NCBI RefSeq assembly: GCF_963675165.1
Contig: NC_087390.1
Span: forward strand, 1,693,501 to 1,757,500
DNA length: 64,000 nt
Direction of reading: 5' to 3'
Origin: Halichondria panicea
Lineage: Eukaryota; Porifera; Demospongiae; Suberitida; Halichondriidae
Below the pieces are notes generated by a model. That model saw only the letters and a list, made by a program, of their open reading frames with translations, made no database searches and had not been told where the DNA came from. Position numbers and translations under genes: made by a program. Below, one piece after another: positions 1 through 64,000 of this stretch (position 1 is its first letter; each line of letters opens with the position of its first letter).

Positions 1-3000
1 TAATAAATTATGAGAACCGTTTGCATACGACAAGTATCCCCCCCTTGCAGGCACAATACCTTCGCTATAATATTATATGCAAACACATCCTGATAGTCTG
101 TAATTGAAGTAATGCGCACTTTCCTGCATGCATGGGATACTAATCGCATTAAAACCAAAACATTCAGCCGACATCAGAGAAATACCCGTAAGGTAGCTCT
201 CCCTCCAGACAGCTTGTCTTCATATCATGCAAGTCTGATCACTAGTGAAGAATTACAAAGGAAATGCAATTAAGAGATAGACTATGTGTATAAAATTCCC
301 TAACTAAAGGCAGCCACTCAGCCCACTCTTCCCCTATACTTTACAATGAATAGTTGTGAGATGATCGGCTCTCCACCATGAAATCATTCACCCACGGCAT
401 GAAGCCCCCCCTCCCCCACAGTGAGAAGATTGTCCACTATCAGTCCACCGTAGGTAGGAAGTACTTTCATTATGAGACGTACGTGTACTGCATGCATGAG
501 GTCACTTCTTATTGATGACTGACTGACTGAATGACACAATCTCTCCGACTATACTAAAAGTTTCAAGGACTATAACACAAACTTGAGGCTCGAGGTTACA
601 GCAACTATTATGATCACTCTCTATTAACACAGGAAACGAATCACATGACAGGATGTCACAATTTACCAGTAAAGGTAAAACACGACACTAATATACCAAA
701 AGTGCTCTACATATTAAGCAAGCAATGATTTTTGTTGACATTCGTAATGACAACAAGAACAATGACAAGGATTTAAAGTCGACTAGAAAGGATGCTAGAG
801 CTAATACGGCAATCAAATTGAAGCTAATTTGTCATTCAGGGCCGGTTTGGTATCCGAACAGTATAAGCATTGCATGCACAGATGAATGTTTCAGTTTCAA
901 TAGAAGCAATGCAACTGAGCACTAGGATAGTGCACTGCTCTCTGATGCTAATAATGATAGCTCAGTTTCATTGCTTCTGTTGAAACCGACACATCCATAT
1001 GTGCAAGACGGCAGCAGCAGGGCACACTATCCAACATCACTATAACTATTACGTTACTTCGTACTAGTCACCCCCCACCCCCCAAGCAGAGTTACACTTG
1101 TACACTGGCCTGGACCAATTAAGGAATGAAATACATACTGGGAAACATCAAGTGAAGAGGTAGTTTGTACAGGAAGATCTCTTAGACTAATCGATGAGGT
1201 AATCAAACAACACCACGCCCACACAACAGTGACTCACCAATAAGCGGTTAATTAACACACCCAAGCAAAACACAACAAGTTTAGGTCATTACCAACAGAT
1301 GACTATCTTTAGCACAAAATTGACAAAAATGCTGTGAACCATAACATACACTTCCTAGTTATACGTAGCTATGTTCCTAAAATTGTTCCTAAAATTGTGG
1401 TCATACTTATTCTTCGGAAGGTATAGAATAACTCGATTATACAGACAACATACAACGATTTCCTGTAAACAATTTAGAAATTGTTCAAATATCTGACAAC
1501 CACATAAAAACAAATCAGTACGTACGTTTATTTATTGCGACTGAGGCGAACAACTAGTTACAGTTATCATTCCAGTTTTAAACAAACAGACAGACAGTTC
1601 TTATGCATACTCAAGCTATGGATAGTCCCAGGATGTGATGTCATAGAGTTCAACAAATCGTTACTTGGCAACCCAAAATACACACAGTAAATATTTTGAC
1701 AACAGAAGGAACTCCCTTTTATGGTAATCTATACATCAGTTATCGAAACACAGCAAGCAGTATAAACAGACAAGTATTAAGCTATAGTATGCAAGGTTAC
1801 CCCCAGATTTGATTCGCTCCGGCCAAGATCCACAAAGAAGTAGTTATAAATAACAAAGAAGCGAATAAGTTCCCCTGTTAAGTTTAAATGTAATCACAAT
1901 CAGGATGCCAAGAATCTCTTTGTCGGATATCAATCAGATGTATATATATACAACTCACGAAGGGACTTTGCTTTATACAGAAACATGTCTAAATAAGGAA
2001 TTTTCTTGGCTATTATTGCATGCAATACAAATTAGTACTACAACTATACAATTCTCCTGGCAACTGGGGGGAAATTTTAGTTAATTGTTACGTGTAGTTA
2101 AGTTAGCAGGTAGGCGCAATACATTACATTGTACGGTGGAATGGCAACCGCATAATTATTCCTTAATAATTATTGTCAGTAAACACACCACGTAATAATT
2201 ATAATACATCAGTATTGTAGCTAAGCAACAAGTTAACTATGCAAAAAACAATCCCATAAAAACCACAAGACCAATAGAGGGTCACCTTTATCATTGACTA
2301 GAAGACCCACAACACCTCATTTAGAGCTAGAAAGGTCATCACTAGTTCACCCTCCCATTGTGCACTTTCATGATCAGTGTGCCTCACGCTGTGTGTGGTA
2401 CGTGATATCGAATATTCATCGCGAATAATGAATACATGAATACATGCATGCAAGGTCCAACAAACCAGAATCACGTCTCCAACTCCTGGTGGGGTAGGGC
2501 CTGCTCAATGGTGAGGTGAGACAGTGCAAGTACAAACAGTACAAAAGCGTAAACAATTAAGAAGACTCAGAAAACATTAAGTTAATAGGCTACCCTGGTG
2601 CTTAGCATTCTAATATTACTTAGTGCGTTAATAGTCCTTACTAACACTTTCACTGAAAGCTCTCTAAAACTAACTCTGTATAAACACTGCAAGATAGTGC
2701 TCTGTGTTTATTAAACATTACGTCATTGTAGAAATTACCCTACAATGCATGCGTACTAGAAACAGTCAACATAGCTGCTATGTACATGAACGTAAGGAAT
2801 ACAATAATAAACGAATGCACTTGAATCAGAAAAATATATAAATGTAGCCACTAAAATTCGTCCATTACACATTTTGCCTAATAAGTGAATGAGTAAATCA
2901 ATACATTCTGTACAACGGTTATGTATACGATTGTTCCTTGCTAATGCAAAAATGGTCTGTCTATAGTAAGTCGGCCCTTGAAGTTGACTTAGAGAAATGT

Positions 3001-4630
3001 GGATAACCCCCTCAGGCAACTCAGTGTGAGTACACACACTACAGCTGCTCTCCATAATTGCTAATTTAAAGTCAAGGGGAGTTTTTGATTGATACACCTT
3101 GACCTAGTGGCCAGGGTTGTGTGGCTTGTATACAGTCAGCAACAGCAATAAGCACGTGTTGATCTTGCACTATATATAGCTGTGTTGCATGTCCAGACAA
3201 CAATCAGCTCAGCTAACTCAAACACTAGTTCTCCTTATAATGATTATGGTACAAATTACAACTATCTCTCGCACACCGTATTTCCTTATGCCAATATGCT
3301 TACATACCACTCAAGTAACTTACAGCTCATTTTATGCCAACAGCAAATTATGTTCAAAAGGACTTTTAACTTTAGTAGTAGTAAAAAATTAGAAGGCGCT
3401 TAATAATTATTAACAGCTGCGAAATTCCCCTTAGGGAGAGAGTAACCATGAGATGAGTAAAAAAACTCATTAAAAAGTGGTTGATAAACCAGTATGGTGA
3501 AGTTAATGTAATAGTGCAGTGCACAGTACATTATTGAGTGTAGTCTATTGCGCAATAGATTAACATGTATGAGGGGGAATTTGCAAGCTTGTACATGTAG
3601 GTAGTAGCAGCGGTAGAGTTGGTCCAACAAACAGGCTACTAACAAGATTCAAAGGGATTTTTTAACCGTAAACTATGGCCAGCTAATCTAACTATAGGTG
3701 GGTCACGCCAGTCAGGCCATGGCCAGGTGGTTATCAGCTAAGTAGGGTGGGGATTTCTCAGCACTAACACAGAACAACAGAGCATGCAGATGGTCCACCT
3801 ATTTCGAACTATTGCGGCAAAATCAATAAAATAAAAAAATCCCTCACAGGTCAAGATTAGAGCCCTCAAATTATCAGTGGCCCGCAAAATTAAACCCTAA
3901 GAAAACTACATAATCCTAGGACCCACAACAGAACAGGTGATTATGATACTATGGTAACAAATCCCTGAAGCCCGTTTGTCACTAAAAAAATTCACCCATA
4001 TCCTTTTGACCAATGAAATCATGGTGTGATCACACTGTAACAGACACACCATACGTAACCCAACCCGTAGGGCTATTCCCTACAAACATGAGATATGGGT
4101 AATTTTCATAAACTAGGTTACTTTAGCTGAGAGGTTTGCATAACAGGATACTATGATACGACATGAAGAAAGCAACACTTACCAATAACACGACAGCTAG
4201 ACTCATTACACCACTCTGTATTTACATGTACATGTTTTGGATGTGCATAATTGAGCATGAAAGAAGCTATAGTTAATTAAAAGGAGAAGAAAGGGACACT
4301 ATTTTTTCACTTTCATACACTTGAAAGAGGTACGTATTGGTACATCAAAACAAACAGGTCTTCTAATAGACAATAATTAAGAAGAATTCTGGCTTCGCAA
4401 AGATAGGAAACACTTGACTCTTCCTCCTAAATACTCAGCCATGTTTAACTTTCAACATGAAGAATTAGATGCTAATTACAATCCAAACCATACTTGTGGC
4501 TGGCTGCAGAGCCGGCTGTTTGCAGAGCCCACCCACGCATTTTAGCATTTGAGCTCCAGCTAAACCGAACATACAATGCCACACAGTTGTACACCCACGT
4601 CCCACGACATCTGGTGGTGGCTATACTCAC
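1..4630. other. No recognised gene (AT-rich intergenic or intronic DNA)
   Basis: No reading frame longer than about 110 codons occurs here and none resembles a known family. The stretch is AT-rich with many short self-complementary words (TGCATGCA, ATAATTAT). It lies 3' of the minus-strand ankyrin gene, so it could hold that gene's last exons, introns and 3' UTR. The longest frame, 2756-3097 on the minus strand, is discussed among the rejected items. Confidence 0.5.
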
Positions 4631-4656
4631 TGTACACTTCCCAGAGAGTGAAGGAA
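4631..4656 (-). other. Candidate 26-nt micro-exon of the ankyrin gene
   Basis: On the minus strand this stretch is preceded by a good acceptor (TTTCCTTGTCAG) and followed by a consensus donor (GTGAGT). Its length and phase fit: the upstream ankyrin exon ends one base into a codon, and 26 more bases restore frame, adding IPSLSGKCT after GISN. Both splice sites are seen; that the transcript uses them is inference. No convincing following exon was found. Confidence 0.3.
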
Positions 4657-5090
4657 CTGACAAGGAAATGTGCTTGTACAAACAAACTTACAACTGGACT
4701 GTGGAATAGAGAAGGGGCTAGTGGGTATTTCACTACTTTCTAGTAAATATTATTAATGGCAATTGCAATTGAGCAGAAAGTTAATTAGTGATGCTCAGGA
4801 GTCCTGTTACCTTAGATTGCATACGTCTCTCAACATTAACATAATTATACAGGGTAACAGTAACAAGTTTAAACTGCACTAGGATAGAATATGTTTACAA
4901 AATAATGGGCCACATATTCTTCCTTGATCCATAGCTAGCTATAGGCATGTTCCTATGTGACAATCACCAAAAACCACGAGTAATGATAATTACAAAGCCA
5001 CATGTACAAGCTTATAACCCACATGCAGGGGGGGGTATAATAGCAGAAACACATGTACTGTGTGCGTACTGTGTGCTGGTATTCACTCAC

Positions 5091-5649
5091 TGTTTGAGAT
5101 GCCGTATGCTGCAAACAATTTAACGAGGTCGTCTTGATTGTTGTAGACAGCCGCCTCCAGAGGAGTGTGCCCAGCGGCATTCCTCAGGCTAGGATTCACA
5201 TTCGCACCCAGCAATAAGTGCACACATCCAACGTTCCCTCTCACACAGGCTATGTGCAAAGGAGTGTCCTTGTCGATAGGAGTCGTTTTGTTCAGGTCAC
5301 ATCTCTTCTCGATAAAAATGGCTACAATGGCATCAAAACCTCTGCAGCAGGCCTCATGCAAAGGATAATACTCATAGACCAAGTTGCTAAAAGGCCTTGC
5401 TCCATGGTCCAGTAGATATTTGCAAAGAGTTGCTTTGTTGAATCTCACTGCCCAATTCAGGGGGGTAATCTTGTACATCATGCGGTCTTCAAACACATAC
5501 TCTATCTCCAGATGTACACTGTAATGCTCACTAGAGAACAAGCTAATAGCGTCCTTGTCATTACCACACCGTATGACACTCAACAGACGCTCATAGCGAG
5601 GGTTGAAGGCTGCTACTCGGCTACTCAGACTATTGTGACCACTTGCCAT
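5091..5649 (-). CDS. Ankyrin-repeat protein, 5' coding exon
   Basis: The frame opens with ATG at 5649 and runs 186 codons to a consensus donor (GTGAGT, 5090-5085), so the gene continues at lower coordinates. Four ankyrin repeats are visible: residues 60-84 (ITPLNWAV), 94-120 (YPLHEACCRG), 128-153 (DTPLHIACVRGNVGCVHLLL) and 161-185 (HTPLEAAVYNNQDDLVKLF). The first 58 residues carry no recognisable domain. Ankyrin repeats mediate protein-protein contacts, and the cellular role cannot be told from this exon. The gene lies 300 bp downstream of, and on the same strand as, the minus-strand TSSK-like kinase. An alternative is that the last codons (N-S-E-stop) are translated without splicing, giving a 188-residue protein. 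Confidence 0.75.
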
Positions 5650-5948
5650 CTCTTTAGTTTAGCAGGCCTCTTTAGAACCACTAAAGCGCTCTGTATATAC
5701 CAACTGTAAAACATGCTGAATGTGAGAGTTTTATTGATATGCATAGGGAAACAACCCCAAGAAATGTACTTGTAAAGCCATGAGTGAACTGGGCAATCCC
5801 CATAATCACATGCATTGCCCATAAATGAATCTCATTACACAGCCACAATAAACCACATAACGGAAATAGTTACATAATGTGTTTTGTGTCAACAAAACCA
5901 CACAGGAAATAAAAATGCATAAAAATTGGGTTTAAAAAATTATAACAG

Positions 5949-7599
<1,651 letters not shown>

Positions 7600-7928
7600 T
7601 GCTGTCGTCGAAGAGCCTACAGTACGTACTTAGAGTTGAGTTGAGAGGGAGCGTTGGTTTCTTGTCACTTTGACGACTGCATGCGGGATGACGCAAATAG
7701 CGTCCTTAGCGTCTCTCCATCTTATACTGTCATGTGTACCTATCAAGACCTGTCACCGGGTGCAAGCAACACGCATTGCGATTTGCGATAATTATAATTA
7801 TCAGTTCAACTAAGCGCTACAACAAGACCTAGACTACTTACTCTATTTGCAAAACGAAGAAGACTGAACTGAGGCCATTCAATAGGAACAGTTTTGGTCA
7901 ATAATTCCAGTTGGATGCAAACAACAAC
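7600..7928. promoter_or_regulatory. Divergent promoter between two TSSK-like kinases
   Basis: Only about 330 bp separate the start codons of two head-to-head kinases, so both must be driven from here. Two CRE-like half sites (TGACG at about 7671 and in GATGACGCAAAT near 7686) lie on the side of the minus-strand gene. CREM-type factors use such sites in animal testis genes. A pyrimidine/AG context just before 7911 (TTTTGGTCAATAATTCCAG) could be an acceptor for a 5' leader intron of the plus-strand gene. Function is inferred from arrangement only. Confidence 0.5.
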
Positions 7929-8936
7929 ATGCCCAACGAAGGAACCACCATAAAACGTAGTGCAGTTACACCAAATGCCCAGTACGGCATCCACAAGTTT
8001 GGATACATTCTGGGAAAGACTCTCGGAAGTGGAGCCTATGCTAAAGTCAAAACTGCCACTTCATTGAAGAAGGGAGGAAATGAGGTAGCCGTGAAAATAA
8101 TCGACAAGAGGAGTGCTCCCAAAGATGTAGTGTCCAAATTTCTACCAAGAGAGGTTGAAGTTTTGAAAATACTGGACCATGACACCATCATAAAGCTGAT
8201 CGATGTGATTGACACTCCTGACACAATGTATTTGGTGATGGAGCTGGCTTCCTCAGGAGATCTTTTGGATTTCATCAACTCTAGACGATACTTGTCTGAG
8301 CGAGTGGCAAGAAATCTCTTCATTGACCTTGTAAATGGGATTGAAGTCTGTCACTCAATGAATATAGTTCATCGTGATCTTAAGTGTGAGAATCTTCTTC
8401 TCGATGGCCAACTCAAGTTGAAGATCTCAGATTTTGGATTCGCTCGTAAAACTGAAGGGAAGAACCTCGAGACTTATTGTGGATCTTATGCATATGCTGC
8501 CCCGGAAGTAATCCTTGGACAGCCCTATATGGGAGAAGCTGCTGACGTGTGGAGTATGGGAGTAGTGCTGTTTGCAATGCTGGCTGGAAAACTCCCATTC
8601 AAAGATTCTGATGTGAAAACACTCTTGGCTGAGATTTCATCTGTCTTGGTGTATCCCAGTCGACTCACTGGGGAAGTAAAAAGTCTCGTCTCCAAGATGT
8701 TGACCTTCACTCCTCACGAGAGGATCACAGTAGCTGAAATCCAGACCCATCCGTGGATGAAGATGCCTACTCTCCCACTGACATCAAGAGACGGGAAAAA
8801 GAAGACGACTAAAGACAAGAAGCAAGGATCATCGTCTAGCAAAGAACCTCCAAAAGTAGAAGTGGATCGACCCAATACTGCTGCAGCAAGCTCAGCCCAA
8901 CCACCCTCGGAATCATCTGGATCTACAGCAGTCTGA
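7929..8936 (+). CDS. TSSK-like Ser/Thr protein kinase, single exon
   Basis: One open frame encodes about 335 residues from the first in-frame ATG (7929). The frame extends six codons further up to a TTG at 7911, which is unlikely to start translation in a eukaryote but could be coding if the AG at 7910 is an acceptor. Counting from 7911, the kinase core is complete: glycine loop GKTLGSGAYAKV (35-46), EVAVK lysine (62), HRDLKCEN (154-161), DFG (174-176), APE (197-199). The C-terminus is basic then Ser/Pro-rich (KKKTTKDKKQGSSSSKEPP). It matches the TSSK group, some of whose mammalian members are also intronless. Compared with its four-exon divergent partner, the lack of introns suggests retroposition or intron loss. 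Confidence 0.85.
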   Translation: MPNEGTTIKRSAVTPNAQYGIHKFGYILGKTLGSGAYAKVKTATSLKKGGNEVAVKIIDKRSAPKDVVSKFLPREVEVLKILDHDTIIKLIDVIDTPDTMYLVMELASSGDLLDFINSRRYLSERVARNLFIDLVNGIEVCHSMNIVHRDLKCENLLLDGQLKLKISDFGFARKTEGKNLETYCGSYAYAAPEVILGQPYMGEAADVWSMGVVLFAMLAGKLPFKDSDVKTLLAEISSVLVYPSRLTGEVKSLVSKMLTFTPHERITVAEIQTHPWMKMPTLPLTSRDGKKKTTKDKKQGSSSSKEPPKVEVDRPNTAAASSAQPPSESSGSTAV

Positions 8937-9825
8937 TGGACCTCCACTCCAGGAACAAATAGGAGTCTAATGAACAGTTTTAGGCTAGCTAGATAGCAAT
9001 TTTTTATAAAAATTATTAAGCAATCATTAACATAATGTTGCATGTTTAGTACAGTATATACATATACTTCTAGAAGACTAAGATGAGGGGCGACCTAAGA
9101 TTCAGTGCATGAATGTACAGCTAACCTCTGCACTAGCCTGTTGCCAAACTCAACTATAATATAGCCATGATGCAAAACTAGACTATAGCTATAATTAGAT
9201 CTATCTACCTGATCTACCATGACCAGCTATCCATTGGCTCCAGCTAAGAAAGACACACATAGCTGAGGGCAGCTCAGTAAGTGTATAAAATTATGGACTT
9301 ATTGGAATAGTTGCATCCTATAAATGTAATAACTGTTGTACACTAACAGGATTGTTTAATGTGTCCATTGCATGCCGACCGATTGTGCCACTACCCACTT
9401 AATTGATCTCACCCCACACAATGCTTGAGGGTATGTTTGACTGAGGAGATTGCTGAGTACGATGCAAAGTCTGCAAGGGGTAACAAGAGCTCACCAGTGC
9501 CCAACCAACCCAACCCCCAGAACAACATGAGTGAGGCTGTGTGGTCTCAGTAACCTCGATGCTACCTGCTCACTGTTGCATAAATACAGTTTCAAAAAAC
9601 GCCTTTGTTATAGAGTTGTACACAAACTGTTCATTTCACGGTGACCTATATAGTTATAGCCTGTACGAATGAGTTGTTTGAGGGAAGACCGGAGGGGGGT
9701 ATCTTCTCCTGACAACAGGAAAAGATGTGAGGATGTACATGCATTGTGCAACAGTTAAGGGATCTTTATAATTATCATGATTTTGTTTGCGAAATTGTAT
9801 CTGGAAATTGCATCTCTGTTCGCAG
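8937..9825. other. Intergenic region with weak coding hint
   Basis: Mostly AT-rich non-coding DNA after the plus-strand kinase. A frame from about 9449 to 9549 (begins LTEEIAEYDAKSARG) reads like coding sequence and sits upstream of two better exon candidates, but I found no splice phase linking them. Confidence 0.35.
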
Positions 9826-9918
9826 GCTCTTCTGGATAAGACTGGAGCTGCTTGGAATAAGAGGTTCAAGCAATTTGGCAGTGGAAGTCGCTTCTCCGAG
9901 GCCCGTAGCCACATGCAT
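9826..9918 (+). CDS. Candidate internal exon, unrecognised protein
   Basis: A pyrimidine-rich acceptor (CATCTCTGTTCGCAG) precedes 31 codons beginning ALLDKTGAAWNKRFKQFGSG, and a GTAATT donor follows. Both ends are phase 0, matching the next candidate exon at 10351. The composition (charged, aromatic, with a helix-like KTGAAWNKRFKQFG) is unlike the surrounding AT-rich DNA. I do not recognise the family. It may belong to a small gene downstream of the plus-strand kinase or be an old gene remnant. Confidence 0.35.
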
Positions 9919-10350
9919 GTAATTGTGTAATTTTAACACCCAACAATGCGAGGTGGTGTGTGTGTGGGTAAATATCATCAGTTCAACAAAAACAAAATGA
10001 CATTGACCTAAAATTTATACATCAGGGGAATTTGATCAAGATTAGGGAGTAATATTTTCCATGCATGTCTCTTGCACACAGTTCTGGTGACAGGTCAGGG
10101 GGCAGTCCCCTTATCATGGAGCAGGAAGTCTATATGCAAAGCCTGGCATGGAGGGTGGTGCTTACATTGTTAGTTGATTCTATAGAGGGTATTAAACTTT
10201 GCATTCTATTATGTCCATTAAACCTTAGTACCATAATGATCATGTACTTAATTTCCCCCCCCTCCCCCTCACAGGTCCCCTCCGACCCAAGGGTATAGTG
10301 CTGGTTTGAGTTAAACGACACCTATACGTATCTCACATCATGGCCAACAG

Positions 10351-10434
10351 ATGGAGCAGATGTACCAGGGAAAGAAAAGCGCTTACATGGCTCTTCTACA
10401 GGAAGAAGGCCATGCAGACACCATGCACCTCAAG
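10351..10434 (+). CDS. Candidate exon, unrecognised protein
   Basis: Follows an acceptor (ACATCATGGCCAACAG) and encodes 28 codons starting MEQMYQGKKSAYMALLQEEG, then a weak donor (GTTGGG). Phase 0 at both ends fits the exon at 9826-9918. The product would be helical and charged. No continuing exon was found by 11.8 kb, so the gene, if real, is incomplete here. Confidence 0.35.
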
Positions 10435-11857
10435 GTTGGGACTGCTGTGGTTTAAAATAATTGTATTTCCCCAGGTATACTTGTATAAGTGCATACAGTG
10501 TTTCTGTTGTTGACTACTTACATTAATTTTGATTGTGGGGAAGAGGTGCTTTTCCCTGTGTACATAAGTATGAGGTTTGAGCACCCCCTGCATGGCCCAG
10601 ACAACCATGAGACTAATCTAGCTATCAGGAATGGTCTAGCTATAATTATCAGTACTGGTCTAGTTATCATTATTATAACTGCATGAGCAGTTGTCTCGGA
10701 TTCTCTATACATGTCACTAGTCTATCCATGACCACACCCTATTGACCATGCGCAATCAGCATTGGCAGATGTGCACTGATATAGTGTCTAAAACTAGTTT
10801 ACCAGTAAATTTTGAGCACCCACCTGCTCACCCTGAAATTAACCTGCATAGTTGCTAAGAAGAAACTTTGAGTGCCATGCATGGCTGCCATTATACTTTG
10901 ATAGATGTACCTGCATGTTCATTATGTCAGTCTAATGCCAGAGGGGCGTGTGCATGGTTAGTGCATTATGCTGCATATTGCATTTAGCAACAATGTAGCT
11001 ACAGGTATATAATAGTGACAGGCTCTGGGAAAACAGCCAATAGGAGCAGATATTGGTATTAAGCAATAGCCAGATTATAGACTACATGCAGTGTATAATC
11101 TCATAAAATTTTTTCTTGGCTCATATAGTTATCTACAGTCTTTCTACTACCTCTCCGCAAAATCTGATGCTCTGAATCCACCACCAAAGCGCTTTGTCTA
11201 AGCAGCCACTTACTTTTCCCAATTTAGCAATCTTTGAGTGATGGGCGTTTCTCAATACTGCTGTTTTACAACTTCGAGTTTCTAACGCGCATAACTCAGG
11301 CATAGAATGAGGTATGTGCACACTAAGCATATCTGATTTATCAATGCGTATAGGTAATTCTTTGCTCTATCATCTGGTATATAGGTCGCAAAAATTATAG
11401 CTTGCGCCAACTGGTCTGTTTTCCCGATGATGATAGAATGCATGTTGTATAATTATAACCATATAATATAATAAACAATAATTGCATGAGCGTGAGTTTT
11501 TATAAGATGTACCATTATGATAACTTTGTTTCCATTAGTTGCATAACACAAATTCATCATTATTTTTTCGCTATGCACAGTTTGTCAATGGACACTCATT
11601 GTTTGATGATTTTTGAGCTTGTATTAACAATAGATGGAATAATTATACTCATGCACTCTTAATTATTATAGCAACGTGATTCATGACCATTTAAGGAAAG
11701 TATAGTTAATGTTCCACTAGAATTATGAAGCAGAATTAATTTAGTATCTGTGCAGAAATTAACAATTTTACTCAGGAGTGGAATAAGTGCAATTACCAAG
11801 TCACAGTATAGACCTGTATAATTATATTGTTTAGCAACTTGTGCATTTGTCTCTGTT
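10435..11857. other. Intergenic region upstream of POT1
   Basis: No gene recognised. From about 11560 the sequence shows phrases shared with the flanks of other transporter loci (AGCTTGTATTAACAATAGAT, TTACTCAGGA), marking the start of the array's repeated unit and probably the POT1 promoter. Confidence 0.5.
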
Positions 11858-13393
11858 ATGAGACAAACTAACTCTACGAACGGAGGCAGTCCTCTGGTAT
11901 CAAGGAATGGCTGCAAGTGCAAGTACAGAGTGAAGTGGTTCTATTCCAAGGGAGCCTTTCTCGTTCTGGTCTGGATTATGCTGTCGACTATGGCCTGTGT
12001 ATCAGTGTCCCATGTGTTCCAACATCCCAATGTATTTTTTCCAAAGTGGCTATCTGCTATCCCAGTTGTGTTTGGTTTGTTTGGAGCTGTTTTCTCAGGA
12101 TGGCTAGCCGATGCTAAGCTAGGGAACTACAGAGTGATGAAATACAGTTTTGTACTGTTGTTCTTCCTATGTTTGTTTTCTAGTGCCTTCACCCTAGTTC
12201 CTGGCCTTGCACATTACGTGTATGTGAGTGTCCTGTATTGCATAGGTGGGAGTCTCTTCGTAGTAGCTGTGGTAGCATACTCTGTTACCTCACTACAACT
12301 AGGCCTGGATCAGATGCCTGATGCTTCATCTTCCAATATCACTAGTTTTATTGCCTGGTTTGTATTCAGTATATATGCTGGTGTTTGGATCCCGTATGTT
12401 GCCGATTTACCCATTAGATTCGCTTGCAGTCAATTACCATACTGGGTTTTTCAACTGTATAGTTTACTGCCGCCTTTATGTATGAGTGTTGTTCTTATTC
12501 TTGACTTCCTTCTAGCTAAAAAATGGTTGATACTTGAGCCAAGCTCACCTCAGTCCCTCAAAACCATCTACCGTGTTCTCAAGTTTGCAGCTAAGCACAA
12601 AGCTCCCCTCAATCGCAGTGCTCTCACATACTGGGAGGAAGATGTACCTTCAAGAATGGACCTGGGAAAGTCGAGATACGGTGGACCATTCACTACAGAG
12701 CAAGTTGAAAATGTGAAGACTATCTTACGTTTATTGCCGCTCTGCTTAATGCTCTGGCTTCTTGGGTGCTCACTTGAAATATTCAATTCATCAATTTATG
12801 CTAGTGTTTATCCACAAGATTGGAATTGTTATGTTTCAAAGCTTCTGCCCTTATTCACCTCTCACTATTTGTGGTGTGGAATGATTTGGACTGTCTTTTA
12901 TGAGTTTGTGATCTACCCAGTGATACGTAACAAGCTTCCCAGCATCCTTAGAAGAATTGGTATAATTTCTTTCTTCATCACAACTGTCAATATTGTGTTT
13001 CTAATTCTGGAAATACTACAAAACAATTACAGTGATTTAGTTGCAATCCAGTATGTTACAATCGTTTTAAATTCAGTTTCTAGAGGTGTGCTCACAACTC
13101 TGTTTTTTTGCGCCATGATAGAGTTTGTTTGTGCTCAAGCTCCATACAATATGAGAGGATTGTTTGGAGGGTGTATGGTGTTGGTGTTGTTCTCAGCTCT
13201 TACTATTGGCCATTTATCTCCATTGAACAACACATTAACACTATATGGGGTTAGGGTAGGCATCAGTCTGCTTGGATTCATCCTGTACTGCCTCCTGGCT
13301 CGCTGTTACAAGAGGAGAGTTAGAGACGAGGACTACAATGCACACAGAGTGGTGGAGGAGGTCTACGATCGATACTTGTCAGCTCAACACTGA
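11858..13393 (+). CDS. POT1: intronless POT/SLC15-like 12-TM transporter
   Basis: A 511-residue uninterrupted frame. It belongs to the proton-dependent oligopeptide transporter (POT/PTR, SLC15) family of the major facilitator superfamily. The PTR signature-like stretch GWLADAKLGNYRV (after TM2) and FIAWFVFSIYAG (TM5) are clear. About 12 membrane segments can be traced, with a long cytoplasmic loop between TM6 and TM7 holding SALTYWEEDVPSRMDLGKSR and YGGPFTTEQVE. The tail is RVRDEDYNAHRVVEEVYDRY. TM1 (YSKGAFLVLVWIML) lacks the ExxER motif used by classical proton-coupled peptide carriers, so substrate and coupling cannot be assumed. The ATG in TCTGTTATGAGACAAAC is shared by every copy. About 850 bp of its 3' flank is duplicated after POT13. 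Confidence 0.85.
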   Translation: MRQTNSTNGGSPLVSRNGCKCKYRVKWFYSKGAFLVLVWIMLSTMACVSVSHVFQHPNVFFPKWLSAIPVVFGLFGAVFSGWLADAKLGNYRVMKYSFVLLFFLCLFSSAFTLVPGLAHYVYVSVLYCIGGSLFVVAVVAYSVTSLQLGLDQMPDASSSNITSFIAWFVFSIYAGVWIPYVADLPIRFACSQLPYWVFQLYSLLPPLCMSVVLILDFLLAKKWLILEPSSPQSLKTIYRVLKFAAKHKAPLNRSALTYWEEDVPSRMDLGKSRYGGPFTTEQVENVKTILRLLPLCLMLWLLGCSLEIFNSSIYASVYPQDWNCYVSKLLPLFTSHYLWCGMIWTVFYEFVIYPVIRNKLPSILRRIGIISFFITTVNIVFLILEILQNNYSDLVAIQYVTIVLNSVSRGVLTTLFFCAMIEFVCAQAPYNMRGLFGGCMVLVLFSALTIGHLSPLNNTLTLYGVRVGISLLGFILYCLLARCYKRRVRDEDYNAHRVVEEVYDRYLSAQH

Positions 13394-14328
13394 CTAAATT
13401 TAGTTCAGTTATACATGTTTTTATATCAGTCTGTCGTTTTGTTGATCATGCATGTTCAGAACAATTGTAGCTATGTTGGTTTTATATGTAAATTGTGATC
13501 ATGTATTAATTCGTGTTTGCACACAATCATTCAATGGACAGTCCACCAGTCCTTTGAGCTTTGAGCTTGTATTAACAATCGATGTGTCATACTGCACTGT
13601 TAATGAAATAGATGTTGGGTCAAAATTGGGTATAATTATAATTATGTTGATTATTATAAATTATGGGTGTGGTTTGTTACGTTACATGCAGTGGGGTAGT
13701 TGTGTGGCTTCGTATTCTGAGTCTGCTCACCTGGATACCATATAGCGCTGCGTTTACAGAATTTAATGTTAACACATTAGTTAGCTTTGTTTGAGTAAAA
13801 GCGACCAAAAGCTAAGAAGTTTACTTAATTGGCTACTATAATTATGAAGCGGTAGCTAGAATAATGTGTAGCTTTGATTCGAGGTACTTTACTATACATA
13901 CGCTATATTACAGCCACATGGATACTTATTTTGTTATCATGGGAGGAGACTCCAGGCTTATTTGCTGGCTCTATATTAATTGGATAAGATCCTTACCAAC
14001 TCTATGGCCAAGACAACGATGGCCTTGGAGCATTCTGGTCTCCTCTAGAGTGTGTGGCCCACAAGTTTCGCATGTGTGATGTCTGGATTACTATTCAAAC
14101 CGTCTTTGAGTCCAAAGTCCCTATAACCCTCCTAAAGATGATACTGTGAGCCTCACTCCAGTTCCACTTCATGTTACCTTGGTGTCTTAATGTAACAATC
14201 CAGGCCTCTTCAATTACTGGCACTTCTGTGATCAGGTCCGGGGCCACTTTTTGATTGGGAAATTCAAGAAAATGCTTGAAAATTTTCTTGTACACTGTGC
14301 AAAACCAAAAAATGCGTGTACTGAATTA
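13394..14328. repeat. 3' flank of POT1, duplicated after POT13
   Basis: Sequence from the POT1 stop to about 14240 matches 58265-59150 downstream of POT13, including GTTACATGCAGTGGGG and a near-identical stretch around 13865-14080 versus 58775-58986. Open frames here are preserved by recent duplication and resemble no protein. No gene is called. Confidence 0.7.
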
Positions 14329-14726
14329 CTTGATTAAACGCCCGGGCGTTTATTTCCTAGCAGCATCTGTAGAGGGGGCGTTTAAACGAGATGGGCGCTT
14401 ATGAAACGGGCGTTTATTGTTTTGTCTACTTCAAACTCTTGCTCATCATGCATGCAGCAGTTATTATGCTCTTTTTGGCTGCTGCCACAGCTCTCAGCTT
14501 CAATCTTAAGTCGTAAGAGTGGTGTTTCTCCGTCTGTGCCCTCTCTGCCATCATAAATAGGATCTATGTTGCCATTGTTTCAGCTGGTTCCACGTGCTGA
14601 TTCAGCTCCACCCACAGTTCCACACCCCATACATGGGCGATTATAATTTATTTAATTAAGAGGGGCGTTTATTGACAGAGACAGCTTTTACCATGGGCGT
14701 TTAAACGAGATGGGCGTTTAATCAAG
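14329..14726. mobile_element. Inverted-repeat element, termini CTTGATTAAACGCCC
   Basis: The left end CTTGATTAAACGCCC is matched by GGGCGTTTAATCAAG at the right end. The word GGGCGTTTAAACGAGATGGG occurs inside both arms. No transposase frame is present, so this is a non-autonomous element. No clear target duplication was found. Confidence 0.6.
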
Positions 14727-14819
14727 CCAATACGGGCTGTACCTTGGTTCTTCACACATTAAACTATATAGCGTAGGAAACTTTTCTTATAATTTCACAC
14801 ATCGCAACAAAAGTGTAGT

Positions 14820-14864
14820 TAAGCTCCTACACTTAAGCTCCTACACTTAAGCTCCTACACTTAA
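14820..14864. repeat. 14-bp tandem repeat, three units
   Basis: Three consecutive copies of AAGCTCCTACACTT, seen directly. Confidence 0.9.
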
Positions 14865-15576
14865 TGTCAATTACTAATTAATATTGTATTTTCTAAAAAT
14901 TGCACTTGGACTTTTATGGCTATATTACACCTACACTGAAACTGTCAAAATGAATACAACTTGTTTTTCTGTTTTCTTATCTTCTTTGGAATGTGTTTTT
15001 GTCACAGCATTGTCGTCTGTATAGTTTCGTTTCATTGCTCTCTGTTAGTTGCTTTCTATTCATAATTAATTATAATTACATGATTATAGTCATTATGATA
15101 CTATTCATTTTCGTAGTACTTCTCGTTGTGAGGCATAAAAACTCCGAGGGATATATGCATGCATGATGTAACTATTATTAACGGTACATTCATTGTTTTA
15201 ACAACGGGAACTTTTACATTATGTACATACTGCATTATTTGCACATGCACATATTCATCATCTTTGCTATGCAAACAGTTTGGATTGTTTGATGCTTTTT
15301 TAAGCTTGTATACATGGAATTTACGAAAACTGAAACCCACTCTCATTTTTAATAAGAGCACGACTCATGACCATTTAAGTAAATAGTTGCTATAATGTTG
15401 CTGATTACATATGAACCAGTATTTTAGTACCTGTGCAAGAATTAATAATTTCACTCAGGAATGCAATCCATACTGTAGGCAATAATATTGCTATATAGCT
15501 ATAGTATACCTAGTTGCAGTATATATATTGTTAGCAATCATCCCTACGTGTGTGTATATGTGTGTCTGTGACTGTT
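14865..15576. promoter_or_regulatory. POT2 upstream region with shared array motifs
   Basis: Contains the array motif TTTCACTCAGGAATGCAAT at 15449-15467, 128 bp before the POT2 ATG. About 200 bp further up lies the shared phrase GAAAACTGAAACCCACTCTC. The block 15090-15470 has gene-less relatives at 59385-59690 and 60640-60960. Promoter function is inferred from conservation and position. Confidence 0.5.
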
Positions 15577-17136
15577 ATGAGACAAACTATATACTCTACG
15601 AATGAAGGTAGCCCCCTGGTATCAAGGAATGGCTGCAAGTGCAAGTACAGAATGAGGTGGTTCTATTCCAAGGGAGCCTTTCTTATTCTGGTCTGGATTA
15701 TGCTGTTGACTATAGCCTGTGTATCAGTCTCTCGTGTATTTTATGAGTTCCATCAACTTTATGATGTCAATTTTGTAACTTCGAAATGGCTACTTGCTAT
15801 CCCAATTGTGTTTGGTTTGTTTGGAGCTGTTTTCTCAGGATGGCTAGCCGACGCTAAGCTGGGGAACTACAGAGTGATGAAATACAGTTGTGTGCTGTTA
15901 TTCTTCCTTTATTTGCTTTGTAGTACCTTCACTCTAGTTCCTGACATTACTCACGTGTATGTTGTGAGTGTCTTGTATTGCATAGGCGGGAGTCTCTTTA
16001 TAGTAGCTGTGGTAGCATGCTCTGTTACCTCACTACAACTAGGCCTGGATCAGATGCCTGATTCTTCATCTTCTAATATCACTAGTTTTATTGCCTGGTT
16101 TGTATTCAGTATCTATGCTGGTGTTTGGATCCCTGATGCTTTCGATTTGCCCATTACTATGTGTAGTAGTCGATTACCATACTGGGTTACCCAACTTTAC
16201 AGTTTGCTGCCACCTTTGTGTATGAGTGTTGTTCTTATTCTTGACTTTCTCCTAGCTAAAAAATGGCTGATAGTTGAGCCAAAGTCACCTCAGTCCCTCA
16301 AAAACATTTACCATGTTCTTAAGTTTGCAGCTAAGCACAAAGCTCCCCTCAATCGCAGTGCTCTCACATACTGGGAGGAAGACGTACCTTCAAGAATGGA
16401 TCTGGGAAAGTCGAGATACGGTGGACCTTTCACTACAGAGCAAGTTGAAGATGTGAAGACCATCCTACGTTTGTTACCCCTCTGCCTAGCGCTGTGGCTT
16501 CTTGGGTGCTCACATGCAATATTCCATCCACCATCTTATGCTGTTGTTTATCTTCCTGATTGGAATTGCTATGTTTCAAAGCTTCTGTCCTTGTTCACAT
16601 ATCACCAATACTGGTGTGGAATGGTTTGGACTGTCTTTTATGAGTTTGTGCTATACCCAGTGATACTTAACAAACTTCCCAGCATCCTTAGAAGAATTGG
16701 GATAATTTCTCTCTTCATCACAATTCTCAATATTGTGTTTCTAATTCTGGAAATACTACAAAACAATGACAGTGATTTAGTTGCAATCAAGTATGTTACA
16801 ATCGTTTTAAATTCAACTTTTACTGGTGTGCTAACAATGTTGCTTGCTAGTACCATGCTGGAGTTAGTTTGTGCTCAAGCCCCATACAACATGAGAGGAT
16901 TGTTTGGAGGGTGTATGGTGTTGGTGTTATTATCAGTTCTTATTATTGGCCAGTTTTCGCCATTGAACAACACGTTAACAACATATGGGGTTAGAGTAGG
17001 CATCAGTCTGCTTGGATTCATCTTGTACTGCCTCCTGGCTCGCTGGTACAAGAGGAGAGTTAGAGACGAGGACTACAATGCACACAGAGTGGTGGAGGAG
17101 GTCTATGATCGATACTTGTCAGTGAACACTGACTAA
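15577..17136 (+). CDS. POT2: intronless POT/SLC15-like transporter
   Basis: A 519-residue intact frame from the family ATG (an in-frame GTG at 15550 is not a plausible start). Domain plan as POT1: GWLADAKLGNYRV after TM2, the invariant TM6-TM7 loop with VPSRMDLGKSRYGG, and a slightly altered tail ending DRYLSVNTD instead of DRYLSAQH. The first extracellular loop (FYEFHQLYDVNFVTSKW) is longer than in POT1, and the TM5-TM6 loop carries ITMCSSRLPYW. No frame break or missing membrane segment. Expression would depend on the shared motif 128 bp upstream. Confidence 0.85.
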   Translation: MRQTIYSTNEGSPLVSRNGCKCKYRMRWFYSKGAFLILVWIMLLTIACVSVSRVFYEFHQLYDVNFVTSKWLLAIPIVFGLFGAVFSGWLADAKLGNYRVMKYSCVLLFFLYLLCSTFTLVPDITHVYVVSVLYCIGGSLFIVAVVACSVTSLQLGLDQMPDSSSSNITSFIAWFVFSIYAGVWIPDAFDLPITMCSSRLPYWVTQLYSLLPPLCMSVVLILDFLLAKKWLIVEPKSPQSLKNIYHVLKFAAKHKAPLNRSALTYWEEDVPSRMDLGKSRYGGPFTTEQVEDVKTILRLLPLCLALWLLGCSHAIFHPPSYAVVYLPDWNCYVSKLLSLFTYHQYWCGMVWTVFYEFVLYPVILNKLPSILRRIGIISLFITILNIVFLILEILQNNDSDLVAIKYVTIVLNSTFTGVLTMLLASTMLELVCAQAPYNMRGLFGGCMVLVLLSVLIIGQFSPLNNTLTTYGVRVGISLLGFILYCLLARWYKRRVRDEDYNAHRVVEEVYDRYLSVNTD

Positions 17137-17228
17137 ATTTAGTTCCGATACGTTTTGTCGTTTTGTTGATCATGCATGTTCAGAACAAATTGGTTTTATA
17201 CGTGCGCATGTTAACTAATAATTATAAC

Positions 17229-17394
17229 CAACGGCGTATAAAAGAAGAGAGGGCATGCAACAGCAAAAGAGCCGAGAATTTCTATTTTTAGCACTTCATG
17301 CAAATTCACACATTCCTCTGCCCACGTTTGAATCCTACTAGCTACGTGTACTAGATAGTGAGTTGCATGCCCTCTCTTCATCTATACGCCCTTG
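17229..17394. mobile_element. MITE, GGGCGTATAAAAGAAGAG family, copy 1
   Basis: Left end CAACGGCGTATAAAAGAAGA and right end CTTCATCTATACGCCCTTG form inverted repeats around GAGGGCATGCAAC/GTTGCATGCCCTC. It is a shorter relative of the element at 45079-45306. No coding capacity and no clean target duplication. Confidence 0.7.
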
Positions 17395-18436
17395 ATATAT
17401 ATAATTTTGATGTATTATTTTTATTGCACACATAATTAGTTTGTCAGTGGACACCAGTCCTTGCATGAGCTTGTATAAATATTGTTATAATTAAGTTGGC
17501 ATGTAGAAACTGAAACTACATGTAGTACTGTTACTGAATAGCAACAACCATTTGGAAATTATACCATGGGTGTGGTTTGTTACATTACTAGTAATGGGGT
17601 AGGTGTATAGTGGACCCTCTTAAATAGAGGCACTTCTTTTAATTCCAGCGCCCAGCGCAATCAAAGCACATAACTTTAACCCCTGAAATTCGATAAACAG
17701 GTTCATAGGAAGCCCTAAAAGTATCTAAACAGTTGACTGTACACATAATTATACTTTGTAAGAGTGCATTGTACCATCTATAATTATGAGGTATATATTT
17801 TGGCTAATCAGGTTAAGATATGTATAGCTTAGTGAAGAATTTTCCTGGTAATGTGTGATCAGAGTATCATGCAGATGATCGTCAAATTACTTGCCAAATA
17901 CACCTACTATATACAAAGTAACTGACTGTTTTAGTACATTTACATGTATATGCATTACTCAATACATAATTATACTTTCACGGTATATGGATGTGGTATC
18001 GGAAGGTATGGTTTGACAAGGGGATGTTTTGTACCAGATGTACCATTCGCTATTGCAGTATAATTATAATTATGATAACAGTTTTGTCAATGAACACTTT
18101 TTTGAGCTTGGCATGTACGAAACTCAATCACGTCTATACATAGGCATGACTGTTTCCACTATAATTGTAGAAATACTGAAACTAAACTCTTAGCAGTTCA
18201 TAACCATTAATTTTGGGAGAAAGTTAAACTTTCACCATTGACAGATCATACCAACCATGCATGCGCATACACACAGCTAGATTGTGCAGGTGTGTCTATG
18301 TGGGCACTGCATGTATGTATAATTATGTATAAGAATAGTTTCACTCAGAATTCAACTCCAATAGAATTTAGATATTGCTGCATTTACCAAGTTACAGCGT
18401 TTAGCCACTGTCCCTACGTACATGTGTGTGTCTGTT
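17395..18436. promoter_or_regulatory. POT3 upstream region, template of an inverted duplication
   Basis: Contains a degenerate array motif (TTTCACTCAGAATTCAACTC) starting about 98 bp before the POT3 ATG. From about 17800 onward the whole stretch reappears reversed at 42218-43060, continuous with the inverted transporter copy POT6. No other gene is seen. Confidence 0.6.
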
Positions 18437-19993
18437 ATGAGACAAACTAACTCTACGAATGGAGGCAGTCCTCTGGTATCAAGGAATAGCTGCAAGTGCA
18501 AGTACAGAGTGAGGTGGTTCTATTCCAAGGGAGCCTTTCTCGTTCTGGTCTGGGTTATACTGTTGAATATAGCCTGTGTATCAGTGTTTCATGTGTTCCA
18601 TCAACGATCTGATGTCAGTTTTGTAATTTCAAAATGGCTACTTGCTATCCCATTTGTGTCTGGCCTGTTCGGAGCTGTATTCTCAGGATGGTTAGCCGAC
18701 GCTAAGTTGGGGAACTACAGAGTGATGAAATACTGTTTTGTACTGTTATTCTTCCTTTGTTTGCTTTCTAGTGCCTTCACCTTAGTTCCTGACATTACTC
18801 ATTACGTGTATGTTGTGAGTGTCTTGTATTGCATTGGTGTGAGTCTCCTTATAGTAGCTGGAGTAGCATGCTTCGTTACCTCACTACAACTAGGCCTGGA
18901 TCAGATGCCTGATGCTTCATCTTCCAATATCACTAGTTTTATTGCCTGGTTTGTATTCAGTATCTATGCTGGTGTTTGGATCCCTACTGTTTCTGATTTG
19001 CCCATTATATCAGATGTTTTGCGTATCAGTCGTTCATCATACTGGGTTGTCCAACTGTACAGTTTGCTGCCACTTTTGTGTATGAGTGTTGTTCTTATTC
19101 TTGACTTTCTCCTAGCTAAAAAATGGCTGATAATTGAACCAAAGTCACCTCAGTCCTTCAAAACCATGTACCATGTTCTCAAGTTTGCTGCCAAGCACAA
19201 AGCTCCCCTCAATCGCAGTGCTCTCACATACTGGGAGGAAGACGTACCTTCAAGAATGGACCTGGGAAAGTCGAGATACGGTGGACCATTCACTACAGAA
19301 GAAGTTGAAGATGTGAAGACCATCCTACGTTTGTTGTCCCTCTGCTTAACTCTATGGCTTCTCGGGTGCTCGCTTGCATTCTTCCATCCACTAAACTATG
19401 CTAGTGTTTATCCTCCTGATTGGAAGTTTTATATTTCAAGGCTTCTGGCTTTATTCACATATCACCATTTGTGGTGTGGTATGGTTTGGACTGTCTTTTA
19501 TGAGTTTGTGCTATACCCAGTGATATGTAACAAACTTCCCAGCATTCTTAGAAGAATTGGGATAATTTCTCTCTTCATTACAACTCTCAGTGTTGTGTTT
19601 CTAATTCTGGAACTACTACAAAACAATTACGGTGATAAATTAGTTGCTATTACATATGTTACAATCGTTTTGAATTCAATTTCTACTGGTGTGCTAACAA
19701 TGTTGCTTGCTAGTACCATGCTGGAGTTAGTTTGTGCTCAAGCCCCATACAACATGAGAGGATTGTTTGGAGGGTGTATGGTGTTGGTGTTATTATCAGT
19801 TCTTATTATTGGCCAGTTTTCATTGAACAACACATTAACAACGTATGGGGTTAGAGTAGGCATCAGTCTGCTTGGATTCATCCTGTACTGCCTCCTGGCC
19901 CGCTGGTACAAGAGGAGAGTTAGAGACGAGGACTACAATGTACACGGAGTGGTGGAGGAAGTCTATGATCGATACTTGTCAGCTCAGCATTGA
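18437..19993 (+). CDS. POT3: intronless POT/SLC15-like transporter
   Basis: A 518-residue intact frame from the family ATG; an in-frame ATG five codons upstream (18422) could also be used. Shows GWLADAKLGNYRV, SITSFIAW-type TM5, the conserved loop with SALTYWEEDVPSRMDL and the C-terminal tail (here NVHGVVEEVYDRY). Variable loops differ strongly from POT1: HQRSDVSFVISKW after TM1 and PIISDVLRISRSSYW before TM6. It is the closest relative of the broken minus-strand copy POT6, sharing LAFFHPLNYASVYPPDWKFY. Confidence 0.85.
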   Translation: MRQTNSTNGGSPLVSRNSCKCKYRVRWFYSKGAFLVLVWVILLNIACVSVFHVFHQRSDVSFVISKWLLAIPFVSGLFGAVFSGWLADAKLGNYRVMKYCFVLLFFLCLLSSAFTLVPDITHYVYVVSVLYCIGVSLLIVAGVACFVTSLQLGLDQMPDASSSNITSFIAWFVFSIYAGVWIPTVSDLPIISDVLRISRSSYWVVQLYSLLPLLCMSVVLILDFLLAKKWLIIEPKSPQSFKTMYHVLKFAAKHKAPLNRSALTYWEEDVPSRMDLGKSRYGGPFTTEEVEDVKTILRLLSLCLTLWLLGCSLAFFHPLNYASVYPPDWKFYISRLLALFTYHHLWCGMVWTVFYEFVLYPVICNKLPSILRRIGIISLFITTLSVVFLILELLQNNYGDKLVAITYVTIVLNSISTGVLTMLLASTMLELVCAQAPYNMRGLFGGCMVLVLLSVLIIGQFSLNNTLTTYGVRVGISLLGFILYCLLARWYKRRVRDEDYNVHGVVEEVYDRYLSAQH

Positions 19994-20379
19994 TTACTGT
20001 TAGTGACATGTGTCGATCATAATAATTATTATGTTCAGGTTAGTTTATAGGTTGTGTTTACTGTAACTAAGCTGTATAATTATTATTGTTTGTAAACATG
20101 CAGTGTTTGTACACATAATTAGTTAATCAGGCAATTTGTCAATGGACACCTTCGTGGTTGTATTATGGATTGATGCCATGTAAGAATACTAAAAGTACGC
20201 GACATGATTTTTAATAATTTTTTAAATTTCCATTTTATATTGACTGATTACTCAACCTTTACTGGTGTGTCTCCATGGGCACTGCAGGAGATATTCACTA
20301 AAGAGATTGTAATCCAATATAAACTGATTGCATGCATGCACAGTATAAGTGTTTTAGCAACCGTGCATGCATGTGTCTG

Positions 20380-20941
20380 TTATGAGACAAAGACTCCTAG
20401 TATAATTAGTTATGATCGTCATAATGACTACTAGTTATCCCAATTGTGTTTGGTTTGTTGGGAGCTGTTTTCTTGTGTTTGCGTTCTAGTGCCTTCACCC
20501 TATAGTTCCTGGCATTCCACAGTACGTGTATGTTGTGAGTGTCTTGTATTGCATAGGTGGGAGTCTCTTTCTAGTAGCTGTAGTTGTTAACTACCTCACT
20601 ACAGCTAGGCCTGGATCATGCCTGATTGAGATGTGCTAGTTTTATTGCCTGGTTTGTATTCAGTATCTATGCTGGTATTTGGATCCCATATAATTATTGC
20701 CGATATACTCATTAGATATTGTGTAGCAGTCAATTATCATACTGGGTTGTCCAACTGTACAGTTTACTGCCACCATTGTGTATGAGTGTTGTTCTTATAT
20801 CCTTCTCTTTCTATCTAAAAATGGCTTGAAATTGAGCCAAAGTCATCTCAGTCCCTCAAAACCATCTCTGTGTTCTCAAGTTTGCACAGAGCTCCCCTCA
20901 ATCGCAGTGCTCTCACATAAGTATATACTGGGAGGAAGACG
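20380..20941 (+). pseudogene. POT4: heavily decayed transporter fragment
   Basis: Begins with ATGAGACAAAG like the family start, then jumps to the TM2 region (CAATTGTGTTTGGTTTG). It continues with frameshifts and losses to CTGGGAGGAAGACG in the TM6-TM7 loop, where similarity stops at 20941. A run TAAGTATA has been inserted at about 20918-20926 compared with intact copies. It cannot encode a transporter. Confidence 0.8.
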
Positions 20942-21838
20942 TTTGTCTTGAATTAACTTTAGTTACGTCTTGATAAGACAAACTTGTTTAATTTCGAGTG
21001 TCCATTGAAAATCAGGTTTTTTCAATAGCGAAAAATGATGACTATAATTATGTGTATGTGCAAAGAATGTGCAAATAAAAGTATTGGTACATAAAGCTCC
21101 ATAACAAATCCTCTTATACAACGTGAATGTACCGTCTATAGCAAATGGAAATATGAAATTGATGATATTTGAGCTGTACCATGTATTAACATTAGATGGA
21201 ATGAAAATTGAAACCCACTCTCACTCTAATAGCAACGATCATTTATGGAAAGTGTTGATGTTCCACTGTTGCTGATTATATGAACCACTCATGCATGCAT
21301 TAATTTTTATAGATACATGTGTAAGTGTATGTGTCTACGCCCACTAATAATTAACCCGAGGCGCGTAGTCGGCCTCGGTTACAGTAGTCTATCAGTCTGT
21401 CTGTGTGTCCGTGTGTCCGTGTGTCTGTCGCTCAGTTTGGCTTACCTGGTGATTTAGGCATCACAATGTGTACATATAGAACTTGCAGCTAAGGCTTAAA
21501 ATTTGGCAGATTTTGCAAAGAAGTCTTTGTTTCGCAGAAAAGGCGAGCTAAACCTAAGAAGCTTTTTGCGTACTACTAAACGCGGCTATTATAACAGAGT
21601 CTCTGGGATCCTACTCCAGGAGCCGTGAGACTCCAGGCTTTTTTGCTGTGATCCTAGTCCACAGTGTATATAAAACCCTGTTCTCAAATGTTTCAGCATG
21701 CCTCCAGTCTGGTTTAGCTTCTGAGTTGCTGTGCTAGACAGTTTAATAAGTCATACATGATAATTATTCATCACTGCATGTACTGCATTATATAACTCTT
21801 CTGGTTTCTTTATATAATCATGTCACGTCTCCAGCCGA
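20942..21838. other. Spacer with repeat fragments
   Basis: Holds a small hairpin (TTTGTCTTGAATT / AAGACAAAC at 20942-20990), array-type flank phrases near 21180-21260, and at about 21355-21650 a TG-rich interspersed repeat starting ACCCGAGGCGCGTAGTCGGC that recalls the repeat at 22970. No gene. Confidence 0.5.
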
Positions 21839-22969
21839 GCTATCTCACTTGTGTTTGGTCTGTACGGAGCTGTTTTCTCAGGATGGCTAGCCGACGCTAA
21901 GCTGGGGAACTATACAGAGTGATGAAATACAGTTTTGTACTGTTGTTCTTCCTTTGTTTGCTTTCTAGTGCCTTTACCCTAGTTCCTGCATGCATGACAT
22001 TACTCATTACGTGTATGTTGTGAGTGTCTTGGTGTGCATTGGTGGGAGTCTCTTTATAGTAGCTGCAGTAGCATGCTTTGTTACCTCACTACAACTAGGC
22101 CTGGATCAGATGCCTGATGCTTCATCCAGTATCTATGCTGGTGTTTGGATTCCTGATGTTGCCGATTTACCCCTTAGAACTGCTGGCAGTCAATTACCAT
22201 TCTGGGTTTTCCAAGTGTATAGTTTACTGCTGCCTTATGTCTGAGTGTTGTTCTTATTCTTGACTTCTTTCTAGCTAAAAAATGACTGATAATTGAACCA
22301 AAGTCCCCTCAGTCCCTCAAAACCATCTACCGTTTTCTCAAGTTTGCAGCCAAGCACAAAGCTCCCCTCAATCGTAGTGCTTTCACATACTGGGAGGAAG
22401 ACGTACCTTCAAGAATGGACCTGGGAAAGTTGAGATATGGTGGACCATTCACTACAGAGCAAGTTGAGATGTGAAGACCATCCTACGTTTGTTACCCCTC
22501 TGTTTAACTCTATGGTTTCTTGGATGCTCACTTGCACTCTTCCATCCAGTAACTTATTCTAGTGTTTACCCCCTGATTGGAAGCTTTCTGTTTCAAAGCT
22601 TTTGCATGGCTTTATTCATGTATCACCATTTGTGGTGTGGTATGGTTTGACTGTCTTTTATGAGTTTGCGTTATACCCAGTGATACGTAACAAACTTCCC
22701 AGCATTCTTAGAAGAATTGGGATAATTTCTCTCTTCATCACAGCTCTCAGTATTGTGTTTCTAATTCTGGAACTACTACAAAACAATTACGGGGATAAAT
22801 TAGTTGCAATCAAGTATGTTATAATCGTTTTAAATTCAATTTCTACTGGTGTGCTCACAATGTTGCTTGCTAGTAACATGATAGAGTTAGTTTGTGCTCA
22901 AGCTCCATACAACATGAGAGGATTGTTTGGAGGGTGTATGGTGTTGGTGTTATTATCAGTTCTTATTAT
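21839..22969 (+). pseudogene. POT5: decayed transporter, truncated by a repeat
   Basis: Matches intact copies from TM2 to TM11. It lacks the first 65 or so codons, carries an in-frame loss of 36 bp in TM5, a Trp-to-stop change (AAAAAATGACTG), two single-base losses and several short insertions (CATGCATG near 21988, TA near 21911, TGCA near 22604). The copy ends abruptly where the ATTATGCCTCGAGGC repeat begins, so the last segment and tail are gone. Confidence 0.85.
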
Positions 22970-23345
22970 GCCTCGAGGCGTAGCCGCACGAGGGATACAG
23001 TAAAGCTGACTGTGTGTGTGTCTGTCTGTGTGTACGTGTGTGTATTCCAGCTATAACTGCTCAACGGTTACAATGCGACGAAAACTAACAGCTTCTATAG
23101 GCTTCTAGCCACGTTCTCTTGGATTTCGATTCGTAGATTAGCAAACTAAAGCTTCTTTCTCGAGTTATGGCTAGTTTGACTCACATTGAAGGCTGTTGCA
23201 GTCTCTTCAGAATCTTTCATAGCATCATCTGTTCGCACAAACTTTCTATTCAACTTATGAGTTAGCCTTGCACTTAAGCGCTAGCTTTTTGTTGGCTACA
23301 AGAGTTAGAAAGAGCTGCTAAAGAAGCTAGCTATTTTAGTAGCCA
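22967..23345 (+). repeat. Interspersed repeat R1, copy 1 (intact)
   Basis: About 380 bp beginning ATTATGCCTCGAGGCGTAGC, followed by a TG-rich tract and a conserved body (ACTAACAGCTTCTATAGGCT, CTTGCACTTAAGCGCTAGC). Reversed at about 31375-31735 and present, split by younger insertions, at 33398-33478 plus 35446-35755. Class not determined; no coding frame. Confidence 0.75.
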
Positions 23346-23389
23346 TCTTGCAGACACACCCCTATTCCTGGATGTAGATCTAATGCGCA

Positions 23390-23678
23390 TGCGCGCTCAA
23401 TACGTGTAAGAGAATCCATTTTGCAGAATCAGAATCAATTTTCTTCTTTGTTGAGGTCCAGGTAAGCCACAAACCAACCTTTTCTACATTATTTTCAATT
23501 TGTATTATTGTTACTGTGTTTAATGTTCATTCAATTGCTAACACCTATTTTGTCAATTTGAAATCATAATTATTGCAAATTATTGCAAATTATTAACCTT
23601 TCTATAACACTCTAATACTATTGAGCGAAAGCAAAAACATGGCGAGAGGCATTAGCACAGCGCCAGCTTGAACACTAG
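23390..23678 (+). mobile_element. Helitron-like remnant ending in CTAG
   Basis: The 3' part (TTGAGCGAAAGCAAAAACATGG, GCGAGAGGCATTAGCA) matches 40305-40334. The copy ends AACACTAG followed by T, the Helitron 3' terminus rule (CTRR inserted before T). A donor GTAAGC follows a 5' exon-like stretch near 23460, paralleling the gene at 39.3 kb; the coding part is missing. Attribution to Helitrons is inference. Confidence 0.45.
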
Positions 23679-23910
23679 TTATTGTCCAGTTTTCTACATC
23701 GAACAACTAGATGTTTTGTGTATCAGTTATAATATATTATGTGTGTGTGTCTGTGTGTCTGTGTGTGTAGACTGCATGCTACAGCTGCTCAAGGATCAAT
23801 GAAGTGTAAGTAAGAGTTTCTATAGGTTTCTAGTCATGTTTTCTTGTTTGGTGAAGTGGCAGGTATCATCCAGTATTTAAGCAGAGACACTAGCTTCCTG
23901 GCATCTACTT

Positions 23911-24282
23911 GTGATTGCTCAAGGTATAACCAACCATGAGTTGACTGATAAAGCAATAATAACAATAAAAATCAAGCAATGTAGCAGCAACAAATTATAT
24001 ATGACCATTCACAATAGGTGTATCCCAATGTCTGAAAAACCGCGATGTGATGTGACTGATCAATTTAGTTGGTGGTGCAGGCAATGCAAAACCAGAAAAT
24101 CAATCAGACACGGAAGTTTTTTCTCCAAATCAAAACTAACTCTACAGAAGTGGCTGATGATAATTCACTTATGGGCTTGGGAGTTCCCTGTAACTAGTAC
24201 CGACCAGCTGGCGGAAGTAGAGAAAAAAAATTGCGATCGATGTACATCATTGCTTGAGTTAGTTCGAGAAAAAGAGGGTTGA
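23911..24282 (+). pseudogene. Merlin/ISXO2-like transposase, N-terminal fragment
   Basis: A 123-codon frame without a clear ATG start. It contains FSWWCRQCKTRKSIRHGSFF followed by SKSKLTLQKWLMIIHLWAWE. This order, a CxxC knuckle then KSIR-GSFF and a helix LQKWL, is the N-terminal signature of ISXO2-like (IS1595/Merlin) transposases found in invertebrates. The DDE catalytic part that should follow is absent, and the frame stops after LLELVREKEG. A further frame to about 24517 (EANALTEAMLHSVKEDNY) is unrecognised and is cut by the next element. Confidence 0.6.
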
Positions 24283-24517
24283 CTTTGTGCAGAAGAGAAT
24301 ATTCAAGAGCAATTAACTGTGACTGTCATATCCAGGTAAGAACATCACAAGTCAAGTACAAGAGCTACAGTCTGAGGCATCACTCGAGGCAAATGCTCTT
24401 ACAGAAGCCATGCTACACAGTGTCAAAGAAGACAACTACATTTTAGTGCGGTATAGCTACCAGCGTTGTATTTTCAGTTTCCAAGCATATGAAGCAGATC
24501 TGATCAATGAGCTAAGT

Positions 24518-25720
24518 CAGGGGCGTAACTATAAAATTTACGGGAAGGAGGCAACCGCCCCCGAAAATTGTTTGCCCGGAAACCACACCCACTAATTATC
24601 ACATAGAAGCGCATGCACATGGCAAAAACTATGGGGGGTGATCAGTGCCAAAACCTCCAGTTCTTTTTATTTAGTACTAAAATTATTTGCATGGTAAAGT
24701 TCTACATACAAATGACATGCTCTCTCTTATTTGCATGGTGAAGTTCTACATGCAAATGACACGCTCCCTCTTTTTGCATAGTGAAGTTCTACATACAAAT
24801 GACGCACTCTCTCTTTTTGCATGGTGAAGTTCTACATAATTATACAAAGATATAAATATACTCTCTTATTTGTATGGTGAAGTTCTACATATGAATGAAA
24901 GTTCTACATATACAAATGAGAAGTTCTACATACAAATAACGCTGCATGGCAAATGATAAGCTTTGTTAGTTTTACAATGACACTTTTATATAGCATTGAC
25001 TTGAAACCACTCCCTTTTTCATCTAAGGAAGGGCTCGGATGAAAAAGGGGAGGTTGGAATACAATTAGAACAAACCACTAACTACATAATGTGTGTGTGA
25101 TTATATACTTCAGCTTTGACCCCAGTCTCCCAGACCGTCAGAAATGTATTTTTATACTCGAGGCTATAATTTATAGCAACAGAAATAGTACATGCGTGAA
25201 CGGTGGCATGCGAGTTGTTAGGACGTTACCATTGTGGGAGCGTGACATTCTTCACGCATGCCCCTAGGACAACTCTCAACATGGTACATTTATAGCGGCA
25301 TAAAAATGAAGGAGGACACAATTAACATTATAGTATGGACGGACATTTTAATTATCGTTATAACTACGTGTTGGACACGCCCGCTCATGTGGCAATCTTT
25401 TTGGTCACATAAGTAGGCATGTCCAATAACGGAGTTAAAAAAGATTACTTTCTTCCCTGAGCCTTTTCTTATAAAGGTGAAAAGGGGAGTAGTTTCCAGT
25501 CTAGTCTAGCAAATTCACTATATGCAAATGCGAGAGTATCAATTTGTATGTAGAACTTCACCGTGCAAATGTGAGTATCATTTGTATGTAGAACTTCACC
25601 ATGCAAATAAGAGAGTATAATTCATTATGTAGAACTTTTTATTTAGTACTAAATGAATTTAGTACTAAATAAAAAGAGCTGGAGGTTTTGGCACTGATCA
25701 CCCCCCATACTACGCCCCTG
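24518..25720. mobile_element. hAT-like non-autonomous element with CAGGGGCGTA ends
   Basis: Starts CAGGGGCGTA and ends TACGCCCCTG. Further in, TATGGGGGGTGATCAGTGCC in the left arm is reversed at the right (GGCACTGATCACCCCCCATA). Short CAGGGGCG termini are typical of hAT elements. Flanks AGCTAAGT and AGCTTCTT are an imperfect 8-bp duplication. The left arm has about 110 extra bases next to its end. No transposase is present. Confidence 0.6.
24685..24960. repeat. Tandem repeat, unit about 57 bp, reversed at 25515-25640
   Basis: Four to five imperfect units around GTGAAGTTCTACATACAAAT inside the hAT-like element; the other arm holds the reverse complement (ATTTGTATGTAGAACTTCAC). These are subterminal repeats of the element, not a CRISPR array: the units are adjacent and imperfect with no distinct spacers. 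Confidence 0.8.
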
Positions 25721-26805
25721 AGCTTCTTACTTGTTTTCGACTTATATTCAGCCTGTTTCCATGCATGAATTAAAAGTTAGAGTGGTCATAAAACAGTATT
25801 AATTAGTGTGTGGTTGACTGGGCTGACTGCATAAAACCTGCACAGTGATTGACATCAGACATGTATACTATGAATTGTGTACATTACTTTATACATGGTT
25901 TTATTTGTTTCAGTGATGCAATTGTTCAATGTTCCTCAGTGTTGATGTCAATCACCACTGAAGATATTCGCTATTTCTTGTGAACATACACTGAGGATAC
26001 CCATTGTGCTCACTCTCTTCCAGTATCTGGATAAGTCACAAAAAGGTATCATGGTGTATTAGAGTCCAAATTCTGTCCCGTATTTACAGTATAGACTCTG
26101 CATGACTGTCTGAGGTATATGGCCACCTCGATATACCGATCATTTGGTTTGGCACAGATTGCTGGCTATAATTATGTTTACAACACAAAACTCGCCCTGA
26201 AATGCGGCCTGCACTCGCTATTTCGTATACTGGCCAGTACTGGCTTCCCCAAACTAGGTATTTTAATTCAGCCGGATATGACGTTTTGGTTTAGAAGATA
26301 AAATTGGATTACACTTAAATAGAGAGCATACTGATACCGCAAAATTTGTCGATGTAGGGCCGTTTTTTTAGCCGCGGTTATTTTCTGAAATACAGCCACC
26401 TTGCTATTCCGGTGAAGCTGCATTGTCCCAAGGGCGGCCGGATTAACGAGAGTCTACTGTTCGCTGTGCCCCGTGTAAACAGGACCGTAGATAGCTTAGG
26501 TTTGCAGGGGTAGGAAAACAACAGCTGAACATTTTTACTAAGGTGAACTGTTTTTCATATCCTCTGAGTATGCATGGCAACTTGTAACTTGCTGTGGCAC
26601 CAACTTAGCTATTCATGGAGCAACTAAAACAAGGTAGATTGTACTAAGAAGATATACTCCTGCTTCCCAGAGGCATATTATAGTATAGGGCTCTGAATTT
26701 TACAATAGATAAACGAATAGAACTCACCATAAATAATTATTATTCTATTTGTTTATCTATGATTTTACTTAAAAAAAGTCATCACTTTTTCTCCGCAGTA
26801 AGCAT
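25721..26805. mobile_element. Region with a pogo/Tigger-like short element at 26088-26457
   Basis: Between 26088 (CAGTATAGACTCTGC) and 26457 (CGAGAGTCTACTG) the ends form a weak inverted repeat, and the right arm contains GGCCGGATTAACGAG. The words CAGTAGACTC and TTAATCCGGCC recall Tc1/mariner-pogo (Tigger) termini. The left end is preceded by TA. The rest of the stretch holds no gene. Confidence 0.4.
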
Positions 26806-27910
26806 TAGCCTCGATACCAGGCCGAGTTTTCGCTTTTATAACGGTTAGGCGAACAACTGGGCTGGTACTAGTTGTCTGCGCATGTGTCAAATTTTCATTG
26901 TATATTTGTGTTCGGCAAAAATATTTAATAAATCAATAATCGAAATTTGTACACAGAAAATGCACAGAGTGAGTACACAAAAGATGCGCATAGGGAGCTG
27001 CTTCACAAAGGCCTGGGGAGTTGCCAGTTGTGCTGCAGCACAATTACAGTGACCCAGGGCAACTTCAGGATGATTGAATGCCTTCAAATTACGTTTCAAA
27101 AAGATTTAGCAGGCTGCTGGACTTCTCTGATTCTAGGCCCCAACTCGTAACTCAGTTAAATTTTGCTTGAGATTCTCTTGATGTCTCTGAGCTACCCAGC
27201 AACACTCGAATGAGCAGGTCATACTCCAGTCCTGTGAGTATAGGACAATATTAAAAGAAACCAAAGACGGTTAAACCCTTACCTCAAACTGTCCAGTCTC
27301 GTCCGTTAGTATAGCCAAGAGGAGCACTGGTGGGATAGCTGGATATTAGCCATTGCTCCTGTACAGAGAAGTAGACATTTTAAATACGTGTAGATCTATA
27401 CATATTAAATTTCTCGTATTAAACAGGTTAGTGTCATTGTCGACGAGCTGATGATGGCAGCACCAAGTTCTCTAGTTCACACTCTTCACTTGATCCACCA
27501 TATTAATGATGAAACTATAGTCTACCTACATACCGGTAGATCTTGCCAAACATGAACAAGACTTGATAGCATAGCCATAGGGCCCACACAAAAATATCTG
27601 ACCTTAACAAGCTTGACAAAGCTTTATACCTCTTCCCTTGTTGTTCAGTCTTCAGAATAAGCTTCAGAGAAGAGAGAAGCTTCAGCTAAGAGCGAGGCTA
27701 AGAGCCATTCCAATCGATTCCAATAATGATAAAACGGGAACTGACTTCTAGTACACGATAGTACACGAATATAAATGTCACGAAAGTGAACGAGAATATC
27801 CATTCGTCAGAATCTGACGAACGACTGACGCATGCGCAGACAACTAGTACCAGGCCCAGTTGTTCGCCTAACCGTTATAAAAGCGAAAACTCGGCCTGGG
27901 ATCGAGGCTA
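26806..27910. mobile_element. TAGCCTCGA family, long type, copy 1 (9-bp TSD)
   Basis: Starts TAGCCTCGATACCAGGCCGA and ends TCGGCCTGGGATCGAGGCTA. Inverted repeats of roughly 75-80 bp include TTTTATAACGGTTAGGCGAA. The 9-bp duplication AGTAAGCAT flanks it exactly (26797-26805 and 27911-27919). A 9-bp duplication with long inverted repeats suggests a Mutator-like element (inference). The inner region keeps a damaged frame that is open in copy 2. Confidence 0.85.
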
Positions 27911-29190
27911 AGTAAGCATGCGCATCAGATAGCCCTGCCCACATTTGCATTGGGCATGTGCAGATCAATGTTTCACAGTAATTCTTGCAGATCCAGAATG
28001 CCTGGGGGGGCAGTTGCCCCCCCTGCCCCCCCCCGCTGTCTACGGCCCTGGTAAATTAACTACAAACACCTGTTGTGGGGGGAAAAATCCATAGTTTCTT
28101 GATATAGGTACATCTCACTGCAACATGCAGCTTGAGTACATGTAGTCTATTGTATTACTTATGCTGCCTGGGGCTTCTGTTGAATCTGTCCAAAAAAGAG
28201 GCTAACCTGTCAAAGAATTAACATTCTCGATTCACAAAAGCGGCTGAAGTACGTATATAGTGTTGCTTTCTTCACGTTGCATGATTAATAGTTTTGGGGT
28301 TTGGAGTCAAGCACATAATTATATGTAAATTTATTTCAAGCCCTTCGGCATGTTGATGGCTATAGGAGGGTAGAAAACACAGTGTGTATATATTATCACA
28401 ATTCTCGCTTCTATACATTAATTGTAGGTGATATCAAGCTTCTACATCACCGCTGTGAGACTCCACACTACTTGTATAGGCAAATATTTATTCTTATGAG
28501 CTTCTGTGTTGTTTGTTGAAGTGTATCATATGCACCTTACATATTGTTGTTTGGCCAACAAGCATTGAGTTGTGTGTCAAATTACCCACTTACAGTGAGC
28601 AATTATCGGTAGGCTCTATAATAAGTACTATCTGCATGGTGAAACAGCACAACTTTCGATCAGTTTAATATGCTTAGCTATTAAACTAATGATGTTCCAA
28701 GTCTCCAGCCAATAGCATATTGAGAACTGATTAATTTTTATAACGCTTAGTGTGGAGGTAGGTCAAAACCACAAAATGTTAGTAACCATCAAACAATGCC
28801 AACTGTGTGCTGATACGATACGAGATGACTGTGTAGCTATCATTTTAGACTCATTAGAAAGCACATAATTATACTATAGAATATGAATAGCATAATTATG
28901 ATATTGGCATAAATAGTATGTGCAAAGATAATTGCAAAGATAATAATTATAGTAGGTAGAAGTCATTGCAAGTTTACAAGCTCAAAACCACAAGCCAGAT
29001 TGAGTGACAGGAAGCATTTCCTGTTTTTAATTAAAAAACTGCCTTGGCCGTTCGACTGTTTGCTGTGTTTACATTGATTTTGTATGGCTAAGGACTTGCA
29101 CGTGACTTCCTGTGTCTCGCCGGCCCACACATTTATGAATATAATTAGTGTGTGCCGTATATGACACCTATACTTGTCCAACCTTAGCAG
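27911..29190. other. Spacer without recognised gene
   Basis: AT-rich DNA with a C/G-run near 28005-28035. The last 30 bp (TCCAACCTTAGCAG) form the acceptor of the USP-like exon. Upstream exons of that gene were not found. Confidence 0.4.
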
Positions 29191-29333
29191 ACCCAAAGGA
29201 ATCCGGAATGCTGGAAATACCTGCTATGCAAGCAGTGTGTTTCAGTGTTTAGTTAACCATGGGCATTTTATGAATAGGATGAGGCATATTGCAGAGAATC
29301 ATACTGAAGAAGAGTGCACGCTGTGTAATTCAG
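29191..29333 (+). pseudogene. Ubiquitin-specific protease Cys-box exon
   Basis: An AG acceptor at 29190 opens a frame reading PKGIRNAGNTCYASSVFQCL, the catalytic cysteine box of USP-type deubiquitinases (consensus GLxNLGNTCYxNSxLQxL). It continues to an ECTLCNSG end at a GTAACA donor. The rest of the USP fold, including the His box, is not found before the PHD-like exon 220 bp downstream. It is therefore a fragment or a drastically shortened protein. Whether it is transcribed is unknown. Confidence 0.55.
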
Positions 29334-29463
29334 GTAACACAATAAATAAGGACATTATTAAGTCTTGTGTATATAGTCCGTATAATTAATTATAACTATG
29401 AATGTCCTGCCGTAGCAACGAATCCATACATACAGGCAAGACGTGCACAGTATAGAGCTTCTG

Positions 29464-29803
29464 AGATACCTTGACGATGTGTACCTATACGAAAGGGAAG
29501 CAAAAAAGACATTCATTGAAATGGACAACGAAAAAAAAAAAGAAAAACAGGAACTGGGTTAGCTAAGCCAACCATTGAGCAAATTTTTTCTCTCACCACT
29601 CAACTTCTAAAACAAGAGCCATTATTTTGTGCAGCTTGTTTTAAAAAAGAAGACAAAACTAACACAAACGATATCAATTGGGTACAATGCTCTCGTTGTG
29701 ATGCATGGCTGCATCAATTATGTGCACATCCATCACTGAGTCATACATCTACTATCGACATGGACTGTTTTGTGTGCCAGTTTTGTGAAACTCAAAGTGA
29801 ATA
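29464..29803 (+). pseudogene. PHD-type zinc-finger exon, frameshifted
   Basis: First frame (29464-29572) encodes LLRYLDDVYLYEREAKKTFI and a lysine-rich tract. A slip of one frame near an A-run (29530-29548) leads into KPTIEQIFSLTTQLLKQEP, then FCAACF, WVQCSRCDAWLHQLC and CFVCQFC, a Cys4-His-Cys3 PHD-finger pattern ending in a stop. PHD fingers bind histone tails in host proteins and also occur in some mobile-element proteins. Linked with the upstream USP box it looks like a decayed composite gene; the two need not be one gene. Confidence 0.5.
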
Positions 29804-29920
29804 ATCTTATTGTGTAAAACTTGTTTACATGACTGTATATATTACTACTATTTACATAATAGTGACAGACACACACTGATACATTATTGCAATGGTACCT
29901 CACAATTTAAGAGAAGTCCA

Positions 29921-30625
29921 CAGGGGCGGATCCAGGAAAAATGAAAGGGGGGGCTAGTAGAAACCAGGGGGTGGGTATGGGAGGGGGAGCATCCCCCTCC
30001 CGCCTCGCCGGAGGTGAAATTTTTTGCTTTTTACAATTTGCTCACACTTTTACTTTTGAACTGTCATATTAATAAGTGAATACTGAATATGAAAAAGTTA
30101 ATACAAAAACTCGTTCTAATCAACAAAAGGATGTATACTGTAGATGTTACATCTACATTCATGCACTCTTGGTACATAAAAGAATCACAATGCCTACCCA
30201 GACTGCACTGAGAGTGAGAGGAGATAAGGCTGCTTCCTTGCAACTAGCTGAAAAAGTCTGAGATCTGCTCCATGTTGCAGCTCAACAGCATGCACAATAT
30301 AGCCTCCTTCACAAAGCCTAGGAAAAGAGGCCTGGGATATGATCGAGGCTACAAAACATTGCACAAGGAGCTGACTCAGCAACATCAATAGTTGACCTAT
30401 GCACTTTATTAGTTCTAGCTAGCTAGCTAGCCTACATCCTTTATACTCTTAGTAGCTAGATTTGGCTGTTGTCTAGCATCTCTTAAGTCAGTGAGTCTAC
30501 ATGCAGATGCATAAGTAACAAGGTTGGTGGCAAAATTGTTGTAACCTCAGACTAGCAATACATAGGTAGTTTTTTCAAAAGGGGGGGCTTCAGCCCCTCA
30601 AAATCACCCCCTGGATCCGCCCCTG
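29921..30625. mobile_element. hAT-like MITE with CAGGGGCGGATCCAGG ends
   Basis: Left end CAGGGGCGGATCCAGG is mirrored by CCTGGATCCGCCCCTG at the right. These are typical hAT-type termini. About 700 bp, no transposase. A single end of the same family (CAGGGGCGGATCCAG) stands alone at 53503. Flanking 8-mers agree only partly. Confidence 0.75.
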
Positions 30626-30674
30626 AACTGTCCAGCACAATAGTAGATCTGAGAGATCCCATTAGCCTCTGGAC

Positions 30675-31250
30675 TAGCCTCGATTCAAGGCCGATTAAAA
30701 TACGGCCTGGTACCTATTGCAGGGGTGATAGTGCACATGCGCTTCAAATTACCCAGAATATGGGTAATCGTACTACGAACGTAAAACCTTAATTAGTCCG
30801 TTTACTAAAAATATGTTCCGTAATACTTTATCTCTATGACTGAGTTCTTTAAAGCTGTGGCTATTGCATTGGTCTAGAAGGTTTGAATACTAGTTTTAAG
30901 ACAGAAGAGGCTCTCATCTACGTCTAGGATGGTCCTATAGCTGGGTTGTCTTCGCAAGTAGCAGTTTGAGGCACCATACACTTCCCATAGCCTGTACAGA
31001 TCCAAGGTAAGACATCCTGACCATACAACCGTCATAGAGGTAGATGAGAGCCTCTTCTGGCTTCAGACTAGTGTGAAAGCCTTCTGGAACAACACAATAG
31101 AGAGCTAAGCTGATGTACAAAGATAATAGAAAATAGATGAGAGAAAGAAAAAGGGGATTCCCCAGATTCTGGAGAATAAACTAACGCATGCGCACTATCA
31201 CCCTGCAATAGGTACCAGGCAGTATTTTAATCGGCCTGGAATCAAGGCTA
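30675..31250. mobile_element. TAGCCTCGA family, medium type, copy 1 (9-bp TSD)
   Basis: Starts TAGCCTCGATTCAAGGCCGA and ends TCGGCCTGGAATCAAGGCTA, with about 66-bp inverted repeats including GCCTGGTACCTATTGCAGG. Flanked exactly by CCTCTGGAC (30666-30674, 31251-31259). Internally AGAAGAGGCTCTCATCTAC is repeated inverted. A minus-strand frame (31120-30935) with LKPEEALIYLYDGCMVRMSY is shared with the copy at 41603. Confidence 0.9.
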
Positions 31251-31374
31251 CCTCTGGACTAGTGTTGAGTGGTGCTGACTCAGCGTTGAGCCATCGATAG
31301 TGCAGTGCTGACTCAGCGTTGCGAAAGGGTTAAATTGCCTGGCTAACCGTTCTCTTATTAATGGCTACTATCTA

Positions 31375-31735
31375 TGCTAGTACCGTAGCTGTTTTAACAG
31401 ATATTTTCTGAGTATTGTAGCTACAAAAAGCTAGCGCTTTAGTACAAGGCTAACTCATATGTTGAATAGAAAGTTTGTGCGGACAGATGATGCTATGAAA
31501 GATTCTGAAGAGACTGCAACAGCCTTCAATGTGAGTCAAACTAGCCATAACTCGAGAAAGAAGCTTTAGTTTGCTAATCCACTAATCAAAATCCAAGAGA
31601 ACGTGGCTAGAAGCCTATAGAAGCTGTTAGTTTTCGTCGCATTGCAACCGTTGAGCAGTTACTGCTGGAATACACACACACACACACACACACACAATCG
31701 TATCCCTGGTGCGGCTACGCCTCGAGGCATAATAA
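31375..31735 (-). repeat. Interspersed repeat R1, copy 2
   Basis: Reverse complement of the 22967 copy, ending in a CA dinucleotide run (31674-31696) and GCCTCGAGGCATAAT. Differs from copy 1 mainly in the length of the TG/CA tract. Confidence 0.75.
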
Positions 31736-32187
31736 AATTTATGCAATAATTATTGTGGTTTAGATATCTCCCACGCATTCATGCACACACTACATTCCAA
31801 GCATTCCTTTGGGACGAGTTGTTGATAGTCACTAGTTGGACTCCGCCCAACTAGATATAGCCACCTGGCCAGTCTCTTTCCCTAAAGAAAGGGGCGTGGT
31901 TTCCAGTCTATACAATGTGTATCTTCAAGAATCGAATTGAATCGAACTGAAAGTTAGCAGCAGGATTCTTACATTGACAGTTGCAGTAAGACAATCGTTA
32001 GTCTCTTCTTTGGCCCGTTAAAGTAAGCGGCCTCACAAAGCCACTTAGGTGAATATATACATTATCGGATGAGTATACAAGTACGTATAATTAAACTGTA
32101 TTCGAGGAACTTTGTTGCCAAGTCCTTTCTTTCGATCTCCATAACCAGACACCTCCAATTGCAACTTCTATAACGTCTGTATTTATA
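31736..32187. other. Upstream region of the glycosyltransferase-like gene
   Basis: No coding sequence. Presumably contains the promoter and 5' leader of the gene starting at 32188; no specific element was recognised. Confidence 0.4.
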
Positions 32188-33207
32188 ATGCTGAAGAATC
32201 GACTTACGTTCGGTACATCCTTGGTTTGTGTTTTTGTTAGCATTGTCATAGTGCTAAAATATGTATGCTCTACACCCATGGTTACGACATATTTATGGGA
32301 ACACAGCGAAGGAGAAACAAGTTTAAATATCACAACCATGACTGAGCAGGCCAATGCACCGACTCGCTTTCTCTATCTAACGCAAACAGAGAACTGTATT
32401 CCAAAGTATCTAAGGTCTCCTGAAGTGATCGGTGACTCTGAAGCATGTCAGTGTGATGTCCTCATCCTCAGTTACAGAAAGGAGTGTGCTGACACATCAT
32501 TGCCTCATGTTCAATACATATTCAACTCTACCCGTTCTACGACCTGGACTATTGGAAGAAACTTACTTTACGAAGCAGCCAAGAAAAGAAAAGAAAAGTA
32601 CATCCACTACATTTTCATGGACGATGATGTTCAACTAGAAAAGGTGGATAAGAAGAGTGAACAGAATACATGGAGGATGTATGAAGAGTCTCTTAAGACA
32701 TTCCAACCTGCTGTGGTTATCGTCCTCTCTGAGCATAATGAGAACATTTTTCCCAAAGACGTTCTTCCTGAGCGATTGAATTGTGAAGTCACAGGATACA
32801 TCCAAGTATACAGAATGGATGCTATCTTTAATGCCTTTCACTATCAAGTGATAGACCACATACTACCATACACACCAAAGTATGATTCAGTAAGCTGGTG
32901 GTACTCACAAATGTATGCTACCATCAGGTGTAATATCCAGTTTAACGGACAGGTAGTTATCGACCCTCGTATTAGAACACGCAACCCGCAACATCGAGGT
33001 TATCCACGAAAACATCATAACGAACATTCCCTCAATAATATTGTCTCTGACATTCGACAAGAAGTACCAGAAATATATCAAAAAGCAGTTGAGCCCATTT
33101 TTCAGCAATGGTTAACAAACCGTGAATCAAAGTGGCTGTTGGGGCTACGTACTTGCAAAGGAGATCTGTTTGCACATCCATATAAACCATACGAGAATCT
33201 GATTTAA
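32188..33207 (+). CDS. Type II membrane protein, putative GT-A-like glycosyltransferase
   Basis: An intact single-exon frame of 339 residues. A short basic N-terminus (MLKNR) precedes one hydrophobic anchor (about residues 8-26), as in Golgi type II enzymes. The lumenal part has cysteines at 70, 88, 90 and 100, glycosylation sequons NIT (47) and NST (113), and YIHYIFMDDDVQLEK around 138-152. A DxD-type acidic triad after a hydrophobic strand is the nucleotide-sugar/metal site of GT-A folds, and TTWTIGRNLLY before it fits the same fold. I recognise no named family, so donor and acceptor are unknown. Its neighbours are mobile elements on both sides, yet the frame is undamaged, arguing for function. 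Confidence 0.65.
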   Translation: MLKNRLTFGTSLVCVFVSIVIVLKYVCSTPMVTTYLWEHSEGETSLNITTMTEQANAPTRFLYLTQTENCIPKYLRSPEVIGDSEACQCDVLILSYRKECADTSLPHVQYIFNSTRSTTWTIGRNLLYEAAKKRKEKYIHYIFMDDDVQLEKVDKKSEQNTWRMYEESLKTFQPAVVIVLSEHNENIFPKDVLPERLNCEVTGYIQVYRMDAIFNAFHYQVIDHILPYTPKYDSVSWWYSQMYATIRCNIQFNGQVVIDPRIRTRNPQHRGYPRKHHNEHSLNNIVSDIRQEVPEIYQKAVEPIFQQWLTNRESKWLLGLRTCKGDLFAHPYKPYENLI

Positions 33208-33397
33208 ACAAATCCTTTATAAGCTAATGCCTACATATGTAATTGTATACTTATATAGGGTGTATTATATTTTCTTCATTACACGTAAACAAAATTAACA
33301 AGAGTATAATTATATCGATCAATAAGCACTAAGCATGCTTGTGTTGTTATTATTATGTGTATGTGTGTGCACTTGAATAATGTGTACATAGTTAATT
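33208..33397. other. 3' flank of the glycosyltransferase-like gene
   Basis: AT-rich non-coding DNA; no AATAAA seen immediately after the stop. Confidence 0.4.
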
Positions 33398-33487
33398 ATG
33401 CCTCGAGGCGTAGCCGCACGAGGGATACGGTAAAGCTGACTGTCTGGTAGACCCATAGATATTGTGTATCTATGGTGTGTCTGTTCA

Positions 33488-34559
33488 TAGCCTCGATTCC
33501 AGGCCGAGTTTTCACTTTTATAACGGTTAGGCGAACAACTAGGCCTGGTACTAGTTGTCTACACATGTGTCAAATTTTCATTGTATTTGTGGTCGGCAAA
33601 AATATTTAATAAATCAATAATCGAAATTTGTACACAGAAAATGCACAGAGTGAGTACACACAAAATATGCACATAGGGAGCTGCTTCACAAGGGCCTGGG
33701 GAGTTGCCAGTTGTGCTGCAGCACGATTACAGTGACCCAGGGCAACTTCAAGATGTCTTCAAATTACGTTTCAATGATTTAGCAGGCTGCTGGACTTCTC
33801 TGATTCTAGGCCCCAACTCGTAACTCAGTTAAACTTTGCTTGAGAAAACGTAGATTCTCTTGATGCCTCTGAGCTACCCAGCAACGCTCGAACGAGCAGG
33901 TCATACTCCAGTCCTGTAAGTATAGGACAATATTAAAGAAACCAAACACGGTTAAACCCTTACCTTAAACTGTCCAGTCTCGTCCATTAGTATAGCCAAG
34001 AGGAGCACTGTTGGGATAGCTGGATATTAGCCATTGCTCCTGTACAGAGAAGTAGACATTCTAAATACGTGTAGATCTATATTAAATTTTTCGTATTTTA
34101 AACAGGTCATAGTGTCATTGTCGACGAGCTGATGATGGCAGCACCAAGTTCTCTAGCTCACACTCTTCACTTGATCCACCATATTAATGATGAAACTATA
34201 GTCTACCTAGATCTTGCCAAACATGATGATAGCATGCACAGGGCCCACATAAAAATGTCTGACCTTAACAAGCTTGACAAAGCTTTATACCTCTTCCCTT
34301 GTTGTTCAGTCTTCAGAATAATGTTTTCTAAGCTTCAGAGAAGAGAGAAGCTTCAGCTAAGAGCCATTCCAATAATGATAAAACGGGAACTGACTTCTAG
34401 TACACAATAGTACACGAATATAAATGTCACAAAAGTGAACGAGAATATCCATTAGTCAGAATCTGACTAACGATTGACGCATGCGCAGACAACTAGTACC
34501 AGGCCTAGTTGTTTGCCTAACCGTTATAAAAGCGAAAACTCGGCCTGGGATCGAGGCTA
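33488..34559. mobile_element. TAGCCTCGA family, long type, copy 2 (9-bp TSD)
   Basis: Ends TAGCCTCGATTCCAGGCCGA and TCGGCCTGGGATCGAGGCTA. The duplication GTCTGTTCA lies directly before it (33479-33487). After its right end it is separated from the second GTCTGTTCA (34568-34576) by eight bases readable as ATAATTAT. An internal frame (34132-34410, MMAAPSSLAHTLHLIHHIND) is open here and damaged in copy 1; its product is unrecognised. Confidence 0.85.
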
Positions 34560-34574
34560 TAATTATAGTCTGTT

Positions 34575-35445
34575 CATAGATACACGAAAGAAAGGGATAG
34601 GCAACGCCCCACGTGATGCTAGGTAAATGCAGTGTGTGAGGTCACACCCTCTGGTTGGAGGCGAGTTGCGCTCAAGAAAGTACACAATGACAATGATCCC
34701 TATGTCTGCTTATTTTTCTTGTAGAGGGCCTAAAAGAGAAATTCAAAGCAATCAGGCATCATGCACACATACACCCAGCACTACTGATAGCTACAGCTGC
34801 TATGCTCGTGCCGAGCTTTCTTTTGTTCAGCTTGATTTGTGTGAAAAAACACCGATTTGTCAGTTTATGTACCTATAATTATCTCCAATATGAAATAATT
34901 TTATAACATGTACGTTTCACAGAATTAAAGTGTGTTTATAACTGCATGGAACAAAGCATATTTTCCAGCTCTCAATGCAGTGAAGTAGTAGCAGCACCAT
35001 GAAACGTTTGTTCGAAGTCCAGAAAGTTTGCGTACCTCTCCTGCTCTTACTGTACATGGTAATCTAGTTTGAAGTGCTCTAAGACACAGTTTAGGTATTA
35101 GAAAGTGGAACACAAGTATCTTTATCTGTATTGTGTGATCGAAGAGATGGCATTTGAAGGACTTGGGAACAGACCTGTTATGGTTTGTAGAGTGTACTGA
35201 CACCCCCTTTGGAGCTCACTTTCTCATCACTTTGCATATAGTAGCTCTAAAAGATTAATAGCCTATGTCTAAGTGTATCTGGTGTCTCCTCAAGAGCACA
35301 GTTTGCTATAATACTACAAACTATTAATATCTTTACTGACATTTTGAGTGCACACACCCTTTTTTGCTCATTACATGCCCCTTTTTAGCGCCTCATCCAA
35401 CGGAAGTGCTGGGTGTTGCCCATCCCTTTCTTTTGTGTATCTATG
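34575..35445. mobile_element. Element with CATAGATACACGAAAG ends (7-bp TSD)
   Basis: Left end CATAGATACACGAAAGAAAG and right end CTTTCTTTTGTGTATCTATG are inverted repeats with GGCAAC/GTTGCC inside. GTCTGTT flanks both sides (34568-34574, 35446-35452). It sits inside R1 and was itself hit by the TAGCCTCGA element two bases into its left end. No transposase seen. Confidence 0.7.
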
Positions 35446-35817
35446 GTCTGTTTTCCAGCTGTAAATGCTCAACGGTTGCAATAAGACGAAAACTAACAGC
35501 TTCTATAGGCTTCTAGCCACCTTCTCTTGGATTTTGATTCGTGGATTAGCAAACTAAAGCTCCTTTCTCTAGTTATGGCTAGTTTGACTCACATTGAAGG
35601 CTGTTGCAGTCTCTTCAGAATCTTTCGTAGCATCACCTGTCCGCACAAAGTTTCTATGCAACTTATAAGTTAGCCTTGCACTAAAGCGCTAAGTTTTTGT
35701 TAGCTACAAAAGTCAGAAAAGAGCTGCAAAGCTAGCTAGCTAGCTACACTGTACTGCACTGTTACTTCATAATCTGAGCTCAGCATGAGTTCGAGTCGAG
35801 TGAGGCTAAACACAGGA

Positions 35818-36776
35818 ATACTCCGAAGTACTTTGACCTTTAAAGTAATATCCTCGTTTTTAGGCCGCCGTTGAAATGGGAATGATTCAGTTCAGACCCT
35901 GCTGACATGACTATACTAGTGAGTAAGTGATGGGTGAGTGAGTATAGGTTCAGATTGACTGTGTTCCTCATCAGGCAGCAGCACTAGTATCATATCTGTG
36001 TGTCAACTCCGAATCCAATCCAGAGGGATGCAATGATCATTGGTTTGCAGTTATGACTACACGTACCTAGACGTATCAGTATAATTATAAACTATTTGTG
36101 TGCTATCGCAATTGCTGATGCTGCATGCACTTATAATGTGTCATTTGAATCATGTTCATATAAACTGGTGGCACTGCATGCATGGCTATAATGATTTTAT
36201 TATTTCATGTGAAACAGCTTTGCACAAAAGAAATTGAGCAGGCTTAAAAAATTGGGTGAATAAGTAAATAGCTGACAGACTTACTCCAATATTGGAGCAG
36301 CTGATATAGAGTGATTAGAGGCAAACAAAGCAAAACTCAGGAGCCTATAGATGACATTTAGAGCATGGGCAAACCAAAGGAAAGGAACATAACTTAAGTT
36401 TTCTAGAAGATCTGACGCTAAAAAGTCCATATACATGTACTGGTAAGGATCATGAGCACTAGCTCTATTGTATAGATACCAAAGTTCGTCATGGCACTCA
36501 ATTAATGAACATCCATTTCAAAATCAATCAGCCACCATTCTAATTCACACCAGAACTTGTAGCCACCATTCCATTCTTCATTTCACCAGCACTTGTAGAC
36601 TCTAGCCACTATTTCATACCAGCCACCATTAACTTGTAAGACTCCGCAGGAGGAGGAGGGGGAGTAGGAGTATGAAGCTAGAAGACAGAGCCAGCCAAGC
36701 CGCGTGTACACAGTTTTAAATTGTATGCGCATGCACAGAATTTATTTATTCTAGAGGTCAAAGTACTTTGGAGTAT
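35818..36776. mobile_element. Inverted-repeat element, ATACTCCGAAGTACTTTGAC ends
   Basis: A 22-bp end (35818-35839) matches the reverse of 36755-36776 with one mismatch. The interior has degenerate repeats of GCCACCATT around 36515-36630 and no coding frame. Target duplication not evident. Confidence 0.5.
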
Positions 36777-36801
36777 TGTCAGTCACTTTGCATAACTGGC
36801 C

Positions 36802-36930
36802 TAGCCTCGATCCCAGGCCTTACTTTTTCTTGCATGCTGTTGTCACTGTTCATCCATAAAGACATCGTGAGGCAGCAAAGAAAGAAATGGGCGTACAGTT
36901 AAGAAAAAGTAAGGCCTGGTTCGGGAAATC
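36802..36930. mobile_element. TAGCCTCGA family, short hairpin member
   Basis: Starts TAGCCTCGATCCCAGGCCTT, with the inverted partner AAGAAAAAGTAAGGCCTGG at 36901-36919. The final GAGGCTA is replaced by TTCGGG, so the right end is altered and no duplication can be checked. Confidence 0.5.
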
Positions 36931-37280
36931 GCGTGATCCACAAGGATTTTTATGAACGTGGGCGATATGTAGCCCACAATCTTGACATAAGATATTCACC
37001 CACGCTTTTATAGACCGGCTAGAAATCTAACTTGCCAGGGAACCAGCGTGGCTAGGCTAGCTAGCCTGGAGCTCTGGAGGCAGCCTAGCTAGCTAGCTAG
37101 CTAGATAAAATAATCCTAGACAACATGCAGCCTATAGTTCAGCTACAAGGCAACAAGCACTTCTGTTATCAAGTCAGAAAGTAAGTTTTGTTCATTAACT
37201 AAGGCTATAGATATATGGCCTGGCATATAATTTTTGTACTTGCATGACTGTGCTAGATATATAATATACTAGATCTAGTC
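36931..37280. other. Spacer rich in CTAG repeats
   Basis: Holds a run of GCTAGCTAGC words (37050-37110) and no gene. It may include the 3' part of the minus-strand DUF6589-like relic. Confidence 0.4.
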
Positions 37281-38423
37281 GATGTTTAAGGTGGGTGAGG
37301 CTGTTGAACTCATTCACTAGGAATTGCTTCATGTATCTAACTGCTCTTTTCTTCAGCTCGTCTCCATCTTGTTCACTTGGCAAGAAATCGACTGTCGTGA
37401 GTGAGTCAAGAGAACGTTGCGGTGTAATATCACTCCATTCAAATGACCAATCTGGAACACGTTTTATTTGAACAGCTATGCGTGCTGTAATGTTGAGCAT
37501 ACTCGAGTGGCAATCTGTTGGAGGTATAGTTTGGATATTGAGAACTTAAGTACGTTACCTTCACGTTCGTGTCTGACTTTTTGGTGCATATTAACGTTGT
37601 CAAAAACCCATAGCCAGTGCCCTTCTCGTACTAGCTCAGTGTATCTGGCTTGATCAGTCAGTTGTTTTAGGTACTTCCATGTGGTTACATATGACACACA
37701 TATCCCAGCATGATTCATAATTAGAATATTTCTCATTAATTTTGTATAGGTACCTACCTGACTGTTTGTTGACCGAGCCACTAGCATGAAGCTGATCAAA
37801 AGTTGAAGTCCAAGAACCCGGCTTTCTTGTTCGGCTTTTCAGCAGGGCACACATGGCCATCACCACCATTGTGTCTGATGTTGGATCCACTTCTTCATCA
37901 TCTTCATTATCCCGCCTGCCAGTGTTACCGAGAATCCTCAGCAATCGCAGGAGATAGCAGCTCAAATTCTTCAAGGAGTTTAGCCATGGTAAAGTCATTG
38001 AAGTGGTCAACAGTATCAGGCCCATGATAAGCAACGTTTTTCGAAGTTGTCAAGGAATTTATTTGCCCGACAAGCTGTTCCTCTAGCCCATGAACTCGTT
38101 CTTCCAATGCTTTCACCTGTTGTCTTAGCTGACTATTCTCGTGTTGTAATGGCGAAGGATTTGGTAGATCTACTAGCTGGTTGTTCCCGAGGTTCAATAC
38201 CAAAAATGTGTGACTTGCGAGATTTTCCAGCTGGTCTTGATATTGAAAGAGGAAAAACAGACTTAATAACGTCTGACACCATTTTCGAGTTGAATTTTGT
38301 CTTTACAAAAGCTGAAGAGATGTCGTTATACAAATCCTCGAACTTTACACGTTTTGCTTGAGGTCCTTCGGATGGTGCGTCTGTGTAGCGTTTCCTAAGC
38401 CATTCTTCTTTAGATGAATCCAT
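37281..38423 (-). pseudogene. DUF6589-like protein, disrupted
   Basis: Reading from 38423: MDSSKEEWLRKRYTDAPSEG and VIKSVFPLSISRPAGKSRKS; then, one frame away, a coiled coil (ENSQLRQQVKALEERVHGLE); then, after another shift, an acidic stretch and VVMAMCALLKSRTRK; then LVARSTNSQ, NHAGICVSYVTTWKYLKQL and WLWVFDNVNMHQKVRHERE. A 56-bp GT-AG intron joins this last part to DCHSSMLNITARIAVQIKRV and LPSEQDGDELKKRAVRYMKQ. The order and the WVFDN-N-H block resemble DUF6589 proteins of invertebrates and fungi (recalled, not searched). Several shifts cannot be explained by introns, so it is called a pseudogene. Confidence 0.45.
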
Positions 38424-39286
38424 TTCATTGATTGTGTAATAAAATAGTTCATGTGTATCTCTATCCCTTTTTGTACTAACTATTTTTGGGTATAATTACT
38501 GACATCATCATTACACAATGTTCATGTATTATTATTAGTAACACAATTTTGCTTATTATAATGATGACTGACAACACATCTAGCTAGCGAGGTAGTATAT
38601 TATGGAATAAAAAAATTGAGCTAGATAAAACTGTTAGGGTAGCAGCTACCTAACTAGTACATGCACAGTTAACTGCTGCATTGTCTTTGTCTAATCCATA
38701 TTGATATTGTCCAGCATGTAACCTGCAAAGTACATAGAGTTAGATACGTGGGCAGTCCAACATCTCTAACTCTACATGCCCACGCTCATTTTCACCCTTC
38801 TACCACCCTTCTACCCTCACGCGACTTCCCGATACAGGCTCTCCTTTTTCCTAACTTTACGTCCATTTCTTTCTTTATTCCTCCAATTAATACCGTATTT
38901 TATCTCATTAAAGGTTATACAGTATTTTAACTTATTGAACGAATGTGACAAATAAAGAAAAAGGAGAGCCTGTGTAGAGGCTATAACTGGCCATGCCCTC
39001 CCAACTGCATGGCAGCCCATTCTGAACTCTGACCTCTATGTTTTACCATTGTATTTGCGCATGCGTACTAAACTCCACATGGATTATTGTCACTTCTGAC
39101 TCAAGTTCACTCCTAGATCCTGATCCTGACAACAGAATATTGATTTCAAGTTCACTTCTGACCCAAGTTCTCTTCTGACAGCAGAATCAGGTTTCTCCCA
39201 CATTTGGATTATTTCACTTTCACTTCTGACAGCAGAATACTGATTTCCTCAACTCTCATTTCTCAACTCTCATTTCTCAAATCCTG
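38424..39286. other. Spacer and 5' non-coding exon of the next gene
   Basis: Contains a hairpin pair ACAGGCTCTCCTTTTT / AAAAAGGAGAGCCTGT (38834-38976), probably a small element. From about 39100 a CT-rich leader with repeated ACTTCTGAC ends in the donor TCCTG|GTAAGC at 39286, the likely 5' UTR exon of the gene at 39400. Confidence 0.5.
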
Positions 39287-39399
39287 GTAAGCACTAACTT
39301 ACAAATATCATATAACAGTGCATGCAAAACTTTACTAACTTACAACTAACTTACAACAAATATCATATAACAGTCTTTACACAACTTTTCTTACAGGCT

Positions 39400-40213
39400 A
39401 TGCCTTTGACGAAGGTTTGCTCCCACTGTTTGGCTGTAGGTCATGTAAGACGGTCCATTTGCACTGACTGTGGAAACCCATTCTTAGTGAAGCGATCAAA
39501 GGTGAGTAAAAAATTAGTTGTGAGAAGCTGAGACTTGTGAGCAGAGCGTATTGCGTAAAGCTAAGGATAGGGAACGTAAATATCTAGCTAGAGCTAGTGA
39601 AACTAAGGGTCAGGCTGTTGTGCGTAAATATTACAATACGTCTCGAGCTAGGGCTAATGACACGGAGCCTCAGACTGATGTACGTAGAACTAAGGACGCT
39701 GCACACACGTCTCAAGCTAGAGCTAAGGAGACAGAGCCTCAGACTCTTGTACGTAGAACTAAGAACACTGCATTAACGTCTCAAGCTAGAGCTAATGAGA
39801 CAGAGCCTCAGACTGCTGTACGTAGAACTAAGGACGCTGCATTAACGTCTCAAGCTAGAGATAATGAGACAGAGCCTCAGACTCTTGTACGTAGAACTAA
39901 GAACACTGCATTAACGTCTCAAGTTAGAGCTAACGAGACCGAGCTTCAAAGTATTGTACGTAGAGCTAAGGACGCTGCATTAACGTCTCAAGCTAGAGAT
40001 AATGAGACAGAGTCTCAGACTATTGTACGTAGAACTAAGAACACTGCATTAACGTCTCAAGTTAGAGCTAACGAGACCGAGCTTCAAAGTATTGTACGTA
40101 GAACTAAGGACGCTGCATTAACGTCTCAAGCAAGAGATAATGAGACAGAGCCTCAGACTATTTTACGTAGAACTAAGAACACTGCACACACGTCTATAGA
40201 TGCATGTAAATAA
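39400..40213 (+). CDS. Zinc-knuckle plus 23-residue repeat protein (Helitron-associated type)
   Basis: Two coding exons, 39400-39501 and 39545-40213, joined by a 43-bp intron (GTGAGT...GCAG) in phase 0, give about 256 residues. Exon 1 follows the acceptor CTTTTCTTACAG and encodes a Cys/His knuckle, KVCSHCLAVGHVRRSICTDC, ending GNPF. Exon 2 opens SVLRKAKDRERKYLARA and then repeats a 23-residue unit (RRTKDAALTSQARANETEPQ) about eight times, strongly basic and helical. Similar zinc knuckle plus arginine/glutamate repeats precede the Rep-helicase part of metazoan Helitron proteins (from memory). Here the Rep and helicase domains are absent, and a Helitron-like 3' end lies 140 bp downstream, so it is probably a shortened element protein. 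Confidence 0.55.
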
Positions 40214-40354
40214 GTCTTTTCTTCTCAGTGACTTTATATAGATAAGCTAACTTTAATATAAAATTCATTATAGAAACTAATATAACACTAATACTTTTTG
40301 AGCGAAAGCATAACATGGCGAGAGGCATTAGCAAGCGCACGCTTGCAACACTCG
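40214..40354 (+). mobile_element. Helitron-like 3' terminus
   Basis: The hairpin GCAAGCGCACGCTTGC (40331-40346; 7-bp stem, 2-nt loop) is followed eight bases later by CTCG and then T-rich host DNA (TTGTTTTGTAG, transporter sequence). The block from 40290 matches the remnant ending CTAG at 23678. A hairpin close to a CTRR-like end inserted before T is the Helitron hallmark; CTCG departs from CTRR. Confidence 0.45.
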
Positions 40355-41546
40355 TTGTTTTGTAGTAGTTCCAGAATTAGAAACACAACATTGAGAGTTG
40401 TAATGAAGAGAGAAATTATCCCAATTCTTCTAAGAATGCTGGGAAGTTTGTTACGTATCACTGGGTATAGCACAAACTCATAAAAGACAGTCCAAACCAT
40501 ACCACACCACAAATGGTGATATGTGAATAAAGCCAGAAGCCTTGAAATATAAAACTTCCAATCAGGAGGATAAACACTAGCATAGTTTAGTGGATGGAAG
40601 AATGCAAGCGAGCACCCGAGAAGCCATAGAGTTAAGCAGAGGGACAACAAACGTAGGATGGTCTTCACATCTTCAACTTCTTCTGTAGTGAATGGTCCAC
40701 CGTATTTCGACTTTCCCAGGTCCATTCTTGAAGGTACGCCTTCCTCCCAGTTTGTGAGAGCACTGCGATTTAGGGGAGCTTTGTGCTTGGCAGCAAACTT
40801 GAGAACATGGTACATGGTTTTGAGGGACTGAGGTGACTTTGGTTCAATTATCAGCCATTTTTTAGCTAGGAGAAAGTCAAGAATAAGAACAACACTCATA
40901 TACACAAAGGTGGTAGCAAACTGTACAGTTGGACAACCCAGTATGATGAACGACTGATACACAAAACATCTGATATAATGGGCAAATCGACAACAAAAGG
41001 GATCCAAATACCAGCATAGATACAGAATGCAAACCAGGCAATAAAACTAGTGATATTGGAAGATGAAGCATCAGGCATCTGATCTAGGCCTAGTTGTAGT
41101 GAGGTAACAAAGCATGCTACTCCAGCTACTATAAAGAGACTCACACCAATGCAATACAAGACACTCACAGCATACATGTAATATTCAATGCCTAGAACTA
41201 GGGTGAAGGCACTAGAAAGCAAACAAAGGAAGAATAACAGCACAAAACTGTATTTCATCACTCTGTAGTTCCCCAGCTTAGCGTCGACTAGCCATCCTGA
41301 GAAAATAGCTCCCAACAAACCAAACACAACTGGGATAGCAAGTAGCCATTTTGAAATTACAAAATTTACATAAGATCATTGATGGATAACCTGAAACACT
41401 GAAGTACCGGCTATTGCTAACAGCATAACCCAGACCAGAACGAGAAAGGATCCCTTGGAATAGAACCACCTCACTCTGTACTTGAACTTGCAGCCATTCC
41501 TTGATACCAGAGGACTGCCTCCATTCGTAGAGTTAGTTTGTCTCAT
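40355..41546 (-). pseudogene. POT6: inverted copy of POT3, broken
   Basis: Reads on the minus strand from the family ATG at 41546. It agrees closely with POT3 (SDVLCISRSSYWVVQLYSLL, LAFFHPLNYASVYPPDWKFY) but has a CGA-to-TGA stop after VIHQ, a nearby frame loss, and a TA inserted at about 40899-40902 in CATATACAC (CATACAC in POT3). It stops in TM10 at the Helitron-like end. The missing C-terminal part was not found left of the Helitron-like gene. Confidence 0.9.
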
Positions 41547-41602
41547 AACAGTCACACACATGTACGTAGGGACAGTGGCTAAACGCTGTAACTTGGTAAA
41601 TG

Positions 41603-42208
41603 TAGCCTCGATTCAAGGCCGATTAAAATACAGCCTGGTACCTATTGCAGGGGTGATAGTGCGCATGCGCTTCAAATTACCCAGAATATGGGTAATCGTA
41701 CTACGAACGTAAAACCTTAGTAAATTACACAGGAATAGCCCGTTTACTAAAAATATGTTCCGTAATACTTTATCTCTATGACTGAGTTCTGTAAAGCTGT
41801 GGCTTATACCGTCTATTGCGTTGGTCTAGAAGGCTTGAACACTAGTTGTAAGACAGAAGAGGCTCTCATCTACGTCTAGGATGGTCCTATAGCTGGGTTG
41901 TCTTCGCAAGTAGCAGTTTGAGGCACCATATACACTTCCCATAGCCTGTACAGATCCAAGGTAAGACATCCTGACCATACAACCGTCATAGAGGTAGATG
42001 AGAGCCTCTTCTGGCTTCAGACTAGTGTGAAAGCCTTCTGGAACAACACAATAGAGAGCTAAGCTGATGTACATGTACAAAGATAGAAAATAGATGAGAG
42101 AAAGAAAAAGGGGATTCCCCAGATTCTGGAGAATAAACTAACGCATGCGCACTATCACCCCTGCAATAGGTACCAGGCCGTATTTTAATCGGCCTGGAAT
42201 CGAGGCTA
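41603..42208. mobile_element. TAGCCTCGA family, medium type, copy 2 (9-bp TSD)
   Basis: Ends TAGCCTCGATTCAAGGCCGA and TCGGCCTGGAATCGAGGCTA, flanked by TGGTAAATG (41594-41602 and 42209-42217). The uninterrupted site survives upstream of POT3 (CTGCATTTACCAAGTTACAG), which proves the insertion and the 9-bp duplication. Relative to copy 1 it has an extra TA in the shared internal frame near 41931. Confidence 0.95.
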
Positions 42209-42217
42209 TGGTAAATG

Positions 42218-43060
42218 CAGCAATATCTAAATTCTATTGGAGTTCAATTCTGAGTGAAACTATTCTTATACATAATTATACATACATGCAGTGCCCACAT
42301 AGACACACCTGCACAATCTTGCTGTGTGTATGCGCATGCATGCATGGTTGGTATGATCTGTCAATATAGTGAAAGTTTAACTTTCTCCCAAAATTAATGG
42401 TTATGAACTGCTAAGAGTTTAGTTTCAGTATTTCTACAATTATAGTGGAAACAGTCATGCCTATATGTATAGACGTGAGTGAGTTTCGTCAGGAGCCCAT
42501 AAGAGAAGGAGCGGCTAACTTCAACGTACACTCGGGGATCACATCTCGTAATTGCCGGTGAAACCGCACTTCCTTGTTTGGAAGCGACTAAGTGCTTGCA
42601 AACCGCAGCCCTGTATTGCGTATAACACGTGTAGGGATTCAACCACTTAAGTGACTTTGCATTATATGGAAATGGGGTCATAACCACTTACGAAACGTGA
42701 TCCCCGTAGTCAGCCGCTCCTTCTCTTATGGGCTCCTGGTTTCGTACATGCCAAGTTCAAAAAAGTGTTCATTGACAAAACTGTTATCAAAATTATAATT
42801 ATACTGCAATAGCGAGTGGTACATCTGGTACAAAACATCCCCTTGTCAAACCATACCTTCCGATACCACATCCATATACCGTGAATATGTATTGACTAAT
42901 GCATATACATGTAAATGTACTAAAACAGTCAGTTACTTTGTATATAGTAGGTGTATTTGGCAAGTAATTTGACAATCATGCTGCATGATACTCTGATCAC
43001 ACATTACCAGGAAAATTCTTCACTAAGCTATACATATCTTAACCTGATTAGCCAAATATA
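42218..43060 (-). repeat. Inverted duplicate of the POT3 upstream region
   Basis: Reverse complement of about 17808-18370, interrupted only by the element at 42490-42738. Small differences include an extra TGCA in GCATGCATGCATGCGC and the loss of an AATTAT-containing run. Confidence 0.85.
42490..42738. mobile_element. MITE with CAGGAGCCCATAAGAGAAGG ends (7-bp TSD)
   Basis: A 249-bp element whose ends CAGGAGCCCATAAGAGAAGG and CCTTCTCTTATGGGCTCCTG are perfect inverted repeats for 27 bp. GTTTCGT is duplicated at 42483-42489 and 42739-42745. The empty site is preserved as GTACGAAACTC near 18117 upstream of POT3. No coding capacity. Confidence 0.95.
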
Positions 43061-43110
43061 CCTTGCATGCACAGTATAGAGTATTGTGTCTTAGCAACTG
43101 AGTGTCTGTT

Positions 43111-44353
43111 ATGATACAAACTAACTCTATGAATGGAGGCAGCTCTCTGTATGGTATCATGCAAGGAATGGCTGCAAGTGCAAGTACAGAGTGAGGTGGT
43201 TCTATTCCAAGGGAGCCTTTCTTGTTCTGGTTTGAGTTATGCTGTTGAGTATATCTTATATATCAGTGTTTCATGTGCTCCATCAACGATTGGTGTCCAT
43301 TTTGTATTTCAAATGGCTACTTGCTATCCCACTTGTGTTTGGTTTATTGTTGCATGGGAGCTGTTTTCTCAGGATGCATGGCTAGCCGACGCTATTAATC
43401 TGGGGAACTATACAGAGTGATGAAATACAGTTTTGTACGGTTGTTCCTCCTTCGTTTGCTTTCTAGTGCCTTCACCCTAGTTCCTGACATTGCCCATTAC
43501 GTGTATATTGTGAGTGTCTTGTATTGCATATAGGCGGGAGTCTCTTTCTAATAGCTGTGGTAGCGTGCTTTGTTACCTCACTACAACTTGGCCTATAGAC
43601 CTCATGCTTCATCTTTTATGTATGAGGCCTATATGTATGAGTGTTGTACTTATTCTTGACTTCCTTCTAGCTAAAAAATGGCTAATACTTGAGCCAAGCT
43701 TACCTCAGTCCCTCAAAACCATCTACCGTGTTCTCAAGTTCGTTGCGAATATGAAACGTTGTTTTGAATTGTTACATGTCAAGGCTTCTGGTCTTTTTCA
43801 CATACAATTTTTTGTGGTGTGGTATGGTTTGGACTGTCTTGTATGAATTTGTGATCTATTCTGTGGCATGTATCCTTCTTCCCAGCATCCTTAGGAAAAT
43901 TGTAATTGTTTCTTTCTTCATAACGGCTCTCAGTATTGTGTTTGTAATTCTGGAACTATAGTACAGTACTGTCATAGTGATTTAGTGGCAGTCGATTTTG
44001 TCATTGACATTATACATTCAGGTTTCTCAGGGTTTGCTCGCAATGTTGCTTGCTACTAACATCCTAGAGTTAGTTTGTGCTCAAGCTCCATAACAACATG
44101 AGAGGATTGTTTGGAGGTTGGATGACATTTGTGACGATCTCTTCTTTTATTATCAGCGATTTTGCTCCGTCAAACAGCACATTAACAATATTTCTATATG
44201 GGGTTAGAGTAGGCACCAGCTCAGTCTGCTTGGATTCATCCTGTACTGCCTCCTGGCTCACTGGTACAAGAAGAGAGTTAAATACGAAGACTATACAATG
44301 CACACAGAGTGGTGGAGGAAGTCTATAATCGATACTTGTCAGCTCGGCATTGA
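43111..44353 (+). pseudogene. POT7: decayed full-span transporter copy
   Basis: Spans from the family ATG to the tail but has many frame breaks. Insertions seen against intact copies: TGCA near 43159, CATG near 43352, GCAT near 43374, TA near 43410, TA near 43530, TA near 44293. TM5-TM6 is mostly deleted (around 43600-43625), and the cytoplasmic loop after GTTCTCAAGTTC is lost. The tail begins in yet another frame. Confidence 0.85.
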
Positions 44354-44781
44354 CTATAATTAGGTCCGTGCATCTTATATGTGACTATGTACGTAATATA
44401 GTGTGTGGTGTAGTATATATTTTTTGTGTATGAGATTACAAGTAGCTATACCTAAAGTCTATGTGTTGAGTAACGATGTTGTCATACCGGTAGTTAATGA
44501 AAAAGCGCTTCTATATCTTAACAGTCAAAGCCCTCTGCATTATAGTGGTAATTTTAACGGGGAAAAAAGCAAATCTCTAGCCTTTAGTAATATACATAAT
44601 TATTATTATTATGTCTTTTCCTCGGTATTGATTTTATGGCTGCGACGTAACATAATGTGAGGACTACTTATTGATTTACACAATTGATTTACCAGTGAAA
44701 GCACTATCCTTTAGAGCTACATAATAATAATGAATGTGTTATAGGTGTTTGCATGGTCCTCAAAGTTACCTCCCTCCACAG
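44354..44781. other. Spacer without recognised gene
   Basis: AT-rich. The last 20 bases (CAAAGTTACCTCCCTCCACAG) are a good splice acceptor for the exon candidate that follows. Confidence 0.4.
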
Positions 44782-44871
44782 ATGGAGAATATGACGGTAC
44801 CGTTGCTGAGTGAGGAAAGTGGTGAATGGCAGACCAGCCAAGATATTCAAACTACACAACCACACTTTGAG
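44782..44871 (+). CDS. Candidate first coding exon, orphan
   Basis: After the acceptor CCTCCCTCCACAG come 30 codons beginning MENMTVPLLSEESGEWQTSQ and ending PHFE at a GTACAG donor, phase 0. An acidic Ser/Thr-rich start with a PLLS motif resembles the cytoplasmic N-termini of transporters, but no following exon was found and the array's transporters lack such an exon. Unassigned. Confidence 0.3.
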
Positions 44872-45078
44872 GTACAGTATATAGTATATACCGTGTTTAT
44901 TGATGCCTGTAATTGTGCGTAGTGTTTGGAATCTATTAGGGGAATACCGTGTATTTATTAGACACTAGTTTAATGTATTTACTAGCGATATAGTGTTCGT
45001 ATTATTATTACACCTTGCTATTATGCTATTATGTAATAATATGTATTAGGATTGGCAGAGCGTATGATAATGTACAAC

Positions 45079-45306
45079 CAAGGGCGTATAAAAGAAGAGA
45101 GGGCATGCAACTCCACTATCAGTACACGTAGCTAGCAGAGTTCAAACGTGGGCGAAGGAATGTGTGCATTTGCATGAAGTGCTAAAATTTTTTAATTTTT
45201 AGCATTTCATGCACAGTCATGCACATTCATCCGCCCACGTTTGAACTCTGCTCATGATCATGATCATATGGGAGTTGCATGCCCTCTCTTCTTTTATACG
45301 CCCTTG
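45079..45306. mobile_element. MITE, GGGCGTATAAAAGAAGAG family, copy 2 (7-bp TSD)
   Basis: Ends CAAGGGCGTATAAAAGAAGA and TCTTCTTTTATACGCCCTTG are perfect inverted repeats, continuing through GAGGGCATGCAACT. GTACAAC is duplicated at 45072-45078 and 45307-45313. An inner pair GAGTTCAAACGTGGGCG / CGCCCACGTTTGAACTC adds a second hairpin. Confidence 0.9.
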
Positions 45307-45354
45307 GTACAACTATGTCAAAATAAAATAATGTCAAATCATAGAATTATATTT

Positions 45355-45550
45355 TGTGTACAGTACAACCTCAATTATCCGGACATCTTGGTTCCAGAGG
45401 CAGGCCGGATAACTGAATAGATAACCACGCCTTGATCCACCCACTTTATTGATAAATAGCAGTGCCACATGGATAAGCAGGCCTGTCTCCATAGTAACAG
45501 CTGCAACGCGCATGTACATTTATGGGACACGCCCATTATCTGAAGAAACG
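45355..45550. mobile_element. Tigger/pogo-like terminus fragment
   Basis: TACAGTACAACCTCAATTAT followed by CCGGACATC and GGCCGGATAACTG match the style of Tigger/pogo ends (CAGT...CTC...ATCCGGA). It directly adjoins the truncated 5' side of POT8. Only one end is recognisable. Confidence 0.4.
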
Positions 45551-46246
45551 AGATATGGTGGACCATTGCAAGTCAGTTGAAGATGTGAAGACTTTCTTAC
45601 GTTTGATATCCCTCTTTTTAACGCTATGGCTTCTTGGGTGCTCACTTGCACTCTTCCATCCACATAGTTATGTTACCGTCTATCCCCCGGATGTGAATTT
45701 TTATGTTTCGAAGCTTCTGGCCTTATTCACCTACAACTCAAAGTGGTGTGGTATGATTTGGACTGTCTTTTATGAGTGATACATAACAAGCTTCCTAGTA
45801 GTATTAGAAGAATTGGGATAATTTCTTTCTTCATCACGATTTTCAGCATCGCTTTTCTTATTCTAGAAGTAGTACATTATCACGGGGAGTTAGCAGTGTA
45901 CGAGTATGTTACAATTGTCTTAAATTCAATTTCTAAAGGTTTGCTCACAATGTTGCTTTTTAGCACAATGATGGAGTTAGTTTGTGCTCAAGCTCCATAC
46001 CACATGAGAGGATTGTTTGGAGGGTGTATGTTGTTAGTGTTGATGTCGTCTTTTATTGTCAAAGATTATTTTCCATCGAACATCACATTGACACTATATG
46101 GGATTAAAGCCGTCGTCAGTCTGCTTGGATTCATCCTGTACTGCCTCCTGGCTCGTTGGTACAAGAGGAGAGTTAGAGACGAGGAATACAATGTACAAAC
46201 TGTTGTAGAGGAGGTCTATGATCGATATTTGACAGCTCAGCATTGA
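45551..46246 (+). pseudogene. POT8: 5'-truncated transporter
   Basis: Begins inside the TM6-TM7 loop (GAGATATGGTGGACC) and runs to the tail (VVEEVYDRYLTAQH). The N-terminal half is missing, and a deletion after TTTTATGAG removes part of TM8-TM9 and shifts frame. From 45776 onward the 156-codon C-terminal frame is open and divergent (LEVVHYHGELAVYEYV), suggesting it came from a distinct ancestral copy. Confidence 0.85.
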
Positions 46247-46879
46247 CGTAATAATTATTTAGTATCAGTCTATATACGTATATAATTGTTTGTATGTTTT
46301 GTCGTTCATAAAAATTGCAATACGTTAGTTAATTATTGCCTCATAATGATTATTTCTAATCGTGGTCTTGTTTCTTAGACTCAGTGTTTCAGTATAGTTC
46401 GTTTATTATGATGCTTTTCAAATATACCCGCTATGTATACGGTGAATATCTGGTTGCAATAGCGAATAATTATGTGATAATAGAAATGGTATACATGCAT
46501 ATAAAGCTCCGTAAACAAACCATTATACCACATCCATACAGTGAATGTAGAGTACAAACATGGAAATGGAAAAATGAAGTTTGATGATTTTTGAGCATGT
46601 ATTAACAATTAATAGATGGAATGTACGAAAACTGAAACCTACTCACTTCTTAATAGCAACGACCAGTTATAGGGAAAGTGTTGACGTTTCATTAAATAAT
46701 GTTGCTGATTTTTCAATATGAACCACTCACGCAGCATTTAGATACCTGTACGCCCACTGCAATAATTAATAGTTTCACTCAGGAATGCAATACAATAGAA
46801 ACTGTTGCCAATAGACATTGCTCTCTGCTATGTACTGTTTAGAAACTGTATGATGAGTTCAGTCTAGTGTGTGTCTGTT
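46247..46879. promoter_or_regulatory. POT9 upstream region with array motifs
   Basis: Contains TTTCACTCAGGAATGCAAT at 46773-46791 and ACTGTTGCCAATAGACATTG just after it, 107 bp before the family ATG, plus GAAAACTGAAACC near 46628. Well preserved although the gene below is dead. Confidence 0.55.
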
Positions 46880-47845
46880 ATGAGACAAACTAACTCTACA
46901 AATGGAGGCAGCCCTCCGGTATCAAGGAATGGCTGCAAGTGCAAGTACAGAGTGAGGTGGTTTTATTCCAAGGAAGCCTTTCTCGTTCTGGTCTGGATTA
47001 TGTTGTTGACTATATCTTATATATCAGTATTTCATGCGTTCGATCAACGATCTGGTGTCAATTTTGTAATTCCAAAATGGTTGATTGCTATCCCACTTGT
47101 GTTTGGTTTGTTGGGAGCTGTTTTCTCAGGATAGCTAGCCGACGCTAAGCTGGGAACTAAGGAGTGATGAAATACAGTTTTGTGCTGTTGTTCCTCCTAT
47201 ATATTTGCTTTCTAGTGCCTTCACCCTAGTTTCTGGAATTACTCATTACGTATATGTTGGAGTGTCTTGTATTGCATAGGCGGGAGTCTCTTTGTAGTAG
47301 CTGTGGTAGCATGCGTTGTTACCTCACTACAACTAGGCCTGGATCAAATACCTGATGCTTCATCTTCCAATATCACTAGTTTTATTGCCTGGTTTGCATT
47401 CTGTATCTATGCTGATGTTTGGATCCCGTATGTTTTAGATTTGCCAATTAAGTACAGTGAGTTCTGTATCAGTCATTCGTCATATACTGGGTTATCCAAC
47501 TGTACAGTTTACTGCCACCATTGTGTATGAGTATTGTTCTTATTCTTGACTTCCTCTTAGCTAAGAAATGGCTGATAATTGAGCCAAAGTCACCTCAGTC
47601 CCTCAAAAACATCTACCAGGTTCTCAACTTTGCAGCCAAGCACAAAGCTGCCCTCAATTGCAGTGCTTTCACAAACTGGGAGCAAGACGTACCTTCAAGA
47701 ATGGACCTGGGAAAGTCGAAATACGGTGGGGACTATTCACTACAGAGCACTACCTGTACTGCTTCCTGGCTCGCTGGTACAAGAGGAGACGAGGACTATA
47801 ATGCACACAGAGTGGTGGAGGAGGTCTATGATCGATATACTTGTA
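46880..47845 (+). pseudogene. POT9: transporter with stop and internal deletion
   Basis: Opens normally (MRQTNSTNGGSPPVSRNGCK) and reads 84 codons to a Trp-to-stop change (AGGATAGCTAGCC). Later come a frame loss at GCTGGGAACTAAGG, TA-type insertions (CTATATATTTGC near 47199, CATATACTGGG near 47484, GATATACTTG near 47838), and a large deletion joining the TM6-TM7 loop directly to TM12. The signals upstream are intact. Confidence 0.9.
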
Positions 47846-48324
47846 CACTTATCCTTATGTCTATTTTAGCTCCATTATAGTTTTTTCTCTATACCTTTCA
47901 TTTTGTTGATCATGCGCATGTTAACTAGATGTAATCATGCACCATTTTTTAATATTATTGTACACAGTGATACCAAACATAATATAATTGTCAATCTTTC
48001 TTTCTAATTATTGTATACATGCAATTTGTCAATGGACACCAGTCCTTTGACTTGTATTCACAATTGATGGCATGTATATGATAGCAGCATGATTCAACCT
48101 TTTGGGAGAAATTTGTTTAAGTTTTCTACTATATAATTATGTTGCCTGATTTTACCAACCACTCTGCCGTTATGTTAGATTGTATGTCTCTTTTTACAAG
48201 AGTAGTTTCACTCAGGAATGTAATACAATAGAAACTGTTGCCAATAGATATTGCTCTCTGCTAGGTATACTCAGTATATAGAAGAGCTTAGTAACCATCT
48301 CTATATAGTGTGCGTGTGTCTGTT
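47846..48324. promoter_or_regulatory. POT10 upstream region with array motifs
   Basis: TTTCACTCAGGAATGTAAT at 48206-48224, ACTGTTGCCAATAGATATTG following, and a TATA-like AGTATATAG near 48270. The motif-to-ATG distance is 119 bp. Confidence 0.55.
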
Positions 48325-49872
48325 ATGAGACAAACTAACTCTATGAACGGAGGCAACCCTCTGGTATCAAGGAATAGCTGCAAGTGCAAGTACAGAGTGA
48401 GGTGGTTCTATTCTAAGGGAGCCTTTCTCGTTCTGGTCTGGATTATGCTGTCGACTATGGCCTGTGTATCAGTGTCCCATGTGTTCCAACATCCCAATGT
48501 ATTTTTTCCAAAGTGGCTATCTGCTATCCCAGTTGTGTTTGGTTTGTTTGGAGCTGTTTTCTCAGGATGGCTAGCTGACGCTAAGCTGGGGAACTACAGA
48601 GTGATGAAATACAGTTTTGTACTGTTATTTTTCATTTTTTTGTTTTCTAGTTTCTTCACCCTAGTTCCTAACATTGCACATTACGTGTATGTTGTGAGTG
48701 TCTTGTATTGCATAGGTGGGAGTCTCTTTGTAGTAGCTGTTGTAGCATGCTTTGTTACTTCACTACAACTAGGCCTGGATCAGATGCCTGATGCTTCGTC
48801 CTCTAATATCACTAGTTTTATTGCTTGGTTTGTATTCAGTATCTATGCTGGTGATTGGATTCCTTATGTTGTCCATTTGCCCATTAGATCAGACTGTAGC
48901 AGTAATTTATCATACTGGGTTGTCCAACTTTACAGTTTGCTGCCACCTTTGTGTATGAGTGTTGTTCTTATTCTTGACTTTCTCCTAGCTAAAAAATGGC
49001 TGATAATTGAACCAAAGTCACCTCAGTCCCTCAAAACCATCTACAAAGTTCTCAAGTTTGCTGCTAAGCACAAAGCTCCCCTCAATCGCAGTGCTCTCAC
49101 ATACTGGGAGGAAGACGTACCTTCAAGAATGGACCTAGGAAAGTCGAGATACGGTGGACCATTCACTACAGAGCAAGTTGAAAATGTGAAAAGTATCCTA
49201 CGTTTGTTACCCCTCTGCCTAGCGCTATGGCTTCTTGGGTGCTCACTTGCAATATTCAATTCACCATCTTATGTTAATGTTTATCCACAAGATTGGAATT
49301 GTTATGTTTCGAAGCTTCTGCCCTTGTTCACCTCTCACTTTTGTTGGTGTGGAATGGTTTGGACTGTCTTTTATGAGTTTGTGCTATACCCAGTGATACG
49401 TAACAGGCTTCCCAGCATCCTTAGAAGAATTGGGGTAATTTCTTTCCTTATGATAACTCTCAGTATTGTGTTTCTAATTCTGAAAATACTACAAAGCAAT
49501 TACGGTGATTTAGTAATGGCTATCACGCATGTTGTTTCAATCGTCATATATTCGGTTTCTAGAGGTGTTCTCACAATGTTGCTTGCTAGTACCATGATGG
49601 AGTTAGTTTGTGCTCAAGCTCCGTACAACATGAGAGGATTGTTTGGAGGATGTATGGTGTTGGTATTCATGTCATCTTTTAATATTAGCAAGGTTTTCCC
49701 ACCCAGCAGCACATTAACCATATATGGGGTTAGAATAAGTATCAGTCTGCTTGGATTCATCCTGTACTGCCTCCTGGCTCGCTGGTACAAGAGGAGAGTT
49801 AGAGATGAGGAATACAATGCACACAGAGTGGTGGAGGAGGTCTATGATCGATATTTGTCAGTTCAGCACTGA
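48325..49872 (+). CDS. POT10: intronless POT/SLC15-like transporter
   Basis: A 515-residue intact frame from the family ATG (an in-frame GTG at 48310 is not a plausible start). Nearly identical to POT1 from residue 1 to TM3 (SHVFQHPNVFFPKW, then GWLADAKLGNYRV), but distinct after that: YVVHLPIRSDCSSNLSYW before TM6, a TM9-TM10 stretch VMAITHVVSIVIYSVSRG, and SSFNISKVFPPSSTLTIYG before TM12. This mosaic suggests gene conversion with POT1. The cytoplasmic loop and tail match all other copies. Confidence 0.85.
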   Translation: MRQTNSMNGGNPLVSRNSCKCKYRVRWFYSKGAFLVLVWIMLSTMACVSVSHVFQHPNVFFPKWLSAIPVVFGLFGAVFSGWLADAKLGNYRVMKYSFVLLFFIFLFSSFFTLVPNIAHYVYVVSVLYCIGGSLFVVAVVACFVTSLQLGLDQMPDASSSNITSFIAWFVFSIYAGDWIPYVVHLPIRSDCSSNLSYWVVQLYSLLPPLCMSVVLILDFLLAKKWLIIEPKSPQSLKTIYKVLKFAAKHKAPLNRSALTYWEEDVPSRMDLGKSRYGGPFTTEQVENVKSILRLLPLCLALWLLGCSLAIFNSPSYVNVYPQDWNCYVSKLLPLFTSHFCWCGMVWTVFYEFVLYPVIRNRLPSILRRIGVISFLMITLSIVFLILKILQSNYGDLVMAITHVVSIVIYSVSRGVLTMLLASTMMELVCAQAPYNMRGLFGGCMVLVFMSSFNISKVFPPSSTLTIYGVRISISLLGFILYCLLARWYKRRVRDEEYNAHRVVEEVYDRYLSVQH

Positions 49873-50871
49873 GTTATGTACATACAGTATATGGTTACGT
49901 TTTTACATCATCTTTTTGTCAAACAGAAAGTTTTTGTTAACTATAATTATATATAACTATACTGTTGTTGATTCATTTATTTGCACACATAATGAGTGTG
50001 CGTGCAGCAGGGGTACAGTGATTGGTGTGTGTCGGTTTGTATGTATTTTATTTTTTATATCAACAAAATTAATTTGTGCAGAGGTAAAAAAAAATGTAAG
50101 AATAATATACAGACAGAGAGAGAACAGTTAATACATGAAAGAGTACGTTAGAGAGATTACAATTTAGATTTAAAAGTTTGTAGCGAAATCTCATCCACAT
50201 TAAAATTTTAGGCTGAGGTAGTATAATAAAAAAGAAAACTGAAAACTGGTTTATCTTACCCAAGAGGAACATCAAGAAGCAAGAGAAGTTCAAGAAGAGA
50301 AGACATGCAGGACTGGAATGAACATTCTGGACAGATAATTGTTGGATGTTCTGGTGTCTGTGCGGGTATTGGTGGTATATACTTGCTCGAGAATGGTGGA
50401 GAATCAAAGAGCACATCCCCTGAAATTATCTTAAAGAGTAGACTCGCAGTGCATATTTTTGAACATCTTTATTTCTTTCTCTAAGTATGGGCTCCATACC
50501 GGAGATGCATATTCAAAGTGGGGGCAATGTATACGTGCATGTGTGTGTGGACACAGAATGAGCTGTTTGAATGAGCTGTTTGAGCGAACTAGACACTTTT
50601 GTGGACTATTTATAAAATTACTGCTAATGAGACATGTTGAAAAGGCTGAAACTTATAGGCAATCTTCGAAGGTGACAAAAAAGTTAGATTAACAAAAAAA
50701 CGCTGTTTTATAATAGATTCACGATCATGTATATTCTTCCCCATAATGATAATGTTTTAATAAGGTCACCATGGTAAAAGTTATTGTATCTGTTTTGCCG
50801 CTGTGCGCATGCAATGAAGCTTAACGCAGGGGGTGTATTATTATTGGCAATTACATTCCAAGAAAAGCACC
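49873..50871 (-). mobile_element. Non-LTR retrotransposon RT remnant within spacer
   Basis: On the minus strand, 50523-50461 encodes HFEYASPVWSPYLEKEIKMF, the conserved C-terminal motif of LINE-type reverse transcriptases (xYASPVWxP). After frame slips, downstream sequence to about 50250 (SLLELL, then LDVPLG) fits the end of the same domain. The remainder of the stretch is AT-rich without a gene. The fragment is inactive. Confidence 0.55.
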
Positions 50872-51033
50872 ATATTAACACTATATGGGGTTAGAGTAGG
50901 CATCAGTCTGCTTGTATTCATCCTGTACTGCCTCCTGGCTCGCTGTTACAAGAGGAGAGTTAGAGACGAGGACTACAATGCACACAGAGTGGTGGAAGAG
51001 GTCTATGATTGATATTTGACAGCTCAGCACTGA
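50872..51033 (+). pseudogene. POT11: C-terminal transporter fragment
   Basis: Only TM12 and the tail remain (ATATGGGGTTAGAGTAGGCA through RVRDEDYNAHRVVEEVYD). The conserved CGA in DRY is TGA. Everything upstream is unrelated DNA. Confidence 0.9.
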
Positions 51034-52411
51034 GTTATGTACAGTATTAGATACATCATAATTCAATTGTTTCTTTTTGTCAATCACATGCTTTCCAGAA
51101 CAATTGTTTGTTAACGTATTTGAATGAAGTTGATTCATTTATCTGCACATATAATTATTAGTTAATCACTCTTCATCAGTATGGTATAATATTATAAGCA
51201 GTTTATATATAGGCAAAGGCCCCTGATCACAATCTATACTATTAAATTATCGGGCCAATAAACATCAGTAATGTTATAATTTCAATGGACACCTTAATTT
51301 GATTATCTACATAATTATATTATATTATTTACCCTGTATATTTTTCTGTAAGGCCAGACCGGTTTCTATAAATGTTCATAAATTCTGCCGTTTGCTGACC
51401 TCCATCCTAACTTGATGTGTCCATCATGCATTTATACATTACAGCTTATATTCAGTAGACGTGTCTTGCTTACTAGTATAATAAGGTATACCAACTTCTC
51501 CACTGTAGGGCTCTGATCCTTGTGTGCTGAGTGTAGACCGGAGGAAGAGCATTGGTGAGCTTAAGGAAGCCATTGCTGAGATAAGTACACCAGAACTATA
51601 GTGTGTGTTCTTTGCATGGCTACATGATTGAATAATCAATAATTTATAGAGGATACAATTAATAAAATTACCATAGGACCAGAGGTTTCTCTGTACTCCT
51701 ACATGTACTTCAGATTTAGTAAAACCAGTAGGTTTTACATAGGATTGGCAGTGGGTTTGCCCGTGTTTAGCAATATTTCAATTATTTTGACTCATGTTCA
51801 AACTGTTATATCTCTGCAGGGAAAGGTCACATCAAGGAACAGGCTAGACAGATAGTTTCGTTAGCCTTTTCTCTCTTTGTATCTCTCATTTCATAATCCA
51901 TGAACATTTTAATGAATGAATATTGTCATTTTAAAAATTGTACTATTTCGAAGTTTCACCGTAGATGGGCGTGCCTGTCCCCAGCCATAAAAGGGGGGGA
52001 CGGGTTTCAGCCCTATCTAGCATTCGTTCTGCTGCAGAAAATCATGCAGCACCAATCAGATTGCAGACTGCTTACGTAATACATTTCAGCACCAATCAGA
52101 TTGTATAGTTGTTATGTAATGCATTCCTTGGCTTCCCAGCTCCTCCCCTCTCTGCAGCAAGCTGAGCTCTGTGGTTAGAGGATATTAACTATATTATTCA
52201 TAGTTAGTACGGGAACACAGCAGGACTGAATGCTATAAATAGGGCTGAAACCCGTCCCCCCATTTTATGGCTGAGGACGGGCACGCTAGTAAATAAGTTT
52301 CTTGCCCAGCATATTTTGCTCCAAGTACAGCCATCTCCAGGACATTCTGCACAGGGTTTCCAAACGACTACAACCTGGATTACAAAGCGCTTCTTCAGAT
52401 TTGCGATTGCT
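51034..52411. other. Spacer with an orphan exon and a MITE
   Basis: At 51509-51601, after the acceptor CCAACTTCTCCACTGTAG, 30 codons (GSDPCVLSVDRRKSIGELKE, then AIAEISTPEL and stop) read as coding; the pattern vaguely recalls a ubiquitin-like strand-helix but is unassigned. At about 51966-52290 a MITE has arms GCCTGTCCCCAGCCATAAAA and TTTTATGGCTGAGGACGGGC with GGGTTTCAGCCCTAT inverted inside. No complete gene. Confidence 0.45.
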
Positions 52412-53385
52412 TCCACGAGGCAAATGACCTCTCAGTCTCTATTTCTCTTACCTAGACAATTCCGCCATCTTTAATGACTCGCAATTGCGTTGTGGCCAAA
52501 TAATAGATAGGCGTGGCTAAGAAACCGGTGTGCCTAGAACTGTGCTTTTCCAGAACCTGAGCTGTTGCTTTTCTTCACACTGTTTAGCTCTAGCTCCCTT
52601 TCTCTGACAGGCATGCTATATGCACTGGCTAGATATCATGCTCTTAAAATGGCTGTCATTTAATACTGATTCACAAATTCAACATATCAAGCAATAATAT
52701 TACTCATTATTAGTCCGAGAAGATATCTGATTAGTCCTGTCTTCTCTTCTTGAACTTCTGTACTGCCTCTTGACGTTCCACTTATGCATGTCATGATACT
52801 TAAATTTATACTTCTGTACTGAAAAAGAAAGGGAATCCGACTAGAAAAACATTTGCAATGTGAAAAATTGCTAGGATTGGCCAGGGGAACCACAAAAAAG
52901 CGTGGAAACAAGAAATCAGACGAGAGCATATAACTCCAATCCGTTACAACGTCATGAACATGTACAATACATAGTATATAGACTGTGTTCCAGATCCATC
53001 TACCAGCTTCCATCCACCACATCATTCCATGCAGGTCACCAGTATACGGTCGGTGCATGTTACTAAACATGGATGGACTGTGTGTACCTGTGATCAACAC
53101 TGCATGTATTAGGAACATCAATTCATCACAAATCATCATGATTATATGCCCGCACATTCCAAAATGGATGTATAATAAATATATAGGGATTGGTCATCAC
53201 CCCACCATTAAAATTGCATGGTATATTGGCCGGGAAAACATGTGAAACTACCAGTACATGTAATTGACGTTGTAACGGATTGGAGTTATGCTCTCGTCTG
53301 ATTTCTTGTTTCCACGCTTTTTTGTGGTTCCCCTGGCCAATCCTAGCAATTTTCACATTGCAAATGTTTTTCTAGTCGGATATAC
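52412..53385. repeat. Left arm of a 1-kb inverted duplication around POT12
   Basis: Matches the reverse of 55077-56168. The inner half (about 52838-53382) is itself an element with ends TCCGACTAGAAAAACATTTG and CAAATGTTTTTCTAGTCGGA and long terminal inverted repeats (GGCCAGGGGAACCACAAAAA). The outer half includes GGCATGCTATATGCACTGGC. Confidence 0.85.
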
Positions 53386-54348
53386 ATAGTATCGTATAGC
53401 GTGTATACTTGGCAAATCAGGTGAAGATGGTCCAGTTAATTGGTTATACCGCGCAGGGTGTCATACATAGTTTTGAAGCAGAGGAGGGAAATAAGGCATG
53501 CGCAGGGGCGGATCCAGAAATATTGAAAGAGAGGGTCTAAAAGTCATCAAAAGGTTAACTGTTTATAGAGACCCTGTTAGTATGCAACATTGCCCACCCA
53601 GGGATGTGCCTGAAAAAATGTGTTGATTAAGTGATGTTAGGTGCATTCTGGTGGATTTTGAGGTTGCCTATAAGCGTTTTCATATAACCAACTAGTACCT
53701 GAATGCTAAAATAATGTTGGGGGGTAAAATTGGAGCCCGCTTTACATGAATGTACATGTAACATCTGCTTAGACCGGTACGTCGTGGATATGACACAACA
53801 TATCTACTGCAACCTGTAAGACTAGTCTGATATAATTATACATGTACCACAGAAACAATATGATTGTATAATACACTGTACATTCACTGTTAGTTTCCTT
53901 GTTATAATTATTACACAGTTGCGCATGATTTGGTGAGAAGGCGTCGTTATTAAAACATAATTATTAATGTTATAGCATAATTATGACCTGTAAATATACA
54001 GGCAACTCACCCTCGTGCTTGAACAAGCCTGTAATTATTTTGTAAAACACTCAGTCTCATGATACCATCTATTATATTTGTTTCGACAAACAGTTTGTCT
54101 TGACACTTTTAGTTCGATACTTTTCGAGCTTGTATTAACAATAGATGCACGGCATGTACAAAAAACTGAAACCCACTCTCAGTCGATCTTAATAGCAACA
54201 TAATTATAATTATTATAATGACCGTTTAGGGATTGCAATACTTACATAACATAATTATGTACATAATTATTTATGTTACATTGTGCAAATGTGTATCTGC
54301 ATGTGCATAGGCCCACTGCAAAAACCTATAGATAGAAACTGTTGCCAA
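53386..54348. other. Spacer between inverted arms
   Basis: Holds a lone hAT-type end (CAGGGGCGGATCCAG, 53503-53517) and array flank phrases (AGCTTGTATTAACAATAGAT near 54128). No gene. Confidence 0.5.
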
Positions 54349-55056
54349 TGTATTCCATCAAAGACTTCATTTGGTAATTCCAAAATGGTTCATTGCTATC
54401 CCAGTTGTATTTGGTTTGTTTACAGCTGTTTTCTCAAGATGGCTAGCCGACGCCGCTGGGAAACTATAGAATTATGAAATACGGTTTTGTACTGTTGTTC
54501 CTCCAATGTTCGTTTTCTAGTGCTATCACCCTAGTTCCTGGCATTGCACATTGCACATTATCCTAGCTCCTGATTGGAAGCGTTTTATTTCAATGATTTT
54601 GTCCTTGTTCACGTATCACCATTACTGCATGCATGGTGTAGTGTGGTTTGGACTGTCTTTTACGGTTGTTAGCATTGTGTTTCTAATTCTGGAACTATTA
54701 CAAAATATTGGTGATATAGTTGCAATCAAAATTCAATTTCTTAGGGTTTGTTCGCAATATTAACACTACTCGCTAGTACCATGTTAGAGTTAGTTTGTGC
54801 TCAAGCTCCATACAACATGAGAGGATTGTTTGGTGGGTGTATGGCACTTGCGTTTTTTCATCCGATTTTATTCATTGAACATCACATTAACAATTATCAT
54901 AATTTTTATGAGATTAAAGCCGCTTTCAGTTTGTTTGGATTCATCCTGTACAGCCTCCTGGCTCGCTGGTACAAGAGAAGAGTTAGAGACGAGGACTACA
55001 ATGCACAAAGAGTGGTGGAGGAGGTCTATGATCGATACTTGTCAGCTCAGCATTGA
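54349..55056 (+). pseudogene. POT12: internally deleted transporter
   Basis: Retains pieces of TM1-TM3 (GGTTCATTGCTATCCCAG), a short central piece with CATGCAT inserted (ATTACTGCATGCATGG near 54627), and an open C-terminal frame from 54748 to 55056 ending VVEEVYDRYLSAQH. The TM4-TM7 region and the cytoplasmic loop are missing. It lies between the arms of the inverted duplication. Confidence 0.85.
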
Positions 55057-55076
55057 CTTTAAATTCTGACTAGATC

Positions 55077-56168
55077 CGACTAGAAAAACATTTGCAATGT
55101 GAAAAATTGCTAGGATTGGCCAGGGGAACCACAAAAAAACGTGGGAACAAGAAATCAGACGAGAGCATAACTCCAATCCGTTACAACGTCAATCACATGT
55201 ACTGGTAGTTTTCCCATGTTTTCCCAGCCAATATGCCACGCAATTTAGTGATGACCAATCCCTATATATTTATTATACATCCATTTTGGAATGTGCGGGC
55301 ACATAATCATGATGATTTGTGATGAATTGATGTTCCTAATACATGCAGTGTTGAGCACAGGTATACACACAGTCCATCCATGCGTAGTAACATGCACGGA
55401 CCGTACTGGTGACATGCACGGACCGTACTGGTGACATGCATGGAATGATGTGGTGGATGGAAGCTGATGGATAGATGGATCTGGAACACAGTCTATTATT
55501 TAATATACTATCTATTGTACATGTTCATGACGTTGTAACGGATTGGAGTTATGCTCTCGTCTGATTTCTTGTTTCCACGTTTTTTTGTGGTTCCCCTGGC
55601 CAATCCTAGCAATTTTTCACATTGCAAATGTTTTTCTAGTCGGATTCCCTTTCTTTTTCAGTACAGTTTACGTATCATGACATGCATAAGTGGAACGTCA
55701 AGAGGCAGTACAGAAGTTCAAGAAGAGAAGACAGGACTGATCAGATATCTTCTCGAATATCTCTGGTGGACTAATAATTATAGTAATGAGTGCTTGATAT
55801 GTTGAATTTGCGAATCAGTATTAAATGACAGCCATTTTAAGAGCATGATATCTAGCCAGTGCATATAGCATGCCTGTCAGAGAAAGGGAGCTAGAGCTGA
55901 AGAGTGTGAAGAAAAGCAACACCTCATGCAGGCTCTGGAAAAGCACTGCTGCTGTAGCCTCGAGACCAGCCGTTCGTTATCTGAAAAGAACGGGTGGTCT
56001 CGAGGCTACTGCTGCTGCTGCTGCTGATTTTAGGCACACGGTTTATTAGCCACGTACGCCTATCTATATTATTAATTGGCCACAAAGCAATTGCTGAGTC
56101 ATTAAAGATGGCGGAATTGTCTAGGTATAAGAGAAATAGAGACTGAGAGGTCATCTGCCTCGTGGATC
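55077..56168. repeat. Right arm of the inverted duplication around POT12
   Basis: Reverse counterpart of 52412-53385, beginning TCCGACTAGAAAAACATTTG and continuing past GCATATAGCATGCCTGTCAG. Differences include a 54-bp insertion at 55955 and an expanded CTG run next to it. Confidence 0.85.
55955..56008. mobile_element. 54-bp TAGCCTCGA mini-element (9-bp TSD)
   Basis: TAGCCTCGAGACCAGCCGTT folds onto ACGGGTGGTCTCGAGGCTA with a short loop. CTGCTGCTG flanks both sides (55946-55954, 56009-56017), though it lies in a CTG run, so the duplication could be coincidence. The corresponding position in the left arm (near 52543) lacks it. Confidence 0.75.
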
Positions 56169-56713
56169 ATAGTTTGTATGTTTTTGTTGATCATTTTTTC
56201 ATAAGTTAGTTAATTGCCTCATAATTATGATGCTTGTCAAACACACCCGCTATATATACGGTTTACAATTTAATTTCACTCTTTTTTCTCTGCTGTTGTT
56301 TCAGAGAATCGAATATGTGTATGTGCAAAATAGAAACAAAAGTTGTTGGTACACAAAGCTCTGTAACAAACTCTGTTACACCACATCCATACAGTGAATG
56401 TACATGTACAGTCTAGTAGTACAAACACGCAAATGGCAAAATGAAATTAATTGTTTGATGATATTTGAGCTGGAATGAAAACTAAAACCCACTCTCACTC
56501 TAATAGCAACGTGACTCGTGACCATTTAGGGAAGTTGCTGATGTTCGAGTATGAACCACTCATGCAGCATTTAGTACATAGTGTGAAGTTATGTGCCTAC
56601 GCTCGCAAGAATAGTTTCACTTAAAATTGTAAACTGTTGCCAATAGACATTGCTCTCTGCTATGTACTGCTTAGAAACAGTATAAATAGAGTTCAGCCTA
56701 GTGTGTGTCTGTT
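56169..56713. promoter_or_regulatory. POT13 upstream region with TATA-like box
   Basis: Carries ACTGTTGCCAATAGACATTG near 56633, a degenerate TTTCACT motif at 56614, and TATAAATA at 56681, only 33 bp before the ATG. If used as a TATA box, the leader would be only a few bases long. Promoter role inferred. Confidence 0.5.
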
Positions 56714-58264
56714 ATGAGACAAACTAACTCTACGAACGAAGACAGCCCTCTGGTATCAAGGAATGGCTGCAAGTGCAAGTACAGAGTGAGGTGGTTCTAT
56801 TCCAAGGGAGCTTTTCTTGTTCTGGTCTGGATCATGCTGTTGACTATATCTTGTATTTCGGTGTTTCATGTGTTCCATCGACGATCTGATGTCAAATTTG
56901 AAATTCCGAAATGGCTTTTTGTTATTCCAGTTGTTTTTGGTTTGTTGGGAGCTGTTTTCTCAGGATGGCTAGCCGACGCTAAGTTGGGGAACTACAGAGT
57001 GATGAAATACAGTTTTGTACTGTTATTTTTCTTTTGTTTACTTTTTAGTGCCATCACCCTATTTCCTGGCATTGCACATTACATGTATGTCGTGAATGTC
57101 TTCTATTGCATAGGCGGGAGTCTCTTTCTAATAGCTGTGATAGCATGCTTTGTTACCTCACTACAACTAGGCCTGGATCAGATGCCTCATGCGTCATCTT
57201 CCAATATCACTAGCTTTATTGCCTGGTTTGTATTCAGTATGTATGCTGGTGTTTGGATCCCTACTGTTGCCGATTTACCTATTAGATCTGCTAGCAGTCA
57301 ATTACCATACTGGGTTGTCCAACTGTATAGTTTACTGCCGCCTTTATGTATGAGTGTTGTTCTAATTCTTGACTTCCTTCTATCTAAGAAATGGCTGATA
57401 ATTGAGCCAAAGTCACCTCAGTCCCTCAAAACCATCTACCGTGTTCTCAAGTTTGCAGCCAAGCACAAAGCTCCCCTCAATCGTAGTGCTCTCACATACT
57501 GGGAAGAAGACGTACCTTCAAGAATGGATCTGGGAAAGTCGAGATACGGTGGACCATTCACTACAGAGCAAGTTGAAGATGTAAAGACTATCCTACGTTT
57601 GTTACCCCTCTGCTTAACGCTATGGCTTCTTGGGTGCTCACTTGCAACATTCCATCCAGTAACTTTTTCTGGTGTTTATCCCCCTGATTGGAATCTTTCT
57701 GTTTCAAGGCTCCTGTCCTTGTTTACGTATCACCAATACTGGTGTGGTGTGGTTTGGACTGTCTTTTATGAGTTTGTGCTATTCCCAGTGATACGTAACA
57801 GGCTTCCCAGCATTATTAGAAGAATTGGGATAATTTCTCTCTTTATCACAACTCTCAGTATTGTGTTTCTAATTCTGGAACTACTACAAAACAACTACAG
57901 TGATAAATTAGTTGCAATCAAGTATGTTATAATCGTCTTAAATTCAATTTCGAGAGGATTGCTCACAATGTTGCTTTTTAGCACCATGTTAGAGTTAGTT
58001 TGTGCTCAAGCTCCATACAACATGAGAGGATTGTTTGGAGGGTGTATGGTGTTGGTGTTATTTTCATCTCTTATTATTGGTTTCTATATTCCTTCAAACA
58101 GTACATTAACAACATATGGGGTTAGAGTAGGCATCAGTCTGCTTGGATTCATCCTGTACTGCCTCCTGGCTCGCTGTTACAAGAGGAGAGTTAGAGACGA
58201 GGACTACAATGCACACAGAGTGGTGGAGGAGGTTTATGATCGATACTTGTCAGCTCAGCACTGA
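56714..58264 (+). CDS. POT13: intronless POT/SLC15-like transporter
   Basis: A 516-residue intact frame from the family ATG (an in-frame GTG at 56705 is disregarded). Has GWLADAKLGNYRV, FIAWFVFSMYAG, the invariant loop (KHKAPLNRSALTYWEEDVPS) and the tail DRYLSAQH. Distinctive segments: HRRSDVKFEIPKW after TM1, ATFHPVTFSGVYPPDWNLSV before TM8, SSLIIGFYIPSNSTLTTYG before TM12. Its downstream 900 bp is the duplicate of the POT1 flank, so POT1 and POT13 share a duplicated 3' unit even though their coding sequences have diverged. Confidence 0.85.
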   Translation: MRQTNSTNEDSPLVSRNGCKCKYRVRWFYSKGAFLVLVWIMLLTISCISVFHVFHRRSDVKFEIPKWLFVIPVVFGLLGAVFSGWLADAKLGNYRVMKYSFVLLFFFCLLFSAITLFPGIAHYMYVVNVFYCIGGSLFLIAVIACFVTSLQLGLDQMPHASSSNITSFIAWFVFSMYAGVWIPTVADLPIRSASSQLPYWVVQLYSLLPPLCMSVVLILDFLLSKKWLIIEPKSPQSLKTIYRVLKFAAKHKAPLNRSALTYWEEDVPSRMDLGKSRYGGPFTTEQVEDVKTILRLLPLCLTLWLLGCSLATFHPVTFSGVYPPDWNLSVSRLLSLFTYHQYWCGVVWTVFYEFVLFPVIRNRLPSIIRRIGIISLFITTLSIVFLILELLQNNYSDKLVAIKYVIIVLNSISRGLLTMLLFSTMLELVCAQAPYNMRGLFGGCMVLVLFSSLIIGFYIPSNSTLTTYGVRVGISLLGFILYCLLARCYKRRVRDEDYNAHRVVEEVYDRYLSAQH

Positions 58265-60156
58265 CTCAGTTTTTGAACGTATCTGTCGTTTTGTTGATCA
58301 TGCATGTTCAGAACAATAATATTGTATGTTGGTTTTGTATGTGCACATGGGAATTTGTAATTCATAAACGATGTTTGCATACAATCATTCTTTATTTGTC
58401 AGATTGACAGTCCACCCGTTCTTTGAGCTTTGTATAAAGAATTGATGTGATGTACGAATACTGAAACTATACACTGTTAATATACTTAAAATTAATAGCA
58501 ATAGATTTTGGGAGAAATCTGTATAATTATAATTATGTTGACTGTTTACTGATTATCATAATTATGGGGGTGGTTTGTTGTGTTACATGCAGTGGGGGAG
58601 TTGTGTGTCTGTTTGTCTGCATACTCTGAGTCTGCAGCTCACCTGGATACCATATAATTATAGCGCTGCATTTACAGAATGTTAGTTTTATAAGCTTTGT
58701 TTGAATAAAAGCGAGCAAAAGCTAAGAAGTTTAATTTGCACATTCGATACTATTATAAAGCGGTAGCTAGATAGTGTGCAGCTTTGATTCGAGGCACTTT
58801 ACTACACATATGGTATTACCCCACATGGATACCTATTTTGTTATCATGGGAAGAGACTCCAGGCTTATTTGCTGGCTCTATATTAATTGGATAAGATCCT
58901 TACCAACTCTATGGCCAAGACAACGACGGCCTTGGATCATTCTGGTCTCCTCTGGAGTGTGTGGCCCACAAGTTTCACATGTGTGATGTCTGGATTACTA
59001 TTCAAACCGCTTTGAGTCCAAAGTCCCTATAACCCTCCTAAAGATGATACTGTGAGCCTCACTCCAGTTCCACTTCATGATACCTTGGTGTCTTAATTAA
59101 CAATCCAGGCCTCTTCAATTGCTGGCTCTTCTGTGATCAGGTCCGGAGCTCCCAAGTGCATGCATGCTACATTCTAATGGGACTCTCTGCTGTGATTACA
59201 CTTGTAGTGTATGTCTGATCACCATGCACCACAGTGACTACCATTTTTTTAAAGCCTTGAACACAGTCCAGAGAAGATAAGTGTTAAGAATTGCCTAATA
59301 AGTCCAAGTGTAAAACTGTAAAACTGTAAAACTGTATATGGATGTGCATGGGTTTGTTTTACAAAGGGATCTTTCATGCAATATGTATGTACTGCATTAT
59401 TTGCACATGCACATATTTATCATCATTATTCTTTTCTATGCAAACAATTTGGATTGTTTGAGCTTGTATACATAGAATTTACGAAAACTGAAACCCACTC
59501 TCACTTTTAATAATTATATATGAGTATGACTCATGACCATTTAGGGAAAGTAGTTGATGTTCCACTATAATGTAACGTTGTTGATTATATGAACCAGCAT
59601 TTTAGTACCTGTGCAAGAATTAAGTTTCACTCAGGAATGCAATTAATCCATGCTGTGGGCAATAATAATTATTGCTCTTAGCTATAAATAGCAAAATTAA
59701 TAGTGATGATTGTGCAGAAACATAAAAGTCTGTAACAAACCCTCTTACACCACATCCATACAGTGAATGTACAGTCTAACATGCAAATGGCTGCTTGTTT
59801 GAGCTTGTATTAACAATAGATGGAATGTACGAAAACTGAAACCCACTCTCACTCTAATAGCAACGTGACTCGTGACCATTTAGGGAAGTTGCTGATGTTC
59901 CAATATAAACCACTCATGCATGCAGCATTTAGATACATGTATAATTGTACAAGTGTGTATGTTGACTACATGCAGTTTCACTCAGGAATGCTAACTGTTG
60001 CCAATAGATATTTCTCTCTGCTATAAATTATACTACTTAAAAAAAGTATATATATATATATAATATAGTTTGATTGTCTTTGGGCTTGTATTAATGTGGC
60101 ATGTATTTAAATCAATAATAGCAACATGACCATTAAAGATTTAGGAGAAAGTCGTT
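58265..60156. repeat. Gene-less array flanks
   Basis: 58265-59150 duplicates the POT1 3' flank. 59385-59690 and 59740-60050 are two successive copies of the transporter upstream unit, each with TTTCACTCAGGAATGC (59625 and 59976) and GAAACCCACTCTCAC, but no coding sequence follows either. Confidence 0.7.
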
Positions 60157-60200
60157 GGAGATCCTGCAGGCATTGCTCATTACGTGTATGTTGTGAGAGT
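60157..60200 (+). pseudogene. POT14: 44-bp transporter fragment
   Basis: CATTGCTCATTACGTGTATG and TTGTGAG match the TM3-TM4 junction of intact copies. It is fused directly to another copy of the POT1-type 3' flank (GTTACATGCAGTGGGG at about 60232), so nearly the whole gene has been deleted. Confidence 0.65.
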
Positions 60201-61686
60201 AATCGCACATCATATGGGTGTGGTTTTTTACGTTACATGCAGTGGGGTAGTTGTGTGTCTGTTTGTCTGCATAATTTTTTATTCTGCATGAGTCTGCTCA
60301 CCTGGGTACCATATAGTGCTGCGTTTACAGAATGTGAACACATTAGTTTCATTAAAATTCGTAAAAGCGACGAAAGCTAAGAAATTTACTTTTAATTGGC
60401 TACTATAATTAAATTATTATAAAGCGGTATAGCTAGATAGTGTGCAGCTTTTTTTGTAGAAATTGGATGTTGGGAAATTTAAGAAAAATGCTGGAAACTT
60501 TCCTTCCCATTTTCTTCAAATTTACACTTGCTATTGTCTTCTTTGCACTGTGTTCTTGTCATAGCATTGTTGTCTGTATAGTTTCGTTTCATATTGCTTT
60601 CTGTTAGTTGCTGTGGCTAGGTTTCCATTCATAATTATAATTATACATATTATAGTCATACTATTTATTTTTGCAACACTCTGGTTGTGAGACATAAAAC
60701 TCCGAGGGATATACATGCATGATGTAACTATTATTGACGGTAGACTGATTGTTTTGACAAAGGGAACTTTTATTACAGTACTGTATTATTTCACATTCAT
60801 CATCTTAATTGCTATGCAAACAGTTTGGATTGTTTGATGCTTTTGAGCTTGTACATGTATACATTACGAAAACTGAAACCGACTATCATTGCATGACACT
60901 TTGGCCATTGATTTAGGGAAAGTAGTTGATGTTCCACTTTAGATCCCATTTGAGTGTATTTAGCAGGGAACTATGAGCTATAGTACCGGTACTATAGATT
61001 GCTCTGGGCTACAAACTACAACATTGTACATTGTATTGTGATTTACAAGAAGATACACATGTAATAACATATTGTAGCTAGATACTTTGTCTAGTAATAT
61101 AATAACAGAACTAGAATGAAAGAGAGAAGCTCTAGTTTCTTTTTTTGGCTTTGTTCGAATGTAGTAGGAGACGCTCCTTTTTTGGGCAGTGTGCTGTTCT
61201 TTTTTGCTGCAAGGCTGCATGGGGGAGGAGCTGGATGTATGGAAGTGCTGGGATTCTAGCTTTGGCTTCTTCATAAAGTTCCTTTCGCTTTGTTCAAGAG
61301 TAGTATAGGAGCCGCTCATTTGCTGGGCTTGTTTGCTGCAAATTATAGCTTATAGGTGTCTTCCTTTCGCTTTGTGAGAGTAGTAAGAGCCGCTGGTTTC
61401 TTAATTGGGAAGTGTGCTGGGCTTGTTTGCTGCAAAACTGGGGGAGGAGCTGGATGTTTCCGTTTTGTGGGTGGAGCTAGGACTATAATTTTGTCCATCA
61501 AACTGAGGTGGAGGAACAGGGTTGACTTGAATAGAGACCACAGATTTAGTAGAGACACAGAGATGCCAACTTCAGATATTAGTTTTTAAAAGAATAATGA
61601 TGCAGTTGCTATGTTGGCTGATATAGGTTGACTGTTGCTAAGCTAGTGCATTTCTAGTAGCCAATAGGTTTTGGGATCTAAATCAG
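60201..61686. repeat. Array flank remnants and a GC-richer triple repeat
   Basis: 60201-60480 is a third copy of the POT 3' flank and 60640-60960 another upstream unit. At 61150-61470 three imperfect direct repeats (TCGCTTTGTGAGAGTAGTA, GGGCTTGTTTGCTGCAA, GGAGGAGCTGGATGT) span about 100-130 bp each. Minus-strand frames through them are in different frames and are not called as a gene. Confidence 0.5.
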
Positions 61687-61800
61687 TTAGAACATGTGCA
61701 TTCGGTATCTATGGTTATAGTGTCCCTCATCCCTCGGGCTAAAGCCCTCGAGCTTTGGGACACTATAACACATAGATACCTCATGCCCATGTTCTAACCA
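61687..61800. mobile_element. Hairpin element around CCCTCGGGCTAAAGCCCTCG
   Basis: GTTAGAACATGTGCATTCGG and TATCTATGGTTATAGTGTCC are mirrored by GGACACTATAACACATAGAT and CCCATGTTCTAAC. The whole 113 bp folds into one stem with a GC-rich apex. Probably a small mobile or replication-derived palindrome. Confidence 0.6.
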
Positions 61801-62652
61801 TAACATAATAATGTTACTGATTATGTGAACCAGCATTTTAGTACCAGCTTATATCTGTGCAAGAAATAATAAGAAATACCGTTGGCAATAATATTGCTAT
61901 AGCTATTTAGACTACATTACATCATCTGTAATTGATCTGATTGGCTAAAAACAGTAGATTACATGGAAGCATAATCTACAAGAAGGTACTTATTCTACAG
62001 GAAATGGGCGCATATTCTACAGGAAGTGGACACATATTCTACAGGAAATGGACGCATATTCTACAGGAAGTGACAAATAATTTGCAGGAAGTTCTCAAAA
62101 GTTGGAATGAAATTTTTAGTGAAAGTGACAAGAAGATGACAAAAACATTATAAAAAACACAGAATGCAATAGTTTGTTCAGTCAATATCCATTTTTTCCA
62201 TGTCCACTGTTGCTTTGTATTGCTTTTTCCAGTTGGGCATGGGCAAGGGGGGCCAGGAAGCATCAAAAACACTTTAGCAGTCGCTTGACACTTTCTATTG
62301 AGTTTTTTAAGATTCCATGCCGGTCCAGTCTGCTCTATACCCCCCTCCACTCCACCACAGAGCTTCATTCTTCTTGTAGTGTTGCAGTCAGTTCTAGCAT
62401 AGTTCTAGGTTCTTTTTACTTGTCTGTTCTTTCCAGTATCTTCAAGAATCGTTTCACAAGCTTTACTAAGTTTTACTGTAGTTTTCATTGTTTTGAAGCC
62501 GTCTTCTTGTCTTTTTCTGTCAACTGGTGTCTCTCACAGCTCTCCAGCTCGCACAAATTCAATTTCTGTTGCTACGCACCAAACCTGGCTTTTTATAACC
62601 ACGCCTCGCGCATGCGCAATGAAGTCCAAGTTAGATAGACCACACCCACTCG
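61801..62652. other. Array-type remnant, short tandem repeats, no recognised gene
   Basis: 61805-61910 echoes the POT2 upstream unit (AACCAGCATTTTAGTACC). 61980-62090 has four imperfect units of CATATTCTACAGGAARTGG. The open frame at 62174-62638 resembles no protein. Confidence 0.4.
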
Positions 62653-62757
62653 TAGAATATGCGTCTTAGTAACCGCCTTGATTACGGTTAGATTCCCTCG
62701 GCTTTGCGCCTCGGGCTAACCGCAACCGCGGAGGTTACATAGACGCATATTCTACTC
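62653..62757. mobile_element. Hairpin element with TAGAATATGCGTCT ends
   Basis: TAGAATATGCGTCTTAGTAACC is mirrored by GGTTACATAGACGCATATTCTA with a GC-rich centre (CCCTCGGCTTTGCGCCTCGG). Its end word CATATTCTAC also forms the tandem repeat at 61.98 kb. Confidence 0.55.
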
Positions 62758-63240
62758 TTAGGTGTAGTCTACACAGCCAAAAATCCACAGGGCGTGTCAG
62801 GTCCGTTACATGTCCGTTACAGGACGTTTACCACATCCTGATACGGGACCGTTGGGTAGACACTACTAAACCGGCCGTTCACATACAGCCTGTAAACAGC
62901 CCGTACAAACGGCCTGTATTCAGCCTGTATCATACTGTTCTCATGCACAATTTAATAAGCTAGTATATCATGCTTCAAAAGGTCACAATTCAAAGACAAA
63001 GAAGACAAAAACAAGATATATTAATTTCTGTTCAGCTACATTATATAATTATGTCTCTCATTATCATGTCCGTGTCTTCACATCCCACGGTGGCACTGCA
63101 GATAAAAACAACCAGTTGAACCGTACGTTAACGCCACATAAGTATACTAACTTACTGTATTTATATTCGTCTTGTTTTTGTGCAGATACACAAAGATAGA
63201 CTCTGAGGAGAAGAGGCTGGGAATTGTACAAAAAATACAC
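62758..63240. other. Spacer with PuPy-rich short repeats
   Basis: Degenerate repeats of GTCCGTTAC and CAGCCTGTA around 62800-62930; no gene. Confidence 0.4.
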
Positions 63241-63960
63241 CACTGCTTACCGGCGTACTATGAAGTCAGCTTGAAGGGCCGTTCTTCATCTCCGAGATAG
63301 CTCGCCAGCTGTACACTAATAATACTTATTCACATAGATTAAACTAAGTTGCTTACCAGGCAATTGTTGCATTCTCTTTATCATTCGTCTAAAAACTTCA
63401 ATCTATGAGGCATATAATGCATCACCAAACACATACAAAATAATGGCACTTACCTAACACATCCAGACTCCAACTCGGCATGCCAATAAAGAAATCTATT
63501 AAATAACATGTGTAACGAGTGCTAAAGATGAAAACAATAAACAAACCTTGAGTTTTGCAACATCTGAATAAGAGTTAGGAGATTAAAAGAAGAACACACC
63601 ACTGTGAATAATCTTACCGGCGTACTATGAAGTCAGTCAACAGCTTACAGTGTGCTGTACACATTACAAGGGCTCTTTTTCATCTCGAAGATATCTCGCA
63701 ACTGTACACCAATACGCTATTCACACAGATTACATAGTTGCTGAATTTTCTTACCAGGAAACTGTTGCTTTATTTTTAGTTCATTCTTCTGACAACATCT
63801 AGTGTCTACAGAAGCAATAACGTATCACAAAACACAATAGAACAGTGGCACTTACGTAATTAGTCCAGACTTCAACTCGGCAGCATTATCTAAAGTCAAT
63901 TTGATCGCATGTTTAATATGTGAATGCTAGTGAAAGAGAATAACAAACCTGGGAGCATTC
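63241..63960 (-). repeat. Two tandem copies of a minus-strand exon-like unit
   Basis: Units at about 63245-63545 and 63612-63945 share, on the minus strand, an exon ending CATAGTACGCCG before a GTAAG donor, a second donor CCTG|GTAAG, a third element with GCCGAGTTGAAGTCTGGA, and an AACAAACCT block (plus-strand sense). Splice-site spacing is conserved between copies, suggesting duplication of two or three small exons of a gene whose main part lies to the right. Translation is interrupted in places, so coding status is uncertain. Confidence 0.4.
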
Positions 63961-64000
63961 TTCAACACCTCTTTATCAAAAGTGAAAAAACTTCAGATGG

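Follow-up and report, generated by a model that had tools for sequence, protein, structure and literature searches.

Small inverted triplications (SITs) have been described in FEN1/Rad27-deficient yeast and in cancers; their duplicated segments measure 7 bp to >10 kb (median 148 bp), and they have spacers of ~30 bp and junctions of 6 bp, are raised by loss of FEN1/Rad27 and also of rtt105, and were not found in 15 human genomes (PMC13334657). In rad27-null yeast, quasi-palindromes are corrected and palindromes expanded, with 21 template-switch events among 455 changes (PMC5677150). Template switches in great apes copy a median of 12 nt (PMC7954356, which cites Loytynoja and Goldman 2017). Local foldback insertions at yeast breaks, mostly 5–34 bp long, use pre-existing inverted microhomology with a loop, and their other end is captured by end joining; the authors allow that insertions of 1–4 bp may arise likewise and are hard to distinguish from the products of other mechanisms (PMC11724301). 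Among short insertions of primates and flies, ~80–90% are simple or complex tandem duplications (PMC2374710).

The indels described here share the DUP/INV/DUP architecture of SITs, in that a target S is followed by its reverse complement S' and then by S again (S·S'·S), and for SITs a double template switch at Okazaki-fragment flaps has been proposed; however, here S is 2–3 nt long, there is no spacer, a FEN1-like gene is present and the sequence is inherited, and size, spacer and junctions all differ from those of SITs (PMC13334657). Like the changes in rad27-null yeast, which were attributed to a nascent strand that folds back and then returns, ours create palindromes, but the yeast events start from quasi-palindromes or existing palindromes and involve long insertions, whereas here the target need not be palindromic (PMC5677150). 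Local insertion of a reverse complement through two switches is shared with the great apes, where the switches appear as clusters of mutations, in contrast to the clean 4- or 6-bp gains seen here (PMC7954356). The foldbacks at yeast breaks are also short inverted templated insertions, but they give a single inversion rather than S·S'·S (PMC11724301), and the primate and fly spectrum also includes a minority of inserts copied off the reverse strand, with templates that peak ~10 bp away and not, as here, directly adjacent (PMC2374710). Hairpin-forming repetitive elements of sponge mitochondria are another case of self-complementary sequence accumulating in an animal genome; unlike the present gains, they are repetitive and lie in mitochondrial intergenic regions (PMC2800124). 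In the literature searched, whose coverage was partial and lacked preprints and most subscription papers, we found no description of a 2–3-nt zero-spacer inverted triplication.

Palindromic gains at individual sites

The window, by which we mean the whole stretch of 64,000 nucleotides analysed (G000:C14:1693501-1757500), belongs to a genome of 131,455,214 bases in 39 contigs. Between 11848 and 58266 it carries a gene family of ~520 aa, several copies of which are broken; we call it transporter-like, a working name, and the single copy scanned had no Pfam match. Of the 13 copies aligned, five retain a full-length frame (511–528 aa) and the rest are broken or partial. The original prediction had named 15 places with small palindromic gains or extra bases, most of them in dead copies, and alignment of the copies recovered 15 of 15, within a few bases (Table 1). 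One of the 15 is an 8-bp insert, TAATTATA, which separates the end of an element from the target duplication and is missing from the other 38 copies listed. Another, an extra TA at 41931, is indeed a difference between copies; with a single other copy, gain and loss are not separable there.

The placement of some gains depends on the alignment: those at 22603, 43353 and 54626 are palindromic when copies are compared in pairs, and the 13-copy MAFFT alignment instead placed ATGG, TGTTGCA and ACTGCATG, respectively. Nor are the named sites all independent. Specifically, 21911 and 43409 represent a single site that is present in two copies, and the gains at 43374 and 44292 are common to copies on L014; because these two recur in paralogous copies (at L014:3807 and L014:4690), assembly error appears to be an unlikely source of the gains. 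Across the MAFFT alignment of the 13 copies, 12 of the 33 minority insertions are palindromic, and no copy with a full-length frame carries any of these. Successive steps of the TA classes described below could, by our reasoning, build the 8-bp insert at 34560.

Table 1. Short gains and related features, in coordinates of the window
Position	Strand	Feature	Basis
10422..10425	+	polarised 4-bp gain, CA→CATGCA, not in transporter-like copies	polarised set
20501..20502	+	TA→TATA	MAFFT
20691..20694	+	4-bp gain, ATAT→ATAATTAT	MAFFT, pairwise
21911..21912	+	TA→TATA	MAFFT
21987..21994	+	8-bp gain TGCATGCA, TG→TGCATGCATG; product expected of two S·S'·S rounds	MAFFT, pairwise
22603..22606	+	4-bp gain TGCA, TG→TGCATG	pairwise; MAFFT placed ATGG at 22606
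34560..34567	+	8-bp gain TAATTATA at junction of TIR element end and 9-bp target duplication	comparison with other 38 copies listed
37085..37104	+	(CTAG)5 self-complementary microsatellite, of the type that repeated rounds would seed	sequence
40898..40899	-	TA→TATA, minus-strand gene copy	MAFFT
41931..41932	+	extra TA relative to sole other copy at 30948; unpolarised	pairwise
43158..43161	+	self-complementary 4-bp gain CATG, dead transporter-like copy	MAFFT of 13 copies
43353..43356	+	4-bp gain CATG, TG→TGCATG type	pairwise; MAFFT placed 7-bp gap at 43348
43374..43377	+	4-bp gain ATGC (=TGCA), TG→TGCATG; common to copy at L014:3807	MAFFT, pairwise
43409..43410	+	TA→TATA; site identical to 21911	MAFFT
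43528..43529	+	2-bp gain AT/TA	MAFFT
44292..44293	+	TA→TATA; also in L014:4690	MAFFT
47482..47483	+	2-bp gain AT/TA	MAFFT
47835..47836	+	2-bp gain AT (47838 in the original prediction)	copy alignment
54626..54633	+	8-bp gain TGCATGCA	pairwise; MAFFT placed ACTGCATG at 54624
55925..55928	+	polarised 4-bp gain, CA→CATGCA	polarised set

The window also holds several repeats. An element of ~1.1 kb lies at 26806-27910 and 33488-34559, with terminal inverted repeats of ~84 bp, ends TAGCCTCGATCCCAGG and target duplications of ~9 bp. Of 725 first-look candidates, 40 were scored, and 39 copies were aligned; these lie 1.0% from their consensus, which indicates recent activity. L044 and L060, whose flanks are identical, do not represent separate insertions of the element. 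A repeat of ~296 bp occurs at 23038-23333, 31398-31690 and 35446-35742, with all 40 scored copies (of 2066 first-look candidates) at 95–100% identity, and a 69-bp unit is present in eight tandem copies at 39638-40186, within an open frame at 39551-40213. Three queries returned no relatives in other sequence collections.

Product rule and direction of the short indels

For a systematic set of indels we used the 200 kb surrounding the window together with copies of two dispersed repeats off other contigs, compared all against all with blastn. Each indel was classed across every equivalent gap placement, so the classes are independent of where the aligner put the gap. This gave 1262 distinct unpolarised indel contexts of 1–12 bp, 152 of them 4 bp long; the bulk comes from one 270-kb region of contig C14, and the repeat families and pattern counts reach other contigs. 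Loci L001-L004, which were cut at GCATGCATGCATGC sites, entered the early polarised runs and were excluded from later indel and word counts.

The 152 distinct 4-bp indels comprise 41 of the form S·S'·S, 12 palindromic with a split flank match, 16 palindromic and tandem, 3 palindromic with less flank match, and 80 that are not palindromic. In the S·S'·S form a dinucleotide becomes an inverted triplication without a spacer, as in TG→TGCATG or CT→CTAGCT. A core class that is palindromic, non-tandem and matched to its flank over at least 2 nt accounts for 53 of the 152, against 3.8 expected for random 4-mers from the same DNA (P=6e-45, which gives the scale only, as the events are not fully independent). 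At 6 bp the core class numbers 7 of 66 against 0.5 expected, and four of the seven are S·S'·S.

When the 50 four-bp cases with a flank match of exactly 2 nt are written as S·M·S, M equals S' in 31; in 12 more S is self-complementary and so is M (11 TA·AT·TA and one TA·GC·TA), in 3 M alone is, and 4 are of other kinds. Where S differs from its own reverse, complement and reverse complement, M is S' in 22 of 23 cases and is never the reverse (0) or the complement (0). The targets of the 31 cases are CA/TG (15), TA (5), AA/TT (4), AG/CT (4), AC/GT (2) and GA/TC (1). Trinucleotide targets follow the same rule in 3 of the 10 six-bp cases with a match of exactly 3 nt, namely CAA·TTG·CAA, CCA·TGG·CCA and TGT·ACA·TGT. 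A one-nucleotide form, X→XX'X, shows no excess outside TA (12 against 14.3 expected), and neither does a single fold-back S·S' (18 against 23.9 expected at 2 bp, 9 against 6.8 at 3 bp and 4 against 2.6 at 4 bp). The S·S'·S inserts are the reverse complement of the sequence that they adjoin, with the original sequence resuming after them, as a template switch would give, and their segments stand in the DUP/INV/DUP order of a SIT.

Two further classes are specific to TA. The dominant 2-bp gain is TA→TATA: where a single 2-bp duplication matches over 2–3 nt, the duplicated bases are TA or AT in 57 of 85 cases. In form such gains are tandem duplications, and taken by themselves they are no proof of palindrome writing. 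Within the 4-bp core class, 12 cases are of TA type, mainly ATAT→ATAATTAT: all 11 TA·AT·TA events are flanked by A and T. As a word, ATAATTAT shows a 22-fold excess, with 257 occurrences in 264 kb, against at most 2.5-fold for TAATTA in other contexts; 491 of the 514 flanks of ATAATTAT are distinct, and we reject the idea that it is a component of a repeat. Because the target provides no template for the central AT of ATAATTAT, we treat TA→TATA and ATAT→ATAATTAT as TA-specific classes separate from S·S'·S.

To polarise an event we required at least two other copies spanning the site and 75% agreement, and events sharing their local context were collapsed, which left 111 insertions and 105 deletions no longer than 40 bp. 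When only lengths of at most 12 bp are taken, self-complementary sequence makes up 42 of 109 insertions as against 5 of 100 deletions (Fisher 1.5e-9), although much of this contrast is due to length, because palindromes need an even number of bases. The 42 comprise 19 of 2 bp, 20 of 4 bp and 3 of 6 bp, and at these three lengths alone the palindromic fractions are 42/65 for insertions and 5/20 for deletions (p=0.002); at 4 bp alone they are 20/24 and 1/4 (p=0.04). The 24 polarised 4-bp insertions consist of 12 S·S'·S, 5 with a split match (four ATAATTAT and one TAGCTA), 3 tandem or array gains and 4 that are non-palindromic. Under stricter polarisation (four copies, 80%), all 5 four-bp insertions fall in the class and the lone 4-bp deletion lies outside it. 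A first run at 2, 4 and 6 bp, with three copies, flanks agreeing at 10/12 and L001-L004 included, gave 14 of 20 palindromic insertions and 0 of 5 deletions. A looser run, also with L001-L004 and with shared events uncollapsed, gave 45 of 63 insertions and 12 of 26 deletions at the same lengths; L003 and L004, which overlap nearly completely, entered it as two copies.

The same kind of gain occurs on several contigs. In the F1 repeat (39 copies aligned, with the compound copies L055 and L059 excluded), there are 6 distinct 4-bp insertions, 5 of which are palindromes that match their flank, and 2 of 3 four-bp deletions fit too. The five fitting insertions are two of TA→TAATTA, two gains of a TA repeat and one CC→CCGGCC, and the copies named for them lie on five contigs. 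Divergence of the F1 copies from their consensus is 1.0% (425 differing positions among 42,021 bases), so some of the events are recent. A second repeat family (23 copies) has 4 distinct insertions in total, none of 4 bp. The gain bias is clear in the cleaner sets; the structure of the product is better established than its direction.

Words and self-complementary arrays

Certain palindromic words had been singled out as frequent throughout the window, and they are: ATAATTAT occurs 69 times against 2.9 expected and GCATGC 63 times against 17.8. The counts given below for 264 kb cover the window and loci L005-L024. Part of the GCATGC excess is CGCATGCG, which on both strands of the 264 kb is found 42 times against 0.7 expected (56-fold) and is perhaps a separate motif of promoter type; we take it to resemble an NRF1-type promoter motif. 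ATAATTAT includes a core of homeodomain type. Another word, TACATGTA, occurs 89 times in the 264 kb, 6.6-fold above expectation, and may be a further palindrome class.

Patterns of the form S-NN-S were also counted in the 264 kb, and the 15 middles other than S itself were ranked by their excess over an order-2 Markov expectation. S' heads this ranking for 12 of 12 non-self-complementary dinucleotides (six independent ones, as both strands are counted). In a 104-kb subset its rank is 1 for 8 of the 12 and 2–4 for the others, as compared with ranks of 10–15 of 15 in 100 kb of E. coli K-12. The summed enrichment is 2.21-fold for S', 1.47 for the complement and 1.23 for the reverse, the complement control thus being raised too. 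Longer S·S'·S words also occur, some of them (CTAG)n or AT-rich: there are 20 at k=4, against 12 for the reverse control and 13 for the complement, then 10 at k=5 (0 and 2) and 6 at k=6 (0 and 0). At k=3 the complement control is about as common as S·S'·S (354 against 370), largely through palindromes of the TACATGTA type, so these word counts are uninformative and the indels carry the evidence for k=3. Zero-spacer palindromes with arms of 4–7 are only mildly enriched.

Tetranucleotide arrays were compared genome-wide among four units that each contain one A, C, G and T and no CpG, overlapping windows within an array being counted separately. The two self-complementary units are GCATGCATGCATGC, with 1024 sites, and GCTAGCTAGCTAGC, with 1399; ACTGACTGACTGAC (53 sites) and its reverse (41 sites) are 19–34 times rarer. 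The two self-complementary arrays that contain CpG, which served as reversed controls, are themselves rare (CGTACGTACGTACG 28, CGATCGATCGATCG 0), so the excess is not general to every self-complementary unit; CpG loss may be the reason.

Taken with the polarised insertions and deletions and with the placement-invariant statistics, these word and pattern counts support the proposal that a process writes short palindromes here. The palindromes are not written freely: the target is mostly copied, S→S·S'·S.

Competing explanations and a proposed copying mechanism

Ordinary replication slippage, or fill-in of a staggered break, produces tandem duplications, and these are plentiful in our set (110 of 234 indels at 2 bp and 28 of 152 at 4 bp); the 16 palindromic 4-bp tandem copies and the TA→TATA class have exactly the form that slippage would give. 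The 53 core 4-bp cases, however, are non-tandem by definition, and non-self-complementary arrays of equal unit composition are 19–34 times rarer genome-wide. The non-tandem 4-bp class and the 22 of 23 cases with M=S' rule out slippage as the whole cause, and we consider it highly improbable as the main one. An excess of palindromic gains over slippage, on which the original prediction had staked itself, is present in this one genome. It is also very unlikely that composition or selection underlies the pattern, with palindromic words kept as binding sites and indels merely landing there. The 56-fold excess of CGCATGCG may be regulatory, but the signal lies in gains that sister copies lack, within dead genes and repeat copies, S' leads for all the non-self-complementary dinucleotides, and the surroundings of ATAATTAT are not conserved.

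TA is the target of Tc1/mariner elements, and excision footprints, in which target duplications surround palindromic residues of the inverted repeat (TA·AT·TA, TA·GC·TA or TA·CCGG·TA, with TA·TA when clean), match the TA class in form: TA·XX'·TA is seen in 12 cases, 11 of them TA·AT·TA within ATAT and one TA·GC·TA, there is a single TA·CCGG·TA, and TA or AT dominates the single 2-bp duplications. Footprints, however, cannot yield the reverse complement of an arbitrary target, as in TG·CA·TG, CT·AG·CT or CAA·TTG·CAA, and we judge the instances of ATAATTAT, with flanks that nearly all differ, too many for the footprints of one family; excision is therefore an unlikely explanation. We also doubt that hairpin-capped ends were opened off-centre and end-joined, leaving P nucleotides as in V(D)J joining and hAT excision, while the second S would come from a stagger in the cut. 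By our reasoning, a stagger of k nt combined with k-nt P nucleotides on both ends would also yield S·S'·S through pairing of the overhangs, and a few inverted-addition gains are present in the looser polarised run. Yet such joining predicts that S·S' alone should be commonest, whereas S·S' shows no excess at 2, 3 or 4 bp, and the P length would have to match the stagger every time. That S' equals S in length and touches it on both sides, and that the S·S' half-products are missing, argues against hairpin opening and for a switch coupled to a return.

We therefore favour, with a probability of roughly 0.5, a recurrent and inherited copying error in which S (as a rule 2 nt, at times 3 and seldom more) becomes a zero-spacer S·S'·S by a double template switch, probably through copying of a flap. 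Polymerases are known from biochemistry to switch strands while displacing one, and FEN1 normally acts on flaps only a few nucleotides long. From the structure of the product we infer two switches, flap copying and ligation. A polymerase extending a 3' end at a nick would displace k nt of the downstream strand, then leave its template and copy the displaced flap outward, making S'; before the flap could be cut away, its 5' end would be ligated to the new 3' end, giving S·S'·S. Flap copying followed by ligation would make S' as long as S and abut it to S on both sides. Repeated rounds could give TGCATGCATG and, later, self-complementary microsatellites. The missing k=1 class would require quick removal of 1-nt flaps. 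The flap model gives no reason for the preference for TG/CA targets (15/31), and it incompletely explains TA→TATA and ATAT→ATAATTAT, which are companion classes.

A gene on contig C12 is FEN1-like, as judged from a family match and motifs; the best family match spans stops, which we read as introns. With this gene predicted from sequence to be present, we do not claim loss of FEN1. Six frames of 588–601 aa with an XPG_I domain are clustered at G000:C13:3752339-3866203 (L087), scoring 29–31 bits against a cut-off of 24.9.

Short insertions are usually attributed to slippage and tandem duplication; here, half of the polarised 4-bp insertions (12/24) are S·S'·S. This is a natural mutator signature with an exact and testable product rule, and the rank of S' in S-NN-S offers a simple statistic with which other genomes can be screened. 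If the proposed mechanism is true, it would tie flap handling to inherited indels and would explain how microsatellites with palindromic units, among them (TGCA)n and (CTAG)n, originate. We regard as evenly poised the broader reading that the largest class of inherited 4-bp insertions in this lineage is the zero-spacer dinucleotide inverted triplication, a signature for which we found no description at such a scale in the literature searched; in this reading it would hit many dinucleotides, seed self-complementary microsatellites and suggest that fold-back copying of 2–3-nt flaps escapes repair in this sponge despite a predicted FEN1 gene.
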